From contig NZ_JAQGNX010000184.1 in assembly GCF_028293835.1 (NCBI RefSeq), positions 1 through 64,000 of the forward strand: DNA of 64,000 nucleotides, in the 5' to 3' direction. Origin of the DNA: Pseudomonas sp. Lineage in GTDB: Bacteria > Pseudomonadota > Gammaproteobacteria > Pseudomonadales > Pseudomonadaceae. The position numbers and the translations under genes were made by a program. The notes beneath the pieces were generated by a model, which did not search any database, was not told the DNA's origin, and saw nothing but the letters and a program-made list of their open reading frames with translations. This document shows, in pieces, positions 1 to 64,000 of this stretch; the stretch's first letter is position 1; the number at the start of each line of letters is the position of its first letter.

Positions 1-252
1 CGGACCTGGGCGGAGGACCTGAAGGGCACCGGCATCCGGGTCAACGTGCTGTCGCCCGGGGCGACTGCGACCGAACTCGCCAAGGAAGCGCTGGGCGAGG
101 AAGGCCAGAAGGCCTACGCCGCGATGACTCCGCTCCAACGCATGGCCGATCCGGCGGAAATCGGAGCGGTGGCCGCCTTTCTCGCGTCGTCGGACAGCAG
201 CTTCATGACCGCCAGCGAAGTCGCCGTCGACGGCGGCCTGGCGCAACTCTGA
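1..252 (+). CDS. SDR family oxidoreductase, C-terminal part (starts before window)
   Basis: Frame-1 reading from base 1: RTWAEDLKGTGIRVNVLSPGATATEL...EIGAVAAFLASSDSSFMTASEVAVDGG, typical SDR C-terminus. Confidence 0.88.
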   Translation, partial: RTWAEDLKGTGIRVNVLSPGATATELAKEALGEEGQKAYAAMTPLQRMADPAEIGAVAAFLASSDSSFMTASEVAVDGGLAQL

Positions 253-468
253 CGCGCTACGCCCACCCTTTTCTAACGGTTAGCAAGCGCATATCTTCCG
301 GAAACCCTCGACGCGTGATGCGGTGGAACTGTGCCAGGTTAACGAACAGCAGCGGCGTCAGGCACTAACGTTGGCGCTGACCAAGCAGCAGCCGATCTTA
401 GGTACGGGTGTACTGGTAGGAGGTGACAGCGTGCCAGTTTGAGTTGTCACCCTTCCCGGTTGATGCTG

Positions 469-921
469 TCAGGCGGCACCTTCGATTGAGCAGGCAAAGT
501 CTGACGCGGGGGCATCACCGGGCGTGCCGTCAAAGCGGGCGCGTGCGGCATGGATGTCGCCATAGCAACGGTCCGCCCAATCGATGAGGCCCGCCATCGG
601 GTCCAGCAGCGATTGGCCTAACGGGGCCAGACGATATTCGACGCTCGGCGGCTTGGTTGGAAAGACATGGCGGGTGATCAGTCCGTCGCGCTCCAGATCG
701 CGCAGGGTCTGAGTAAGCATGCGTTTGGAGATATCGCGGATAGCGCGGTGAAGCTCGCTGAAGCGCTGCGGTCGCATCGCGAGAGCCATGATCATGAGCA
801 TGCTCCATTTGTCGCCGATACGGTCGAGCACATCTCGAACCGGGCAGTGCACGGATTGGGACTCGCCCAATGGGTATTGGCTGAATCTTTCAATCGCACT
901 CAATGCGTTGCTCATGCGCAA
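469..921 (-). CDS. HxlR family transcriptional regulator
   Basis: HxlR w[25 protein letters not shown]...[32 protein letters not shown]. Confidence 0.92.
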
Positions 922-1219
922 TTCCTCGAAAACTGTTGGTTACAAAAAACTGCCTCCTTACGGCATGCAGCAGCGGTCTCTATAGTAGACCTACCCCAGC
1001 TAATAAGCTCCAGCTCACGGAGTCTCCATGTCCCCATCTGTTCCCGCTCGCTTTCTCGTGTGCCGGCGTACAGGTGGATCACCCTTGGAGCGCCTTCGAC
1101 GTCTGGCGGTTGGGCGGGGCTATGGCTTGGAATCACTTGCTCCAACTAAAGCGTATCGGTAGCAATGCCTGCCTGTTAGTTGGCCTTACGTACAAATCCT
1201 AAAGATCAGGAGAGCGCTC

Positions 1220-2092
1220 ATGTTTTTAGTCATGGGAATTACCGGAAAAGTTGGCGGCGCAACGGCAAAACATCTGTTAGCGCAAGGCAAAGAAGTACGC
1301 GCGCTCGTCCGCAATCGTGGAAAGGCGGCGATATGGGCCGACCAAGGTGTGCAACTGGTAGACGGCGACTGGAATGATTCGGCAGCCATTGAGATGGCGC
1401 TTAGAGGCGTCGAAGGCGCGTTTGTCATGTTGCCAGCTGAATGGGCGCCGTCGCCTGATTACAAAGAAGCGAAGGCTGTGATTGCAAACTACGTCGGTGC
1501 GCTTGCCCAGGCAGCACCGCCGCGGGTGGTAGCACTCTCATCAATGGGTGCAAACAGAACCAGCGGGTTGGGGATGATCACGGCCCTGTCGCTTCTGGAG
1601 CAAGGATTTCGCGACCTGAAATTGCCGATAGCCTATGTGCGCGCCGGTGGATTTTTCGAAAACTTCCTCTACGGCCTACAGGTTGCCCAGGGCGGCACGC
1701 TCCCCGTCTACTACAACCCGACGGATCGGAAATCGACCATGGTCGCGACCAATGATATCGGCGCCGAGATCGCAGCGCTTCTGACCGGGCCGACCTGGTT
1801 GGAGCATCGGGTCATCGAGCTCGGTTCGATGGTCAGCGCGGAGGAAGTCGCGACACAACTGGGTGAGGTCTTGAAGATCGACGTCAAAGCTTTTGCTATC
1901 CCACGGGCCGGGTGGTCGGCGGCGTTCGAGCAGTTCGGCATCCCTAAGGGCCGGACGGGACCGGCCGAAGCGATGTTTGACGCCGTCAACTCAGGCTGGA
2001 TGGACCTCGGGGTCGAGGGCACGGAGCACGTCCCGGGCGCGACGTCCGCCCGCGATGTTTTCGCGGCGGTTCGGAAGGCCGCTACAACGTAG
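1220..2092 (+). CDS. NmrA/NAD(P)H-binding family protein
   Basis: MFLVMGITGKVGGATAKHLLAQGKEVRALVRN Rossmann motif; divergent from HxlR gene. Confidence 0.9.
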   Translation: MFLVMGITGKVGGATAKHLLAQGKEVRALVRNRGKAAIWADQGVQLVDGDWNDSAAIEMALRGVEGAFVMLPAEWAPSPDYKEAKAVIANYVGALAQAAPPRVVALSSMGANRTSGLGMITALSLLEQGFRDLKLPIAYVRAGGFFENFLYGLQVAQGGTLPVYYNPTDRKSTMVATNDIGAEIAALLTGPTWLEHRVIELGSMVSAEEVATQLGEVLKIDVKAFAIPRAGWSAAFEQFGIPKGRTGPAEAMFDAVNSGWMDLGVEGTEHVPGATSARDVFAAVRKAATT

Positions 2093-2145
2093 GTCTTCAA
2101 CTGCTGCATTCGTCGGCAACACACTCATCATCTAAGGTTGGACAA

Positions 2146-2511
2146 ATGTCTAAAATCTCTTGGGGCCACGTCTTACCCTTAGCGCTTGCCGCTTTCTTTG
2201 TCGTGGGTTCACTCAGCAACATCTTCGCCCCAGTATCTATATACGAGGAATACCTGAAATGGGGCTACCCGCGCTGGTTCCATTTCGTGACCGGATCGCT
2301 GGAACTCACTGCTGCCATTCTGCTTTTCCGGGCGCCGAGTCGCCTGTTAGGCTCGGCGCTCGGCGGCACTGTCATGGTTGCCGCCCTCGCGACCGTTATT
2401 ATCCACGGCGAATATGGGCACGCTGTGGCGCCACTCATCTTCGCGACACTGTCATGTGTGGTCGGCTGGATAAGCTGGACCAAGCGGATTGCATTGCAAC
2501 CTACAGGTTGA
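2146..2511 (+). CDS. DoxX family membrane protein
   Basis: 121 aa with four hydrophobic segments; DoxX-like pattern; follows NmrA gene. Confidence 0.75.
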   Translation: MSKISWGHVLPLALAAFFVVGSLSNIFAPVSIYEEYLKWGYPRWFHFVTGSLELTAAILLFRAPSRLLGSALGGTVMVAALATVIIHGEYGHAVAPLIFATLSCVVGWISWTKRIALQPTG

Positions 2512-2583
2512 CCAGACACCACACCCAGCGCTTGCGCTGAACCCAAGCAGGTTTGCCCGCCAGTATTAAGGTCTGATCCATTC

Positions 2584-2612
2584 AACAACGCGGCCCAAGT
2601 GGCCGCGTTGTT
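2584..2612 (+). terminator. Strong hairpin, possible terminator after doxX-like gene
   Basis: AACAACGCGGCC-caagt-GGCCGCGTTGTT perfect 12-bp stem. Confidence 0.55.
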
Positions 2613-2845
2613 GTTAGTGGCGGCACGGCCGGCATGCCACGAACAGCGCCGATGCAAAACCATGCACCACCCCGAGGTGCGCTTCGTTGGTGCTTCTTTA
2701 AGTAGCAACCGCGAGTCACCCTCTGCCCACTGTTTAGAAAATAAACGCGTGCATTCAAACGTTTAACGTTAACGCCTAACCATGGCACAGCGTTTGCTTG
2801 ACTGAATTTATGGATTATTGGATACAAAAATTCAAAGGTAACGAG

Positions 2846-3520
2846 ATGCGACCTGTAACTGGATATGCCGAACGTCAGCCAGTCACGGCCGAAGAGGAGG
2901 CTTACGCGTTCTTGTTGGATGCCATCTGCAAAGGCACGTATCGGATGGGCGACCGGCTAATCGCCGAGGACATTGCCGGCGAAATCGGCATGAGCCGCAT
3001 GCCGGTGCGTGAGGCTTTTCGGCGTTTGGCAGCAGACGGGCTGGTAGTGCTGCGCCCTAATCGCGGCGCGGTAGTCAGCGAGTTGGATGTCGAGGGAATG
3101 CAGGAGGTGTTCGAGATGCGGAGCGCGCTAGAGGGACTCGCCGTCCGCGTCGCGGTGTCAAAGATCACCGACCGTAACCTGGCTCATCTGGAGCGACTGC
3201 TCGAAGACATGGACGATTATCGCGATGAAAGCGAAGAGTGGGTCAGTCGCCATCGCGGTTTCCATGAATACCTGTGCAGCCTCAGCGGACGACCAAGGCT
3301 GATGCGCCAGATTTCCAGCTTGTACATGGTGATCGAGCCGCACATGCGTGTGTGGCTGGAGCACGTGGAAAAGCCCTTGAGCGCACGAGAAGAGCACGCT
3401 GTGATTCTCGACGCTCTGCGTTCCCGGGATGCCCAACTGGCCGAGCGAGTGCTACGCGAACACATTGAAGGCACGGTCCCGAGCCTGATCGCCTTTGTGC
3501 AAACCCACCCAGGGCGCTAA
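2846..3520 (+). CDS. GntR (FadR/FCD) family transcriptional regulator
   Basis: wHTH DRLIAEDIAGEIGMSRMPVREAFRRLAADGLVVLRPNRGAVV plus FCD domain; internal ATG at 2846 preferred over 2798. Confidence 0.9.
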   Translation: MRPVTGYAERQPVTAEEEAYAFLLDAICKGTYRMGDRLIAEDIAGEIGMSRMPVREAFRRLAADGLVVLRPNRGAVVSELDVEGMQEVFEMRSALEGLAVRVAVSKITDRNLAHLERLLEDMDDYRDESEEWVSRHRGFHEYLCSLSGRPRLMRQISSLYMVIEPHMRVWLEHVEKPLSAREEHAVILDALRSRDAQLAERVLREHIEGTVPSLIAFVQTHPGR

Positions 3521-3617
3521 GCGCCATAAATGAGCGGCCTCAGAGTCCGCCGTCGACACGTCGTGACGTTCAGTACTGCCGCGGTTAACCCTCAATCACT
3601 GCAATCGGAGTTTCGTC

Positions 3618-4424
3618 ATGCATAAACCAAACGCCTTGGCTGCCCTTGTTTTCCTGGCTCTTTGTATATCGATGGCCACGGCTGCGCCTACGGTGCCGGA
3701 TCGTTTGCAGAAGGTCGACAAGGTCACCTACTGCTCTGGGATGGACTCACCGCCGCTGGTGTCATTCGATGCGAGCCAAAAGCCTGTCGGACTGACCATT
3801 GATCTTGGCGTAGAGATCGCAAAGCGTCTGGGCGGCAAAAAAGTTGAATGGCGCGTGATTCCGTTCTCGGGCTTGGTGCCAGCGTTGTTGGCGCAGCAGT
3901 GCGACATGATCGTCGACCAGCTTTTCGACAAACCCGAGCGACGCGAAGTAATCAACATCGTTAATTACATGTACTCAAGCCAGTCAGTCGTCGTGCCCAA
4001 AGGTAACCCGAAAGGCATCAAGTCTCTCGACAGTCTGTCCGGGCACAAAGTCGCGGTGCTCAACGGTTCGACCATCAAGACGCTGCTCGACGCTCAGAAC
4101 GAAACCCTCGTCAAGGCTGGCAAGCAACCGCTCAAGCTGGTGGTCTATAACACGGATACCGACGCCTTCCAGGCATTGCGCATCAACCAGGTCGACGCCT
4201 ACGGGACCACCGTCGAGACCGCGGGTTTTTACGCCAACATGGCGCCGGATCTGTTTCAGGAAGGAGTACCCGCCTTCAGCCGCATCTTGACCGGGCTGGG
4301 CATCCGTAAGGACGACCCGCAACTGACCACCGCCGTACAACAAGTGATCAGCGACATGCGTAGCGACGGCAGCTACACCCAACTGCTCGCCAAATGGCAC
4401 GTGGAAAGCGACAAGCTCGATTAA
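3618..4424 (+). CDS. Polar amino-acid ABC transporter substrate-binding protein
   Basis: Signal peptide plus SBP_bac_3 pattern (PVGLTIDLGVEIAKRLGGKKVEWRVIPFSGLVPALLAQQCDMI). Confidence 0.93.
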   Translation: MHKPNALAALVFLALCISMATAAPTVPDRLQKVDKVTYCSGMDSPPLVSFDASQKPVGLTIDLGVEIAKRLGGKKVEWRVIPFSGLVPALLAQQCDMIVDQLFDKPERREVINIVNYMYSSQSVVVPKGNPKGIKSLDSLSGHKVAVLNGSTIKTLLDAQNETLVKAGKQPLKLVVYNTDTDAFQALRINQVDAYGTTVETAGFYANMAPDLFQEGVPAFSRILTGLGIRKDDPQLTTAVQQVISDMRSDGSYTQLLAKWHVESDKLD

Positions 4425-4447
4425 GCCAAGCCTACCGGGGTGAGTCG

Positions 4448-5215
4448 ATGAACTTTAATTGGGATGTATTCTGGCAGTACCTGTTGCAGCCCAGCGGGGT
4501 CTATCTGACCGGGCTGTGGCTAACCTGCCTGATCAGCGTACTGGCAATGCTAATGGGCTGCGCGCTGGGGCTGATGGCGGCGCTCATGCGTCTGTCAAAG
4601 AACCCGCTGCTGAATTGGCCTGTGCGTTTCTACGTTTGGTTGATGCGCGGCACGCCGCTGCTGGTGCAGATTGTCTTTCTCTACACCGCGTTGGCGGCGG
4701 GCGGCATATTCCGTTTCGAGGACATCGACCTGGGCTGGTTTGTCGTACCGGGCAACATCCAGGCCGCAATCATCGCCTTGGGATTGAACGAAGGTGCTTA
4801 CATGGCCGAAATCATTCGTGCCGGGATCGGTGCCGTGGACAAAGGCCAGTATGAGGCCGGACGCTCACTGGGCATGACCTTCGGCAAGCTAATGCGGCGT
4901 ATCGTCCTCCCGCAGGCGTTTCGGGTAATCGTTCCGCCACTTGGCAATGAGTTCAACGTCATGCTCAAGAACACTACCCTGGTAAGTGTCATCGGTGTGC
5001 AGGAACTGCTGCTCAGCACGCAAATGGTGACGTCGGCTACCTTCCGCGTCTTCGAGTTGTACCTGGTAGTGGCTATATATTTCCTGATGCTCACCACGCT
5101 GTGGGGCTTTTTTCAACGCTGGCTCGAGCATCGATTTGGACAGTCGGATCGTCAGCCGCCGGCGGCCGGGCGGATGTTCGGACGCAGCGCAATGAAACTG
5201 CTGAGGGGACGCTGA
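4448..5215 (+). CDS. Polar amino-acid ABC transporter permease
   Basis: HisM/GlnP-type permease with EAA-like loop ([43 protein letters not shown]); ATG at 4448 preferred. Confidence 0.93.
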
Positions 5216-5216
5216 T

Positions 5217-5996
5217 ATGGCGCAGAGACGTGAGGAGCTGGTCATCGAAGCGCTGGATATTCACAAGTCCTTTGGCGATCTAGAGATTCTTAAAGGAATT
5301 TCGCTGCAAGTGCGGCGTGGTGAAGTTGTGGTGCTGATCGGCGCTTCGGGGTCGGGCAAGACCACGTTTATTCGCTGCATCAATTTGCTGGAGGAGATTC
5401 AGTCTGGCCGCATCCGCGTCAACGGTAACCCCATGGGCTACCGCGAGCTTGCCGACGGGAGTCTGGTGCGAGATTCGGAGCGTAACATCGCTCGTCAACG
5501 ACGGGATATCGGGATGGTGTTCCAGCGTTTCAATCTGTTTCCGCACATGACCGCGCTTGAAAATATCATCGAGGCGCCGATTCATGTGCTCGGTGTGTCG
5601 CGTGACGCAGCGCTGGCTCAAGCCCATGGACTTCTGTCGCGGGTGGGTCTCGCGGATAAGGCAGCGCATTACCCCTCCATGCTGTCTGGCGGCCAACAGC
5701 AACGTGTAGCAATTGCCCGTGCGCTGGCAATGAAACCGCAAGCGATGTTGTTTGATGAACCCACCAGCGCATTAGATCCGGAAACAGTAGGCGAAGTATT
5801 GCAAGTGATGAAGGAGTTGGCTGAGGAGGGCATGACCATGGTGATCGTGACCCACGAAATGGGATTTGCCCGAGAAGTGGCCGACCGCGTGGTGGTGCTC
5901 GATCAAGGGGAACTGATTGAGCAGGGGCCGCCGGAGCAAATATTCACACGGCCCAGTCACCCTCGGACTCAGGCTTTTCTCAGCCGCGTGCTGTAA
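5217..5996 (+). CDS. Amino-acid ABC transporter ATP-binding protein
   Basis: Walker [10 protein letters not shown], signature [15 protein letters not shown], Walker [12 protein letters not shown]. Confidence 0.97.
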
Positions 5997-6147
5997 CGAG
6001 TGTTACCTGGGGAATCGTTCCTGGACGACGAGGTGACAGCTACACCGTCATCTCCTTCGATTGACCGGACAGCCTATAGCGGCCGGCTTCCCGACCTTGA
6101 ACCGGGTAAAGCTGGCCACCGAATTTCGTTTATAAAGAGCATTTGCG

Positions 6148-7758
6148 ATGTTGAAATATTCTGCCCACGAGTACCCCTATCCGTCGCAGCGCCAATGCGT
6201 GTTCGGACGCCGCGGCATGGTGGCCGCCTCGCAACCGCTTGCGGCCCAGGCCGGGATGGAGGTGATGCAAAAGGGCGGCAATGCCATCGATGCCGCCATC
6301 GCCACAGCCGCCGCATTGACCGTGGTCGAGCCCACGGGCTGCGGCATTGGCGGTGATGCGTTTGCGCTTGTCTGGTGCAAGGGACAACTACACGGTTTGA
6401 ATGGCAACGGCCACGCTCCAGCGGCGCTTAGCATCGACGCGGTCAAGGCGGCGGGACATGAGCAGATGCCTCTCTATGGATGGACGCCAGTAACGGTTCC
6501 AGGCTGTCCTTCGGCTTGGGCCGAGCTGTCAAAGCGCTTTGGCAAGTTGCCGTTCGCCGAGCTGCTGAAGCCGGCGATAAGTTTAGCGCGAGACGGTTTT
6601 CCGCTGTCTCCCGTGGTCGCTCATCAATGGCAAATCGCGTTCAACGAATTCAGCGCGCACCGCACCGCCGCGCTGGAGAGCTGGTTCGAGACGTTCCTCA
6701 TCGAGGGCCAAGTGCCGAAGGCGGGTGAGTTGTTCCGTAATCCAGCTCAGGCGAAAACCCTGGAAGAATTGGCAGCGACTGAATGCGAAACCCTTTATCG
6801 AGGCGCCTTGGCGCAAAGGCTTGACGCTCATGCGCGTGCTACGGGGGGTTATCTACGAGCGGAGGACTTGGCAAACTTTCGCGCGCAATGGGTTGATCCC
6901 ATCAGCATTAACTACCGTGGCTACGACGTCTGGGAAATCCCGCCGAGCGGCCAAGGGTTGGTAGCGTTGATGACCCTGAAGATTCTTGAGGGCTTTAATT
7001 TCGATCATCGCGACAGTCAGTTGACCTGGCACCGTCAATTGGAAGCCATGAAGTTGGCTTACAGTGATGGCTTGCACCACATCACTGACCCACTGCACAT
7101 GAAAGTGGCGGTGGCCGATCTATTGACCGACCGTTACAGCGCCAAACGTCGGGCAATGATAGGTAAGCGGGCCCTTGACCCACGGCCGGGCGACCCCCAC
7201 GCCAGCGGCACGGTCTATCTGGCGACCGCAGATGCGCAAGGCAATATGGTGTCGTTCATCCAGAGCAACTACCATGGCTTCGGATCCGGGGTGGTGCTGC
7301 CCGACAGCGGTCTGGCATTGCAAAACCGTGGTCAGGAATTCAGCCTCGATCCAGCGCACGCCAACTGCCTGATGCCCGGCAAGAAGACTTTTCACACCAT
7401 CATTCCTGGTTTCCTTAGCAAGGACGGCATTCCAGTCGGTCCATTTGGCGTCATGGGGGGTTACATGCAACCCCAAGGGCACGTACAGATGGTCATGAAC
7501 CTCGTTGATTTCGGCCTTAATCCACAGGCCGCTCTGGATGCGCCGCGCTGGCAGTGGCTTGGGGGCCTGAAGGTCGGGATTGAGCAGGGCGCGTCAAGAG
7601 ACCTGGCCGCAGCACTCGCCAGGCGCGGGCATGACATCAGCATCGCCTATGACTACACGGACTACGGTCGAGGGCAGATTATCGTACGCGATCCAGTTAC
7701 GGGCGTGCTATGCGGCGGGACCGAGCCGAGGGCAGACTCGCACATCGCGGCGTGGTGA
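6148..7758 (+). CDS. Gamma-glutamyltransferase family protein (no signal peptide)
   Basis: GGNAIDAAIATAAALTVVEPTGCGIGGDAF; SGTVYLATADAQGNMVSFIQS around the putative processing Thr; no N-terminal leader. Confidence 0.9.
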   Translation: MLKYSAHEYPYPSQRQCVFGRRGMVAASQPLAAQAGMEVMQKGGNAIDAAIATAAALTVVEPTGCGIGGDAFALVWCKGQLHGLNGNGHAPAALSIDAVKAAGHEQMPLYGWTPVTVPGCPSAWAELSKRFGKLPFAELLKPAISLARDGFPLSPVVAHQWQIAFNEFSAHRTAALESWFETFLIEGQVPKAGELFRNPAQAKTLEELAATECETLYRGALAQRLDAHARATGGYLRAEDLANFRAQWVDPISINYRGYDVWEIPPSGQGLVALMTLKILEGFNFDHRDSQLTWHRQLEAMKLAYSDGLHHITDPLHMKVAVADLLTDRYSAKRRAMIGKRALDPRPGDPHASGTVYLATADAQGNMVSFIQSNYHGFGSGVVLPDSGLALQNRGQEFSLDPAHANCLMPGKKTFHTIIPGFLSKDGIPVGPFGVMGGYMQPQGHVQMVMNLVDFGLNPQAALDAPRWQWLGGLKVGIEQGASRDLAAALARRGHDISIAYDYTDYGRGQIIVRDPVTGVLCGGTEPRADSHIAAW

Positions 7759-7927
7759 TCGCATTTGATCAGGGGCTGGTTTATGCATGGAGGATTGGAG
7801 AAGTCGCGGTTGATCAAGTCGGCATGCGAAGCGAAGAGCTCCGCACGCCGTATTCAACCATGGTCAGCACTAAGCCGTCTTTTTAGCCGAGCTGTTGCAA
7901 ACCGGCGTCAAGGTTCGAAATTGAGTG

Positions 7928-9292
7928 TCAGCGTCGATATGAGCCTCGTCCGCAATGAGGCAGCCACACCGATACGCACAATCCGCTTTGCGCCTTTTCA
8001 TCGTTGAACCCCAGGCGAACGTCTGCGCCTGTACGGTCCGCTATCGCCTTAACGATGGACAGACCCAGCCCGGAGCCAATCTGGTGGCTGCCAAGGCTTC
8101 TATAGAAGGGATCAAACACCCGCTCCTGTTCCTCGGGCGGGATACCCGGGCCGGAATCCCTGATTTGCAGGCGAACCGCGTCCTGCTCGATGTCGACGTA
8201 AAGGTCGATTTTTCCCCCTGGCGGCGTATAACGAATCGCATTGTCGACGAGATTTTTCACCAGCATGATCAGGTCGATTTCGTGCATAAGCACGTATGCA
8301 TCGTCTGCACCCTCGACGCCAATATCGATCTGCTTAGCCTCGGCCAGCTCCAGCAGATCTTCGAGGACACGGGCGTACACCGCGCGTACCGACACCGGGA
8401 CCGCTGACGCCGGCGATACCGACTGGGCCTTGGCCAGCGTCAGTAATTGATCGATCAGGTATCGTCCGCGTTCGATCCCCCGCTGCAACGGCAACAGCCG
8501 TTCACGGGCCTCGACAGGCATGTCAACGCTGGCCAAACGCTCGGCTTGCAAGGACAGGGCAGTCAGCGGAGACCTCAGTTCGTGAGCGGCGTCGGCTACG
8601 AACCGGCCCTGGGCCTCCATGGACTGGCGCACCCGTTTGAATAAGCGATTGATGGCGACGACAAATGGCCGAATCTCCGCCGGTAGATGGCTTTCATCGA
8701 TTGCGTGCAATGCTTGTTCAGGGCGCTGGTCGATTTCAGAAGACAACGTGGCGATGGGTTGGAACAATTTGCGCACCAGATCGGCAACTACCAGCAACAG
8801 CACAGGAAATAAAATCAAAAACGGCAGCAGGCTTCGCAACGCGCTTTCGCGGGCGTCCTTGTCGCGGCCGCCGATTTCCTGGGCCACGGCGATACGGTCG
8901 CCGTGCTCAGTCGTCTTGACCAACACCCGATAGGGTTCGCCGCCTACGTCGAGGGTTGAAATGCCGTCGGAGAGCGTCGTCGGCAGGGGCAGGGGCAACC
9001 AGGCGTCGCCTTGCTCAACGGCCTTGCTGCCGTCGGCCAAATACTGAACGGATACTCTTGATTCGTCGTCGTCTTCGACCCCGCTGCCGGGGTATCGCAA
9101 CGTCATCTGCTGTCGATCAACCAGCACCGCCACCTGACGCAGGGTGGCGTCCTGCATCTCGTGGGCTTCATCCAATGCTGATACGAACGCGAAAATGCCA
9201 GCCAGAATCGCGACGATCAAAATGGCTAATGACAGGGCGATGGACAATCTGAGTTGGATGGACTCGCTCAAGCGTTTTTTGAAACCATCCAT
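7928..9292 (-). CDS. Sensor histidine kinase (QseC/PmrB-like)
   Basis: H-box FVADAAHELRSPLTALSLQAE; N-box NLVDNAIRYTPPGG; G-box DSGPGIPPEEQERVFDPFYR. Confidence 0.94.
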   Translation of the reverse strand: MDGFKKRLSESIQLRLSIALSLAILIVAILAGIFAFVSALDEAHEMQDATLRQVAVLVDRQQMTLRYPGSGVEDDDESRVSVQYLADGSKAVEQGDAWLPLPLPTTLSDGISTLDVGGEPYRVLVKTTEHGDRIAVAQEIGGRDKDARESALRSLLPFLILFPVLLLVVADLVRKLFQPIATLSSEIDQRPEQALHAIDESHLPAEIRPFVVAINRLFKRVRQSMEAQGRFVADAAHELRSPLTALSLQAERLASVDMPVEARERLLPLQRGIERGRYLIDQLLTLAKAQSVSPASAVPVSVRAVYARVLEDLLELAEAKQIDIGVEGADDAYVLMHEIDLIMLVKNLVDNAIRYTPPGGKIDLYVDIEQDAVRLQIRDSGPGIPPEEQERVFDPFYRSLGSHQIGSGLGLSIVKAIADRTGADVRLGFNDEKAQSGLCVSVWLPHCGRGSYRR

Positions 9293-9960
9293 CCCACACC
9301 TCGCACGTTCTTGATGACATGGGTTCCCAATTTGCGACGCAACGCATGGATCAGAAATTCGACGGCGTTGCTTTCCACTTCATTGCCCCACCCGTAGATG
9401 CGGTCTTCAAGATCGGCGCGGGACAGAATCGCCCCCGGCCTGATGAGCAGCGCCTGAAGCAGGGCGAATTCCCGGTTGGATAGCTGGACGCCAGGGGTCT
9501 GCTCAGTGCTCGCTTCCTTTGACATCGGGTCCAGCGATACCACGCCGTTACCCAGCACCGGTTGCGCGCTGCCGCCTTTACGACGTAGAACGGCGCGCAT
9601 GCGGGCGAGCAGTTCTGCCATATCGAAAGGCTTGAGCAGGTAGTCGTCAGCGCCGCCGTCCAAGCCGCGCAGGCGGTCGTCGAGACTGTCACGAGCTGTG
9701 ATGATGAGCAACGGGACAGGGTTGTTCTTGCCACGAATGCTGGTGAGCACCGCTTGTCCATCCTTGCCGGGCAGCCCCAGATCAAGGAGCACCAGATCGT
9801 AGTGCTGGGTGTCAAGGGTGGCGAGGGCAATAAGGCCATCCTTGACCCAGTCAGCAGCGTAGCTGGCATCTTTCAACGCACCCTGAATGGCCTCTCCAAT
9901 CATCAGATCGTCTTCGACGAGCAGTATCCGCACCTGTCTTTCTCCGTCTAAAGCAGCCAA
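9268..9960 (-). CDS. OmpR-family response regulator (QseB/PmrA-like)
   Basis: REC domain RILLVEDDLMIGEAIQ...DLVLLDLGLPGKDG plus C-terminal winged helix; true start may be the GTG at 9933. Confidence 0.94.
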   Translation of the reverse strand: MAALDGERQVRILLVEDDLMIGEAIQGALKDASYAADWVKDGLIALATLDTQHYDLVLLDLGLPGKDGQAVLTSIRGKNNPVPLLIITARDSLDDRLRGLDGGADDYLLKPFDMAELLARMRAVLRRKGGSAQPVLGNGVVSLDPMSKEASTEQTPGVQLSNREFALLQALLIRPGAILSRADLEDRIYGWGNEVESNAVEFLIHALRRKLGTHVIKNVRGVGWMVSKNA

Positions 9961-10068
9961 TGAGGAAGCGCGATGTCATTGTCGATTTGCATCGCAATGA
10001 ACATCGCGCCGAGACAGATCATGTGCCGAGAACCGTTTTACTGTCGACCAAACATACCACCCACCTGG

Positions 10069-10512
10069 TCATTTTTTCCCTTGCAGAGAATCGAACACTT
10101 TAAGGAGGTCATCCATGGCGGCTTTGCAGTCGGCCTGGTTTGGGCTGCTAGCACGCAAAGCAGAAAGCGCGCGGTCAATGGCTTTGTCCAAGACATGCCA
10201 GTCGCTGGCGGCGCGGGGTTTAATTCCGGCTTCGGCTGAATCCCAGCTGGATTCCAGGTCTTTGATCCGGGTTTTGGCGCTCGGCAGATCGTTCTTGTCG
10301 ACACGTCCGGCCACGTCCACAGCGATGCTGCGGAACTCAGACAGATCGCCGAGTTTGGAGGTGGACTCTTGAGTAGCGTCAGCTTGCGAAATCACGGCTC
10401 CAGCGGCAGGTTTCGGTTTGTCAGCAGGTTTGGAACAGCCGGCGGCTATGCTCAACAGGAAGATCGAAGACACGATGGCAACATGGCGGACAGCGTTTTG
10501 AAAGTAGCGCAT
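10069..10512 (-). CDS. Hypothetical lipoprotein
   Basis: Signal peptide with lipobox IAAGC; soluble helical remainder. Confidence 0.7.
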
Positions 10513-10539
10513 GAGTATTCCTCGATGGCGGTTGAAAAA

Positions 10540-11304
10540 TTATTGAGTGATGTGTTTGCGATTGCTGACGTTGGTCTGCGCCACCACCACCAGAATCAGA
10601 ATGACGCACAAAAAAATGGCACTGGTCCAGGTAGCGCCCATGCCCAGGCCGCCGTAGGTTTTGGCTTGGGTCAGCAGGTCGCCCAGGGACGCACCGAACG
10701 GCCGGGTCAGGATGTAACCGATCCAGAACGTCAACACAGCATTGCCGCCCATACGCCATGCGGCGAAGGTGGCGGCGATCAGCGCGCCGAAGATCACCGC
10801 GCCCAGCGTGAAGCCCAATCCGAGCGCCTCGGTCGCCAGATCGCCTGCCGCAGTGCCGAGGGCGAAGGTGCAGAGCACGGCGGCCCAATAGAACCACTCT
10901 CGGCGTGGTGTGACGACTTCATGGATGGACAGCGTGTGCTCAACCCGGTACCAGACCAAAAAGAGGGTCGCCAGCAGTACGGAAAACACTGCAGTGCTGG
11001 TGTACAGACTGACATCCAGCAAATCCGTGAGCACATCGGTGATCTGGGTGCCGACGATGCTCACCAGCACGACGGTAAGCCAATAAGTCCAAGGGGTATA
11101 AGCACGGGTCCGAACTTGACCGAATAACGCGATGGCTAACAGGGTGACCATCCCGATGGTCGTCACGGCGGCGCCCAGACCGACGTCGACCGCGAGGAAA
11201 TCAGCGAAGGTTTCGCCTACCGTCGTCGACATGATTTTGATCACCCAGAACGATACGGTGACTTCAGGGACTTTATTGAGCCAACCGGCTGTTGTGGCAT
11301 TCAT
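10540..11304 (-). CDS. COG4705-like multi-pass membrane protein
   Basis: Hydrophobic repeats (NKVPEVTVSFWVIKIMSTTVGETFADFL...); internal ATG at 11304 is the better start. Confidence 0.75.
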   Translation of the reverse strand: MNATTAGWLNKVPEVTVSFWVIKIMSTTVGETFADFLAVDVGLGAAVTTIGMVTLLAIALFGQVRTRAYTPWTYWLTVVLVSIVGTQITDVLTDLLDVSLYTSTAVFSVLLATLFLVWYRVEHTLSIHEVVTPRREWFYWAAVLCTFALGTAAGDLATEALGLGFTLGAVIFGALIAATFAAWRMGGNAVLTFWIGYILTRPFGASLGDLLTQAKTYGGLGMGATWTSAIFLCVILILVVVAQTNVSNRKHITQ

Positions 11305-11455
11305 AGGGATCGCTTCTCCAAGGCAAGGCTGTAATGTGCGCAAGGGAGAAGATACGGAGCGAAACTTAGCTGTGACTGAGGGCGTTGAAATGAGGATGGC
11401 TACGGCGGATGGCGTAGGATGCGCCCGCCGTCGGGGCAGGCGCATCCTGGTACGC

Positions 11456-11641
11456 TTACAACGTTGTCGCTTGGTCTCCGCCTTTTTCTGCGATGGCGGA
11501 CAATTTTTCTTCAGCACCTTTTTCTTCGGCAAGCGTGTCGGCCAACGAGCTCGCCGCTTCGGGCATACCAGGCTTGGTAGCCATGGCGATCAAGGTGCCG
11601 TCGCTGGCGATCTCGTAGTGCTCACCTTTTAGCACTGTCAC
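11456..11641 (-). CDS. Small hypothetical protein (61 aa), coupled to the Mn-catalase gene
   Basis: Start ATG overlaps the stop of the upstream Mn-catalase gene by 4 nt. Confidence 0.65.
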   Translation of the reverse strand: MTVLKGEHYEIASDGTLIAMATKPGMPEAASSLADTLAEEKGAEEKLSAIAEKGGDQATTL

Positions 11642-12516
11642 TCACGGGGAATCGCTTTGCCTGATCCCAAATCTGCGCCGGTGAGCGGGTCTACCGATAC
11701 ATCAGAAGCAGTACGCGTTTTCATAGCGGTTACGGCGTCCATCTCGGCATCGCTGACGCTGCCTGATACCAGTCCATCGCCGCCGTCGACAGCCGGTTGT
11801 GGATTTTCCACAAATTCCCATTCCGGGCCTTCGTTCCAAGGGCCACGCAACGCTTCGCCTTGGGACATCTTGAAGTAGACGTTGGTGAACGAAGGGTCGC
11901 CCGGAAGCTTGCCTTGAGGAAAGTTAGGCTGGATGGAGTGCAGCGCTTTTTCGAATGACAGCTGGTGAGCTATTTCACGGGTCATCAGGAATTTGAGCGT
12001 GTCTTTAATGCCGGCGTCGTCAGTGACATTTATCAGGCGTTCGTATAGCAGTTTCGCCCGTGCCTCTGCGGCGATGTTCGACCTGAGGTCTGCTGTTGGT
12101 TCGCCAATGGTATCGACGTAAGCGCCAGACCACGGCACGCCAGCGGAGTTAACGAATGCGGGGCCGCCGCCGTAGAGAATCTGGGTGACGTGAGAATCGT
12201 TACCGGATCCAGTCAGCGATCGATAAAGCGTAGCCTCATCTTCAGCGCCTTCGGCCAACAGGCCTTTTGCGCCCTTATTTAGCATCATTACCAAAGAACC
12301 GATGATCTCAAGGTGGCTAAGCTCCTCTGTTGCGATATCGAACAGCATATCTTTGCGACCGGAATCATCTTCACCTACCGCTTGAGAAAAATAACGGCAC
12401 GCAGCCGCCAGCTCACCCTGGGGGCCGCCGAATTGCTCGAGTAAAAGGTTAGCCAGCCCAGGATTGGGCTCAGCTACACGAACGGTGTATTGCAGTCGTT
12501 TGTTGTGAATGAACAT
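11638..12516 (-). CDS. Manganese (non-heme) catalase family protein
   Basis: MFIHNKRLQYTVRVAEPNPGLANLLLEQFGGPQGELAAACRYFSQ...ATEELSHLEIIGSLVMML; ATG at 12516 preferred. Confidence 0.93.
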   Translation of the reverse strand: MFIHNKRLQYTVRVAEPNPGLANLLLEQFGGPQGELAAACRYFSQAVGEDDSGRKDMLFDIATEELSHLEIIGSLVMMLNKGAKGLLAEGAEDEATLYRSLTGSGNDSHVTQILYGGGPAFVNSAGVPWSGAYVDTIGEPTADLRSNIAAEARAKLLYERLINVTDDAGIKDTLKFLMTREIAHQLSFEKALHSIQPNFPQGKLPGDPSFTNVYFKMSQGEALRGPWNEGPEWEFVENPQPAVDGGDGLVSGSVSDAEMDAVTAMKTRTASDVSVDPLTGADLGSGKAIPRE

Positions 12517-12853
12517 GTATTTCTCCTCAACTTTCTCTAGGCCATCGTGGCTAAATTCGCGAGCCACCAAGAGGCAGACTCATGGAAAGTGAGAGCGAAA
12601 ATAACGCGTAGTTCCGGCGCAATGGACGAGCGGCTGAAGGCACAACTCTGTTACTTAACAGAAGTGGGCCACTACGCTACATCGTCTACAGGCTGCAGCC
12701 TCTTTTTTAAGTTCAAGTAATGACGGACGGGCAGGTTATAGAAAAATCCCATTGGGACTTTCCGACGAGTTGACCACAGGTGGCCTGAACCCGGTTGACT
12801 AGTTTCTCTCATATCAATACGCCCAGCACTTATGCCGGCGGACGGAGATATTT

Positions 12854-13060
12854 ATGAGCAATGACACGAACCCTTCAGCTTCGAACAGTGAGAGCCCAGC
12901 GGCTGAGGAAGGACGCACCAGGAGCAAGGAATTGCTTCCTGATGACAACGTAAGTGAAGGCCTTACTGATGATCAGCGGGTAAGTCGCGAGGGCGATTCT
13001 GACGAGGAGGGGGCTAGAGTAACGCCAGGCCCGGCAGATGAAGAACGGTTATCTAAATGA
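12854..13060 (+). CDS. Small acidic hypothetical protein (68 aa)
   Basis: ORF downstream of purine-rich GGAGATATTT; disordered, charged composition. Confidence 0.45.
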   Translation: MSNDTNPSASNSESPAAEEGRTRSKELLPDDNVSEGLTDDQRVSREGDSDEEGARVTPGPADEERLSK

Positions 13061-13330
13061 CAGGAGCCGGTTCGGCATATAAGCCGGAAACGGATGGGGT
13101 TGATTTTCCGCTGACGCTAACGGACGGAGCGAAGGGGGGACATTGACTCCAGAGATCGATATCGGCAGGCGCCGCAACGATGACATCGTTGAACAGCAAG
13201 CGTTAACCCGTTCCGATCAGCTTTTATCTCATCTGACCAAGTACACCCTCTAAGAAAACATAATGTCGTCATGATTGCTCCTTTAACCTATTGCTGGTAA
13301 TGCCTACAGGCCTTCAGATTTGCCGTCGAG

Positions 13331-13555
13331 TCATCGCGGTCTCCTTACTAGACGCGCTGTTTTCTCGCTGCGTTCCGCGGGGTTGATGAACGGCTTACCT
13401 TCATTATTGAAGGACCACTTGCCGCCGCTACGTTTCGCGAATGTCTTAGTATCCGCAAGGTGATCTTTCAAGGCTGATTCAGCGCTATGGCGAACTACCG
13501 CTAGTCCCTCCGTCTTCAGGCACGCCGGCGATCCCGCGCCCGGTCTCCAACGCAT
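13331..13555 (-). CDS. Small basic hypothetical protein (74 aa)
   Basis: ORF only; no recognised motif. Confidence 0.3.
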   Translation of the reverse strand: MRWRPGAGSPACLKTEGLAVVRHSAESALKDHLADTKTFAKRSGGKWSFNNEGKPFINPAERSEKTARLVRRPR

Positions 13556-13628
13556 TTATATTTGGGACAAAGGCATTCGGAGTCTGTCCCATTTAAAAGA
13601 GTGCATGACTGACTAAGGGGGTGTTCTC

Positions 13629-14126
13629 ATGATTCCAGATGACATCGTTGCGTATTTGAAAGAGCAGTCGCTACTTCTAGCGACAGCGGAATCGTGCACG
13701 GCAGGCCGCATCGTGGCACTGCTTGCTCAGGTGCCAGGCAGCGGCTCGTTGATTGAATGCGGCTACGTTGTTTATTCGCCCGAGGCGAAACAGCGGTTGC
13801 TGGGCGTAAGTGCCGAAACTATTGAGCGCTTCAATCTGACCAGCGTTGAGGTCGCTCAGGAAATGGCTTTGGGAGCATTACATGACAGTCCCGCCACCGC
13901 CGCCATCGCCACTACTGGATTGTGCGGTACTGAGGACGTCGATGGTATTCCCGCAGGCACTGTCTGTTTTGCCTGGGCATTCGTGTGTCATAACCGGGTG
14001 AGTGTGTTTACCCGCCGCCACCGCTTTTTTGGCGATAGAGAAAGTCTTCAACACCAGGCGGCGCTCCATGCCCTTCAAGCCTTGCCTGATTTTCATCAAC
14101 GAGCGCTTGCTGGGGAATCTGCGTGA
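13629..14126 (+). CDS. CinA C-terminal / nicotinamide-nucleotide amidohydrolase (PncC-like)
   Basis: LLATAESCTAGRIVALLAQVPGSGSLIECGYVVYSPEAKQRLLGV. Confidence 0.9.
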   Translation: MIPDDIVAYLKEQSLLLATAESCTAGRIVALLAQVPGSGSLIECGYVVYSPEAKQRLLGVSAETIERFNLTSVEVAQEMALGALHDSPATAAIATTGLCGTEDVDGIPAGTVCFAWAFVCHNRVSVFTRRHRFFGDRESLQHQAALHALQALPDFHQRALAGESA

Positions 14127-14154
14127 GTACCCTGTCCAGCCTGGAGGTCATTTT

Positions 14155-15222
14155 ATGAGTGAAACGAGTCTGCTGGAGCAACTGCTTTTCGCACGAGGGC
14201 CAGGTGGAGAGGAAGATGAGGTTCGAGAAATCTGCCACGCGGAGCTGCGCCGTCATTGCGATGAAACCTGGACTGACGATGCCGGAAATCTGATCGGCTT
14301 GATTCGTAGCATGGCGTCCGAACCGTCTGAAGCGCGAGCGGCGACTTTGATCATGGCGCACCTTGATGAAATCGCTATGGCGGTTAAAAGCATCAGCGAT
14401 GATGGCTCTCTTCAGGTGACCGCACTCGGCGGGGTCAATCCGGTAAATTTTGGAATGTGCCCGGTGGACATAATGGGTGATGAGCACGTGTGCCCGGGCG
14501 TCCTGTCCTTCGGTAGCATGCACGCCACTGCGCAGTCACGCCAAGGAGCGGATGTGCAAAGCGGCAACGTGCATTGGCAAGATGTCCACGTCGTGACCAG
14601 ACGCAGCACCGAACAGTTGAAGGAGGCGGGAATTCGGCCTGGCACCCGCGTGGTCATGAGCCGACATTGGCGCAAGCCGTTTTATTTGGTAGACGCGGTC
14701 GCGGCCCACTTTCTTGATGACAGGGCGCCCGTCGTAACTGTACTCCAGACGGCGGCGGCGCTGGTTGGTCGTCGTGCAGAGCTCAGTGGCGATGTCTATT
14801 TCGCGTTCACTACAATGGAAGAGGAAACCAACGCTGGGGCATTATTCGCTGCCCTTCATTTGCCCTGCAAAATAGCAGTTGCTGTGGAAGTGGGCCCCAT
14901 CGCTGAGGAGTACGGAACAACGCTATCAGTGAACCCCATTATTGTTTCTGGGGACGAGAAGGGACACTACACCCGCGCGATCACAGATTCTTTGATCTAC
15001 GCAGCGCGCGCTGCGGGATACGAACCCCAAGTTGCGTTGTTGGACGACTTTGCGTCTGATGCCAGCGCGATCTTAAGCGCCGGCGCAATGGGGAAGGCGG
15101 GGTGTATTGCTATCCCGACCGAAAATACCCATGGCTTCGAAATAGTGCTTAACGAGGCCATCACTGCGTGCACCGCAACGCTTACCCATTATTTGACCAT
15201 CACACCCAAATCGGTTGCCTAA
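14155..15222 (+). CDS. M42 family metallopeptidase-like protein
   Basis: MAHLDEIAM (cf. AHMDEIG), FLDDR, TMEEETNAGA, ENTHGFE motifs; ATG at 14155 preferred. Confidence 0.82.
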   Translation: MSETSLLEQLLFARGPGGEEDEVREICHAELRRHCDETWTDDAGNLIGLIRSMASEPSEARAATLIMAHLDEIAMAVKSISDDGSLQVTALGGVNPVNFGMCPVDIMGDEHVCPGVLSFGSMHATAQSRQGADVQSGNVHWQDVHVVTRRSTEQLKEAGIRPGTRVVMSRHWRKPFYLVDAVAAHFLDDRAPVVTVLQTAAALVGRRAELSGDVYFAFTTMEEETNAGALFAALHLPCKIAVAVEVGPIAEEYGTTLSVNPIIVSGDEKGHYTRAITDSLIYAARAAGYEPQVALLDDFASDASAILSAGAMGKAGCIAIPTENTHGFEIVLNEAITACTATLTHYLTITPKSVA

Positions 15223-15273
15223 GCGACGCCGATTGACTGCCAGCACGGCCGAGACAAGTTGGGGAACGAACGC

Positions 15274-15582
15274 ATGTATTTGATCGAAGTTTTTCTCCCG
15301 GTTAACGACAATGACGGTCTCAAACAGCCCGGTCATTTATTCGGGGACGTGCGCAAGGAGTTGGTGCGGCAGTTTGGTGGTATGACCGCTTTTACTCGCA
15401 GTCCGGCCACCGGAATTTGGGACGGGGCTGAGAATGGACGGCGTGAAGATGAAATCGTCATTTATGAAGTGATGGCCGATACCTTGGACCGCACGTGGTG
15501 GAAAGCCTATAAGGCTGATCTTGAAAAGCGTTTCAGGCAGGACGAGCTTGTCATTCGGTCATCTGAACTTGATTTACTATGA
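15274..15582 (+). CDS. Conserved-looking hypothetical protein
   Basis: 102 aa ORF with ATG at 15274, co-directional with the M42 gene. Confidence 0.65.
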   Translation: MYLIEVFLPVNDNDGLKQPGHLFGDVRKELVRQFGGMTAFTRSPATGIWDGAENGRREDEIVIYEVMADTLDRTWWKAYKADLEKRFRQDELVIRSSELDLL

Positions 15583-15584
15583 CC

Positions 15585-15845
15585 TTAACGTTTGCCCCGG
15601 GCTCCTGTCGCTTCGGCTATCGCAGAAAGTGTCTCCTCCATTTCAGTAATCGAGGTGTGCAACAGCGCAAAGCACTGTGAGAGAGACTGCTTTGTGTCAA
15701 CGGTCTGGTGACCGGCCAGGTCTGTCACTTCTGCAAGCTCGATCTGCTCGAGACGTTGAACGGAACTTCGGAGCGACCGAAGTAACGTCGCGGTATCTAG
15801 ACTAGTCGCGGTATTAAGACTATGGGCGTCACTGAGCTTCTTCAT
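15585..15845 (-). CDS. Hypothetical protein, coiled-coil-like (86 aa)
   Basis: Intact ORF convergent with 15274..15582; heptad-like composition. Confidence 0.6.
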   Translation of the reverse strand: MKKLSDAHSLNTATSLDTATLLRSLRSSVQRLEQIELAEVTDLAGHQTVDTKQSLSQCFALLHTSITEMEETLSAIAEATGARGKR

Positions 15846-16033
15846 AAAAATCCACGAATTCCGCCTGGGTGTTTGTCGGTTGACCGCAAGCTTTGAAAGC
15901 CGTTCAAACCGAGCATGTACCGCGGAAAATTCCCGGTGATATGAGCAGTAAGGCCCCGGAGGGTATGGACATTCGTTGAATTTTTTTATAGCGGGGAAGT
16001 CGACCTATTAGCCCATTACCCTGGAGACTCATC

Positions 16034-16327
16034 ATGGAAATCAATGAAAATGCGCCTGGAAACATCTCTCAAGGGGGTGTAACGAGCGGTACGGACAACG
16101 AAACCGGCTTTGATCGCCAGCGGGATGCAGGCAAGCCGCCGTTGGCTGAGGAGGAAGTCGACCAGTTGGAAGGACATGAATTGATCGAGCCGCGTGAACC
16201 AGGCGTCGATCTCCTGTCGGATAATCAAAGTGAGGTTCCACTGTCTCCCAACGACGACATCGATGAGGATATGGCGGATGTCGATATCAATAATTTGGTA
16301 TCGGACGAGCATCCTGACTCGCGATGA
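16034..16327 (+). CDS. Acidic hypothetical protein (97 aa)
   Basis: ORF with upstream GGAG; highly acidic; followed by terminator. Confidence 0.6.
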   Translation: MEINENAPGNISQGGVTSGTDNETGFDRQRDAGKPPLAEEEVDQLEGHELIEPREPGVDLLSDNQSEVPLSPNDDIDEDMADVDINNLVSDEHPDSR

Positions 16328-16343
16328 TCAATCCTGCCCAACG

Positions 16344-16368
16344 AGCCCGGCCGTATGTCGGGCTTTTT
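16344..16368 (+). terminator. Rho-independent terminator
   Basis: AGCCCG-gccgtatgt-CGGGCT followed by T5. Confidence 0.8.
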
Positions 16369-16379
16369 AATGGCTCGGT

Positions 16380-16570
16380 TTTGGCCAGAACACTCGTGGA
16401 CTCTATGAGCCCACGCGCTTGTTCAAGCCACTATTGCTCACGTTCGTTAGTGGTCAGACGAACGGAGCCGTATCAGGTTGAACAATAGGGCGCCGCTCTC
16501 GATCACATTTTTGTGACGCTAATCTCCCATCAGGTCAGGGTTTAGCCCGTGCTGTAGGCGGGCTTTTTTT
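16380..16570 (+). ncRNA. Candidate structured RNA ending in a Rho-independent terminator
   Basis: TTGTTCAA(16419-16426)/TTGAACAA(16478-16485) encloses CGTTCGT(16441-16447)/ACGAACG(16458-16464); ends with AGCCCG/CGGGCT-T7. Confidence 0.4.
16544..16570 (+). terminator. Rho-independent terminator
   Basis: AGCCCG-tgctgtagg-CGGGCT followed by T7. Confidence 0.82.
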
Positions 16571-16674
16571 CTGTTGCTTGTGCGTACGAGGTGGCGTGCT
16601 TTCAAGGTAATGAATTAGTTGGCTCCGAGGGCGATCGCTGCGTGCATCGTGACGGGCTACAGGAGAATTTGTTT

Positions 16675-17526
16675 ATGACTGAATATCCCTTGGTCGCAAC
16701 CCGCGCCCGCCTTTCGACGATACACGAGCCCAACCTTACCGCCTCAGAGCGAACGCTCTCGGTCGCGGCAGGCGCAGTCTTACTCATAAATGGTCTGCGC
16801 ACTGGAGGCTTCGGTGGGATTGCCCAAGCGTGTCTGGGCAGCTACGGCCTGATTCGTGGTGTAACCGGAAACTGTGCATTAAAGAAAGCAGTTGCACCGA
16901 CCCCGTTCGAAGAAGAGTTTCAAGAACAACGCGGCTGGAGCACCAGTGAGGCAGTGACACGTAGCATCACGATCAACAAACCCCAGGATGAAGTACTGGC
17001 GTTCATCAGGGAGCCGCAAAACATCGCGCGCCTTATACCCTGGATTGATAGCGTCCAGTCGACCGACAGGAACACATCGCGGTGGATCGCCAATGCACCT
17101 CTGGGTCGAAAACTCGAATGGAATCTCACATTAGCAGAGGTTCAAGCAGATTCATTGCGCTGGAGTACTGCACCGGAAACCAGGTGGGAACATGATATTT
17201 CGGTTCAATTCAAGCAAGCCCCTGCCAACCGAGGCACCGAAGTCAAAGTAGTGATTGTTGGCAAGCCACCGCTGGGAACGCTTGGCTATGCGTTAGCCAA
17301 CGCACTCGCGTTGTTTACAGATAAAGCCCTGCTAAATGTGTTGCGTAGCGTCAAGCAGCAGTTGGAGACAGGTGAAGTCAGCACTAATCACATGCGTCAG
17401 GATAAATCGTCGGACCTTTTTCACGTTGACTTAAAAGCTGATGAGAGCGAAGGCAGCGGTGCGTCGCAGCGCCCATCCGTGAGCTCGGTCAAGTCCGGCG
17501 TCGCCCTGGAAGGAGGAAACGTCTAA
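16675..17526 (+). CDS. DUF2892-like membrane segment fused to SRPBCC domain
   Basis: TLSVAAGAVLLINGLRTGGFGGIAQACLGSYGLIRGVTG (YgaP-like TM) then SRPBCC-like ITINKPQDEVLAFIREPQNIARLIPWIDSV. Confidence 0.75.
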   Translation: MTEYPLVATRARLSTIHEPNLTASERTLSVAAGAVLLINGLRTGGFGGIAQACLGSYGLIRGVTGNCALKKAVAPTPFEEEFQEQRGWSTSEAVTRSITINKPQDEVLAFIREPQNIARLIPWIDSVQSTDRNTSRWIANAPLGRKLEWNLTLAEVQADSLRWSTAPETRWEHDISVQFKQAPANRGTEVKVVIVGKPPLGTLGYALANALALFTDKALLNVLRSVKQQLETGEVSTNHMRQDKSSDLFHVDLKADESEGSGASQRPSVSSVKSGVALEGGNV

Positions 17527-18695
17527 TGCGCGCACTAACCTGGCAAGGCCCAAATAAACTGCAGGTCGATAATGTTCCAGACCCGACTCTCCTTAACCCG
17601 CGAGACGTGATCATTCGCGTTATTTTGTCATCGGTATGCGGTTCTGATTTACACCTTTTGGGCGGCTATGTGCCGTCCATGGAACCGGGCGATATCATCG
17701 GTCACGAATTTCTCGGAGAGGTAGTGGAAGCCGGTTCGGGCGTGACAGGATTTAAAAAGGGCGACAAGGTCATCACTGTCTCAATCATCGGCTGCGGGGA
17801 CTGCGAGCATTGTCGGCGCAGTGATTTTTCATGCTGTGACAATTCCAACCCCAACCCCAGCGTAACCGACATCGCCTACGGTCAGCCTTGCTGTGGGATC
17901 ATCGGTTACAGCCATGCATTTGGCGGCTACTCAGGCAGCCATGCTACTTATGTCAGAGTCCCGTTTGCCGACGTAAACCTGTTCGCCGTTCCCGATGGCG
18001 TCAGCGATCAGCAGGCAGTGTTTGTGTCTGATGCGGCGCCTACGGGCTATTACGCGGCGGACAACGCTGACATTCAGCCGGGGGATACTGTGGCGGTGTG
18101 GGGCTGCGGCGGCGTAGGGCAAATGGCAATTCGCAGTGCTTATTTATTAGGTGCGGAACGGGTCATTGCTATAGACCGTTTCCCGGATCGACTAAAGCTC
18201 GCCGAAGTTCATGCGGGTGCGATCATTATAAATTATGAAACCACCAACGTTCACGAAGCCCTGCTGGAGCTTACGGGAGGACGAGGTCCGGATCGCTGCA
18301 TTGACTGCGTGGGTATGGAAGCCCATGGCACTGAACTTGACTATGCCTATGACAAGGCCAAGCAACTGCTGCGTTTGCATACCGAGCGCGGGACCGTGCT
18401 TCGCCAGGCCATACGCGCTTGTCGCAAAGGTGGCACCGTGTCGGTGGTCGGTGTTTATGGCGGTCTGTTGGACAAGTTCCCAATGGGCGCCATCGTTAAT
18501 AAAGCGTTGACATTGCGCTCTGGCCAACAGCCAGGGCAGCGATATGCCAAGCTGCTGTTCGAGCACATCCTTAACGGTGAGCTTGATCCTTCTTATCTAT
18601 TAACCCACCCCATGAGCCTGGAGCAGGCACCCGAAGGCTATGCGATGTTCAAGAATAAATCGCAGGACTGTATGCGGGCGGTGTTCCGGCCCTAA
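17526..18695 (+). CDS. Zinc-dependent alcohol dehydrogenase
   Basis: GHEFLGEVVEAG, Cys-rich structural Zn site CGDCEHCRRSDFSCC, GCGGVGQMAIR; TAATG overlap with upstream gene. Confidence 0.94.
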   Translation: MRALTWQGPNKLQVDNVPDPTLLNPRDVIIRVILSSVCGSDLHLLGGYVPSMEPGDIIGHEFLGEVVEAGSGVTGFKKGDKVITVSIIGCGDCEHCRRSDFSCCDNSNPNPSVTDIAYGQPCCGIIGYSHAFGGYSGSHATYVRVPFADVNLFAVPDGVSDQQAVFVSDAAPTGYYAADNADIQPGDTVAVWGCGGVGQMAIRSAYLLGAERVIAIDRFPDRLKLAEVHAGAIIINYETTNVHEALLELTGGRGPDRCIDCVGMEAHGTELDYAYDKAKQLLRLHTERGTVLRQAIRACRKGGTVSVVGVYGGLLDKFPMGAIVNKALTLRSGQQPGQRYAKLLFEHILNGELDPSYLLTHPMSLEQAPEGYAMFKNKSQDCMRAVFRP

Positions 18696-18909
18696 ACGGA
18701 ATTAGAGGGCCGCGAATTACCCTGGATATTATGTTCTTTCAAGACTGGTAATAAGCCAGCCGCTGGAGGTGGATCTGTGTAAGCGTTCGAAAGGGCCTCT
18801 CAGTTGCTTACCAGTACCGACGAATGGAACTAATAACCGATCGTCAAAGGCAATGAACTCCGCCTAACCACGGGTATCAATCTTATACACTCACGAAGAG
18901 GATACACTC

Positions 18910-19419
18910 ATGGCTACCCCTCAAGAAAACCTTCTCGACTGGCTCCGTGATGCTCATGCAATGGAGCAACAAGCTGAAAAGATGCTGAAAGCGCAGTCAG
19001 AGCGTTTAGAACACTACCCTGAGCTCAAAACCCGTATTGATCAGCACATCCAGGAAACGCTGAATCAGCAAAAGCTCGTCGATGGATGCCTTTCCCGCCT
19101 GGGAGGGAGTTCATCCACCCTGAAGGACGTGACCGGCAAGCTGATGGCGTTTGGACAGGCTGTAGGTGGCTCAATGATGAGCGACGAAGTGATAAAAGGC
19201 GCAATGGCTGGCTACGTGTTTGAGAACGTAGAAATCGCGACGTACACGCTTTTGATTGCCGCCGCTAACGCAGCCGGCGACGCCCAGACTCAAGCAGCAT
19301 GTGAGCAGATATTGCCTCAGGAACAAGCCATGGCTGACTGGCTTCTCGAGCATCTTCCGAAACTCACAGAAGCGTTTTTGCTTCGTTCCGCAAGTCCAGA
19401 CCTTGAAGCTAAAAAGTAA
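18910..19419 (+). CDS. Ferritin-like DUF892 / YciE-YciF family protein
   Basis: LLDWLRDAHAMEQQAEKMLKAQSERLEHYPELKTRIDQH. Confidence 0.9.
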   Translation: MATPQENLLDWLRDAHAMEQQAEKMLKAQSERLEHYPELKTRIDQHIQETLNQQKLVDGCLSRLGGSSSTLKDVTGKLMAFGQAVGGSMMSDEVIKGAMAGYVFENVEIATYTLLIAAANAAGDAQTQAACEQILPQEQAMADWLLEHLPKLTEAFLLRSASPDLEAKK

Positions 19420-19502
19420 TGGCAGGTGACGCTAGCCGTTTCGATGGCTACGTCACCTTAACCTAAAGTGTTTGTATCTACAGGGAAGGTCTGCCCCATA
19501 AG

Positions 19503-20591
19503 TCAGTAGGGAAATCCCTGTGAAAGTTCGTCGGGCGTTTGGTTGGCTATTAGACCGTCTAAATAATTCGACAGTTTTAAGGCCGAGGCATCCCATGAAT
19601 ACCTGGCGGAGTTAACCAACCCTTCCGCTCTTAGCCTTTGACGTAACGCTTGATTGGTGAGTATTTCAGCCATCGCCCCGGCGATGCTTGAGACGTCCAG
19701 CGGATCAAAAAAAACGGCACTTTTTTGCATGATTTCCGGTAAAGAGGCTGCGTTAGAGCTAATGACAGGGCAGCCACAGGCTTGGGCTTCGATGGCGGGT
19801 AGTCCAAAGCCCTCATACAGGGAGGGCACGACTAAAGCATATGCCCCCTGGTATTGATCGAGCAATTCAGCATCGCTAATCCGGCCGAGCAATTTTACCT
19901 GGTGTTGGGACGCTTCAGTAGACAGTTCAACGTGCGCAAAGCTTTTGTTATGACCACCGACAATTCTTAACTCCACATCAAACAGGTGCCGAATCTGGTT
20001 AAATGCCTGTAGCAGATTAGCAAAATTCTTATGGGGTGCAGGCGTAGAGACTGCCAGAAGAAAGCTGGAATCCCTTACTTCCTGGGGCTCAGCGAAAATT
20101 TTGCTCGGCGCGTTGCCGATTACCATTATTTTATCCATCGGGTAATTATAATAATTAGAGATTTCCGTCGCCGAAAATTGACTGACTGTTATTAAAGACC
20201 TGATGTTTCGAAGAAGAATCGGTGTCATCAATTTATACGTTGAGCGAAAAGCACGAGAATAACTTTCCGGGTGCCGTATATAACTAATGTCGTGGTGCGT
20301 GGCAACTTGGTTCTTGTATAGAATGGGGGCGGTATTAGTAAGCGTCACCAACAGCGGACTTCCCAGGGTGTGCAAGTAACGCGGCAACTCAAGCTGCTCC
20401 CAGAGATGCCCGCTAAACCGTCCGAAGGTCTGTATGCCCAGCTTCTTGGCCCCGGCATGATTGACAATGTTCATTGGCGCGACGAAAACGATGTCTGTCC
20501 GTAGCCGATTAAGTTCGTAACAAATTTGTTCGGCAAAGCGTTGAACGCCGGTTGTTTCCTGACATAGAAATCGTGCGTTGATCACTATCAT
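19503..20591 (-). CDS. Glycosyltransferase family 4-like protein
   Basis: MIVINARFLCQETTGVQRFAEQ...VVPSLYEGFGLPAIEAQACGCPVISSNAASLPE; ATG at 20591 preferred over the ORF-track start. Confidence 0.9.
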   Translation of the reverse strand: MIVINARFLCQETTGVQRFAEQICYELNRLRTDIVFVAPMNIVNHAGAKKLGIQTFGRFSGHLWEQLELPRYLHTLGSPLLVTLTNTAPILYKNQVATHHDISYIRHPESYSRAFRSTYKLMTPILLRNIRSLITVSQFSATEISNYYNYPMDKIMVIGNAPSKIFAEPQEVRDSSFLLAVSTPAPHKNFANLLQAFNQIRHLFDVELRIVGGHNKSFAHVELSTEASQHQVKLLGRISDAELLDQYQGAYALVVPSLYEGFGLPAIEAQACGCPVISSNAASLPEIMQKSAVFFDPLDVSSIAGAMAEILTNQALRQRLRAEGLVNSARYSWDASALKLSNYLDGLIANQTPDELSQGFPY

Positions 20592-20910
20592 AAAGGCCTC
20601 TTGTTCGCTCAATGGGCAGAGGTATGGCGAAACTCCTTCTCCGTAGGAACTCGGAGTCTTTTGCGTCGAGATTGTTCTATCATTGCGATGAATGGTGCGT
20701 TCATGGCCGAGCTTCAGACGGATGAACGAAGATGAACAACCGACCTTGCAGCCGGGTTGGCTCTCATCAAACAACGCATAAATTATTGACCTGAAAATAA
20801 TCGTACGGGTACTGTGTTTGCTGTGAGACAGCGCGGCGTCGGAGACGTGGCGGAACCTCCTACAGAGACTGTATTGCAAGGCGATAGCGATTGCGCCACT
20901 AGCAACGAAA

Positions 20911-21495
20911 CTATAGCCACATCGGCACAACCGATCCCACCACCAGCACACCCAATGTCATGTTTAACACTCGCCATTGCCTATCAGTGCGCAGTATCCG
21001 CGCCAGCAGCAATCCCGCCAGGCACCAAATAACCAACGACACCGTAGCCGCGATACCAAATAGCCCAGCCATTTGCGCAGGCCCGCTGGCGAGTGCGGCA
21101 AAGGACGCCGCAGCACTCAAGGTCATGGCCCAGCCTTTTGGGTTGTGCCAGAGCATCCAGGCGCCGCCGATGAGGCTGGTGGGTTTGGCCAGCCCTGAAC
21201 TTAGATTCGGTGCGCCGCTTAGGCCTATTCTCAACGCCAGCCAGATCAAGTAGATCGAGCCGATGGTTTTCATGGCGAGTTGTAGCGACGGTGCGGCCAA
21301 TAAAACGCCCGCCAGCCCCAAAGAGGTGGCCGCAGCCATGGACGCCAGACCCAAAGCGATGCCCGCGATCAGGGGTATGGAACGGCGAAAGCCGAAGTGT
21401 GCGCCTGAGGCGGTTGCGAGTGTTGTTGCACCGCCCGGTGTGATCGTTGAAATGACGGCAAAAGCGGCCAGCGGCCAGAAACTCTCAAATCCCAT
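20911..21495 (-). CDS. LysE family translocator
   Basis: TPGGATTLATASGAHFGFRRSIPLIAGIALG with six-TM pattern. Confidence 0.88.
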   Translation of the reverse strand: MGFESFWPLAAFAVISTITPGGATTLATASGAHFGFRRSIPLIAGIALGLASMAAATSLGLAGVLLAAPSLQLAMKTIGSIYLIWLALRIGLSGAPNLSSGLAKPTSLIGGAWMLWHNPKGWAMTLSAAASFAALASGPAQMAGLFGIAATVSLVIWCLAGLLLARILRTDRQWRVLNMTLGVLVVGSVVPMWL

Positions 21496-21621
21496 AATGC
21501 GCTCGCTTTACCCGACTGCCTGAGGATCAGCGAGGCTAGTCCAGCGGTAGGGATCGCGATAACGAATATTGCTGATGCCAGGCATTAGGTCTGCTAATAC
21601 CCGGCAATGAGTCTGAATCTC

Positions 21622-22995
21622 TTACGTCACCACTCGGTAGCAGGGCACATAGGCTGCGCCGCCGGGAAGCTTCATTCGGTGTTGTGCAACGAAGGCCTGC
21701 AGCAGATGGTCCAGGGGTTCCATCACGGCAGCGTCGCCATGTATTTCATAGGGCCCGTGTTCTTCGATCAAACGGATGCCTTTGTCTTTAACGTTGCCCG
21801 CCACGATCCCGGAAAACGCCCGACGCAAATTCGCCGCCAGTTCATGAGGGGGCAGGTCGCGGCTTAATTTCAAGCTGGCCATGTTCTCATGGGTTGGATC
21901 GAATGGACGCTGAAAGCCTTCGTCGATTCTCAGCAGCCAGTTGAAATGGAACGCGTCGTTACGTTCGCGTCGGAACTGTTTTACCTCCTTGAGCGCAAGG
22001 GTCATTTCCCGCGCGACCTTGACCGGGTCGTCAATAATGATCTGGTAGCGGCTTTGCGCTGCTTCGCCCAATGTGGCGCCAACGAAATTGTGCAATTGTT
22101 GCAGATACGGTGCGGCGTGTTTTGGCCCCGTCAGAATCACCGGGAACGGCAAGTTTTGGTTGTCCGGGTGCATCAGGATGCCCAGCAGGTAAAGAAACTC
22201 TTCTGCCGTGCCGGCGCCGCCTGGAAAGATGATGATGCCATGGCCGACACGGACAAAGGCTTCCAGGCGTTTCTCGATGTCCGGCAAAATCACCAGTTCG
22301 TTGACAATCGGGTTAGGCGCTTCGGCAGCAATGATGCCCGGCTCGGTCAAGCCCAAGTAGCGACCGCCGCTGATTCGTTGTTTGGCGTGAGCAATGGTCG
22401 CGCCCTTCATCGGACCCTTCATGACCCCAGGGCCACAACCGGTACAGATGTCCAGGCTGCGCAGGCCCAGCTCATGGCCGACTTTTTTGGTGTATTTGTA
22501 TTCTTCTGTGTTAATCGAGTGGCCGCCCCAACACACGACGATCTTCGGCTCGACACCGGGGCGCAGGGTGCGGGCGTTACGCAATAGGTGAAAAACGTAG
22601 TCGGTGATGCCTTGTGAGCTTTCAAGGTCGATACGCGGGCTGTCCAGCTCGTTTTCGGTGTACACGATGTCACGCAGGGCGCAAAACAGCATTTCCCGGG
22701 TACTGGCGATCATCTCGCCGTCGACGAACGCGTCGGCAGGTGCGTTAAGCAATTCCAGGCGCACGCCGCGGTCTTGCTGATGGATGCGCACTTCAAAACT
22801 TTCATACGCCTCAAGAATGGTCTTGGCGTTATCAACATGGGCACCTGTATTGAGGATTGCCAAGGCGCATTGGCGGAATAATGTATAGATGCTGCCTGAA
22901 CCGGCTTCGCTCAGTTGCTGAACTTCGCGCTGGGACAATGTTTCCAGGCTGCCCTTGGGGCTGACAGAAGCGTTGATGACTTGTCTTGAAACCAT
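21622..22995 (-). CDS. ppnN: Nucleotide 5'-monophosphate nucleosidase (LOG family)
   Basis: Full-length match to the PpnN/YgdH pattern; LOG motifs GPGVMKGPMKGA and FPGGAGTAEEFLYLLG. Confidence 0.9.
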   Translation of the reverse strand: MVSRQVINASVSPKGSLETLSQREVQQLSEAGSGSIYTLFRQCALAILNTGAHVDNAKTILEAYESFEVRIHQQDRGVRLELLNAPADAFVDGEMIASTREMLFCALRDIVYTENELDSPRIDLESSQGITDYVFHLLRNARTLRPGVEPKIVVCWGGHSINTEEYKYTKKVGHELGLRSLDICTGCGPGVMKGPMKGATIAHAKQRISGGRYLGLTEPGIIAAEAPNPIVNELVILPDIEKRLEAFVRVGHGIIIFPGGAGTAEEFLYLLGILMHPDNQNLPFPVILTGPKHAAPYLQQLHNFVGATLGEAAQSRYQIIIDDPVKVAREMTLALKEVKQFRRERNDAFHFNWLLRIDEGFQRPFDPTHENMASLKLSRDLPPHELAANLRRAFSGIVAGNVKDKGIRLIEEHGPYEIHGDAAVMEPLDHLLQAFVAQHRMKLPGGAAYVPCYRVVT

Positions 22996-23256
22996 TCTAA
23001 ATTCCCTGAAAACGAAGCAACCGAGCCAAAACGGTGTTCAGTTGCATCAAAAAAGTGAGCGCCGATAGGTAACCGCGCGTCGGGCATTTTCTCCGGGTGC
23101 CAGGCGCGAATGCAAACAGTGTGTGTGGTCCCTCGGTGGCGCGCTGTCTCCCGGCGTAGGAAAGAGCGACCGATTAGCTGTGTGTTTGACCCTTGCTACA
23201 GGTGATAATGCCACACGGTTTAGTCATTACCTTACCCCTGGAGTTCGGCAGCAGTG

Positions 23257-23781
23257 ATGTTCGAAATAAAACAACTGAATCCTGAAGTCTATCGCCAGCA
23301 AACACGGCGCAGCACGTTAATAATAGCCGTGATGTTTGCGGTGTTGGCGGTGGCGTTTTCCAGCATCGCGGTGATGCTGTTCGGCGAGACGGGGGGTGAT
23401 AATTTTCGGTTCAATGCAGCGGGTGTTATTGCTGGCCTGCTGCTGACCATTGCCTTGGTGCGCGTGCAATTTTGGTCGCAGCCGTGGATGGCGCCAGCGG
23501 TCTACGGCTGGCAGCTCAAGCGCAACCTGATGAAAATCACCAACGCCATGCACCACGTGACCGCTGGGGTGGAAATCAACGATCCGGCAGCAATGAAATT
23601 GTTGCGTTTCTACCATCTTGGAATAACCCAGATGCATGTACTGGATGCGAACTCCAGTGCCCACCTACAGATGATCCAGGAGATAGATCAGCATCAGCAG
23701 CGCCTGGTCGCACTGGCAATCGATCCCGATCAGTTTCGACTGGACCCCGCATGGATTGATGCCGTGAAACGTCGGAACTGA
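23257..23781 (+). CDS. DUF3087 family membrane protein
   Basis: MFEIKQLNPEVYRQQTRRSTLIIAVMFAVLAV...; two TM segments then soluble helical domain. Confidence 0.8.
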   Translation: MFEIKQLNPEVYRQQTRRSTLIIAVMFAVLAVAFSSIAVMLFGETGGDNFRFNAAGVIAGLLLTIALVRVQFWSQPWMAPAVYGWQLKRNLMKITNAMHHVTAGVEINDPAAMKLLRFYHLGITQMHVLDANSSAHLQMIQEIDQHQQRLVALAIDPDQFRLDPAWIDAVKRRN

Positions 23782-23818
23782 AGGTCAAACCAGACAGGTT
23801 GTATCTTGCCGGATGTAA

Positions 23819-24049
23819 TCAATACGGCACCAAGTTCCAGGTCACTCCGGAAATGCCCGCCTGGATGGCATTTAACCGAACAACCTGGGTTGCGTTCCGA
23901 ACATCACTTTGTCCATACGCCAGATCAATTTTTGAATGCAGCGACGCGTAGTACCACGCGTCTTCTTCTGACATTCGTGTATCAATCTGCACGAACCGCT
24001 TCGCTTCGCCTTTATGGCAATAGCTGATTTCATAGCGTTTGTGTTTCAT
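23819..24049 (-). CDS. Small hypothetical protein (76 aa)
   Basis: MKHKRYEISYCHKGEAKRFVQIDTRMSEEDAWYYASLHSKID. Confidence 0.6.
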   Translation of the reverse strand: MKHKRYEISYCHKGEAKRFVQIDTRMSEEDAWYYASLHSKIDLAYGQSDVRNATQVVRLNAIQAGISGVTWNLVPY

Positions 24050-24161
24050 CAGTCGCCTCTCCAAGTCGAGAGTGTGACCGTCAAGACAAACTGTCAGTTC
24101 AAACTAAATGACCGGGATTGGTGGCCTGTGGGTTTTCTGCCATGCTGCGGTTGGTCTTCCT

Positions 24162-24326
24162 GACATTCGTGTGGAATCGGCCCGATTGATGATGAAAACC
24201 GGGCGACATTCCATCGACGCGGTGGCCGCTGACCGCGGTGTTGGCGATCGCGAACGCATGCGCAGAGCCTTCCTGCGAGCATTTGGCCAGCCGCAACGAA
24301 TGATCCAGCGGGCCAACCGTAGTTAA
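24162..24326 (+). pseudogene. Remnant of a GlxA-type AraC-family regulator (C-terminal HTH only)
   Basis: DIRVESARLMMKTGRHSIDAVAADRGVGDRERMRRAFLRAFGQPQRMIQRANR resembles the C-terminal HTH; no N-terminal domain upstream. Confidence 0.65.
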
Positions 24327-24350
24327 GTCAGTCATCCACCGTGCTTGGAC

Positions 24351-25187
24351 TCAAGCACCCAGGTTGAAGGTGGCAGGATCGGGGCCCAGACGCTTGCCTT
24401 GCTCGATGGCGGCAATGGCAGCCATGTCTTCAGCACTGAGTTCAAAATCAAACACTGCAAAGTTCTGAACGATGCGCCCCGGGTTGCTGGAGCGCGGTAT
24501 GACGATATGACCGGTTTGTAAATGCCAGCGCAGAATGACTTGCGCCACGGTTCTACCGTGATGGGCAGCAATGCCTTTCAAAGTCAGTTGATTAAGCAGC
24601 TCACCCCCTTGTCCAAGCGGGCTCCAGGATTCAGTGTGAATGCCTTGGGATTGGCAGAACTCAACCAGGTCGTGCTGCACGAAATCCGGGTGGATCTCAA
24701 TTTGGTTGAGCGCCGGTTTCACGCCGGTATCGCCAATGATTCGCTCCAGGTGCTCGGCGTTGAAGTTGCACACACCGATTGAACCTACACGACCTTGTTT
24801 CTGTAACTGGACCAATGCGCGCCAACTGGAGGGGTACGCATTCTTGCTCGGCAGCGGCCAGTGGATCAGGTACAAGTCGACCTTTTCCAGCCCCATCAAT
24901 TTAAGGCTCGCATCGTATGCACGCAGGGTGCTGTCGAAACCCTGGTCGGCGTTCCACAGTTTGGTAGTGACGAAAATCTCATCGCGGGGCACATCGCTTT
25001 CGGCAATGGCGCGACCGACACCGGCTTCATTGCCGTAGATCATGGCGGTATCGATGTGTCGGTAGCCAGCGGCCAGTGCAGCGGCCGATGAAGCAAAGGC
25101 TTGCTCGTCGCTAAGCTGCCATACCCCAAGGCCCAGTTGAGGGATTTGTACGCCATCGTTCAGCGTGATCAGCGGAGCGTGTGACAT
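24351..25187 (-). CDS. Aldo/keto reductase
   Basis: LGLGVWQLSDEQA...GYRHIDTAMIYGNEAGVGRAI; KVDLYLIHWPLP; ATG at 25187 preferred. Confidence 0.94.
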   Translation of the reverse strand: MSHAPLITLNDGVQIPQLGLGVWQLSDEQAFASSAAALAAGYRHIDTAMIYGNEAGVGRAIAESDVPRDEIFVTTKLWNADQGFDSTLRAYDASLKLMGLEKVDLYLIHWPLPSKNAYPSSWRALVQLQKQGRVGSIGVCNFNAEHLERIIGDTGVKPALNQIEIHPDFVQHDLVEFCQSQGIHTESWSPLGQGGELLNQLTLKGIAAHHGRTVAQVILRWHLQTGHIVIPRSSNPGRIVQNFAVFDFELSAEDMAAIAAIEQGKRLGPDPATFNLGA

Positions 25188-25374
25188 AGATAATAATCCT
25201 GCATCGGAGAGCGGAAGCGCATGGGCGCAAGCATACGCCCAATCGCTAAACAGCATGGACGCCCAAAGAAGTTGAGACTTCCGCTCAGGCTGCAGGGTTC
25301 AATGTATATCTGGGCGCCGCGCTATCGCGCAGCAAACACAAAACCTTCGGCAGCTCCTGCAATTCTGCGTGGAT

Positions 25375-26277
25375 TCAGGCTTTTGGTTCGTCGCCGCGAA
25401 TCGAGAAATTCGCCATGTGCTCCAACCCTTTAATCAGTGCCGAATGGTCCCATTGACTGCCACCTATCGCCGCGCACGTGCTGAATACTTGCTGAGCATT
25501 GGCGGTGTTTGGCAGGTTCAGGTTTAGCTCCTTGGCGCCTTCGAGTGCCAGGTTCAGGTCTTTTTGATGCAGGGCGATACGGAAGCCCGGGTTGAAGGTG
25601 CCTTTGATCATGCGATCACCGTGCACTTCGAGAATCTTCGAGCTGGCGAATCCCCCCATCAAAGCTTCACGGACCTTGGCGGGGTCGGCACCGTTTTTGG
25701 CGGCGAATAATAACGCTTCAGCCACGGCCTGGATGTTCAACGCAACAATGATCTGGTTGGCGACTTTGGCGGTTTGGCCGTCGCCGTTGCCGCCGACCAA
25801 CGTGATGTTTTTGCCCATGGTTTGCAGCAGCGGCAGGGCACGTTCAAACGTATCCTGACTGCCGCCGACCATGATGCTCAGGGTGGCGGCCTTGGCGCCG
25901 ACTTCACCACCGGAAACCGGCGCGTCGAGGTATTGCGCGCCAGTGGCATTGATTTTCTCGGCAAAGACTTTGGTGGCTGAGGGTGAGATCGAACTCATGT
26001 CGATCACCACTTTGCCTTCGGTCGTGCCTTCAGCGATGCCGTTTTCGCCAAACAACACCGTGTCGACGTAAGGGGTGTCAGGCAGCATGACGATGATGAA
26101 TTCTGCTGCTTCAGCGACGGCTTTCGGGCTGCGCAACACTTGGGCGCCGCCTTCAGCCAGCGAGGCGGGCGGTGTGCTGTGATGGTCTGACAACAGCACG
26201 GTGTGCCCGGCCTTTAGCAGGTTTTGCGCCATAGGCAGACCCATGATGCCGGTGCCGATAAATCCAATTGTTGCCAT
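25375..26277 (-). CDS. glxR: 2-hydroxy-3-oxopropionate (tartronate semialdehyde) reductase
   Basis: GFIGTGIMGLPMAQNLLKAGH; DAPVSGGEVGAKAATLSIMVGG; next to hyi and gcl. Confidence 0.93.
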   Translation of the reverse strand: MATIGFIGTGIMGLPMAQNLLKAGHTVLLSDHHSTPPASLAEGGAQVLRSPKAVAEAAEFIIVMLPDTPYVDTVLFGENGIAEGTTEGKVVIDMSSISPSATKVFAEKINATGAQYLDAPVSGGEVGAKAATLSIMVGGSQDTFERALPLLQTMGKNITLVGGNGDGQTAKVANQIIVALNIQAVAEALLFAAKNGADPAKVREALMGGFASSKILEVHGDRMIKGTFNPGFRIALHQKDLNLALEGAKELNLNLPNTANAQQVFSTCAAIGGSQWDHSALIKGLEHMANFSIRGDEPKA

Positions 26278-26344
26278 GATGGTGATCCTTTTGAAGTTGC
26301 CGGGCGACGTTCAATTCACCCAAAATTCGGACTGGACGCAGATC

Positions 26345-26423
26345 CTGTAGGAGCCAACGTGTTGGCGAGGCATCTGCCGGGCATACCCATTACATCGCCT
26401 CGCCAACACCTTGGCGCCTACAG
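26345..26423. repeat. Paired inverted REP-like element (BIME) between hyi and glxR
   Basis: CTGTAGGAGCCAACGTGTTGGCGAGG ... CCTCGCCAACACCTTGGCGCCTACAG. Confidence 0.85.
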
Positions 26424-26439
26424 CGGAACTGATAGTTCT

Positions 26440-27222
26440 CTAAACCACGTTATACGTTTTCAACCAGCCCAAACCGGCTTCGGTAGTGGTCAGTGGTTTG
26501 TATTCGCAACCGACCCAGCCTTGGTAACCAATGCGGTCCAGGTGTTCGAACAGGAAGTGATAGTTGATTTCGCCGGTGCCAGGCTCGTGGCGGCCAGGGT
26601 TATCCGCCAGTTGCACATGTTGGATCACTGGCAGGTGTGTTTGCAGGGTGCGCGCCAGGTCGCCTTCCATAATTTGCATGTGGTAGATGTCGTATTGCAG
26701 CGCCAGGTTCTTGCTGCCGACTTTTTCCCGAATAGCCAGTGCCTGACGCGTGGTGTTCAGATAGAAACCGGGAATATCCAGCGTATTGATCATCTCCATG
26801 ATCAAGCTCAGGCCAACCGCTTCCAGCTTGTCTGCGGCGTATTTCAGGTTGGCGATGAAGGTGTTTTCGATCAACTCATCACTGCCCTCTGCTGGACGAA
26901 TACCCGCCAGGCAGTTGACTTGCGTGTTACCCAACACCTGCGCATAAGCAATGGCCAGATCAACCCCAGCGCGAAATTCCTCCACCCGGTCCGGGTGGCA
27001 CGCAATGCCTCGTTCACCTTTGGCCCAGTCACCTGCAGGCAGATTAAACAGCACTTGGGTCAGTCCGTTGGCCGCCAGCCGCTCTTTGATTTGCGCCGAG
27101 TTGAACTCGTAGGGAAACAGGTATTCAACGCCGGTAAAACCTGCCGCCGCAGCAGCGTCGAAGCGTTGCAGGAAATCTTGTTCGGTGAACAGCATGGACA
27201 AGTTGGCGCATAAACGTGGCAT
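26440..27222 (-). CDS. hyi: Hydroxypyruvate isomerase
   Basis: MPRLCANLSMLFTEQDFLQRFDAAAAAGFTGVEYLFPYEF; ATG at 27222 preferred. Confidence 0.94.
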   Translation of the reverse strand: MPRLCANLSMLFTEQDFLQRFDAAAAAGFTGVEYLFPYEFNSAQIKERLAANGLTQVLFNLPAGDWAKGERGIACHPDRVEEFRAGVDLAIAYAQVLGNTQVNCLAGIRPAEGSDELIENTFIANLKYAADKLEAVGLSLIMEMINTLDIPGFYLNTTRQALAIREKVGSKNLALQYDIYHMQIMEGDLARTLQTHLPVIQHVQLADNPGRHEPGTGEINYHFLFEHLDRIGYQGWVGCEYKPLTTTEAGLGWLKTYNVV

Positions 27223-27249
27223 GGTTGAATCCTCAATCAAAACGGTAGA

Positions 27250-29025
27250 TCAGTCCATCAGGCTGACAGATGTGGGAGCGTCGGCGCGAGACTCTGCCAA
27301 CGCTTCGAATTCGTTTATTGCATTGATTTCTGTGCCCATGGAAATGTTGGTCACGCGCTCCAGAATCACCTCGACGACCACCGGCACGCTGTACTGCTGC
27401 ATCAGCGCCCGGGCTTCAGCGAAGGCCGCTTGCAGGTGCGCCGCATCAGTGACGCGAATGGCTTTACAGCCCAGGCCTTCAGCGACGGCGACGTGGTCTA
27501 CGCCATAGCCTTCGAGTTCCGGCGCATTGATATTATCGAAGGCCAGTTGCACACAGAAATCCATGTCAAAGCCCCGCTGTGCCTGTCGGATCAAGCCCAG
27601 ATACGAGTTATTCACCACCACGTGTATGTACGGCAGTTTGAACTGCGCACCCACGGCCAGTTCTTCAATCATGAATTGGAAATCATAGTCTCCCGACAGC
27701 GCCACCACAGTGCGTGAAGGATCGGCCTTAGCCACGCCCAGGGCCGCTGGAATAGTCCAACCCAACGGTCCGGCTTGACCGCAATTGATCCAATGCCGTG
27801 GTTTGTAAACGTGTAGAAATTGTGCGCCGGCGATCTGCGAAAGACCAATGGTGGTGACGTAGCATGTGTCCTTGCCGAAGAACCGGTTCATCTCTTCGTA
27901 CACCCGCTGCGGCTTGACCGGCACGTTGTCGAAGTGGGTCTTGCGTTGCAGCGTGCGCTTGCGTTCCTGACAACTGCTCAGCCAGGCGCTGCGGTTTTTC
28001 AGGGTCCCGGCAACATGCATTTCCCGAGCGACTTCGAGGAACATTTCCAGTGCCGCGCCTGCGTCCGAGACGATGCCCAGATCCGGCATCAAAACCCGGC
28101 CAATTTGCGTCGGTTCGATGTCGATGTGAATGAATTTACGCCCTTCGCTGTACACCGAAACGGTGCCGGTGTGACGGTTGGCCCAGCGGTTGCCGATGCC
28201 CAATACCAGATCCGATTCCAGCAGCGTGGCGTTACCGTAGCGGTGCGAGGTTTGCAACCCCACCATGCCCGCCATTTGCGGGTGATCATCGGGTATGGTG
28301 CCCCAGCCCATGAGCGTTGGAATCACGGGAATACCGGTCAGTTCGGCGAACTCCACCAAGGCTGCCGAGGCGTCGGCGTTGATAATCCCACCACCAGCAA
28401 CGATCAATGGACGCTCTGATTGATTAAGCATCGCCAGGGCTTTTTCCACCTGCTTGCGGCTGGCCCGTGGTTTGACGATGGGCAGCGGCTCGTAAGCGTC
28501 GATATCGAACTCGATGTCAGCCATCTGCACGTCGAACGGCAGGTCGATCAATACCGGACCGGGGCGACCGCTGCGCATCAATTGGAAGGCTTTCTGGAAC
28601 ACATAGGGTACTTGCCCCGGCTCCATGACCGTGGTTGCCCACTTGCATACCGGCGCAGCAATGCTGGCTATGTCCACCGCCTGGAAGTCTTCTTTATGCA
28701 GGCGGGCGCGAGGTGCCTGGCCGGTGATGCACAAGATAGGGATCGAGTCTGCCGAGGCGGAGTACAAGCCAGTGATCATGTCGGTGCCGGCCGGGCCTGA
28801 AGTGCCGATGCACACGCCGATGTTGCCAGCAACTGCTCGGGTGTAACCCTCTGCCATGTGCGAAGCGCCTTCGACGTGACGTGCCAGCACGTGGTCGATG
28901 CCACCGAGTTTCTTCAACGCGGCGTACAAAGGATTGATCGCTGCGCCGGGGATTCCGAACGCGGTGTCGATCCCCTCGCGTTGCATCACCAGTACGGCAG
29001 CTTCGATAGCGCGCATGACAGTCAT
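27250..29025 (-). CDS. gcl: Glyoxylate carboligase
   Basis: [42 protein letters not shown] enzyme motifs; ATG at 29025 gives 591 aa. Confidence 0.96.
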
Positions 29026-29133
29026 TTGGTAGTCTCCTTGAGTCGATATTATTAGTACCTGGCTAGGGTGCTTTATCAGGAGACGTTTTAGAATTGCCGG
29101 TTTAATCCTTTCTGTCGGTATCAGGAGTATCGA

Positions 29134-30042
29134 ATGGACCGTTACACGGAATTGCACAGTTACGTGCTGGTGGCTGCCAAAGGCAGCTTTGCGGCGGCGG
29201 CGCTGGCTGAGGGAGTGACGCCGGCAATCATGGGCCGACGCCTGTCGGCACTGGAAGATCGGTTGGGCATCAAGCTGATTCACCGTTCTACACGGGGCCT
29301 GACCTTGACCGAATTGGGCGAAACCTACCTGGAGAGCGCCAAGGCGCTGCTGCGGACCTTCGACGATCTTGATGCCAGCGTCAGCGAGAACCAGAGCGCG
29401 GTGCGGGGCCACCTGATGGTGTCGGCGCCTGCCGGTTTCGGGCGTCGGCACGTGGCGCCCCATGCGCCGGAGTTTCAGGCGCGATACCCAGAGCTCAGTT
29501 TGTCGTTCGATTTGACCGATAACGTGATTGATCTGGTGCGTGAAGGCTACGATTTGGCGATTCGTATCGGCGAAGTGCTGGACCCCAACTACGTGGCGAT
29601 CAAGTTGTTCGCCAACCAGCGGGTGGTCTGTGGCTCGCCGGACTACTTCGCCGCCCATGGCTACCCGCACACCCTGGAAGACCTGGCGAAGCACAACTGC
29701 CTGACCTTCAACCTGCAAGGTGGGCAACACCGTGGCTGGACGTTTCAGCGTGACGGCCGACAGGTCGCGGTCAAAGTCGCGGGTAATTTGTACTGCAACG
29801 ACGGCGAGCTGCTGTTTGATTGGGCCAAGCGAGGGTTGGGATTGAGCTGGCGCTCGGTCTGGGAAATTCAGAGCGAACTGGAGAGCGGCGAGTTGGTAAC
29901 CGTGCTGGATGACTACGCGTTGCCCAGCTATGACATTCAAGGTGTTTACCCGCAACAACATTACTTGCCCGCCAAGGTTCGGTTTTTCATTGCCTTCTTG
30001 AAGGAGGTCTACAACCGCCCGAATTACTGGGTTGAATCCTGA
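29134..30042 (+). CDS. LysR family transcriptional regulator
   Basis: [57 protein letters not shown]; divergent from gcl. Confidence 0.94.
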
Positions 30043-30043
30043 A

Positions 30044-30075
30044 CGGCGGTTTGCTGGTTTGAAAGCAAACCGCCG
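30044..30075. terminator. Hairpin between convergent genes, possible bidirectional terminator
   Basis: CGGCGGTTTGC-tggtttgaaa-GCAAACCGCCG perfect 11-bp stem. Confidence 0.55.
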
Positions 30076-30080
30076 GCGGA

Positions 30081-30845
30081 TCAGGCGAGGCTCAGCGACA
30101 CGGCTGGCAGCCCATTAATCTTGCCCTCTGCGATGCCGGGCCCTTCAACCACATACATGCCGGTAAACGAACCACAGGTAATCACTGTGTCCTTGTTCAA
30201 CGCCAGGCCTTTACCGGTGTGATGGTTGACCAGCCACGCCAGCAGACGACGTGGATCGCCCGCCGGATTGGCCGGTTTACCGGGCACGATGTCTTGGCCG
30301 GCGAAGGTGAATGTCATCTGCGGTTCGGCGAAAGGAAAATCCTCGCGGTACTCGATGAATTCGCCTACCGCTAGCGCGCCGTGATTGAGCAAGTCGCCCA
30401 AGGCCAACAACGGTTCTACCTTGGGCCAAGCCGCAAAACGGCTGGCAACCAGCTCGATGGTTGCGGCCATGTAGCCGATGCCTTGACGGACCTCTTCGTC
30501 GGAATACGCCTCGGCGCGGGGTGCAAAATCGCGATTGAAGCGGAAGGCGATTTCCAGTTCCAGTATTGGCGGAAAATACGCGGCTTTTTCCACGCTGCTG
30601 CCGCTGGGTAACAGGCAGTCGGCAGGCAATGGCGCACCCTGAATCGGGCCAGTGTGAGATTTTGAACCGATTTTCCAACCACCTGCCCGTGATCCGCGCA
30701 GGCGCAAAATCTCTTGTTGCAGTGCATAGGCAGCCCCTGGGTCGGCCGGCACTTGGTCTGCGGGTATTTCAACGATGGGCTGACGATCACGACCGGCGTC
30801 GACAATCAATTGGGCAATGCTGGACGTGAGAGCGGTGTCAGTCAT
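30081..30845 (-). CDS. 2-keto-4-pentenoate hydratase / 2-oxo-hexenedioate decarboxylase family protein
   Basis: [41 protein letters not shown] at 30845 preferred. Confidence 0.85.
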
Positions 30846-30926
30846 GGGGGCAGTTTCCTTCAACACTTGAATGTGGAACCCGCGCTCGTCCGGTAAGGAG
30901 TCTGCACGGGGATAAAACGTTTCAGA

Positions 30927-32243
30927 TCATTTGCCGACAGTAACCGAAGCCCGGCGCGGGTGCTGCTCGTCTGTCACGACAACCCCGGTGGGCAGGTTAG
31001 TCACGCATTCGAACTTGTTCTCAGGCTTCATGCGGAACGCCAGAATAACCCCGATTGCCATCAGTAACATGCTGCCGACAAAAGGCAGATCCCAACTGCC
31101 ATATCGGTCGATCAGGTAGCCGGAAACCACTGGCGAAAGAATCGCCGCAGCAGCGGAACCGGTGCTCATGATGCCGCTCGCGGTGCCGCTGAACTCTGGC
31201 GCGATGTCCATTGGAATGGCCCACATCGGACCAATCATCATTTCGGCAAAGAAGAAGCCGCCCGCCAGGCAGGCCATTGAAATGTACATGTTGTGGTTGA
31301 ACATGACCGGGAGCAGGCACGCCAAGGTCAGAAACATGCACACCGCAACCATCCAGCTGCGGGACTTCTTCAGCGATCCGGTTTTGATCAGCAGTTTGTC
31401 GGTGACCAGGCCACCGACCGTGTCGCCAATTACTCCGGCGAAGAATACGGCTGAGGCAAACACTGCGGATTTTTTCAGGTCCATGTTGTAGCTGTGCAGA
31501 AAATACTGAGGAATCCACGACAGGAACAACCACAGGGTCCAGCCGTAGCAGAAGTAAACGATGGTCACCGGCGCCATGCGTTTGAACAGCGCTTTCCATG
31601 GCACCTTCGGCGCGGGGCCTTTGGGTGCTGGCAGCACCGCCAGTTCTGCCGGGGTAATGAGCGGGTGATCTTTAGGGTGCTCGGTGAAAACGAATGCCCA
31701 AACGACTACCCAGACCAGACTTATCGCCCCACAGACATAGAACGCCATGCGCCAGTTGTAAGCGGCCATCACGGCCACGATCACCGTCGGCGCGACGGCG
31801 TTACCGATGCGTGCCGCCGAGTGGGTGATGCCTTGGGCAAAGCCGCGTTTTTCTTTGGCCACCCAGCGTGTCATTGCTGCGGTGGCAGCCGGGAAGGTCG
31901 CGCCTTCACCCAGGCCCAGCAGCAGGCGGGCGGCGAGCATTGAATAGAGGCCGCCAGCGAATCCGGTCAGAATGGTCGCCACGCCCCACAGCAATCCGCA
32001 AAAGATCAGCGTTCGGCGCGCGCCATATTTGTCGCTGATCCAGCCACCAATGACCTGAAACACCAGATAAGGGTAGGCGAAGGCAGAAAATACCAGGCCG
32101 ATTTGAGTATTGGACAGGCCGAACTCGGCGCCGAACCCAGAGGCTGCGGTGCTGACGTTGACGCGGTCCAGATAAGTGATGAAGTACATGACGCAGAGCA
32201 TGAGCAACACCATGCTCGTCGGGCGTAGACGAAACAGTTTCAT
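30927..32243 (-). CDS. MFS transporter, anion:cation symporter (ACS)-like
   Basis: MYFITYLDRVNVSTAASGFGAEFGLSNTQIGLVFSAFAYPYLVFQVIGGWISDKYGARRTL; 12-TM pattern. Confidence 0.94.
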   Translation of the reverse strand: MKLFRLRPTSMVLLMLCVMYFITYLDRVNVSTAASGFGAEFGLSNTQIGLVFSAFAYPYLVFQVIGGWISDKYGARRTLIFCGLLWGVATILTGFAGGLYSMLAARLLLGLGEGATFPAATAAMTRWVAKEKRGFAQGITHSAARIGNAVAPTVIVAVMAAYNWRMAFYVCGAISLVWVVVWAFVFTEHPKDHPLITPAELAVLPAPKGPAPKVPWKALFKRMAPVTIVYFCYGWTLWLFLSWIPQYFLHSYNMDLKKSAVFASAVFFAGVIGDTVGGLVTDKLLIKTGSLKKSRSWMVAVCMFLTLACLLPVMFNHNMYISMACLAGGFFFAEMMIGPMWAIPMDIAPEFSGTASGIMSTGSAAAAILSPVVSGYLIDRYGSWDLPFVGSMLLMAIGVILAFRMKPENKFECVTNLPTGVVVTDEQHPRRASVTVGK

Positions 32244-32349
32244 GACGCTATCTCCAGTTTCTTATTGTTCGTGCGGCGAAGCACGCTAGGTCGGGATAGA
32301 TCTTTTATTGTTCTATTGATTGTGGGGCATCAGGTGAATCAACCGGCCT

Positions 32350-32384
32350 CCTACAGAGAGTCTACGTGCTACCCGATCTGTAGG
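32350..32384. repeat. Short inverted repeat (REP-remnant-like) upstream of the MFS gene
   Basis: CCTACAGA ... TCTGTAGG. Confidence 0.5.
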
Positions 32385-32416
32385 AAGTATCGACAGTTCC
32401 GTGGCAGTGGGGAATT

Positions 32417-33628
32417 TCAAGAACGACGCAACGGCACATCCTGTGAACCGAGGAAGTCCATGGCCGCAATCACGCCGCTGCCGTTGAGCTTCACTCCGGC
32501 CATTTTCAGGCCCATCTCGCAACCGGTCAGCGTGGCCATCAGGGTCAGGTCGTTGCAATCACCCAAGTGACCGATGCGGAACATGCGGCCTTTCATTTTG
32601 CCCAGGCCAGTGCCCAGCGACATGTCGAAGCGCTCATAGATAATCTTGCGCACGTGATCGGCATCGATCCCCTCTGGCGTCATCACACCGGTCAATACCG
32701 GGCTGTAAACGCTCGGGTCAGCACACTGAATATCCAGGCCCCAGGCGTTTACCGCGATGCGGCATGCTTCAGCCAAGCGGTTGTGCCGGGCAAAAACATT
32801 GTCCAGACCTTCATCCAGGATCATGTCCAGCGCTTCGCTGAGGCCATACAGCAGGTTGGTGCTTGGGGTGTACGGCCAATAACCGGTTTTGTTCATTTCA
32901 ATGATGTCGTCCCACGCCCAGAAACTGCGGGGCAGACCGGCTGTTTTGCTGGCGGCTATGGCCTTGGGCGAGATCGCGTTGAAGCTGATGCCGGGCGGCA
33001 ACATCAAGCCTTTTTGCGAGCCGGAAATGGTCACGTCAACGCCCCATTCGTCATGACGGTAATCCGCTGAGGCCAGGCCCGAAATGGTGTCGACCAGCAA
33101 CAGGGCAGGGTGCCCGGCGGCGTCCATGGCCTTGCGCACAGCGGCGATGTCAGAGGTGACGCCGGTACTGGTTTCGTTATGCACTACGCAGACCGCTTTG
33201 ATGCTGTGCTGGGAGTCTTCACGCAGGCGCGCCTCGATCATCTCCGGCTTGAGTCCTTGGCGCCACCCTTCAACGCCGGGCAACCCGATGAACTCCGGTT
33301 TCAGGCCCAGGCTTTCGGCCATTTTTTTCCATAAGGTAGCGAAATGCCCTGTTTCAAACATTAATACGCTGTCGCCGGAGCTCAAGGTATTACACAGCGC
33401 AGCTTCCCAGGCGCCGGTACCGGAGGCTGGGTAAATGACCACTGGGTGTTTGGTTTTGAACACCTGCTTGATGCCGTCAAGCACCTTCAGGCCGAGCTCG
33501 GCGAACTCCGGGCCGCGGTGGTCGATGGTGGGGTAGCTCATCGCCCGAAGAATGCGATCAGGAACAGGACTTGGACCAGGAATTTGTAAAAAATGGCGGC
33601 CGGCAGGGTGAAAATCGAGCTTTACCAT
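32417..33628 (-). CDS. Alanine/serine--glyoxylate aminotransferase family protein
   Basis: HFLQIPGPSPVPDRILRAMSYPTIDHRGPEF; PLP-Lys region TISGSQKGLMLPPG. Confidence 0.92.
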   Translation of the reverse strand: MVKLDFHPAGRHFLQIPGPSPVPDRILRAMSYPTIDHRGPEFAELGLKVLDGIKQVFKTKHPVVIYPASGTGAWEAALCNTLSSGDSVLMFETGHFATLWKKMAESLGLKPEFIGLPGVEGWRQGLKPEMIEARLREDSQHSIKAVCVVHNETSTGVTSDIAAVRKAMDAAGHPALLLVDTISGLASADYRHDEWGVDVTISGSQKGLMLPPGISFNAISPKAIAASKTAGLPRSFWAWDDIIEMNKTGYWPYTPSTNLLYGLSEALDMILDEGLDNVFARHNRLAEACRIAVNAWGLDIQCADPSVYSPVLTGVMTPEGIDADHVRKIIYERFDMSLGTGLGKMKGRMFRIGHLGDCNDLTLMATLTGCEMGLKMAGVKLNGSGVIAAMDFLGSQDVPLRRS

Positions 33629-33647
33629 GGACGTTTTCCTTGTTGTT

Positions 33648-33667
33648 GTATTTTGAATTCAAAATAC
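33648..33667. promoter_or_regulatory. Perfect 20-bp palindrome, putative GntR operator
   Basis: GTATTTTGAATTCAAAATAC between a GntR gene (33782..34507) and the divergent aminotransferase gene. Confidence 0.7.
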
Positions 33668-33781
33668 CATAGCAGGACTTGAAGCTACGTCAACCACAAT
33701 AATTTCACCTGATAACCAGCATCCATTGGGCCAAAGCACAAAAAATGGATTAAGATCGTTTCAGCCATTTGAGGATTTTGT

Positions 33782-34507
33782 ATGCAAGATTCAGATTTCA
33801 TTACGGAAAAGGTCGGTGTTCGGCAATTGCCCAGGGTCGAGCGTCAACGTCTGCACGACACCGTCGTCGAGCACCTGCGTAGCTTCATTATTGAAGGTGT
33901 GCTGGAGGCTGGCAGAAAGCTGAATGAGCGTGAATTATGCGAAACCCTTGGCATCTCCAGAACGCCATTGCGCGAAGCACTCAAGGTTTTGGCGGCGGAA
34001 GGCTTGATTGAAATTTCGCCCAATCGCGGCGCCAGTGTTGCGCGCATGTCCGAGCTGGAGATTCGCGAGGCCTTTGAATTGATGAGCGGCCTGGAAGCGT
34101 TTTCCGGCGAGTTGGCGTGTGAGCGAATCACCGCCGAAGAGTTGGCAGAGGTTAAAGCGCTGCATTACGCCATGGTGGTGTGCAAAAACCAGCATGATTT
34201 GCCGGGGTACTACCAACGCAATCGGGCGATTCACGATTTAATCAACCAGGCAGCGCGTAACTCTGCGCTGCGTCAGGCCTACCAAGCGCTTAACTTCAGA
34301 TTGCAGGCGCTGCGTTTTCGCTCCAACTACCAAGCGCCAAAATGGGACCGTGCGGTACACGACCATGAGCAGATGATCGAGGCGCTGGAAGCCCGTGACG
34401 GCAAACGCTTAAGCTCGATCCTGCGCCATCACTTGCTGGAAAAACGCGATGCATTGATGTTGATGGTTCGGCAGGACGATGAGCATGTGCGGTCGATTCG
34501 TAGCTAG
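33782..34507 (+). CDS. GntR (FadR/FCD) family transcriptional regulator
   Basis: GRKLNERELCETLGISRTPLREALKVLAAEGLIEISPNRGASV. Confidence 0.92.
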   Translation: MQDSDFITEKVGVRQLPRVERQRLHDTVVEHLRSFIIEGVLEAGRKLNERELCETLGISRTPLREALKVLAAEGLIEISPNRGASVARMSELEIREAFELMSGLEAFSGELACERITAEELAEVKALHYAMVVCKNQHDLPGYYQRNRAIHDLINQAARNSALRQAYQALNFRLQALRFRSNYQAPKWDRAVHDHEQMIEALEARDGKRLSSILRHHLLEKRDALMLMVRQDDEHVRSIRS

Positions 34508-34587
34508 CGGGTTACAGTTTTTCATGAGGCGGTGGCCGAGTTCGGGCTACCCTTGCTGCAAATCCATTCGCAGCGAAGGGCATCAAG

Positions 34588-35352
34588 ATGACTTGGTCGG
34601 CCAAGCAATACACGGCTTTTGAAGACGAACGTACCCGCCCGGTGCGGGATTTGGTGGCCGCTATTCCTGATCGGGAGGTCCGCCTTGCCATCGACCTGGG
34701 CTGCGGCCCGGGGAACTCCACTGAAGTGCTTGCCGAGCGCTTTCCGGAGGCTGCGGTGAGCGGCATCGACAGTTCAGAGGACATGATCGCTGCCGCCAAC
34801 AAACGTCTACCAGCGATGCAGTTCGAAGTCAGCGATATCGCTGGCTGGAAGCCGGCGCAGCAGTACGATGTCATCCTGGCCAACGCTTCATTGCAGTGGG
34901 TGCCCGATCACGATGCGCTGTATCCGCGATTGGTCAGTCAACTGGCGCCAGGTGGCAGCCTCGCAATCCAGACCCCCGACAACCTTGAAGAACCCGCGCA
35001 TCGAATGGCGCGAGAGATCGCCGCAACCGGGACTTGGGCCAGTAAGATCGGTGGCCAGATGCATCCTCCCCGTCACGCCGCTGGGTACTACTATGACCTG
35101 CTGACAGCGCATTGCACTCGGGTTGATGTGTGGCGAACCACGTATTACCACCCATTGGATGGCGGCGCGCAGGCAGTGGTTGAATGGTTCAAGGGTTCGG
35201 CATTACGCCCGTACCTTGCGCCCCTCAGCGATGCGGAAAAGGCCGAGTTCCTGGCGCGGTACCTGGCCGCCATGCAAGAGGCCTATCCGGCCGCCGCTAA
35301 CGGTAAAGTGCTGTTGCCGTTTCCAAGGTTATTTATCGTCGCTACTCGGTAA
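34588..35352 (+). CDS. tam: Trans-aconitate 2-methyltransferase
   Basis: Full-length Tam-like pattern: TWSAKQYTAFEDERTRPVRDLVAAIP, LAIDLGCGPGNSTEVL, LANASLQWVPDH. Confidence 0.92.
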   Translation: MTWSAKQYTAFEDERTRPVRDLVAAIPDREVRLAIDLGCGPGNSTEVLAERFPEAAVSGIDSSEDMIAAANKRLPAMQFEVSDIAGWKPAQQYDVILANASLQWVPDHDALYPRLVSQLAPGGSLAIQTPDNLEEPAHRMAREIAATGTWASKIGGQMHPPRHAAGYYYDLLTAHCTRVDVWRTTYYHPLDGGAQAVVEWFKGSALRPYLAPLSDAEKAEFLARYLAAMQEAYPAAANGKVLLPFPRLFIVATR

Positions 35353-35532
35353 TCCCTCTGACCTGCAGGCGGTTCAGCTGCTGCGGAGCCGCTACCACCG
35401 ACAGTCACGTCGCTTGAACCATGTTGAAAACCTGTACGTCTATCACGGTAATGCCGACCTGTCGCGTTTGCGTACATGCCTTCCCTGCGCCTCGACGGTT
35501 TACAGCAACGTTTGACGTAAAGGAAAACAACA

Positions 35533-36546
35533 ATGAATCCAGAAGATTTGGCTACCTCCAGGCGCCGCCTGATGCAGGGCGTAGCCTTGACTGCTGCGGC
35601 TTCGTTGGTGGTCCCGGCCTTCGCCCGAGCCGACGAGGCTAAAACCACCACGGCTGCGCCGCCGGTGCCCATTGGTGACCCGAAAAATGGTCGGCCAAAA
35701 CCGCCTTTTGCTGAGCAAAGTCAACCCTGGCCCGGGCTGGCTAGCAAGATGTCACCGCAGCCTGATCACGGTGAAACCAGTTATCAGGGGCGAAACCGGT
35801 TGCTGGGACGCAAAGCCCTGATCACTGGCGGTGACTCCGGCATCGGTCGGGCAGTGGCCATCGCCTTCGCCCGGGAAGGCGCCGACGTTGCCATCTGCTA
35901 CTTGCCCGCTGAAGAATCCGACGCCCAAGAGGTGGTTAAGTTGATTCAGGACGCGGGACGTAAGGCGGTAACGGTTCCGGGGGACATTCGTGAAGAAGCG
36001 TTTTGCCGCGACATGGTCGACCGAGCCGTCCAAGGCCTGGGCGGGCTCGATATTTTGGTGAACAACGCGGGTCGACAACACAGTTTCGATTCGATACTCG
36101 ACATCAGTACCGAAGACTTCGACTGGACGCTGAAGACCAATCTTTATGGGATGTTCTGGATTACTAAAGCGGCAATCCCGCACCTGCCAGAAGGCGCGGC
36201 GATCATCAATACCGCCTCGGTGAATGCCTATGATCCATCGGCCAACCTGCTGGATTACGCCATGACCAAAGCCGCCATCGCCAACTTCAGCAAAGGGCTG
36301 GCAAAACAGATGATCAAGCGCGGTATACGGGTCAACGCCGTCGCGCCGGGGCCGTTTTGGACCCCCTTGCAGGTCAGTGGTGGCCAGACCATGGAAAAGC
36401 TGAAAGCGTTTGGCAGTGATACACCTATCGGGCGCCCCGGACAGCCGGTGGAGATTGCTCCGATTTACGTGCAGTTGGCGGCAAGTGAAGCGAGCTACAT
36501 CACCGGCCAAGTGTTTGGTGCATCGGGCGGCGCAGGCCAGCCATGA
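35533..36546 (+). CDS. SDR family oxidoreductase with Tat-like leader
   Basis: SRRRLMQGVALTAAASLVVPAFARA leader; TGGDSGIGRAVAIAFAREGADVAI; NNAG; YAMTKAA. Confidence 0.92.
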   Translation: MNPEDLATSRRRLMQGVALTAAASLVVPAFARADEAKTTTAAPPVPIGDPKNGRPKPPFAEQSQPWPGLASKMSPQPDHGETSYQGRNRLLGRKALITGGDSGIGRAVAIAFAREGADVAICYLPAEESDAQEVVKLIQDAGRKAVTVPGDIREEAFCRDMVDRAVQGLGGLDILVNNAGRQHSFDSILDISTEDFDWTLKTNLYGMFWITKAAIPHLPEGAAIINTASVNAYDPSANLLDYAMTKAAIANFSKGLAKQMIKRGIRVNAVAPGPFWTPLQVSGGQTMEKLKAFGSDTPIGRPGQPVEIAPIYVQLAASEASYITGQVFGASGGAGQP

Positions 36547-36589
36547 TCGAAACGGTCAGCTCACAAACCAACGACACAAAGGAGATGAA

Positions 36590-36748
36590 ATGAACCCGGC
36601 ACGAGTAGTTGTACTGACATGCAGTCTGTTGTTTCTGCATGGCTGCTTTGACAAATCGGATAACGAAACCAAGAACAACACCGATGGCAGTAAATCGTCG
36701 GTTCAGATGCAAAAATCCGATAGCAACGAGAACAGCAACAATAAATAG
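36590..36748 (+). CDS. Small lipoprotein (52 aa)
   Basis: MNPARVVVLTCSLLFLHGCFDKSDN: leader plus lipobox LHGC; GGAG upstream. Confidence 0.6.
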   Translation: MNPARVVVLTCSLLFLHGCFDKSDNETKNNTDGSKSSVQMQKSDSNENSNNK

Positions 36749-36788
36749 CAGGTCTGCTTGAGGCTATTAACTGGATGAGGGTAACGCT

Positions 36789-37016
36789 ATGTCTGACGAC
36801 ATGTCTTATTTCGGTATCGGTATTGCGGTGATTATCTTGCTGGTCGACCTATGGGCGATTGTGAGTGTATTTCGCAGTGAAAAAACCACAGGCACCAAAG
36901 CCGCGTGGGCGATTGGGCTGATTGTGTTTCCAGTGTTGGGACTCATCGTCTGGGGCGTGGCAGGGCCCAGAGGGGTGAAGGCTGGGCCGACATCACCCGA
37001 GCATAGCAAGGGTTAG
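36789..37016 (+). CDS. PLDc N-terminal domain-like small membrane protein
   Basis: DLWAIVSVFRSEKTTGTKAAWAIGLIVFPVLGLIVWGVAGPRG. Confidence 0.8.
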   Translation: MSDDMSYFGIGIAVIILLVDLWAIVSVFRSEKTTGTKAAWAIGLIVFPVLGLIVWGVAGPRGVKAGPTSPEHSKG

Positions 37017-37080
37017 CGATGCCTTGCCGGGTGCAGGCAGTGCGTGCACTGCGCCCGGCAATGGCGAGCGCGCCCAAGGA

Positions 37081-39252
37081 TTAATCTGCCCCTAGGATCG
37101 CCCGAATACGTTCGCTGAAATCATTAATGCTGAACGGCTTGGCCAGCACGTGGGTAGCGGGTTTTGCGTTTTCGTTTAGCTGCAGGTTTTTTGCAAAGCC
37201 GGTGATGAACAATACCTTTAGCTGCGGATGCCGAACGCGCAACAACGCGGCCAGTTGCTGTCCGTCGAGTCCACCGGGCAAGCCGATGTCCGTTACCAAC
37301 AAATCAATATGTTCGAGCTTTTCCGCACGGCTTAATGCTGATCGACCGTCAATGGCCTCCGGCACGGTGTATCCCAGGTCGGTGAGCAACTCGATCATGA
37401 CCTGCCGTACCACTAACTCATCATCTACCAGTAGCACTGTTTCACCCGTTGCCCGGGGCAATGGCTTGGACGTTCTGGACTGAAACGAGATGTCATCGGC
37501 TGCTATCCGGTGCATTGGAAAGTTGAGCACGATGGACGTGCCGCTGCCCATTTGACTACTGATCTGAGTATGCCCACCGGATTGTTGAACGAAGCCGTAA
37601 ATCATGGAAAGGCCCAGGCCGGTGCCCTCTCCTGACTGTTTGGTGGTGAAAAATGGATCGAAGGCGCGCTCCATTACCTCTCGGGTCATGCCGGTGCCAG
37701 AGTCCGTTACGGTGATGCTTATGTAGTCGCCATCGGGTAAATCCTGGCCTCGGGGGAGGGGGCGTTCGACTTTCGCGTGGCTGGTTTTTATCGACAGCGA
37801 GCCACCGTTGGGCATCGCATCGCGCGCATTGATCGCCAGGTTTAAAATCGCGTTTTCCAACTGGTTCGGATCACACAGAATCGAGCCGTTGGCGCTCAGC
37901 AGCGTTTCCAGTTCGATGCCGGGGCCAACGGTCCGTCGCAGCAAGTCCTCAAGCCCGGCGACCAGTTTGTTTGGATGGATGACCTTGGGCTCCAGCGTCT
38001 GCTGCCGAGAGAAGGCCAATAACCGATGAGTTAATGCCGCCGCACGTTGCACAGTGGATTTAGCCAAATCGATATAAGAGGGCAGCTTATCCACTTTGCC
38101 CTGGGATAATCTCAGTTGCATCAGCTCAAGACTGCCGAGGGTGCCGGCCAGCATATTATTGAAGTCATGTGCCAACCCTCCCGTCAGTTGTCCGACCGCT
38201 TCCATTTTCTGGCTTTGGCGAAGTTTTTCCTCGGTGGCCTCGCGTTCTCCCTGTTCTTTGACCAATGCCAATGTACGCTCAACCACGCGCTCTTCCAGCG
38301 TTTCGTTCCAGTCACGTAGGGCCGACTCGAGGCGCACGCGCTCTTCAATGTCCTCAATGGTTCCATACCACTGCAAACACTCACCCTGACCGTCCAGTTG
38401 AGGAAACGCTCGGATTCTGAACCAGCCATACTCGTCGCCGTTTTTGCGCAACGGAGCGCTGACGTCATAAGGCGCTTTGGTCTGGACTGAGTGGGCCCAT
38501 GCATCGGCCATCTGTTGCTTGTAGTCGCGATGGCACACCTGTAGCCAGCCAGACTCGAGGGCTTGATCCCGAGTAAGACCGGTCAGTTGCAGCCAGCGTT
38601 GATCAAATGATGTAACGCCGCCTTTGGCATCGGCCGTCCAGATGATTTGCGGATTGAGCTCTACCGCTACCCGAAAGTGTTCCTCGCTGCTGCGTAACGC
38701 TAACTCGGAGGCCTTGATTTCATCCAGCGCGCGAAAGCGTTCTACCGCTCCCGCGATAAAATTGGCGTAGGTTCGCAGGAAGTACACATCGCGCGGAGGA
38801 AAGGCTCGAGGGGTTTTACTGGCGACTTCAAAAATCCCAAAGGGGGACTTTCCGTCCACCACGAGAATCGGCACATTAGCCAGTGCCTGAACGCCGTGTT
38901 CAAGCAGGAAGGGCGCATAGCGGAAACGTTTTTCGAGGCTGACATCGGCTGAAATGACCGGGTTTTTCGAATGAAACGCATAGCCTTCAGACAGGCCAGG
39001 GTCGGACGGTACCTTCAATTGACCCACTACATGGGATTGCCAGCCGACCCCGGCACGCACTTGCAAAGAGCGACCGTCGTCGCACAGCATCATGATCTTG
39101 GCAAAATCCGTATTCAGCGCGTCACGCACCAAGCCGCACGCTTGTTGCAGAATCTCGTCAAGACTCGGCGACTTCAGCGCGAGTTCTCCAAACTGAGCCA
39201 AGGCATTAAGTCTGCGTAACAGCGCTGGCTGTAACTTATGTGATTCGGTCAC
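37081..39252 (-). CDS. Hybrid sensor histidine kinase (GAF-PAS-HisKA-HATPase-REC)
   Basis: H-box [44 protein letters not shown]...[15 protein letters not shown]. Confidence 0.94.
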
Positions 39253-39309
39253 GGAATGTATTCCATTGTTACGCCCAACAACGCGGGCCTGTTTATCCGG
39301 TAATAGCGT

Positions 39310-39921
39310 TCACGTGCCCGGCGCACGCAAGTATTCGGGCGTCAATCCGTTGAACCAGAGCAAGATCATTGAGACCAGGATTGTGACTAAAACCAGTAAC
39401 CCGATGCCCCAGACACTTGCCGAATACAGCAACCCTTCTTCTTCGCGTAAGCGCATGAACGTTGGCAGGCCGACGAACAGCAAAAACGTCGAGTACAGTG
39501 CCGCAATCATCAATACCGTGACGGCCAGCCAGCGGCTGGGGTACAGGCCGGCAATCCCGGCGATGAAGAACGGAGTGGCGGTATAAGCGGCAAAGCCAAT
39601 GCATTGATTGAGGGTTGGGCGGGCGTCGAAAGTGCGAGACATCCAGCGGATAAATCCACCCACTATGGCGACACCGATGAGGATCGTCACAAAGAGCAAA
39701 CCGCAGAGTCCCATGGCACTGGCTGAACTGAGTTTTACCGTTTCGTCTTTGGCCAGGCTCCAGCCTACAAACGTCGTACCGATAAACAGGCAAACCGTAG
39801 GAATAAGCGCCAGTAATAACAAATGCCCGACATAGTGCCGCGGCTTTTGTTCCTCATCTTTACGAATGCTCGCCCAGACGAAATTGGGTTGGGTAAACAA
39901 CTTTATAAAGTGCGCAGACAT
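39310..39921 (-). CDS. Yip1 family membrane protein
   Basis: Five hydrophobic segments, Yip1-like pattern (LTQPNFVWASIRKDEEQKPRHYVGHLLLLALIPTVC). Confidence 0.8.
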   Translation of the reverse strand: MSAHFIKLFTQPNFVWASIRKDEEQKPRHYVGHLLLLALIPTVCLFIGTTFVGWSLAKDETVKLSSASAMGLCGLLFVTILIGVAIVGGFIRWMSRTFDARPTLNQCIGFAAYTATPFFIAGIAGLYPSRWLAVTVLMIAALYSTFLLFVGLPTFMRLREEEGLLYSASVWGIGLLVLVTILVSMILLWFNGLTPEYLRAPGT

Positions 39922-40052
39922 CGCAGCCTCCTAAACGTCTGATGGCCGGTAAACCGGACCTTATGACGTATTGAGGCTTGTGATGAAGAAGGGTTGCATC
40001 TTTTTTTACCAGCGGTGAGTCTGACATCGGTCAGACCCTCTGCAACGCTGCT

Positions 40053-40886
40053 TTAGAACGGTTTGTCACCCAGAATTGTCGCTCGATGCATGACTCGACG
40101 CTGTGGCCGATAGTCATCGACGGCATAGTGCTGGGTGACGCGGTTGTCCCAAAAAGCCAAGTCGTTGGCTGCCCAGCGCCAACGCACGGTAAATTCCGGG
40201 CGGCTGATGTGGTTGAACAACAGGGTTAACAGCGCGGCACTTTCGGCAGGCTGTAATTCGTTGATACGTGTGGTGAAGCCGTCGTTGACGAACAACGCTT
40301 TACGCCTGCTTATCGGATGGGTACGGATGACCGGGTGTGACAACGGCGGATGGTCGCGGCGGGTTTGTTCATAACGTGCAAGGTCATCCGGGGTGCTACC
40401 AAATCGTTCAAGGGGAAATGACCTGGTGAAGTCGTGGCTCGCTGTCAGCCCGTCGAGCATCTTGGCCAAGGGCGCGGATAAGGCCTCATACGCGGCTATT
40501 CCGCTGGCCCACAGCGTATCTCCGCCAAAAGGCGGCACCTGTTTGGCGCTGAGTATGGCCCCCAGGGCAGGAGCCTCGAGGAAGGTCACATCGGTGTGCC
40601 AGGATGCGTTGTCGCGCAGATCGACAACGTCGGTATCAAGCAGCAGCAACTCCGGGTGTTGCGGTACATTCGGGTAAAGCGGATGGATGTGCAGCTTGCC
40701 GAAACCGGCGGCAAAGCGAAGGTGCTGTTCGGGGGTCAACGGCTGATTGCGAAAAAACAGCACTTGGTGCTGCAACAGTGCCTGTTCAATCGCCGCGTAG
40801 TGTTCTGCGTGCAATGGAAGGCTGAGGTCAATTCCCTCTATTTCGGCACCAAGGGCCGAGCCTATGGGAGTGATGGTCAGGCTCAT
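40053..40886 (-). CDS. tauD: Taurine dioxygenase
   Basis: [25 protein letters not shown]; Fe-binding WHTDVTF and TQHYAVDDY...RVMHRATI. Confidence 0.92.
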
Positions 40887-40932
40887 GATCGGACTCGAAC
40901 GGTGCGCGTGGGAGACCACGCGGTAAATGAAG

Positions 40933-40952
40933 GCGAGGCCTTACGGCCTCGC
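40933..40952. other. Perfect 8-bp-stem hairpin at the tauA-tauD junction
   Basis: GCGAGGCC-ttac-GGCCTCGC. Confidence 0.6.
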
Positions 40953-40961
40953 AGCGGTCAA

Positions 40962-41948
40962 TCACTGGGGGATGAATTTCGCGCTGACGTAGGACGCATA
41001 ATCGGGCAGCACGCTGTCGATTTTCCCCTGCTCCTTGAGGAAAGCTGCGGTTTGCGCGATATCTTTTGCCGTACCGCCGCCCAGCAACTCGGCGGACGTT
41101 TGCTCTTTCGCTGTCGGGAAATGCGAGCCTTCCAGCAGTTCCGGAATGTCTGCGGCATTGGCGCCGGTAAACCGGGCGATTTTTTGAACTTCAATGGACT
41201 CTGGCGTCCATGCGGCCTTGTGTGCGGTGTAATCAGCGATAGCGTCCAGGCTGACTTTGGCGAACCCGGCGACTATTTCCGGGTGTTTCTCAGCGAAGTC
41301 TTTGCGCGCAACCCACACTTCGAAGGTGGGAGACCCCCAGGTTGATACTTCACCTGCATCGGTCAGTATCTTGCCGGTTTTACGGATTTCGCCGAGGGCA
41401 GGCGACCAGGTGAAGGCGCCGTCGATGTCTCCGCGCTTCCACGCGGCGGTAATTTCAGCCGGGCTCAAATTGACCACTTTCACTTTGCTCGGATCGATGT
41501 TCCAGTGCTTGAGCGCGCCAAGCAGGCTGTAATGGGAGGTCGAAACAAACGGCGTGGCGATGGTCTTGCCAATCAAGTCCTGGGGGCTGCTGATACCGCT
41601 GCCGTTGCGGACCACCAGTGCCTCGGAGCTCTTGATTTGCGAAGTAACGATAAACGCCACCAGCGGCACGTTGCGCGATGCGGCGGCAGCCAGGGGGCTT
41701 GATCCGAGATTACCTATTTGTAAATCTCCCGAAGCAATAGCCGCCACCACCGCTGGACCTGCATCGAAACGCCGCCAATCAATTTTTTCACCTATGACTT
41801 TGTCGTAAGTGCCATCGGACATAGGAAGCTTAGTGGGGTCGATCCCGGTGATATAGCCAATGGTCAGCGGCGCGGCATGAGCGCTAAGCGCGAGGCCTGA
41901 CACCATCAGCCCGGTGATTAATGTGCGAGTGAACGAAGAACGCGCCAT
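40962..41948 (-). CDS. tauA: Taurine ABC transporter substrate-binding protein
   Basis: Signal peptide then LTIGYITGIDPTKLPMSDGTYDKVIGEKIDWRRFDAGPAVVAAIASGDLQIGNLGSSPLAAA. Confidence 0.93.
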   Translation of the reverse strand: MARSSFTRTLITGLMVSGLALSAHAAPLTIGYITGIDPTKLPMSDGTYDKVIGEKIDWRRFDAGPAVVAAIASGDLQIGNLGSSPLAAAASRNVPLVAFIVTSQIKSSEALVVRNGSGISSPQDLIGKTIATPFVSTSHYSLLGALKHWNIDPSKVKVVNLSPAEITAAWKRGDIDGAFTWSPALGEIRKTGKILTDAGEVSTWGSPTFEVWVARKDFAEKHPEIVAGFAKVSLDAIADYTAHKAAWTPESIEVQKIARFTGANAADIPELLEGSHFPTAKEQTSAELLGGGTAKDIAQTAAFLKEQGKIDSVLPDYASYVSAKFIPQ

Positions 41949-42277
41949 GGGTAAGCCTTGTCGGGATTATGGAATAGGGGTGGGCTGGGGTTGACTATGA
42001 GAAGGGCGGCTTACCCTGAAATCGGGTGCTGTAGGTCACCGAACTCCGAGCATGGTTGGAATGCTCTATATAACTGTCCGGTGATCCGGTGGGCAGAATT
42101 TAAAGCTTTTAGGTCTAAGGGCGAAATACCATTTTGGAACTAGCTTAGACACGGTAAACATGAACAAACCAGCCTGCCTGTAGAAGCGAACTTGTTGGCG
42201 AGCGTAGCGAAAGGCTTACACGACGTAGAGTACTTTCGCTCTATGCGTGCCCCGGTCGGCGGCGATATTCTTGATCC

Positions 42278-42389
42278 ATCAGCGCAAGTGCAGGAGTGCT
42301 TGCGGATCACGGATGATCGACCATGGCCCGGACGGCCACCGACAGGAAGTTGGAATGGTCTTGGAAAAACCCGCTTCGGCGGGTTTTTG
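42278..42389 (+). ncRNA. Candidate Rsm/Csr-type GGA-hairpin regulatory sRNA (RsmX-like)
   Basis: Hairpins 42283-42304 (loop AGGA), 42305-42318 (loop CGGA closed by A-U), 42324-42338 (loop CGGAC), 42339-42353 (loop AGGAA), then terminator CCCGC-UUCG-GCGGG-UUUUU; 5' end inferred. Confidence 0.72.
42366..42388 (+). terminator. Rho-independent terminator of the candidate sRNA
   Basis: AAAACCCGC-TTCG-GCGGGTTTTT. Confidence 0.88.
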
Positions 42390-42411
42390 TTGCGCTGGTT
42401 TTTTGTACAGA

Positions 42412-42468
42412 CCGCGCCGCCTGCTGCCCGAATGAATTCGGTCCCGCAGGAATGGCGGCATGGCGCGG
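42412..42468. repeat. Nested palindromic element, REP-like
   Basis: CCGCGCC(42412)/GGCGCGG(42462), CCTGC(42420)/GCAGG(42446), CCGAAT-ga-ATTCGG(42428-42441). Confidence 0.6.
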
Positions 42469-42545
42469 GATTTGGGGCAATCCGGTAAGAGCGAACGTGT
42501 TCGCGAAGCACGTCACTCGGTTCTTCAATAACTCCCGTTATTCAG

Positions 42546-43646
42546 TCATTGACTTTTCAATGCACGGGGTTCGCTCATTGGGCAGCCGTTGTGCTCACCG
42601 CGAAAGGTTGACGACATATCGTACGAGGGCTTGCGCACCCGCATGACGCCACCCAATGGACGGTGAGCCGCAAGACCATGCCAGGGGCTGAACGCCATGC
42701 CGTCATCAATCTCCGCTTCGCGGCTTTGTGACCAGGATTGCTGCTGCGCAACCTCGATTCGGGCAACCGTGACAAACGGACTGACATCCTCTGGCCATTC
42801 TGCGGAAGCGTCTTCTATGGGCATCTTCTCGAGGTCGGTGGCCAACTGAATACGTACTTCCCACGTCCCGCTATTGGTCGAAAAGTAGTCCTGAACCGCT
42901 GCGCGCAAACCATCCGGATTGCCATTGAGGTCAACTGTTTTGTCGGTTAATGCGGTTAATTCAGCAGATATCGGCACGACGCTCAGCTTGGCGTAATACG
43001 GGCCATACAGAAATGGCACAACGCTGTAATAGGTCTCGCCCAGCAGGTGGGTAATCGGATGCCCACCCAGGCTTTTAAGCGTGGCGCTTTCACCGCCGAC
43101 CGCCTCGACGATACTTTCCACGCCCCTAAGTACAGCAGAAAACGCCTTTTTCGACCCCGGCGCTTTATCGGTGGTTTTGGCCAGCATTTTCAGGGTTTTC
43201 AAAAAGGATTTTGGATCGGCGGCGGTGAAGACCTTGGCATTTTGCAACACGAAATCCTGAGTGACATCACGCTCGCTGCCCGGTAAACGGCTGCCTTCAA
43301 CACCAATAATCTTGATTGCCAGACCACGAGGCGCAGACACTTTATCGTCGAGAATATCGCCAGGATTAGTGGAAAACCGTAACGCGACCGGAAGTTTAAC
43401 GGGTTTGGCAAACATGCCTTGGGCCAATTCCGGTGGAAGGTTATCAACCACTTGGATTTCGCCATAAAGCAAACCATGGGCCTTGGCATGGACGCTGCGT
43501 ACGGCGTGGCCATAATCGTGATAAGTGGTTTCCAGAATGCTACGCATGGCTTCAGCCAAGTCATGGCTGGTGTGTGATTCGTCTTCCGGTATTTGCTCAA
43601 AGGACGGTTCAAACAGTAACGGTTGCACACTAAGGAGCGTTGTCAT
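42546..43646 (-). CDS. Catalase family protein (truncated/SrpA-like)
   Basis: HAKAHGLLYGEIQVVDNLPPELAQGMFAKPVKLPVALRFSTNPGDILDDKVSAPRGLAIKIIGVEG; ATG at 43646 preferred. Confidence 0.85.
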   Translation of the reverse strand: MTTLLSVQPLLFEPSFEQIPEDESHTSHDLAEAMRSILETTYHDYGHAVRSVHAKAHGLLYGEIQVVDNLPPELAQGMFAKPVKLPVALRFSTNPGDILDDKVSAPRGLAIKIIGVEGSRLPGSERDVTQDFVLQNAKVFTAADPKSFLKTLKMLAKTTDKAPGSKKAFSAVLRGVESIVEAVGGESATLKSLGGHPITHLLGETYYSVVPFLYGPYYAKLSVVPISAELTALTDKTVDLNGNPDGLRAAVQDYFSTNSGTWEVRIQLATDLEKMPIEDASAEWPEDVSPFVTVARIEVAQQQSWSQSREAEIDDGMAFSPWHGLAAHRPLGGVMRVRKPSYDMSSTFRGEHNGCPMSEPRALKSQ

Positions 43647-43930
43647 CGGGGTATCTCCGAGTCGATCAATCACGAAGTCAGGTCCGTCCGGTGGCGCTCT
43701 TGATTGGCACTTATATCGGCTAAACCATGGGGACATAGTGACCGACCGACGTTGCCTGGGCGGGTTCAACAGCAGCGACAAACAACTCGATTTCTCCGTT
43801 AATGAATTGCCGGAATCAGGGTTTTCGCCTGCTTGGCGCCGTTCGTCTACTGTCTGAAAAAGCTTTTGAACGCTGCCCGGGTCCGTCAGGACAGATGCAT
43901 GAGCGAGTTGCTCCTACAGTGGAGAATAAA

Positions 43931-45043
43931 ATGTTAAAAACTTCAAAAACGCTGAGAGCAGGTGCGTTTCTGCTGACCGCAATCAGCGTTGCTTTAGTAT
44001 TGAATGGCTGCGCGCGCGACCCGGAAAAGCGCTCTGTGAGTGAACTGGCAGTCAGCGGCACCAAGAGCATGTTTAGAACTGACGCTGACATGCAGAAGGT
44101 ATTGAACAAGTTTGCCAGCTTCGACGCTAAGGCCGTTGAAAAGACCACCCCCACTGAAGCGCGCTTGCAACCGACCATAGCGGATGCGGTGATGGCCGTA
44201 TTGGCTGACCAGAAGCGCGATGCGTCCCCTGAAGCCCTGGTTCCAGGTGTGAGTAGCGTCGACCGAACCGTTCCCGGTGCGGCGGGTAATATGCAGGCCC
44301 GGGTGTTTACGCCTGCCGGTTCAGGCCCGTTCCCAGTGATTTTGTACTTTCACGGTGGCGGTTGGGTTATTGCGGATCGGGTGGTTTACGACGGTGGCGC
44401 ACGCGGTTTGGCGAAACAGGCAAACGCCATTGTGGTCTCGGTCGATTATCGCAGGGCACCGGAGAACAAGTTTCCGGCAGCGCACGATGACGGCGTAGCC
44501 GCTTATAAATGGTTGGCCAACAACGCAGCGTCGCTTAACGGTGATCCGAAGCGGCTGGCAATCGCTGGGGAAAGTGCGGGTGGCAACCTGGCAGTGGCGA
44601 CAGCCATCGCGGCACGCAAGGCGCACCTTACTGCGCCGCTGCACGTATTGTCGGTGTACCCGGTTGCGCAAACCACGACCACCACGGCGTCTTACCAAAA
44701 GTACGCCGATGCGATGCCGCTCAATCGACCGATGATGCTCTGGTTTATCGCTCAGACCACCACCAGCGCGAATGACCTCAAGGATCCACGGCTTGATTTG
44801 GTCCACGCCGACTTGAGCGGTTTGCCACCGGTGACCCTGATCAACGCTGAAATTGATCCGCTGCAGGACGACGGCGCGCAATTGGAAACAGCCTTGCGTA
44901 CCGCTGGCGTCAGTGTTGAGCGCAAGGTGTACTCCGGGGTTACCCACGAATTTTTTGGCGCGGCCGCCGTGGTAGCAAAAGCTCAGGAAGCTCAGCAATA
45001 CGCTGGACAGCGATTGAGTGCGAGTTTGAAATCAGGCATGTAG
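43931..45043 (+). CDS. Alpha/beta hydrolase (HSL-like), predicted lipoprotein
   Basis: Lipobox LNGC; oxyanion HGGGW; nucleophile GESAGG; ATG at 43931 preferred. Confidence 0.93.
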   Translation: MLKTSKTLRAGAFLLTAISVALVLNGCARDPEKRSVSELAVSGTKSMFRTDADMQKVLNKFASFDAKAVEKTTPTEARLQPTIADAVMAVLADQKRDASPEALVPGVSSVDRTVPGAAGNMQARVFTPAGSGPFPVILYFHGGGWVIADRVVYDGGARGLAKQANAIVVSVDYRRAPENKFPAAHDDGVAAYKWLANNAASLNGDPKRLAIAGESAGGNLAVATAIAARKAHLTAPLHVLSVYPVAQTTTTTASYQKYADAMPLNRPMMLWFIAQTTTSANDLKDPRLDLVHADLSGLPPVTLINAEIDPLQDDGAQLETALRTAGVSVERKVYSGVTHEFFGAAAVVAKAQEAQQYAGQRLSASLKSGM

Positions 45044-45171
45044 GGCGGGGGAAGTCTACAGATTATTTTTAAGTCGATAAGTTATGCGTTGTTTGATAAG
45101 AGATTGTGCCCGTTTTTGACACCGGTTGCGGCGCAGCAGACACAATCTCCTACAGAGTCGTTGACCTACTA

Positions 45172-45501
45172 TCAGCAGTAGCTGTCGACAACCCGAACGC
45201 GTGAGGTGTTATCCAGCGAGCGCCATTCACGGGTCAGGGTTTGCAGCACCTGGCCCATGAAGTTCTCGTCGGCTGCGGCTTTCTTGCCGACATAACCTTG
45301 GCCTCGGCGGTACATCTTCAGCCTGGCGCGCATCTTCGGGTTGGACTGTTCAAATTCCCCTTCGCCAGCTTTGTCCGCCAGTCGGTCGATGTGCACATCG
45401 CCGGCGTCGCAGACCCAGAGTATGTGGCAATCCAGACTGTCTTTTTGTGAAGCGAACAGTTGGGCCAGCTCTTGAATAGTAGGTTGGTTGTTCAGATTCA
45501 T
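45172..45501 (-). CDS. Hypothetical protein (109 aa)
   Basis: Intact ORF MNLNNQPTIQELAQLFASQKDSLDCHILWVCDAGDVHIDRL. Confidence 0.65.
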   Translation of the reverse strand: MNLNNQPTIQELAQLFASQKDSLDCHILWVCDAGDVHIDRLADKAGEGEFEQSNPKMRARLKMYRRGQGYVGKKAAADENFMGQVLQTLTREWRSLDNTSRVRVVDSYC

Positions 45502-45848
45502 AGTAATCCCCTTGCCATTTTTGTTGGCCTGTTAGTGGTTAGCTCAATGACCATGTGGTCGATCGAATGCACATCGGGCAGGGGTTTGATGAAAGCAGGG
45601 GGACAAGCGGACGTTCAAAAATACATCGGGTGACGTTAATGCGGTCAACCACAAGCATCATGAGAACGTTTCGCCAGCCTTCTCGTCCTGGGACGATCCC
45701 GCCAGTCAACTTCATCAATCTGCCTTGTGGGCAGTACACATCCGTTAACGACTCGACGGCTCGTCGAGGGTGTCTGGAATACCTTTGCCGGCGCTCCCGA
45801 TCGGGGAGACAGGGCCATCATGCCGGGCCGACCAGGGGGCGTCAATAG

Positions 45849-45880
45849 TTATGTAGTGTTTTTTTAAAGGCACTACATAA
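45849..45880. other. Perfect inverted repeat upstream of ggt
   Basis: TTATGTAGTG-tttttttaaagg-CACTACATAA. Confidence 0.65.
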
Positions 45881-46097
45881 ATTTACAAAAGGCGCGACAA
45901 GAGGCGTTCGGGCCTCTGTCACGGTGCTCCGTCGCGTACCAGACAGATAACCGAAAGAGCTGCGCTTTGCCCATGACCGGCCCCGTGACAGTCTATATTG
46001 GTGCTGTATTCGAGATTCGAGAGCCGGTACTTTTAACCACTTGCTGATATGCGCTGTCCGTCGCGCCACATAAATTTAAAACAAGAGAGTCGAATTC

Positions 46098-47825
46098 ATG
46101 AAGTTCCAACCTTTTGCCAGATCGCTTCTTGTGACCACCCTCACGCTTAGTTACACCTTCGCTCAAGCAGCGTCCCAGGCTCCGGTTGCTGCGGAAAACG
46201 GCATGGTAGTCACGGCCCAGCATTTGGCGACCCACGTGGGCGTCGACGTGCTCAAGGACGGTGGCAACGCCATCGATGCTGCGGTAGCTGTGGGTTATGC
46301 GCTGGCGGTGGTGTATCCCGCCGCGGGTAACCTCGGCGGTGGCGGGTTCATGACCGTGCAATTGGCGGATGGCCGAAAGACCTTTCTGGACTTTCGCGAA
46401 AAGGCACCCTTGGCTGCCACCGCCGATATGTACCTTGATAAAGACGGCAACGTTATTCCTGATCTGAGCACCAAAGGCTACTTGGCCGTCGGGGTTCCCG
46501 GCACCGTGTCGGGCATGGAGTTGGCGCTGAAGAAGTACGGCACCATGAAGCGCGAGCAAGTGATCGCTCCCGCGATCAAATACGCCGATGAAGGTTTCGT
46601 CCTTGAGCAAGGTGATGTCGACCTGCTTGAAACGGCGACCGATGAATTCAAAAAAGACATCCATGACTCAGGCTCGATTTTCCTGAACAAGGGTGAGCCG
46701 ATGAAGGTCGGTCAGAAACTGGTGCAGAAGGACTTGGCCAGGACGCTCCGAGAAATATCCAGCAAAGGCGCCGACGGCTTCTATAAAGGCTGGGTGGCGA
46801 ACGCCATCGTGTCTTCAAGCTATGCCGGTAAAGGCCTGATTACCCAGGCCGACCTGGATAAATACCAGACCCGCGAACTTGCGCCGATCGAGTGCGATTA
46901 CCGTGGCTATCACGTGGTCTCCGCGCCGCCTCCAAGTTCCGGTGGGGTCGTCATCTGCGAGATCATGAACATCCTGGAAGGCTATCCGATGCCGGATCTG
47001 GGATTCCGCTCCGCCCAGAGCATGCAATACCAGATCGAAGCCATGCGTCACGCGTATGTCGACCGCAACAGCTATCTGGGTGACCCGGATTTCGTCAAGA
47101 ATCCAGTCGCGCACTTGTTGGATAAGGACTATGCGGCAAAAATACGCGCGGCTATCGACCCGCAAAAGGCCGGTATTTCCCGGGATATCAAGCCCGGTGT
47201 AGCGCCCCATGAAGGCAATAACACCACGCACTATTCCATCGTCGATAAATGGGGCAATGCCGTGTCGGTGACCTATACCTTGAACGATTGGTTCGGTGCG
47301 GGCGTTATGGCGAGCAAGACCGGGGTGATACTCAACGACGAAATGGATGACTTCACGTCCAAGATCGGCGTTCCCAACATGTACGGTCTGGTCCAGGGAG
47401 AGGCCAACGCTATCGCTCCGGGCAAAACGCCGTTGTCGTCCATGAGCCCGACGATCGTCACCAAAGACGGCAAGACGGTGATGGTGGTGGGCACTCCTGG
47501 CGGCAGCCGAATTATTACGGCGACACTGGAGACGATACTTAACGTGATCGACTACGGTATGAACATTCAAGAGGCAGTGGATGCGCCTCGTTTCCACCAG
47601 CAGTGGTTGCCTGAAGAAACCAATCTGGAAAAGTTCGCGGTCAGCCCGGACACGCAGAAACTGCTTGAAAGCTGGGGCCAGAAGTTTACTGGCGCGCAAC
47701 CCTCTAACCACGTTGCGGCGATCCTGGTGGGGGCGCCGTCCCTGGGCGGGAAACCCGTAGGGAACAATCGTTTCTACGGTGCTAATGATCCGCGCCGTAA
47801 TACAGGTCTTTCTTTAGGCTACTAA
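46098..47825 (+). CDS. ggt: Gamma-glutamyltranspeptidase, predicted periplasmic
   Basis: Signal peptide; GGNAIDAAVAVGYALAVVYPAAGNLGGGGFM; nucleophile region NNTTHYSIVDKWGNAVS. Confidence 0.95.
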   Translation: MKFQPFARSLLVTTLTLSYTFAQAASQAPVAAENGMVVTAQHLATHVGVDVLKDGGNAIDAAVAVGYALAVVYPAAGNLGGGGFMTVQLADGRKTFLDFREKAPLAATADMYLDKDGNVIPDLSTKGYLAVGVPGTVSGMELALKKYGTMKREQVIAPAIKYADEGFVLEQGDVDLLETATDEFKKDIHDSGSIFLNKGEPMKVGQKLVQKDLARTLREISSKGADGFYKGWVANAIVSSSYAGKGLITQADLDKYQTRELAPIECDYRGYHVVSAPPPSSGGVVICEIMNILEGYPMPDLGFRSAQSMQYQIEAMRHAYVDRNSYLGDPDFVKNPVAHLLDKDYAAKIRAAIDPQKAGISRDIKPGVAPHEGNNTTHYSIVDKWGNAVSVTYTLNDWFGAGVMASKTGVILNDEMDDFTSKIGVPNMYGLVQGEANAIAPGKTPLSSMSPTIVTKDGKTVMVVGTPGGSRIITATLETILNVIDYGMNIQEAVDAPRFHQQWLPEETNLEKFAVSPDTQKLLESWGQKFTGAQPSNHVAAILVGAPSLGGKPVGNNRFYGANDPRRNTGLSLGY

Positions 47826-47884
47826 TCGGTACACGGCGAGGTCCTGCTTCAGGGCTTCGCCACTGACACGCCCTCGAAAAAAAC

Positions 47885-47951
47885 CTACCTAGTGGTAGAT
47901 AGCGATTGACATAAGGCTGGCTTTTGACCAGTATCTATCACTCGATAGATA
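47885..47951 (+). promoter_or_regulatory. Promoter flanked by two similar dyads, putative operators
   Basis: CTACC-tagt-GGTAG (47885-47898), TTGACA -35 (47906-47911), TATCTATC-actc-GATAGATA (47932-47951). Confidence 0.6.
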
Positions 47952-47970
47952 GGCGAGAACTGGTACTCAC

Positions 47971-48615
47971 ATGAAAGTTTATGACATCCCCGGCTTCCCT
48001 AGTCCGTTGCGCATCCGCGTTGTCCTGGCCGAAAAAGGTCTGACCTCGCAGGTGGAATTTATCAACATCGATCTGCCTGCTGCTGAGCACAAGCAGCCAG
48101 CGTTTCTGGCGATGAATCCGGCTGGCACCGTTCCGGTGTTGGAACTTGACGACGGCTTTTACCTGTCGGAATGCACCGCGATCACCGAATACCTCGATAA
48201 CCTGGATGGCAACCCAACGCTTACCGGCACTACGCCAAAAGAGAAAGGGGTTATTCATATGATGCAGAAACGCGCGGATGACCAACTGATCGACGCCATC
48301 GGCATCTACTTTCACCACGCCACCGACGGTTTGGGCGATGGCTTGAAACCCTACAAGAGCCCCGAGTGGGCCGATCGTACCGTCTGGGGCGAAATGCACC
48401 GTGACAAGGCAATCAAAGGTATGAAGTACTTTGATTCGGTACTGAAAACCCAGCCGTACGTGGCCGGTGATCAATTTTCCATGGCCGACATCACGGTCTG
48501 GGCTGGTTTGATTTTCGCCGGGTACGCACAGATCAAGGTGCCGCAAGCGTGCACCGCACTGATCGCCTGGAATGCCAAAGTTGGCGAACGCCCAAGCGTA
48601 AAAAACCCAGCCTGA
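47971..48615 (+). CDS. Glutathione S-transferase family protein
   Basis: MKVYDIPGFPSPLRIRVVLAEKGL...NPAGTVPVLELDDGFYLSECTAITEYLD. Confidence 0.93.
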   Translation: MKVYDIPGFPSPLRIRVVLAEKGLTSQVEFINIDLPAAEHKQPAFLAMNPAGTVPVLELDDGFYLSECTAITEYLDNLDGNPTLTGTTPKEKGVIHMMQKRADDQLIDAIGIYFHHATDGLGDGLKPYKSPEWADRTVWGEMHRDKAIKGMKYFDSVLKTQPYVAGDQFSMADITVWAGLIFAGYAQIKVPQACTALIAWNAKVGERPSVKNPA

Positions 48616-48660
48616 TCCAAACTGATTCCCACAGCGCCTCGGCCGATTTCTTCAAACCCG

Positions 48661-48747
48661 GTGGGAGCGAACTCACTCGCGGATGCAGCAGCGCGGTACG
48701 TCAGATTGATCGCGTCGCCCGCTTCGCGACTGGATTCGGTCCCACAG
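48661..48747. repeat. REP-like inverted pair
   Basis: GTGGGAGCGAACTCACTCGCGGA ... TCGCGACTGGATTCGGTCCCACAG. Confidence 0.7.
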
Positions 48748-48829
48748 TATTCCAGCATGATCGCGCTGGTTGACACCGAATCCAGTCTGCTTAAATCAGA
48801 AAACCCTGTTGCTGGCAGGGCAGGGCAGA

Positions 48830-49270
48830 TCACTCGCCGCGAATGTACTGCTCCAGTTGCTGGATCAGTACAGCCTGCTCGGCAATCGCTTCCTTCACCA
48901 GGTCGCCAATCGACAACAAACCGATCAGTTGCCCGTCCTTGACCACCGGCAAATGACGCAAGCGGCTGTCGGTCATGATGCCCATGCACGACTCCACGCT
49001 TTCACTGGGGCTCACGGTGATGATGCGCTCGCTCATGATGGTGCTGACCAGGGTGTCGGCGGACGAACGTCCTTTGAGTGCCACCTTGCGTGCGTAGTCG
49101 CGCTCGCTGATGATGCCTATGACATGGCCGTCTTTGACCACGGGCAGTGCACCGACGTTTTTTTCCGCCATGATCCCCAGCGCGACCAATACCGTTTGCT
49201 CAGGGGCGATGGTATGGACTTGCTGGTTGGTTTCGGCTTTTGCGTTCAGCAATTGTGCGACGGTCTTCAT
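48830..49270 (-). CDS. CBS domain-containing protein
   Basis: Two CBS repeats (VALGIMAEKNVGALPVVKDGHVIGIISERDY; SCMGIMTDSRLRHLPVVKDGQLIGLLSIGDLV); ATG at 49270 preferred. Confidence 0.93.
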   Translation of the reverse strand: MKTVAQLLNAKAETNQQVHTIAPEQTVLVALGIMAEKNVGALPVVKDGHVIGIISERDYARKVALKGRSSADTLVSTIMSERIITVSPSESVESCMGIMTDSRLRHLPVVKDGQLIGLLSIGDLVKEAIAEQAVLIQQLEQYIRGE

Positions 49271-49558
49271 TCGGGCCTCTCCTGTGGTGGGCTCGGGGGC
49301 GACCACGAATCGCCCTGTTGCTTCTACAGAATCGTAGAGAGAAGCCGATTGGGCAAGGTGTAAACGGCGCTATATGGCATAGAAATAACGGATTAGACGT
49401 TTATGCCGCCAGCGGATGTCGTTGCTGAGTGTCGAAACGCCAGGCAACGTCTGGTCGAGGCAGCCTGACCCTAGACAAAATTAGGGAGCTGGGGTTTATT
49501 GACGGACGCCCTGATCGGGTCACTTTTATCTCCCGCGCTTGCCGAAAGGAACTGAATT

Positions 49559-50230
49559 TTGCCTGCTCGCTCATCGGTTTTTAACGCCCGCTACAGCGGT
49601 TTTCTGTTCGATATGGACGGAACGCTGATCAATTCCATCGCTGCAGCCGAGCGTATCTGGAGCGCATGGGCAAATGCCCATGGCCTTGACGTCGAGACGT
49701 TCCTGCCGACCATCCATGGCGCCCGCGCCATCGACACCATCGCTCGGCTGGGACTGCCCGGAATTGACCCGGAAGTTGAGGCTTGCGCCATCACCGAGGC
49801 CGAAATTTTCGACCTCGCGGGTATCGTCGAAGTGTCAGGTGCGGCTGCGTTTCTAAAGACGTTGCCCGCCAATAAATGGGCGATTGTCACCTCCGCGCCC
49901 AAGGAGTTGGCAATTCGCCGCCTGCAAGCGGCTGGCATTCCGCTGCCCTTGGTGTTTGTGACCTCCGAAGACGTCAGCGACGGTAAGCCCAACCCGGATT
50001 GCTACCTGCTCGCGGCACAACAACTGGGTATCAACGCGGCTGATTGCCTGGTCTTTGAAGATGCGCCCATCGGCATTCGAGCGGGCGAAGCGTCAGGCGC
50101 CCAGGTCATGGTGGTGAGTGCCACACACGTTCATCCGATGCAAACGCCACACGCCTCAATTGACGATTATTGCGGGACGGTCGTTAGGGTTGACGAACAG
50201 GGATACCTGCACCTTTGTGAGGTCCTTTGA
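49559..50230 (+). CDS. HAD family hydrolase, sugar-phosphatase-like
   Basis: FLFDMDGTLINSI; PNPDCYLLAAQQLGI; VFEDAPIGIRAGEASG; TTG start. Confidence 0.92.
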   Translation: MPARSSVFNARYSGFLFDMDGTLINSIAAAERIWSAWANAHGLDVETFLPTIHGARAIDTIARLGLPGIDPEVEACAITEAEIFDLAGIVEVSGAAAFLKTLPANKWAIVTSAPKELAIRRLQAAGIPLPLVFVTSEDVSDGKPNPDCYLLAAQQLGINAADCLVFEDAPIGIRAGEASGAQVMVVSATHVHPMQTPHASIDDYCGTVVRVDEQGYLHLCEVL

Positions 50231-50310
50231 TCGCTTGGCCTTTACACCGGCTTCACCTCTTTTTCACTCATATGGCCATAGGCTAGGCATTCTGCGAGCT
50301 ATCGGAACAC

Positions 50311-51354
50311 TTGGAAATGCCTGGTACTGCACACCTGCAACACCTTCCTGCCGTCGGCTATAAACGCACCCGCAGGTGGGCACTCATCGGCGCGGCCATC
50401 GTTTGTGTGGCGGCGTTGGCTGTGATGGGCTCCATCTTCTTGCCCGCGACACCCTACACCCCCATGACTGGATTGAGCCCGTCGCAGGTTTCACTCATTG
50501 CTATTGGGGATCAAGGCAGCGGCAACTTTCAGCAGTGGGCGGTGGCCTATGCCATGGAAAACGTCGCGGAGACGGATGGCCGGTTGGACATGGTGGTGCT
50601 GCTGGGTGATAACTTCTACGGAAAATCGCTGACCGGCACGTCTGATTTGAGCTGGCGGACGAAGTTTGAAAGTGTCTATTGGGGCCGCTGGTTGAGCCAT
50701 GTACCTTTTTATGCGGTGTTGGGCAACCATGATTACCCTGACTCCCAGCAGATCGAAATCGAATACAGTCGCAAGCACAAGGGTTCCGGCCGCTGGCAGA
50801 TGCCTGATCACACTTACATGCGGGACTTTGGCACTGACGACGGTCGGCCTGTGGTGCGCATGGTGTTTATCGACACGTCCGTGCCTGTCAGCGAGTTGCC
50901 GGCGCAAATAAAGATACTTGAACAAGGGTTTCAGCAGCCTGGCCCTGAGCCGATCTGGCGCGTGGTCGCGGGCCATCACCCGGTGCGAAACGTCGGCGAA
51001 CACGACGAAGATTCGGTAATGGTCACTGAGCTGCTGCCAGTATTGAGACGCCTCAACGTGGATCTTTATTTATCCGGGCACGATCACAATCAGCAACTGA
51101 TTCTGAAAGAGGGCGAACCCGCCTGGGTTATCTCCGGCGGCGGCGGACAAAAGCTTTATCCTCTGAAGGAGAAACATTCCCCGGTCAGTTTCGCCAAATC
51201 CGAAGCTGGCTTCGCCAAACTCGATTTCACCCCGGCCGAGATGAAACTGGCTTTTTATACCGAAAGCGCCGGTGCGGCTGCCCGTTATGAATGGAGCCGG
51301 GCGTGCCCGTGGATGGCCAAGGGCTGCCTGGTGGGCTCAACGATGTCACCTTGA
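50311..51354 (+). CDS. Metallophosphoesterase, membrane-anchored
   Basis: N-terminal TM; AIGDQG, GDNFYG, GNHDY, GHHPV, SGHDHN motifs. Confidence 0.92.
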   Translation: MEMPGTAHLQHLPAVGYKRTRRWALIGAAIVCVAALAVMGSIFLPATPYTPMTGLSPSQVSLIAIGDQGSGNFQQWAVAYAMENVAETDGRLDMVVLLGDNFYGKSLTGTSDLSWRTKFESVYWGRWLSHVPFYAVLGNHDYPDSQQIEIEYSRKHKGSGRWQMPDHTYMRDFGTDDGRPVVRMVFIDTSVPVSELPAQIKILEQGFQQPGPEPIWRVVAGHHPVRNVGEHDEDSVMVTELLPVLRRLNVDLYLSGHDHNQQLILKEGEPAWVISGGGGQKLYPLKEKHSPVSFAKSEAGFAKLDFTPAEMKLAFYTESAGAAARYEWSRACPWMAKGCLVGSTMSP

Positions 51355-51421
51355 TACACTCCGCCCGGCTCCTGACTACTGATTTCCTTATTGCTCATCA
51401 CCCTGTGAGTCACACGCGCTT

Positions 51422-52882
51422 ATGTCAACTCGTCCCGTCCTCCTGTTGTTCGTACTTGGTTGTCTGCTGTTTTTCGTCGCGCTGGGAAATCATCAGCTAC
51501 AAGGTTCTACCGAACCCCGGGTGGCGGGGATCGCCATGGAAATGCACTTGGACAATGATTGGGTAACCCCCCGGTTGAACGGCCAGCCGTTTTTAGAAAA
51601 ACCTCCCTTGAGCCTATGGCTGGATGCGGGCGCCATCAGACTGTTTGGTGCCAACACATGGGCGGTGAGGTTGGCATCTGCAGTGGCCGGTCTGTTGAGC
51701 CTGTTGGCGCTGTATGGCGCGTTGCGAAAACTGGGGCGTCCAGTGGCGATCGCCGCCGGGGCAGCCGTGTTGCTGGCAACCATGGGCAGTTACTGGGGCA
51801 ATGTGCGCCAGGTCGGTGAGGACTCATTGCTGACGTTGGGGGTGACCTTGGCGTTGCTGGCGTTTTTTCTGGCCAATCGTGAATGGGCCGCACATGGTCG
51901 ACGTTCGGTAGGGTTTTGGGCGGTGTTTGCCCTGGGAATCGCCATCGCCACGTTGAGTAAGGGCGTACTGGGCCTGGCGTTGCCGGGGGCGGTTATTTTT
52001 GCGTTTCTGGTTGCGCAAAGCGTGATCGAAAAGCGCCTGGTGCTGGCCGACTGGGTGTGGCCGGCGGCCGTTACCGTGATCGCCTTGTTGCCGTTGGCGG
52101 TGTGGCTGGTGTTTTTGTATCAGAGCGGCGGTTCGGCTGCGATCAAAGAGGTGTTATGGGCCAACAGCATAGGGCGGTTCAGCGGCGGCTTCTCTGAAGC
52201 CGGTCATTTCGAGCCATTTTATTACTACCTCGGCAAACTGCCTCAATCGTTTTTGCCGTGGAATATTTTGGTCTATGTCGGGCTTTGGCACTTTTGCAGA
52301 AAAATGCGCGCCAGCCCGTATATGCTTTTTTTCAGTCTATGGCTGTTGGCCCAATTGACCCTGCTGACGCTGGCGTCCAGCAAACGCATGGTGTACCTGA
52401 TGTCGCTGACACCTGCTGCTGCCGTCATTGCTGCGGAATATTCGGCGGTGCTGCTGGAACGATTGCGTGAACGATCAGCGACGTCGGCTTGGGCGCAACC
52501 CCTGGTTCGTCATCAACGTGCTTTCATAGTGGGCGTATTAGGCTTGATGGTCGTCAGCTACCTGGGGGTGGCGATCTGGGTCATGCCCAGGGAAGACCGC
52601 AACCAATCCTTTACACCCTTGACTGAGCAAATGCGGGCGCTGCAGGAAAGCGGTCGGCGAGTCGTGTTGTTCACCCCTAGCGAGCGGCTTGCCGGAGCAG
52701 GGGTGTTCTACACCCAAAGTGTACTGGTGGCCTTGCAGACCGAAGACCAGCTCAACAGTTTTCTCAGTGAGTCGCCGAATAACGTCGCGGTCATGGAGCG
52801 TCAGGACGATCCGGTCGCTCCACTGAAAATCTTGAAGAAGATTGTCGTGGGCGACCGCGCGTACTATTTTTTGGTGATGTGA
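51422..52882 (+). CDS. Glycosyltransferase family 39 protein
   Basis: [46 protein letters not shown]; multi-TM. Confidence 0.9.
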
Positions 52883-54543
52883 TCGGCGTCGGTTTGCGCA
52901 TACATGAGAATGGTAATGCTGCCCTGGTCAAAACGCGTTGCGTCCTTGGGCAGCTGTTCCAGTTCATGGGCATCATCTTCGCTTTTGATTCGCATCACGA
53001 CCCCGACTGAGCCTTCCCGGCGAGCCTGGACCAACCAGTGCTGAACATCGCCTTCATCGACGGTTCGGTCTTTGACGTCAGGGTAGGCTAGGCCGTATTT
53101 GGCCTCGCCGGCGGTGTCGTACAGCGTCACGTCGGGATTAGCCGTCTGCCAGGCGAGCGCTGAAGCAACCCCCAGGTCGTTACTCATCAACGCGTGGGTT
53201 TGACGAAGTGCCGGCGCATGGGCGGCTATGAACCTCTCGGGCGTCTTGTTTTCAGTGATTGAGTCTGGCATTGCCGCTGGCAACAGGGCCACCGCCAGCC
53301 ACATACCGAACGCCGGGGCCAGATAGAAATGTTGAGGTCGGATCACCTGCAACGCGTTAGCCAGAATCCAGCCGGCCAGCGCAATGAGCAACAACGCTAC
53401 GTGCAGCGGCTCGTGGTTGAAAACAGGCTGCTTGAATTGCACGTAAATTACCGCCACCAGGCCCGACACACCGATGATCAGATTCAGCGTCGCGTTGCTG
53501 CGCAGCGAGAGGGTTTTGGCCTGTTCAAGGCGGTTAATCAAGGCGTCGCTCAACAGCAAGGCCAAAGGCAGCATGCACGGCAATATGTACGGGGGAAGCT
53601 TGCCATTGCTCAGGCTGAGAAACACCAGCGGCAGGCACAACCACATCAGCAGAAACGCGGTTTTCAATTGGTTTCGGTTTTGCCAGGCCAGCTTGAACGT
53701 GACCGGCAGCAGCAACGCCCACGGCAAACTGGCTGCGATCAGCAACGGGCCATAAAACCACCAGGGTTCAGCATGCTGCGCGTCGTCACCGGCAAAGCGG
53801 CGAATGTGTTCATGCCAGAAAAAGAATCGCCAGAAGTCAGGCTCGCGGGCCTGCACAGTTAACACCCACGGCAATGAAACCAATGCCGCAACCAGCACCG
53901 CAATACAGCCATAACGCACCAACTCACCGAAACGCCGTTGCCAGATCATATAGGGTAGGGCGATCAGCACCGGTAGCAACAGGGCCAAAAATCCCTTGGT
54001 CATGAAACCCATGCCGCAGGCGAATCCAAGGCAAGCCCACGATGCCAATCTTGCCCGGTGTCTGGTGCTGTCGACGGCATACCACAGCGCGACGATGCTC
54101 AGGTTGACCCACAGGGCGAACTGCGGATCGAGATTGGCGTAGCCGGCTTGGCTGATGATCAGGCCAAAGCTCAAATAGACCACGGCGCAGGTCAGGCTTT
54201 TGCGCGGTGAGTTCCACAGCCGCCGGGCGATCAGGTAGGCCAGCACTGCGCTGAGGCCCAGGCTGAGCGCCGACGCAATGCGTACACCGAACAGGTTATG
54301 ACCAAACACAGCTTGGCCAAGGGCAATGAACCAATAACCCATTGCAGGTTTTTCGAAATAGCGCAGCCCCAGAAAATGCGGGGCCGCCCAGTTGCCGCTT
54401 AAAAGCATTTCCTGGCTGATTTGCGCGTACCGGGTTTCGTCCGGCATCCACAGGCCATGACTGCTCAAGGGCAATAAATAGAAGATAACAAAGGCCAGAA
54501 ATAACAGCGGCAAGGCCCAACGCTGGGCCACGGTATTTAACAT
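52864..54543 (-). CDS. ArnT-like GT39 glycosyltransferase
   Basis: [47 protein letters not shown]; multi-TM; ATG at 54543 preferred. Confidence 0.88.
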
Positions 54544-54571
54544 TGGATAGGCTCGGTATGGACGTAGGGGC

Positions 54572-55294
54572 TTAAGGTCTTTTATCCAGGGTCGATGCCC
54601 AGTCTGGGTAGTTGATAAAACCCAGCACTTTCGGTTTCCCGTCCGGTCCGATGGAAACAAGTAACGTGCTGGCGTACTCGCTGGTCTTTGCGTGAGTAAA
54701 CCCCAACTCCTTTTCCAACGTGCTTATACAACCACTGTGGGTCACCAAGACCATGTTGCGATGGGGTGTCTTATGGCTAAGCAGGTTGTCGAGCATTGCG
54801 TGTTCGCACGTGCTTAACCACGCTTGTGCGGGGCTGGCTTTGCCAAACATGGAAAATGAGGTTTGTACGGTTCGTTGCAACGGACTGCTCATGACGTCGG
54901 TGTTGCTCATGCCCAGCCTGTTGAATGCCTTGCCCAACACGACCGCCGTGTCACTGCCCGCTTGGGTGATGCCGTCTGCGGGACCCATGCAAGGATTACT
55001 CGACCGGTCACAACGCTCGGCATGGCGCACGAGGGCAACCACGTCGCCAGCCTGCCAATGGCTGTAGACGCCAGCCGTGATCATATTCTCGTGTTTGCCT
55101 AAATCGGTCAGCGACCTTGGCCACCAGACGAAACCCACGATCAGTGCGACGCAAAGGATGAGCACTGCACCCAGCACGATCTTTTTAAACCGCTGCGCGT
55201 TGGGTGCTGTTGATGACGAGGTGGAACCGTCAGTTGTAGTTTTCACCTGCGTAGTGCTCCAAGAACATAAATAGTCGACGCACAATGACGGCAA
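54572..55294 (-). CDS. Histidine phosphatase family protein
   Basis: N-terminal [15 protein letters not shown]...[12 protein letters not shown]...VLVTHSGCI; start may be GTG at 55246. Confidence 0.88.
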
Positions 55295-55459
55295 CCTAAA
55301 AGCGCTGATCAGCGTTTCGAGGAAGTGGTAGTGCGTTCGTTATAGGCTGGGAGGCTAAAGCAGGGTGCGTAGCTTGGTGGTAAAAAAGATGTGAAAATTT
55401 AGCGAAGACGCAAGACGTCTCGAACTAACGTTGGGATTTACCAGGTGTAATGGAAGAAT

Positions 55460-55495
55460 AAAAAAACCGACGTCAATGGGTAATATTGACGTCGG
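55460..55495 (-). terminator. Rho-independent terminator downstream of the LTA-synthase-like gene
   Basis: Minus-strand CCGACGTCAAT-attaccc-ATTGACGTCGG followed by T7. Confidence 0.85.
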
Positions 55496-55545
55496 CTGCT
55501 TACCTTTTTAAACCCGATATCAGTGGATATCCGGAAGGCCCCTCG

Positions 55546-55585
55546 CCTGTAAGAGCCAACGTGTTGGCGAAGGTCCTTCGGAGCT
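55546..55585. repeat. REP-like half element
   Basis: CTGTAAGAGCCAACGTGTTGGCGAAGG. Confidence 0.6.
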
Positions 55586-55613
55586 TACCGCTGCCTTTGG
55601 CAGCGCCTAGTGG

Positions 55614-57545
55614 CTACGGAGCCGCTGTACGTGGCATCCAATTCAGCAAATGCTGTTTGTAGTCGTAGCTGGCGCCTTGGTAATAGCTGATTGCACGAAT
55701 GACCAGCGGGTCAGTGTCATTGACCTTCGATTCACGGCTTTCAGCTAATGCCTGATCATGCCGCCGCAGCAACTTTTGTGGGCTAAGGATGGCGAGGTTA
55801 GTGCCATCAAATAGCCCGAGGTGCTGGTAGTTACCGACCACTACACGGGGCGGTAGCGAGTTGTCCTGAAGTAGGTTTCGGCCAAAAAACGTCGACTGAT
55901 AACTCTGGTTCAACAAACCGAGCAGGGTCGGTGCCAAGTCGATCTGGCTCGCCAGTTGGGTCGACTCCCGGGCTTCGATCATGGTGGGTGCATAGATAAA
56001 CAACGGGATTTGATAGTTGGTGATCGGCAAGTCTTCTCGGCCTGCGCTCCCAGCGGTGTGGTCGGCTACAAAGACGAAAATAGTGTCGTTGAACCACGGT
56101 TTTTGACGTGCATCGTCAAGAAACTTGCCGATGGCGTAGTCGGTGTACTTCACTGCGCCGTTGCGGCCATCACCCGATTTTATGTCGATGCGCCCACTAG
56201 GGTAGGTATAAGGACGGTGGTTCGAGGTGGTCATCAGCTGTAAGAAAAACGGTTTGTGCTTGGCATACCCAGCGTCGGCCTCGTTCAGCGATTGCTGAAA
56301 CAGGTCTTCGTCGGCGATACCCCAGGCGTTTTTGAAATGAATGTCCGACTCTTTGATACTGCTTTGGTCGATGATGCGGTAACCGTTGCCGCTGAAAAAC
56401 GCGTTCATGTTGTCGAAATAACCACGGCCGCCGTACATGAATACGCTGTCGTAACCCACCGCGTTCAGTTGTTGGCCCAAGGCGCCATAGCCACTTTCAT
56501 GGCCGATGCGCTTGACGATGGATCGGCCAGGCGTCGGCGGGATAGACAAGGTGATAGCTTCCAGTCCGCGGTCAGTGCGGGTGCCGGTGGCGTAGAAGTT
56601 GCTGAAGTACAGGCTGTGCTTACGCAGTTCGTCCAGATTAGGCGTCAGGTTATGCGGGTCGCCGTTACTGCCCAGGTACTTGGCACTGAGACTTTCGATG
56701 GTCACCAGAATTATGTTGGGCGTACGCGGCGTGCCGGGGTTGGTGATGTTGCGGCGAATGTCCTGAGGGTCTTTGCCAACGAACGAGGCGTTGGGCTCGG
56801 CCAATTCGGCGCGTAATTGTTGGGCCACTTCGTCGTTGGGCAGGGTGGCGTAGAACTGCTTGTAATCCAGTTCGTTATTCCTGAAAGCGGCAAAAAACTG
56901 GAACGGTCCGTTGGTGCCCAGTTCATGTTGATACGCGTTGCCGCCTTCGCCCCGTGGGGTTTCCTGGTCAATGAACTGCATGCTCAGGCCGGCCACCACC
57001 AGTATCGCGGCGAAACCGAGCAGTCGCTGCCGAGCTTTCGGCAAAGGCGCAACCAGTGCAGACTTCACCGGCTTGTATAGCAAAGCGCTCAGCCCGATGG
57101 CGGCCACTGCCAGAATTCCGAGCAACGCACCAATCGGATAAGACTCCAGAATGTTATTCAACACTTCTTTGGAGTAAACCAGATAGTCCACGGCAATGAA
57201 GTTGAAGCGAACCCCGAATTCGTCCCAAAACAACCATTCCGACACCGCAACAAACAGCATGATAAAGATGCTGACCGTCATCACACCCTGCAAAAACCAA
57301 CGATGGCCACGGGTACGCCACAGCGCCGGAGGGCAGAAAAGCAGGTAAAAAGCCAAGGGCAAAGCCGCATACACCAGGAACGCTATGTCGTAGATGGCGC
57401 CAATCCCGAAAATGGAAAGGTAACCATGGCCCGCCTCGGTTGAGTGGGTCGCCAGTAGCACGGCGCGCGTGATGAGAAAGATAACGAACCAGGTAGCGGT
57501 CAACAAAAACAAGTAGCGCATGGGCGCGGTGTGAGGTGCACGCAT
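55614..57545 (-). CDS. LTA synthase family protein (sulfatase fold)
   Basis: N-terminal TM bundle; NIILVTIESLSAKYLG; FVADHTAG; TRTDRGLEAI. Confidence 0.9.
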   Translation of the reverse strand: MRAPHTAPMRYLFLLTATWFVIFLITRAVLLATHSTEAGHGYLSIFGIGAIYDIAFLVYAALPLAFYLLFCPPALWRTRGHRWFLQGVMTVSIFIMLFVAVSEWLFWDEFGVRFNFIAVDYLVYSKEVLNNILESYPIGALLGILAVAAIGLSALLYKPVKSALVAPLPKARQRLLGFAAILVVAGLSMQFIDQETPRGEGGNAYQHELGTNGPFQFFAAFRNNELDYKQFYATLPNDEVAQQLRAELAEPNASFVGKDPQDIRRNITNPGTPRTPNIILVTIESLSAKYLGSNGDPHNLTPNLDELRKHSLYFSNFYATGTRTDRGLEAITLSIPPTPGRSIVKRIGHESGYGALGQQLNAVGYDSVFMYGGRGYFDNMNAFFSGNGYRIIDQSSIKESDIHFKNAWGIADEDLFQQSLNEADAGYAKHKPFFLQLMTTSNHRPYTYPSGRIDIKSGDGRNGAVKYTDYAIGKFLDDARQKPWFNDTIFVFVADHTAGSAGREDLPITNYQIPLFIYAPTMIEARESTQLASQIDLAPTLLGLLNQSYQSTFFGRNLLQDNSLPPRVVVGNYQHLGLFDGTNLAILSPQKLLRRHDQALAESRESKVNDTDPLVIRAISYYQGASYDYKQHLLNWMPRTAAP

Positions 57546-57756
57546 TGTTAGTTCCTTTGCACATGACGTCGACGTCGTTCAACGTCAGGGATATCTCGAA
57601 TGAGCTATTCGAGGGGAATGCTATGGGTGAAACGGCGTCAGCTTGTTGCGATTCGATGGCATTACGGTACTTGCCCAGTCGATCAGGCGGCGACTATCCC
57701 TTAATGGTTGTCAAAAAGATGTTGAACGGGGATAAAAAGTTGCGCGAGCCAACCGA

Positions 57757-59118
57757 TCAACGGCTGGCGCTGCGCAAAACGATCTCGCATCCCGGTGCAG
57801 CGTCTCGAACTTCCAGGGTCATGTCGTGCAGGCGCGCCACGGCGGCCACCATGCTTAGGCCCAAACCGTTGCCCGGCGTGTGTCGGCTGGATTCCGAGCG
57901 ATACAACCGGCGAAAAACCGCTTCGCGTTCAGTTTCCGGGATGCCGGGACCATCGTCGCTGACGGTCAGACAAGGACCGTCGGCCGCGCCAGCGACACAG
58001 ACGCGAATGTGGCTGTTGTCTGGAGAGAACTTGATGGCGTTATCGAGCAAATTACACGCTGCGTCGAACAACAGTTGCGCATCGCCAGCGAGGATGGCGG
58101 GCGAGGGCGCGGGCTCGAACGTCAGGGTCATGCCCCGCTCTTCGGCCAACGGTTCGAAGAACTCGGCAGCGTCGGCGCCAATGCGGTTCAGGTCAACCTC
58201 GGCAAAATTGCTGCGGCGCGCGCTGTCTTCGATTTCAGAGATGCGCAGCAATGCGCGGAAGGTCAGCAGCAACCCCCGAGCTTCATTGAGTGCAGCGTCC
58301 ACCGTCACGGCGTAATCTTCCTCGATCAAGCCGCGTCGTTGTGCTCGCTCCAGGCCGGCAATCAACCGCGTCAAGGGGGTGCGCAAGTCATGGGCGATGT
58401 CGTCGCATACACCCTTGACCTCGCTCATCAAGCGTTCGAGTTCGTCGAGCATGCCGTTGACTACATTTGCCAGACGGTCGATATCGTCGCGGTTGCCCCG
58501 TGTCGGCAGGCGTCGGCTGAGGTCGCCTTCGACGATTTGCTTGATCGACGTGCTCAGAGTGTCGAGCCTGCGTCGGGCCGAATACCCTAGCCCAATCGCT
58601 CCAAGCAGCCCCACGACCAATAGCAGACAGCCACCGGACACCAAAGCGTGGACCAGCAATTCGTCGAACTCGTGGATATCGTGCATGTCTTGGGCGACCA
58701 GCAGGGTCTTGCCGTCGTCGAGCTTATGCACCATGAACCGGATAGGGCGGGTACGACCGTTGGGCTTGTCCCAGCGAAACTCGTCGGGCTTATCGTAGGC
58801 CTTGAAAGCGGGCAGGGTGTCGATTGGCCCCGCGATGAGCTTGCCTTGTTCGTCGAACAACGAGTGGGGGAGGCGGCCGTCCACATCCTGCATGTCGTGT
58901 TTGCGAATTTCTTGCTCACGCAACTCGGGGGTCTGGCGGCTGCGATTGTCCACTTGGCGAAGCAGCGCGGTGTCCGATTCGGCCTTAAGGTAGAACGCGG
59001 TCTGCCAATAGATATAGCCAAACAACCCGAGGAACGAAAACCCGAACAGGGCTAGAAACATCAGGCCTGTACGAAAGCTGATCGTGCGCGGAATTTCACT
59101 CAGGTGAACGGAGAACAT
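57757..59118 (-). CDS. Sensor histidine kinase
   Basis: HAMP RRLDTLSTSIKQIVEGDLSRRLPTRGNRDDIDRLANVVNGML; H-box DIAHDLRTPLTRL; NLLDNAIKFSP; DDGPGIPE. Confidence 0.94.
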   Translation of the reverse strand: MFSVHLSEIPRTISFRTGLMFLALFGFSFLGLFGYIYWQTAFYLKAESDTALLRQVDNRSRQTPELREQEIRKHDMQDVDGRLPHSLFDEQGKLIAGPIDTLPAFKAYDKPDEFRWDKPNGRTRPIRFMVHKLDDGKTLLVAQDMHDIHEFDELLVHALVSGGCLLLVVGLLGAIGLGYSARRRLDTLSTSIKQIVEGDLSRRLPTRGNRDDIDRLANVVNGMLDELERLMSEVKGVCDDIAHDLRTPLTRLIAGLERAQRRGLIEEDYAVTVDAALNEARGLLLTFRALLRISEIEDSARRSNFAEVDLNRIGADAAEFFEPLAEERGMTLTFEPAPSPAILAGDAQLLFDAACNLLDNAIKFSPDNSHIRVCVAGAADGPCLTVSDDGPGIPETEREAVFRRLYRSESSRHTPGNGLGLSMVAAVARLHDMTLEVRDAAPGCEIVLRSASR

Positions 59119-59788
59119 AGCCGGCTCCTCGAACGGTGTGAATCATTTGCTCTTCGCCTTCGCCATCCACTTTGCGGCGCAGACGTCCTATATGGACTTC
59201 GATGACATTGGTGCGCTCGTCATAGCTGTAATTCCACACCGCCTCGAACAGCATGGTCCGGGTGATGACCTGTCCGGCATGGCGCATCAAGTATTCCAGC
59301 AGCGCATATTCCCGCGGCAGCAGGTCAACGACTCGCTCGCCACGCCGTACAGTGCGGGCTAGCAAGTCAACGTCCAGATTGCCGACTTTCAGGCGGCTGT
59401 CCCGGGTCTGTTCGGGGGGCGTAATACGCCGGCGAATCAAGGCGTCCAGGCGTGCGGTCAATTCGATGAATTCGAAGGGCTTGGTCAGATAATCATCGCC
59501 CCCGGCGCGCAAGCCACGCACGCGTTCATCCAGCGCGCTGAGTGCGCTCAAGATCAATACTGGCGTGGCAATGCCCGCAGCACGCAAGGCGGTCAGCACG
59601 CCCAATCCATCGACTGCACCGGGCAGCATACGGTCCAGCACGATGATGTCGAAGTCGCCGCTGAACGCATTCATCAAGCCGTCGCGGCCGTTGTCAACGC
59701 AGGTCACGTCGAAGCCATGGTCGTGTAAGGCGGCTTTGATTTCGTTGGCAGTGGACAGGTCGTCCTCGACGATCAGTACATGGGTCAT
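59096..59788 (-). CDS. OmpR-family response regulator
   Basis: VLIVEDDLSTANEIK...IIVLDRMLPG...KPFEFIEL; wHTH; overlaps HK start. Confidence 0.95.
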   Translation of the reverse strand: MTHVLIVEDDLSTANEIKAALHDHGFDVTCVDNGRDGLMNAFSGDFDIIVLDRMLPGAVDGLGVLTALRAAGIATPVLILSALSALDERVRGLRAGGDDYLTKPFEFIELTARLDALIRRRITPPEQTRDSRLKVGNLDVDLLARTVRRGERVVDLLPREYALLEYLMRHAGQVITRTMLFEAVWNYSYDERTNVIEVHIGRLRRKVDGEGEEQMIHTVRGAGYVLRSPE

Positions 59789-59927
59789 GAAGCGATGTCA
59801 TCCTTAATGAATGAGCGGCTGGCTGGGTGGTGTCGCGCTAGTGGTGGCATAGTGTGCCAATGCACGGCGAACGGGAAGGTCGCGCCAACATGAACAAAAG
59901 TTTACCAGCGCTACCGACGAGGTGATT

Positions 59928-60614
59928 GTGCGGATATTGGTCGTTGAAGACGATGATCGTGCAGCGGCGTACCTGGTGCGCGGTTTGAACGAGAGCGGGC
60001 ATGTCGCCGATGCCGCGTACGACGGGGTCGATGGTTTGGCCATGGCGCTGGAAGGCATCTATGACGCATTGATCGTTGATCGGCGTTTGCCACGCATGGA
60101 TGGCCTGGAAGTGGTGCGCACGTTGCGCGAGCGTGGGTTGCATACACCGATTCTGATGCTCAGCGCCATGGCTTCGACAGAGCATCGCGTCGAAGGGTTG
60201 CGTGCTGGCTGCGATGATTATTTGATCAAGCCTTATGCGTTCGTCGAAGTTCTGGCCCGGCTTGATGCGTTGCTGCGCAGGGCTGATCGGCCCAGCACGA
60301 GTGGGCAAATCCTGACGGTCAGCAAGTTACAACTCGACTGCGCCACACGCACGGCAACCCGAGAGGGACGGGTAGTGATTCTGCAGCATCGGGAATCGTT
60401 GATTCTTGCCAAACTGATGCGTCATGCCGGACAAGTGGTGACCCGCGACATGCTGTTGGAAAGTGCCTGGGACTATGCGTTCGACCCTAACGACAACGTC
60501 ATCGACAAGCATATTTACCGCTTGCGCCGAAAACTCGATGAAGGATTCGCCACGTCAATGATCAGAACCGTGGCGGGGGCGGGGTATTTGTTGGAATCGG
60601 GCGGAGATCTGTAG
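59928..60614 (+). CDS. OmpR-family response regulator without adjacent kinase
   Basis: VRILVVEDDDRAAAYLVRGLNESG...ALIVDRRLPRMDG...KPYAFVEVL; wHTH; GTG 59928 likely start. Confidence 0.93.
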   Translation: MRILVVEDDDRAAAYLVRGLNESGHVADAAYDGVDGLAMALEGIYDALIVDRRLPRMDGLEVVRTLRERGLHTPILMLSAMASTEHRVEGLRAGCDDYLIKPYAFVEVLARLDALLRRADRPSTSGQILTVSKLQLDCATRTATREGRVVILQHRESLILAKLMRHAGQVVTRDMLLESAWDYAFDPNDNVIDKHIYRLRRKLDEGFATSMIRTVAGAGYLLESGGDL

Positions 60615-60681
60615 GCGCCAATTTGTGGGCGATGTTGGACAGTGTCGGTGATTCCTTTTCGCCAACAAGTTGGCTCCTACG
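60609..60681. repeat. Paired REP-like element overlapping the stop of the response regulator
   Basis: CTGTAGGCGCCAATTTGTGGGCGA ... TCGCCAACAAGTTGGCTCCTAC. Confidence 0.75.
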
Positions 60682-60883
60682 GAAGTAGATAAGACAAAAA
60701 GTTTCATTGATGTCGGCGGGGAAACGATCTGTGAAAGTGCCTACAAAGAATCTCTAAAGTCTTACATTGACTAATTCAATTAATTATTAAATACAATGAC
60801 TTAATACTTTATGTCCGTTCTGCCAGGGAAACGGGTGCAGTCCTTGCTTGTTGCTAATGGCTTTCAATAATAAGGATAGTCTT

Positions 60884-61141
60884 ATGATGTTAGGTATCAG
60901 CAATACGTTATCGCCTCAGTTTCAGCCTTTGGCCATCAAAGGATTGCATCGAGGAAATTTCAGCAACGGTCCAGTACGTCAGGCAGAACCGCCTGGCGCA
61001 ACGTCAAACGCGCTGAAGGTCAGCAACGCTTTGCAACGTTCGACGTTCCAACAGGTTCAGGCTGAGTATTTATCGGGGATAAAAGGGGCTATGGACAAAA
61101 AAGCCGCCGCACTGGAATCCTACAAACCGCTGAGGCGATAA
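60884..61141 (+). CDS. Small hypothetical protein (about 85 aa)
   Basis: AAGGATAG Shine-Dalgarno before tandem ATGs at 60884/60887; MMLGISNTLSPQFQPLAIKGLHRGNFSNGPVRQ... Confidence 0.55.
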   Translation: MMLGISNTLSPQFQPLAIKGLHRGNFSNGPVRQAEPPGATSNALKVSNALQRSTFQQVQAEYLSGIKGAMDKKAAALESYKPLRR

Positions 61142-61156
61142 CCTTTGCTCAGGGCC

Positions 61157-62968
61157 TCAGCGCTCATCCACGGCGATGATCAATGGCAGTTCAAGGGTGA
61201 ACGTTGCACCTTTGCCCAGTCCGTTGCTGTGGGCGCTGAGGGCCCCATTGATTTCGATAGCGGCGAGGGCACAGCTGTGTAAGCCGAAGCCGTGGCCTTC
61301 TTTGCGCGTGGTAAAGCCGTGGGTGAAAATTCGCGTAATGTTTTCAGCAAGGATGCCTTCGCCTTCGTCCCGGACGCTGATACGCAAAACAGCGTCGTCG
61401 ATGATGGTTACCCCGAGGGTCAAATGTCGCGCACGCTCGTCCATATCACTCATTGCGTCTTTGGCGTTACTGATCAGATTGATCAGGATCAGCAGCAAGC
61501 GGTTTTTATCAGCCATGATCAGCGGCAGGTAGCTGAATGCCTTGAACACTTTGACGTGATGCCGATTCAAGGCGCCGGCGTTCATGCGCAGGGCGTCTTC
61601 AAGCAAGTCATTGATGTTCACGCATTCAGCCAGGTTGTTAATGCCTGCGTAGGATTGCTGAGTTGAGACGATGTCCTTGATGTGGTCGATGCTGCGGGTC
61701 AAATGCGCCAGCTCCTCGACCATGCTTTGTTGCTCCGCTACCAGCGCTTTATCCAACTGGTTAAGGTAGTTCGGCAGCAATTTGCCCTTGGGGTCATCGC
61801 TGATGAAACGGCTGAGATCATGGGTGTGTTCATTGATCAGTTGCACCGCTTTGCCGAGGCCAATGGCTTTACTGCTGAGCAGGGTGCGAGTAATCAACTC
61901 GGCCGAGGTATTCACGCTGTTCAATACATTACCAACGTTGTGCAATACGTTAGTGGCGATTTCCGCCATACCGGCCTGGCGCGCGGTGTCGAACAATTCG
62001 CTTTGGGTATCCTTTAATTCACGGGTACGTTCTTCGACTCGCTGCTCAAGGTTTTCGTTGGCGGCATGCAAGGCTCTGTTGATTTGGTTATTGGTCTCGG
62101 CATAACTGCGCAGCAGGCGTATCACTAGAAACATCATCAGTACAAACATCAACCCCGACAAGACAAGCAGGTAATGGTGGTACTTGCGATCAACGCCCGC
62201 CGCTTGTTCCTGGTAGCTGTTGAGCAAGCCGTTGATTTCATCCAGCCTTGCGGCAACCGGCACTGCGCCGATGCGAGCGACGAGGTCATTGACCACTGGC
62301 TGCTGGTGCAAAATCACATTCACATGGCTTAGCAATGTCTCTAGCGCAACATGCATTTTGAGGGGCAGGCGTTCTTTGTCTATCTCCAGCCGGTTCAAAC
62401 CCACTTGAATATCGGCGGCCTTGTCTTCAGAAATAACCTGGGAGAACTCCAGGCAACTGAGCAGCAAGTCATAAATATCCATCGACGTTGTTTGCAGAAG
62501 TGGAGAGTTTCGGTCGAGCTTTTGTAGCTGAAGCTGGATATTGTCTTCGGCGATGGGCAGGAATGCCAACGAGTTGCGCAACAGGGCGTTGTGGGTTTTG
62601 AACTGTTCAACCAAACGGGCTTTTTCGGTAATGGCGTCCACGTAGGCATCATGGGTGTCGCGCCAACGGGGCGCGGTATGGCGCGGGTGGCCGTACTCCA
62701 ACGGATCGAACTGTTGCCAGAGACGGGTCATGGCGCTCAACGGCTCGACCAGGGTGTCGTAATTCAAGTTGGCGGTGATGCGTGCCTTGAGAATTTCAGA
62801 CTCCCATTGTGCATCCAGCTGTTTGATCTGACGAATCAAGTCCCGGGACTCAGTATAGTTAACGGTGTTGTCGGTGCTGGATTTGATATAAAGAAACAGC
62901 AAGGTCGAGGCGACAATCAGCGGCATGGCCCCCAACGTCAGCGCAATCATTCGGCGGGACATCTTCAT
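61157..62968 (-). CDS. Sensor histidine kinase with large extracytoplasmic domain (DAHL-like)
   Basis: TM at both ends of about 240 aa sensor region; H-box MAEIATNVLHNVGNVLNSVNTS; NLISNAKDAM; GHGFGLHSCALAA. Confidence 0.9.
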   Translation of the reverse strand: MKMSRRMIALTLGAMPLIVASTLLFLYIKSSTDNTVNYTESRDLIRQIKQLDAQWESEILKARITANLNYDTLVEPLSAMTRLWQQFDPLEYGHPRHTAPRWRDTHDAYVDAITEKARLVEQFKTHNALLRNSLAFLPIAEDNIQLQLQKLDRNSPLLQTTSMDIYDLLLSCLEFSQVISEDKAADIQVGLNRLEIDKERLPLKMHVALETLLSHVNVILHQQPVVNDLVARIGAVPVAARLDEINGLLNSYQEQAAGVDRKYHHYLLVLSGLMFVLMMFLVIRLLRSYAETNNQINRALHAANENLEQRVEERTRELKDTQSELFDTARQAGMAEIATNVLHNVGNVLNSVNTSAELITRTLLSSKAIGLGKAVQLINEHTHDLSRFISDDPKGKLLPNYLNQLDKALVAEQQSMVEELAHLTRSIDHIKDIVSTQQSYAGINNLAECVNINDLLEDALRMNAGALNRHHVKVFKAFSYLPLIMADKNRLLLILINLISNAKDAMSDMDERARHLTLGVTIIDDAVLRISVRDEGEGILAENITRIFTHGFTTRKEGHGFGLHSCALAAIEINGALSAHSNGLGKGATFTLELPLIIAVDER

Positions 62969-64000
62969 GAAGATGATACGGAGCCTTTCAACACCGCATC
63001 CAAAGTCCCGGCTCTGAGAATACTGGCAAACGCTTTGGGCTCAACGGCTCGGCTGAAGAAGTAGCCTTGTCCTTCTTCACAATGATGCGCCCGGAGAAAG
63101 TCCAGCTGCTCCTGGGTTTCAATCCCTTCAGCAATGATGTTGAGTTTGAGGCTTTTACCGAGGCTGATAATGGCGTCGACCAGCGCTTCGTCGTTGCTGT
63201 CGGTGCCCAACGCGCGAATAAACGATTGGTCGATTTTCAATACGTCGATGGGAAAGCGGCGCAAATAACTCAGGCTGGAATAGCCGGTACCGAAATCGTC
63301 GATGGCCAGGTGGATACCCATCGCTTTGATTGCCAGTAATACCTGAATCGTCGCATCGGCATTGTGCATGAGCACGCCTTCGGTAATCTCCAGCTCCAAC
63401 TGATCGGGATTCATTCCCGTTTCCTCCAGCACACAGCGAATACCATCAAGGAAGCCTTTTTGGCGGAACTCGGTGGCAGAAATATTCACTGAGATACGAA
63501 TGGCTGGCAGGCCGCTGGATTGCCAGGCACAGGACTGACGGCAGGCTTCGCGCAGTACCCATTTGCTCAACGGTATGATCAAGCCGCTGTCTTCAGCGAC
63601 CGGGATAAAGTCGGACGGATACACCCAGCCATGGTCGGGTTTGAACCAGCGAATCAGTGCTTCGGCACCGACTATCTTGCCGGTTTTCAAATTCAGCTTG
63701 GGCTGATAATGCAATCGGAATTCATCGCGCTCCAGGCCTAGCCGAATTCCCGACTCGATGGATTGATGTTCCCGAGCACCTTCATTCAGGTTGTCGGCAA
63801 AAAAACAGAAATCCCCCGGGCCGATGAGCTTGACGTTACGCATGGCGGTTTCAGCTTTCTTGATCAGCTCGACGGCGTCTTCACTGTCATCCGGAAAGAC
63901 ACTGATGCCAAGGCTCGCGGTGATCGTCAGGTCATGCCCGGCGATGTAATGCGGCTCTCGTAAAGCGGCCAGTAGCTTGTTGGCAATGGCGCTGGTTTGT
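62965..64000 (-). CDS. GGDEF-EAL protein (starts beyond window)
   Basis: EAL motifs EALIRW, DDFGTGYSSLSYLRRFPIDVLKIDQSFI; frame continues open into GGDEF-like sequence ITASLGISVFPDDSEDAVELIKKAETAM to the window edge. Confidence 0.94.
   Translation of the reverse strand, partial: QTSAIANKLLAALREPHYIAGHDLTITASLGISVFPDDSEDAVELIKKAETAMRNVKLIGPGDFCFFADNLNEGAREHQSIESGIRLGLERDEFRLHYQPKLNLKTGKIVGAEALIRWFKPDHGWVYPSDFIPVAEDSGLIIPLSKWVLREACRQSCAWQSSGLPAIRISVNISATEFRQKGFLDGIRCVLEETGMNPDQLELEITEGVLMHNADATIQVLLAIKAMGIHLAIDDFGTGYSSLSYLRRFPIDVLKIDQSFIRALGTDSNDEALVDAIISLGKSLKLNIIAEGIETQEQLDFLRAHHCEEGQGYFFSRAVEPKAFASILRAGTLDAVLKGSVSSS

Follow-up and report, generated by a model that had tools for sequence, protein, structure and literature searches.

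A standard rsmX small RNA gene with a GacA-type upstream element in a Pseudomonas genome

An intergenic interval in a Pseudomonas genome carries several hairpins with GGA in their loops, which raises the question of whether it holds a regulatory RNA gene of the Rsm/Csr type and, if it does, whether that gene is a known rsmX or an additional paralog. The first-pass annotation, made from the letters alone, had proposed such an RNA and named both identities. Here we analysed the surrounding 64,000 nucleotides of the contig (hereafter, the window), the rest of the genome and a sample of 57 genomes drawn around this one, itself included.

The Rfam covariance-model comparison that the annotation had recommended was run on the whole window at gathering thresholds, and the sole curated RNA family match was rsmX (RF02144) at 42278-42389 on the forward strand. 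The match scored 106.7 bits against a gathering cut-off of 56, nearly twice that value, with an E value of 3.3e-19, and the alignment was full length, covering model positions 1-114. The interval is a standard rsmX gene, a well-known Pseudomonas-type regulator already known in kind and present in many related species. Two other identities were rejected for this locus. The RsmY model (RF00195) gave a weak partial match here of 29.4 bits, below its cut-off of 57, and the PrrB/RsmZ model (RF00166) gave no match here, its sole match in the genome being on contig C110. The parts of the gene, in order along the DNA, are as follows.

42203..42220, forward strand: GacA-type upstream activating element CGTAGCGAAAGGCTTACA, the rsmX variant CGTAGC-N6-CTTACA; similar element in 37 of 39 relatives' rsmX copies.
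42266..42271, forward strand: -10-like hexamer TATTCT; TAATCT or TATTCT stands just ahead of the RNA in most relatives.
42278..42389, forward strand: rsmX sRNA gene of about 112 nt with an inferred 5' end at 42278; full-length RF02144 match.
42283..42304, forward strand: hairpin 1, loop AGGA; Rfam alignment and fold, GGA in this loop in all 30 aligned copies.
42305..42318, forward strand: hairpin 2, loop CGGA; Rfam alignment and fold, loop GGA in 30 of 30.
42319..42360, forward strand: junction GACCAT/ATGGTC around hairpins 3 and 4; Rfam alignment and fold, two-sided changes in four of six closing pairs.
42325..42337, forward strand: hairpin 3, loop CGGAC; Rfam alignment and fold, GGA at or near the site in 28 of 30.
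42339..42353, forward strand: hairpin 4, loop AGGAA; Rfam alignment and fold, GGA at or near the site in 29 of 30.
42365..42388, forward strand: intrinsic terminator hairpin CCCGC-TTCG-GCGGG-T5; Rfam alignment and fold, best conserved of the helices (pairing in 98.7% of cells).

Every motif listed in the first-pass annotation was found where it had been placed, and the folding that it had suggested returned four GGA-bearing apical loops and the terminator. The predicted fold of 42278-42394 on the forward strand has an energy of -50.8 kcal/mol (z = -3.5), and none of 200 shuffled sequences was as stable. GGA occupies four of the five predicted apical loops of the RNA, a number reached by none of 1000 dinucleotide shuffles, three of which had three such loops; random 112-mers of the window (n = 2000) had at most two. 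Seven GGA motifs were counted in total, two of them at stem edges, and the further GGA that had been noted outside the hairpins is present at 42363-42365.

The description of four consecutive hairpins held in part: there are four hairpins with GGA loops, but hairpins 3 and 4 do not stand alone, both branching from one multiloop. The Rfam consensus alignment and the single-sequence fold agree that this multiloop is closed by 42319-42324 and 42355-42360, so that the pair T42324-A42338 previously assigned to hairpin 3 gives way in the predicted fold to T42324-A42355. A simple consensus scan for promoters and terminators did not pick up the terminator of rsmX.

Comparative analyses showed that rsmX occurs above the cut-off in 24 of the 57 genomes, all of the same genus and many with several copies. 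Across 30 aligned copies, each of the loop GGAs recurs in 28-30, and the total GGA count of seven in the window falls among the 4-8 found in relatives' copies. On a MAFFT alignment of the 30 copies, both partners had changed in 18 of 39 base pairs, more than in any of 500 shuffles or any slid control, a result to be read with the relatedness of the copies in mind. Helix 1 was paired in 53% of cells on this alignment against 78-99% for the other helices, which is probably due to misplaced gaps, and gap placement probably also explains why RNAalifold recovered only some of the helices. In several relatives rsmX occurs as tandem copies spaced by about 200 bases (G018 C1:5679122-5679472, G005 C1:102914-103258 and G010 C1:4561531-4561851; loci L009, L018 and L022), an arrangement also described in P. 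brassicacearum and P. syringae.

Could the hairpins have arisen by chance, or the segment be protein-coding and not an RNA gene? Three open reading frames of 98-123 amino acids, at 42140-42511 on the reverse strand and at 42192-42488 and 42323-42646 on the forward strand, overlap the rsmX interval. However, the resemblance of these frames to relatives centres on the RNA, and both the covariance-model E value (3e-19) and the covariation in relatives speak for an RNA gene. The covariance-model match in practice excludes a chance or coding origin, the probability of which we consider vanishingly small. The standard rsmX gene could instead be an additional paralog with the canonical copy elsewhere in the genome, as several relatives have two or more copies and this assembly is a draft in 187 contigs at 95% completeness. 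Against this, the genome has no other match above the cut-off, and the flanking genes match those around rsmX in a relative, G272; a paralog is therefore highly improbable. Of the two identities originally named, the known rsmX thus stood and the paralog did not: on the assembled sequence, the window carries the genome's sole rsmX, within the bounds that the draft assembly sets on a single-copy count.

The only other RF02144 match in the genome, on contig C154, scored 32.8 bits, below the cut-off. It was rejected as a second rsmX, since the 24-nt terminator is all that it has in common with the gene in the window, and cmscan called no rsmX at the C154 locus, its report being of a gabT RNA elsewhere. 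Above the cut-offs, rsmX, rsmY (RF00195, contig C49, 132 bits) and rsmZ (RF00166, contig C110, 124.3 bits) each occur once in the genome, alongside two CsrA-family proteins and a GacA (310.8 bits against a cut-off of 280).

Gene-context analysis was performed on the surroundings of rsmX. Upstream, on the opposite strand, are tauD and tauA, and downstream are a catalase-family protein (PF00199, weak match) and an alpha/beta hydrolase. In G272 (locus L134), which gave the best DNA match among the relatives, rsmX is immediately flanked by tam (trans-aconitate methyltransferase) and a convergent gene of 109 amino acids, and a gene resembling window positions 33773-34504 precedes tam. In the window these flanking genes keep their order and orientation, lying at 33773-35349 on one side and 45172-45501 on the other; the tau and other genes upstream and the catalase and hydrolase genes downstream stand between rsmX and the shared flanks and are absent from the G272 locus. 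The shared order of tam, rsmX and the 109-aa gene supports positional orthology with the G272 rsmX, on the strength of this one genome. The extra genes at 35350-42200 (histidine kinase, Yip1, tauD/tauA) and 42390-45170 (catalase-like, hydrolase) suggest lineage-specific gain here, or loss in G272, around this core.

A functional link of rsmX with tauA or the catalase-like gene was rejected, as neither is kept beside rsmX in relatives and the order in G272, where both are missing from the locus, argues against it. In relatives' rsmX loci, with flanks of at most 1.5 kb, tauA and the catalase-like gene were absent, and 80 loci with relatives of the catalase-like gene gave no blastn match to the rsmX RNA within up to 6 kb of flank. 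The 109-aa protein at 45172-45501 on the reverse strand is about 80% identical to the product of the gene adjoining rsmX in G272 and had no Pfam or NCBIfam match.

The closest known systems are rsmX (RF02144) of P. protegens CHA0, rsmX-1 and rsmX-2 of P. brassicacearum and rsmX1-5 of P. syringae. The gene in the window resembles them in length, structure, GGA loops, terminator, and the upstream element and its distance; nothing essential differs, the differences being the single copy, the seven GGA motifs and the stem sequences. RsmY is of the same class, a GacA-controlled GGA-loop titrating RNA, and PrrB/RsmZ is of the same functional class; both are encoded separately elsewhere in this genome.

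The site that the first-pass annotation had called a degenerate GacA-type site proved to be an rsmX-type upstream element. It begins at -75 relative to the RNA, and similar elements start 73-75 bases before the RNA in 37 of 39 other copies from relatives, where they mostly read TATAGC or TATGGC, then six bases, then CTTACA. The window's element is identical at 16 of 18 positions to TATAGCGAAAGGCTTACA of relatives, is the only such site within the window and is close to the published element of P. brassicacearum rsmX, TATAGCGAAACGCTTACA (PMC7911923). When up to three mismatches are allowed, the generic palindrome TGTAAG-N6-CTTACA occurs at 10 sites in the window against 12.3 expected by chance, so a match of 42203-42220 to it is by itself uninformative, no better than chance. 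It is the conserved position and the rsmX-specific sequence that make the GacA-site reading convincing. The proposed -10-like TATTCT was also located, at a place matched in most relatives; a consensus scan did not yield a complete sigma-70 promoter for rsmX. The genome's own rsmY and rsmZ have near-perfect GacA palindromes (11/12) at -76 and -188, respectively, that of rsmZ (L003) starting much farther ahead than in rsmX or rsmY.

The locus as a whole is very probably best explained as the genome's single rsmX, driven by GacA and titrating RsmA/RsmE-like proteins with its GGA loops. Its identity, its predicted and conserved structure, the conserved control element and the partner genes were observed here; transcription, GacA control and titration would follow by analogy with characterised rsmX genes. 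GacS/GacA would switch rsmX on, with phosphorylated GacA binding 42203-42220, and transcription would start near 42278 and end at the terminator. The GGA loops, presented on stable stems, may bind dimers of the two CsrA-family (RsmA/RsmE-like) proteins; gel shifts in P. syringae have shown binding of RsmA homologues to rsmX1, rsmX5, rsmY and rsmZ (PMC6715622). Together with rsmY and rsmZ, rsmX would draw these proteins off target mRNAs and relieve translational repression. The gene is useful for annotation as one arm of this genome's Gac/Rsm switch, with one each of rsmX, rsmY and rsmZ; knowledge of the Gac/Rsm system is unchanged by it.

The left half of the element is degenerate (CGTAGC), its first two bases being CG where relatives mostly have TA, and a REP-like sequence at 42179-42201 abuts it, so promoter strength could differ. 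It is conceivable on these grounds that rsmX is intact in RNA sequence and no longer properly expressed, its promoter weakened, for example by the adjoining REP-like sequence; but the RNA, the -10-like hexamer, the spacing and the right half-site CTTACA are all intact, and we regard such a loss as very unlikely. It is also improbable that the REP-like element changed the opening bases of the GacA site, leaving GacA control of this rsmX tuned differently from that in other species.

REP-like sequences (TGTAGAAGCGAACTTGTTGGCGA type) lie on both sides of rsmX, at 42179-42201 and 42484-42506. Others were observed in the window at 26346-26422, 60610-60681 and 55548-55570, and the inverted pairs 26346/26422 and 60610/60681 resemble REPIN-type pairs.
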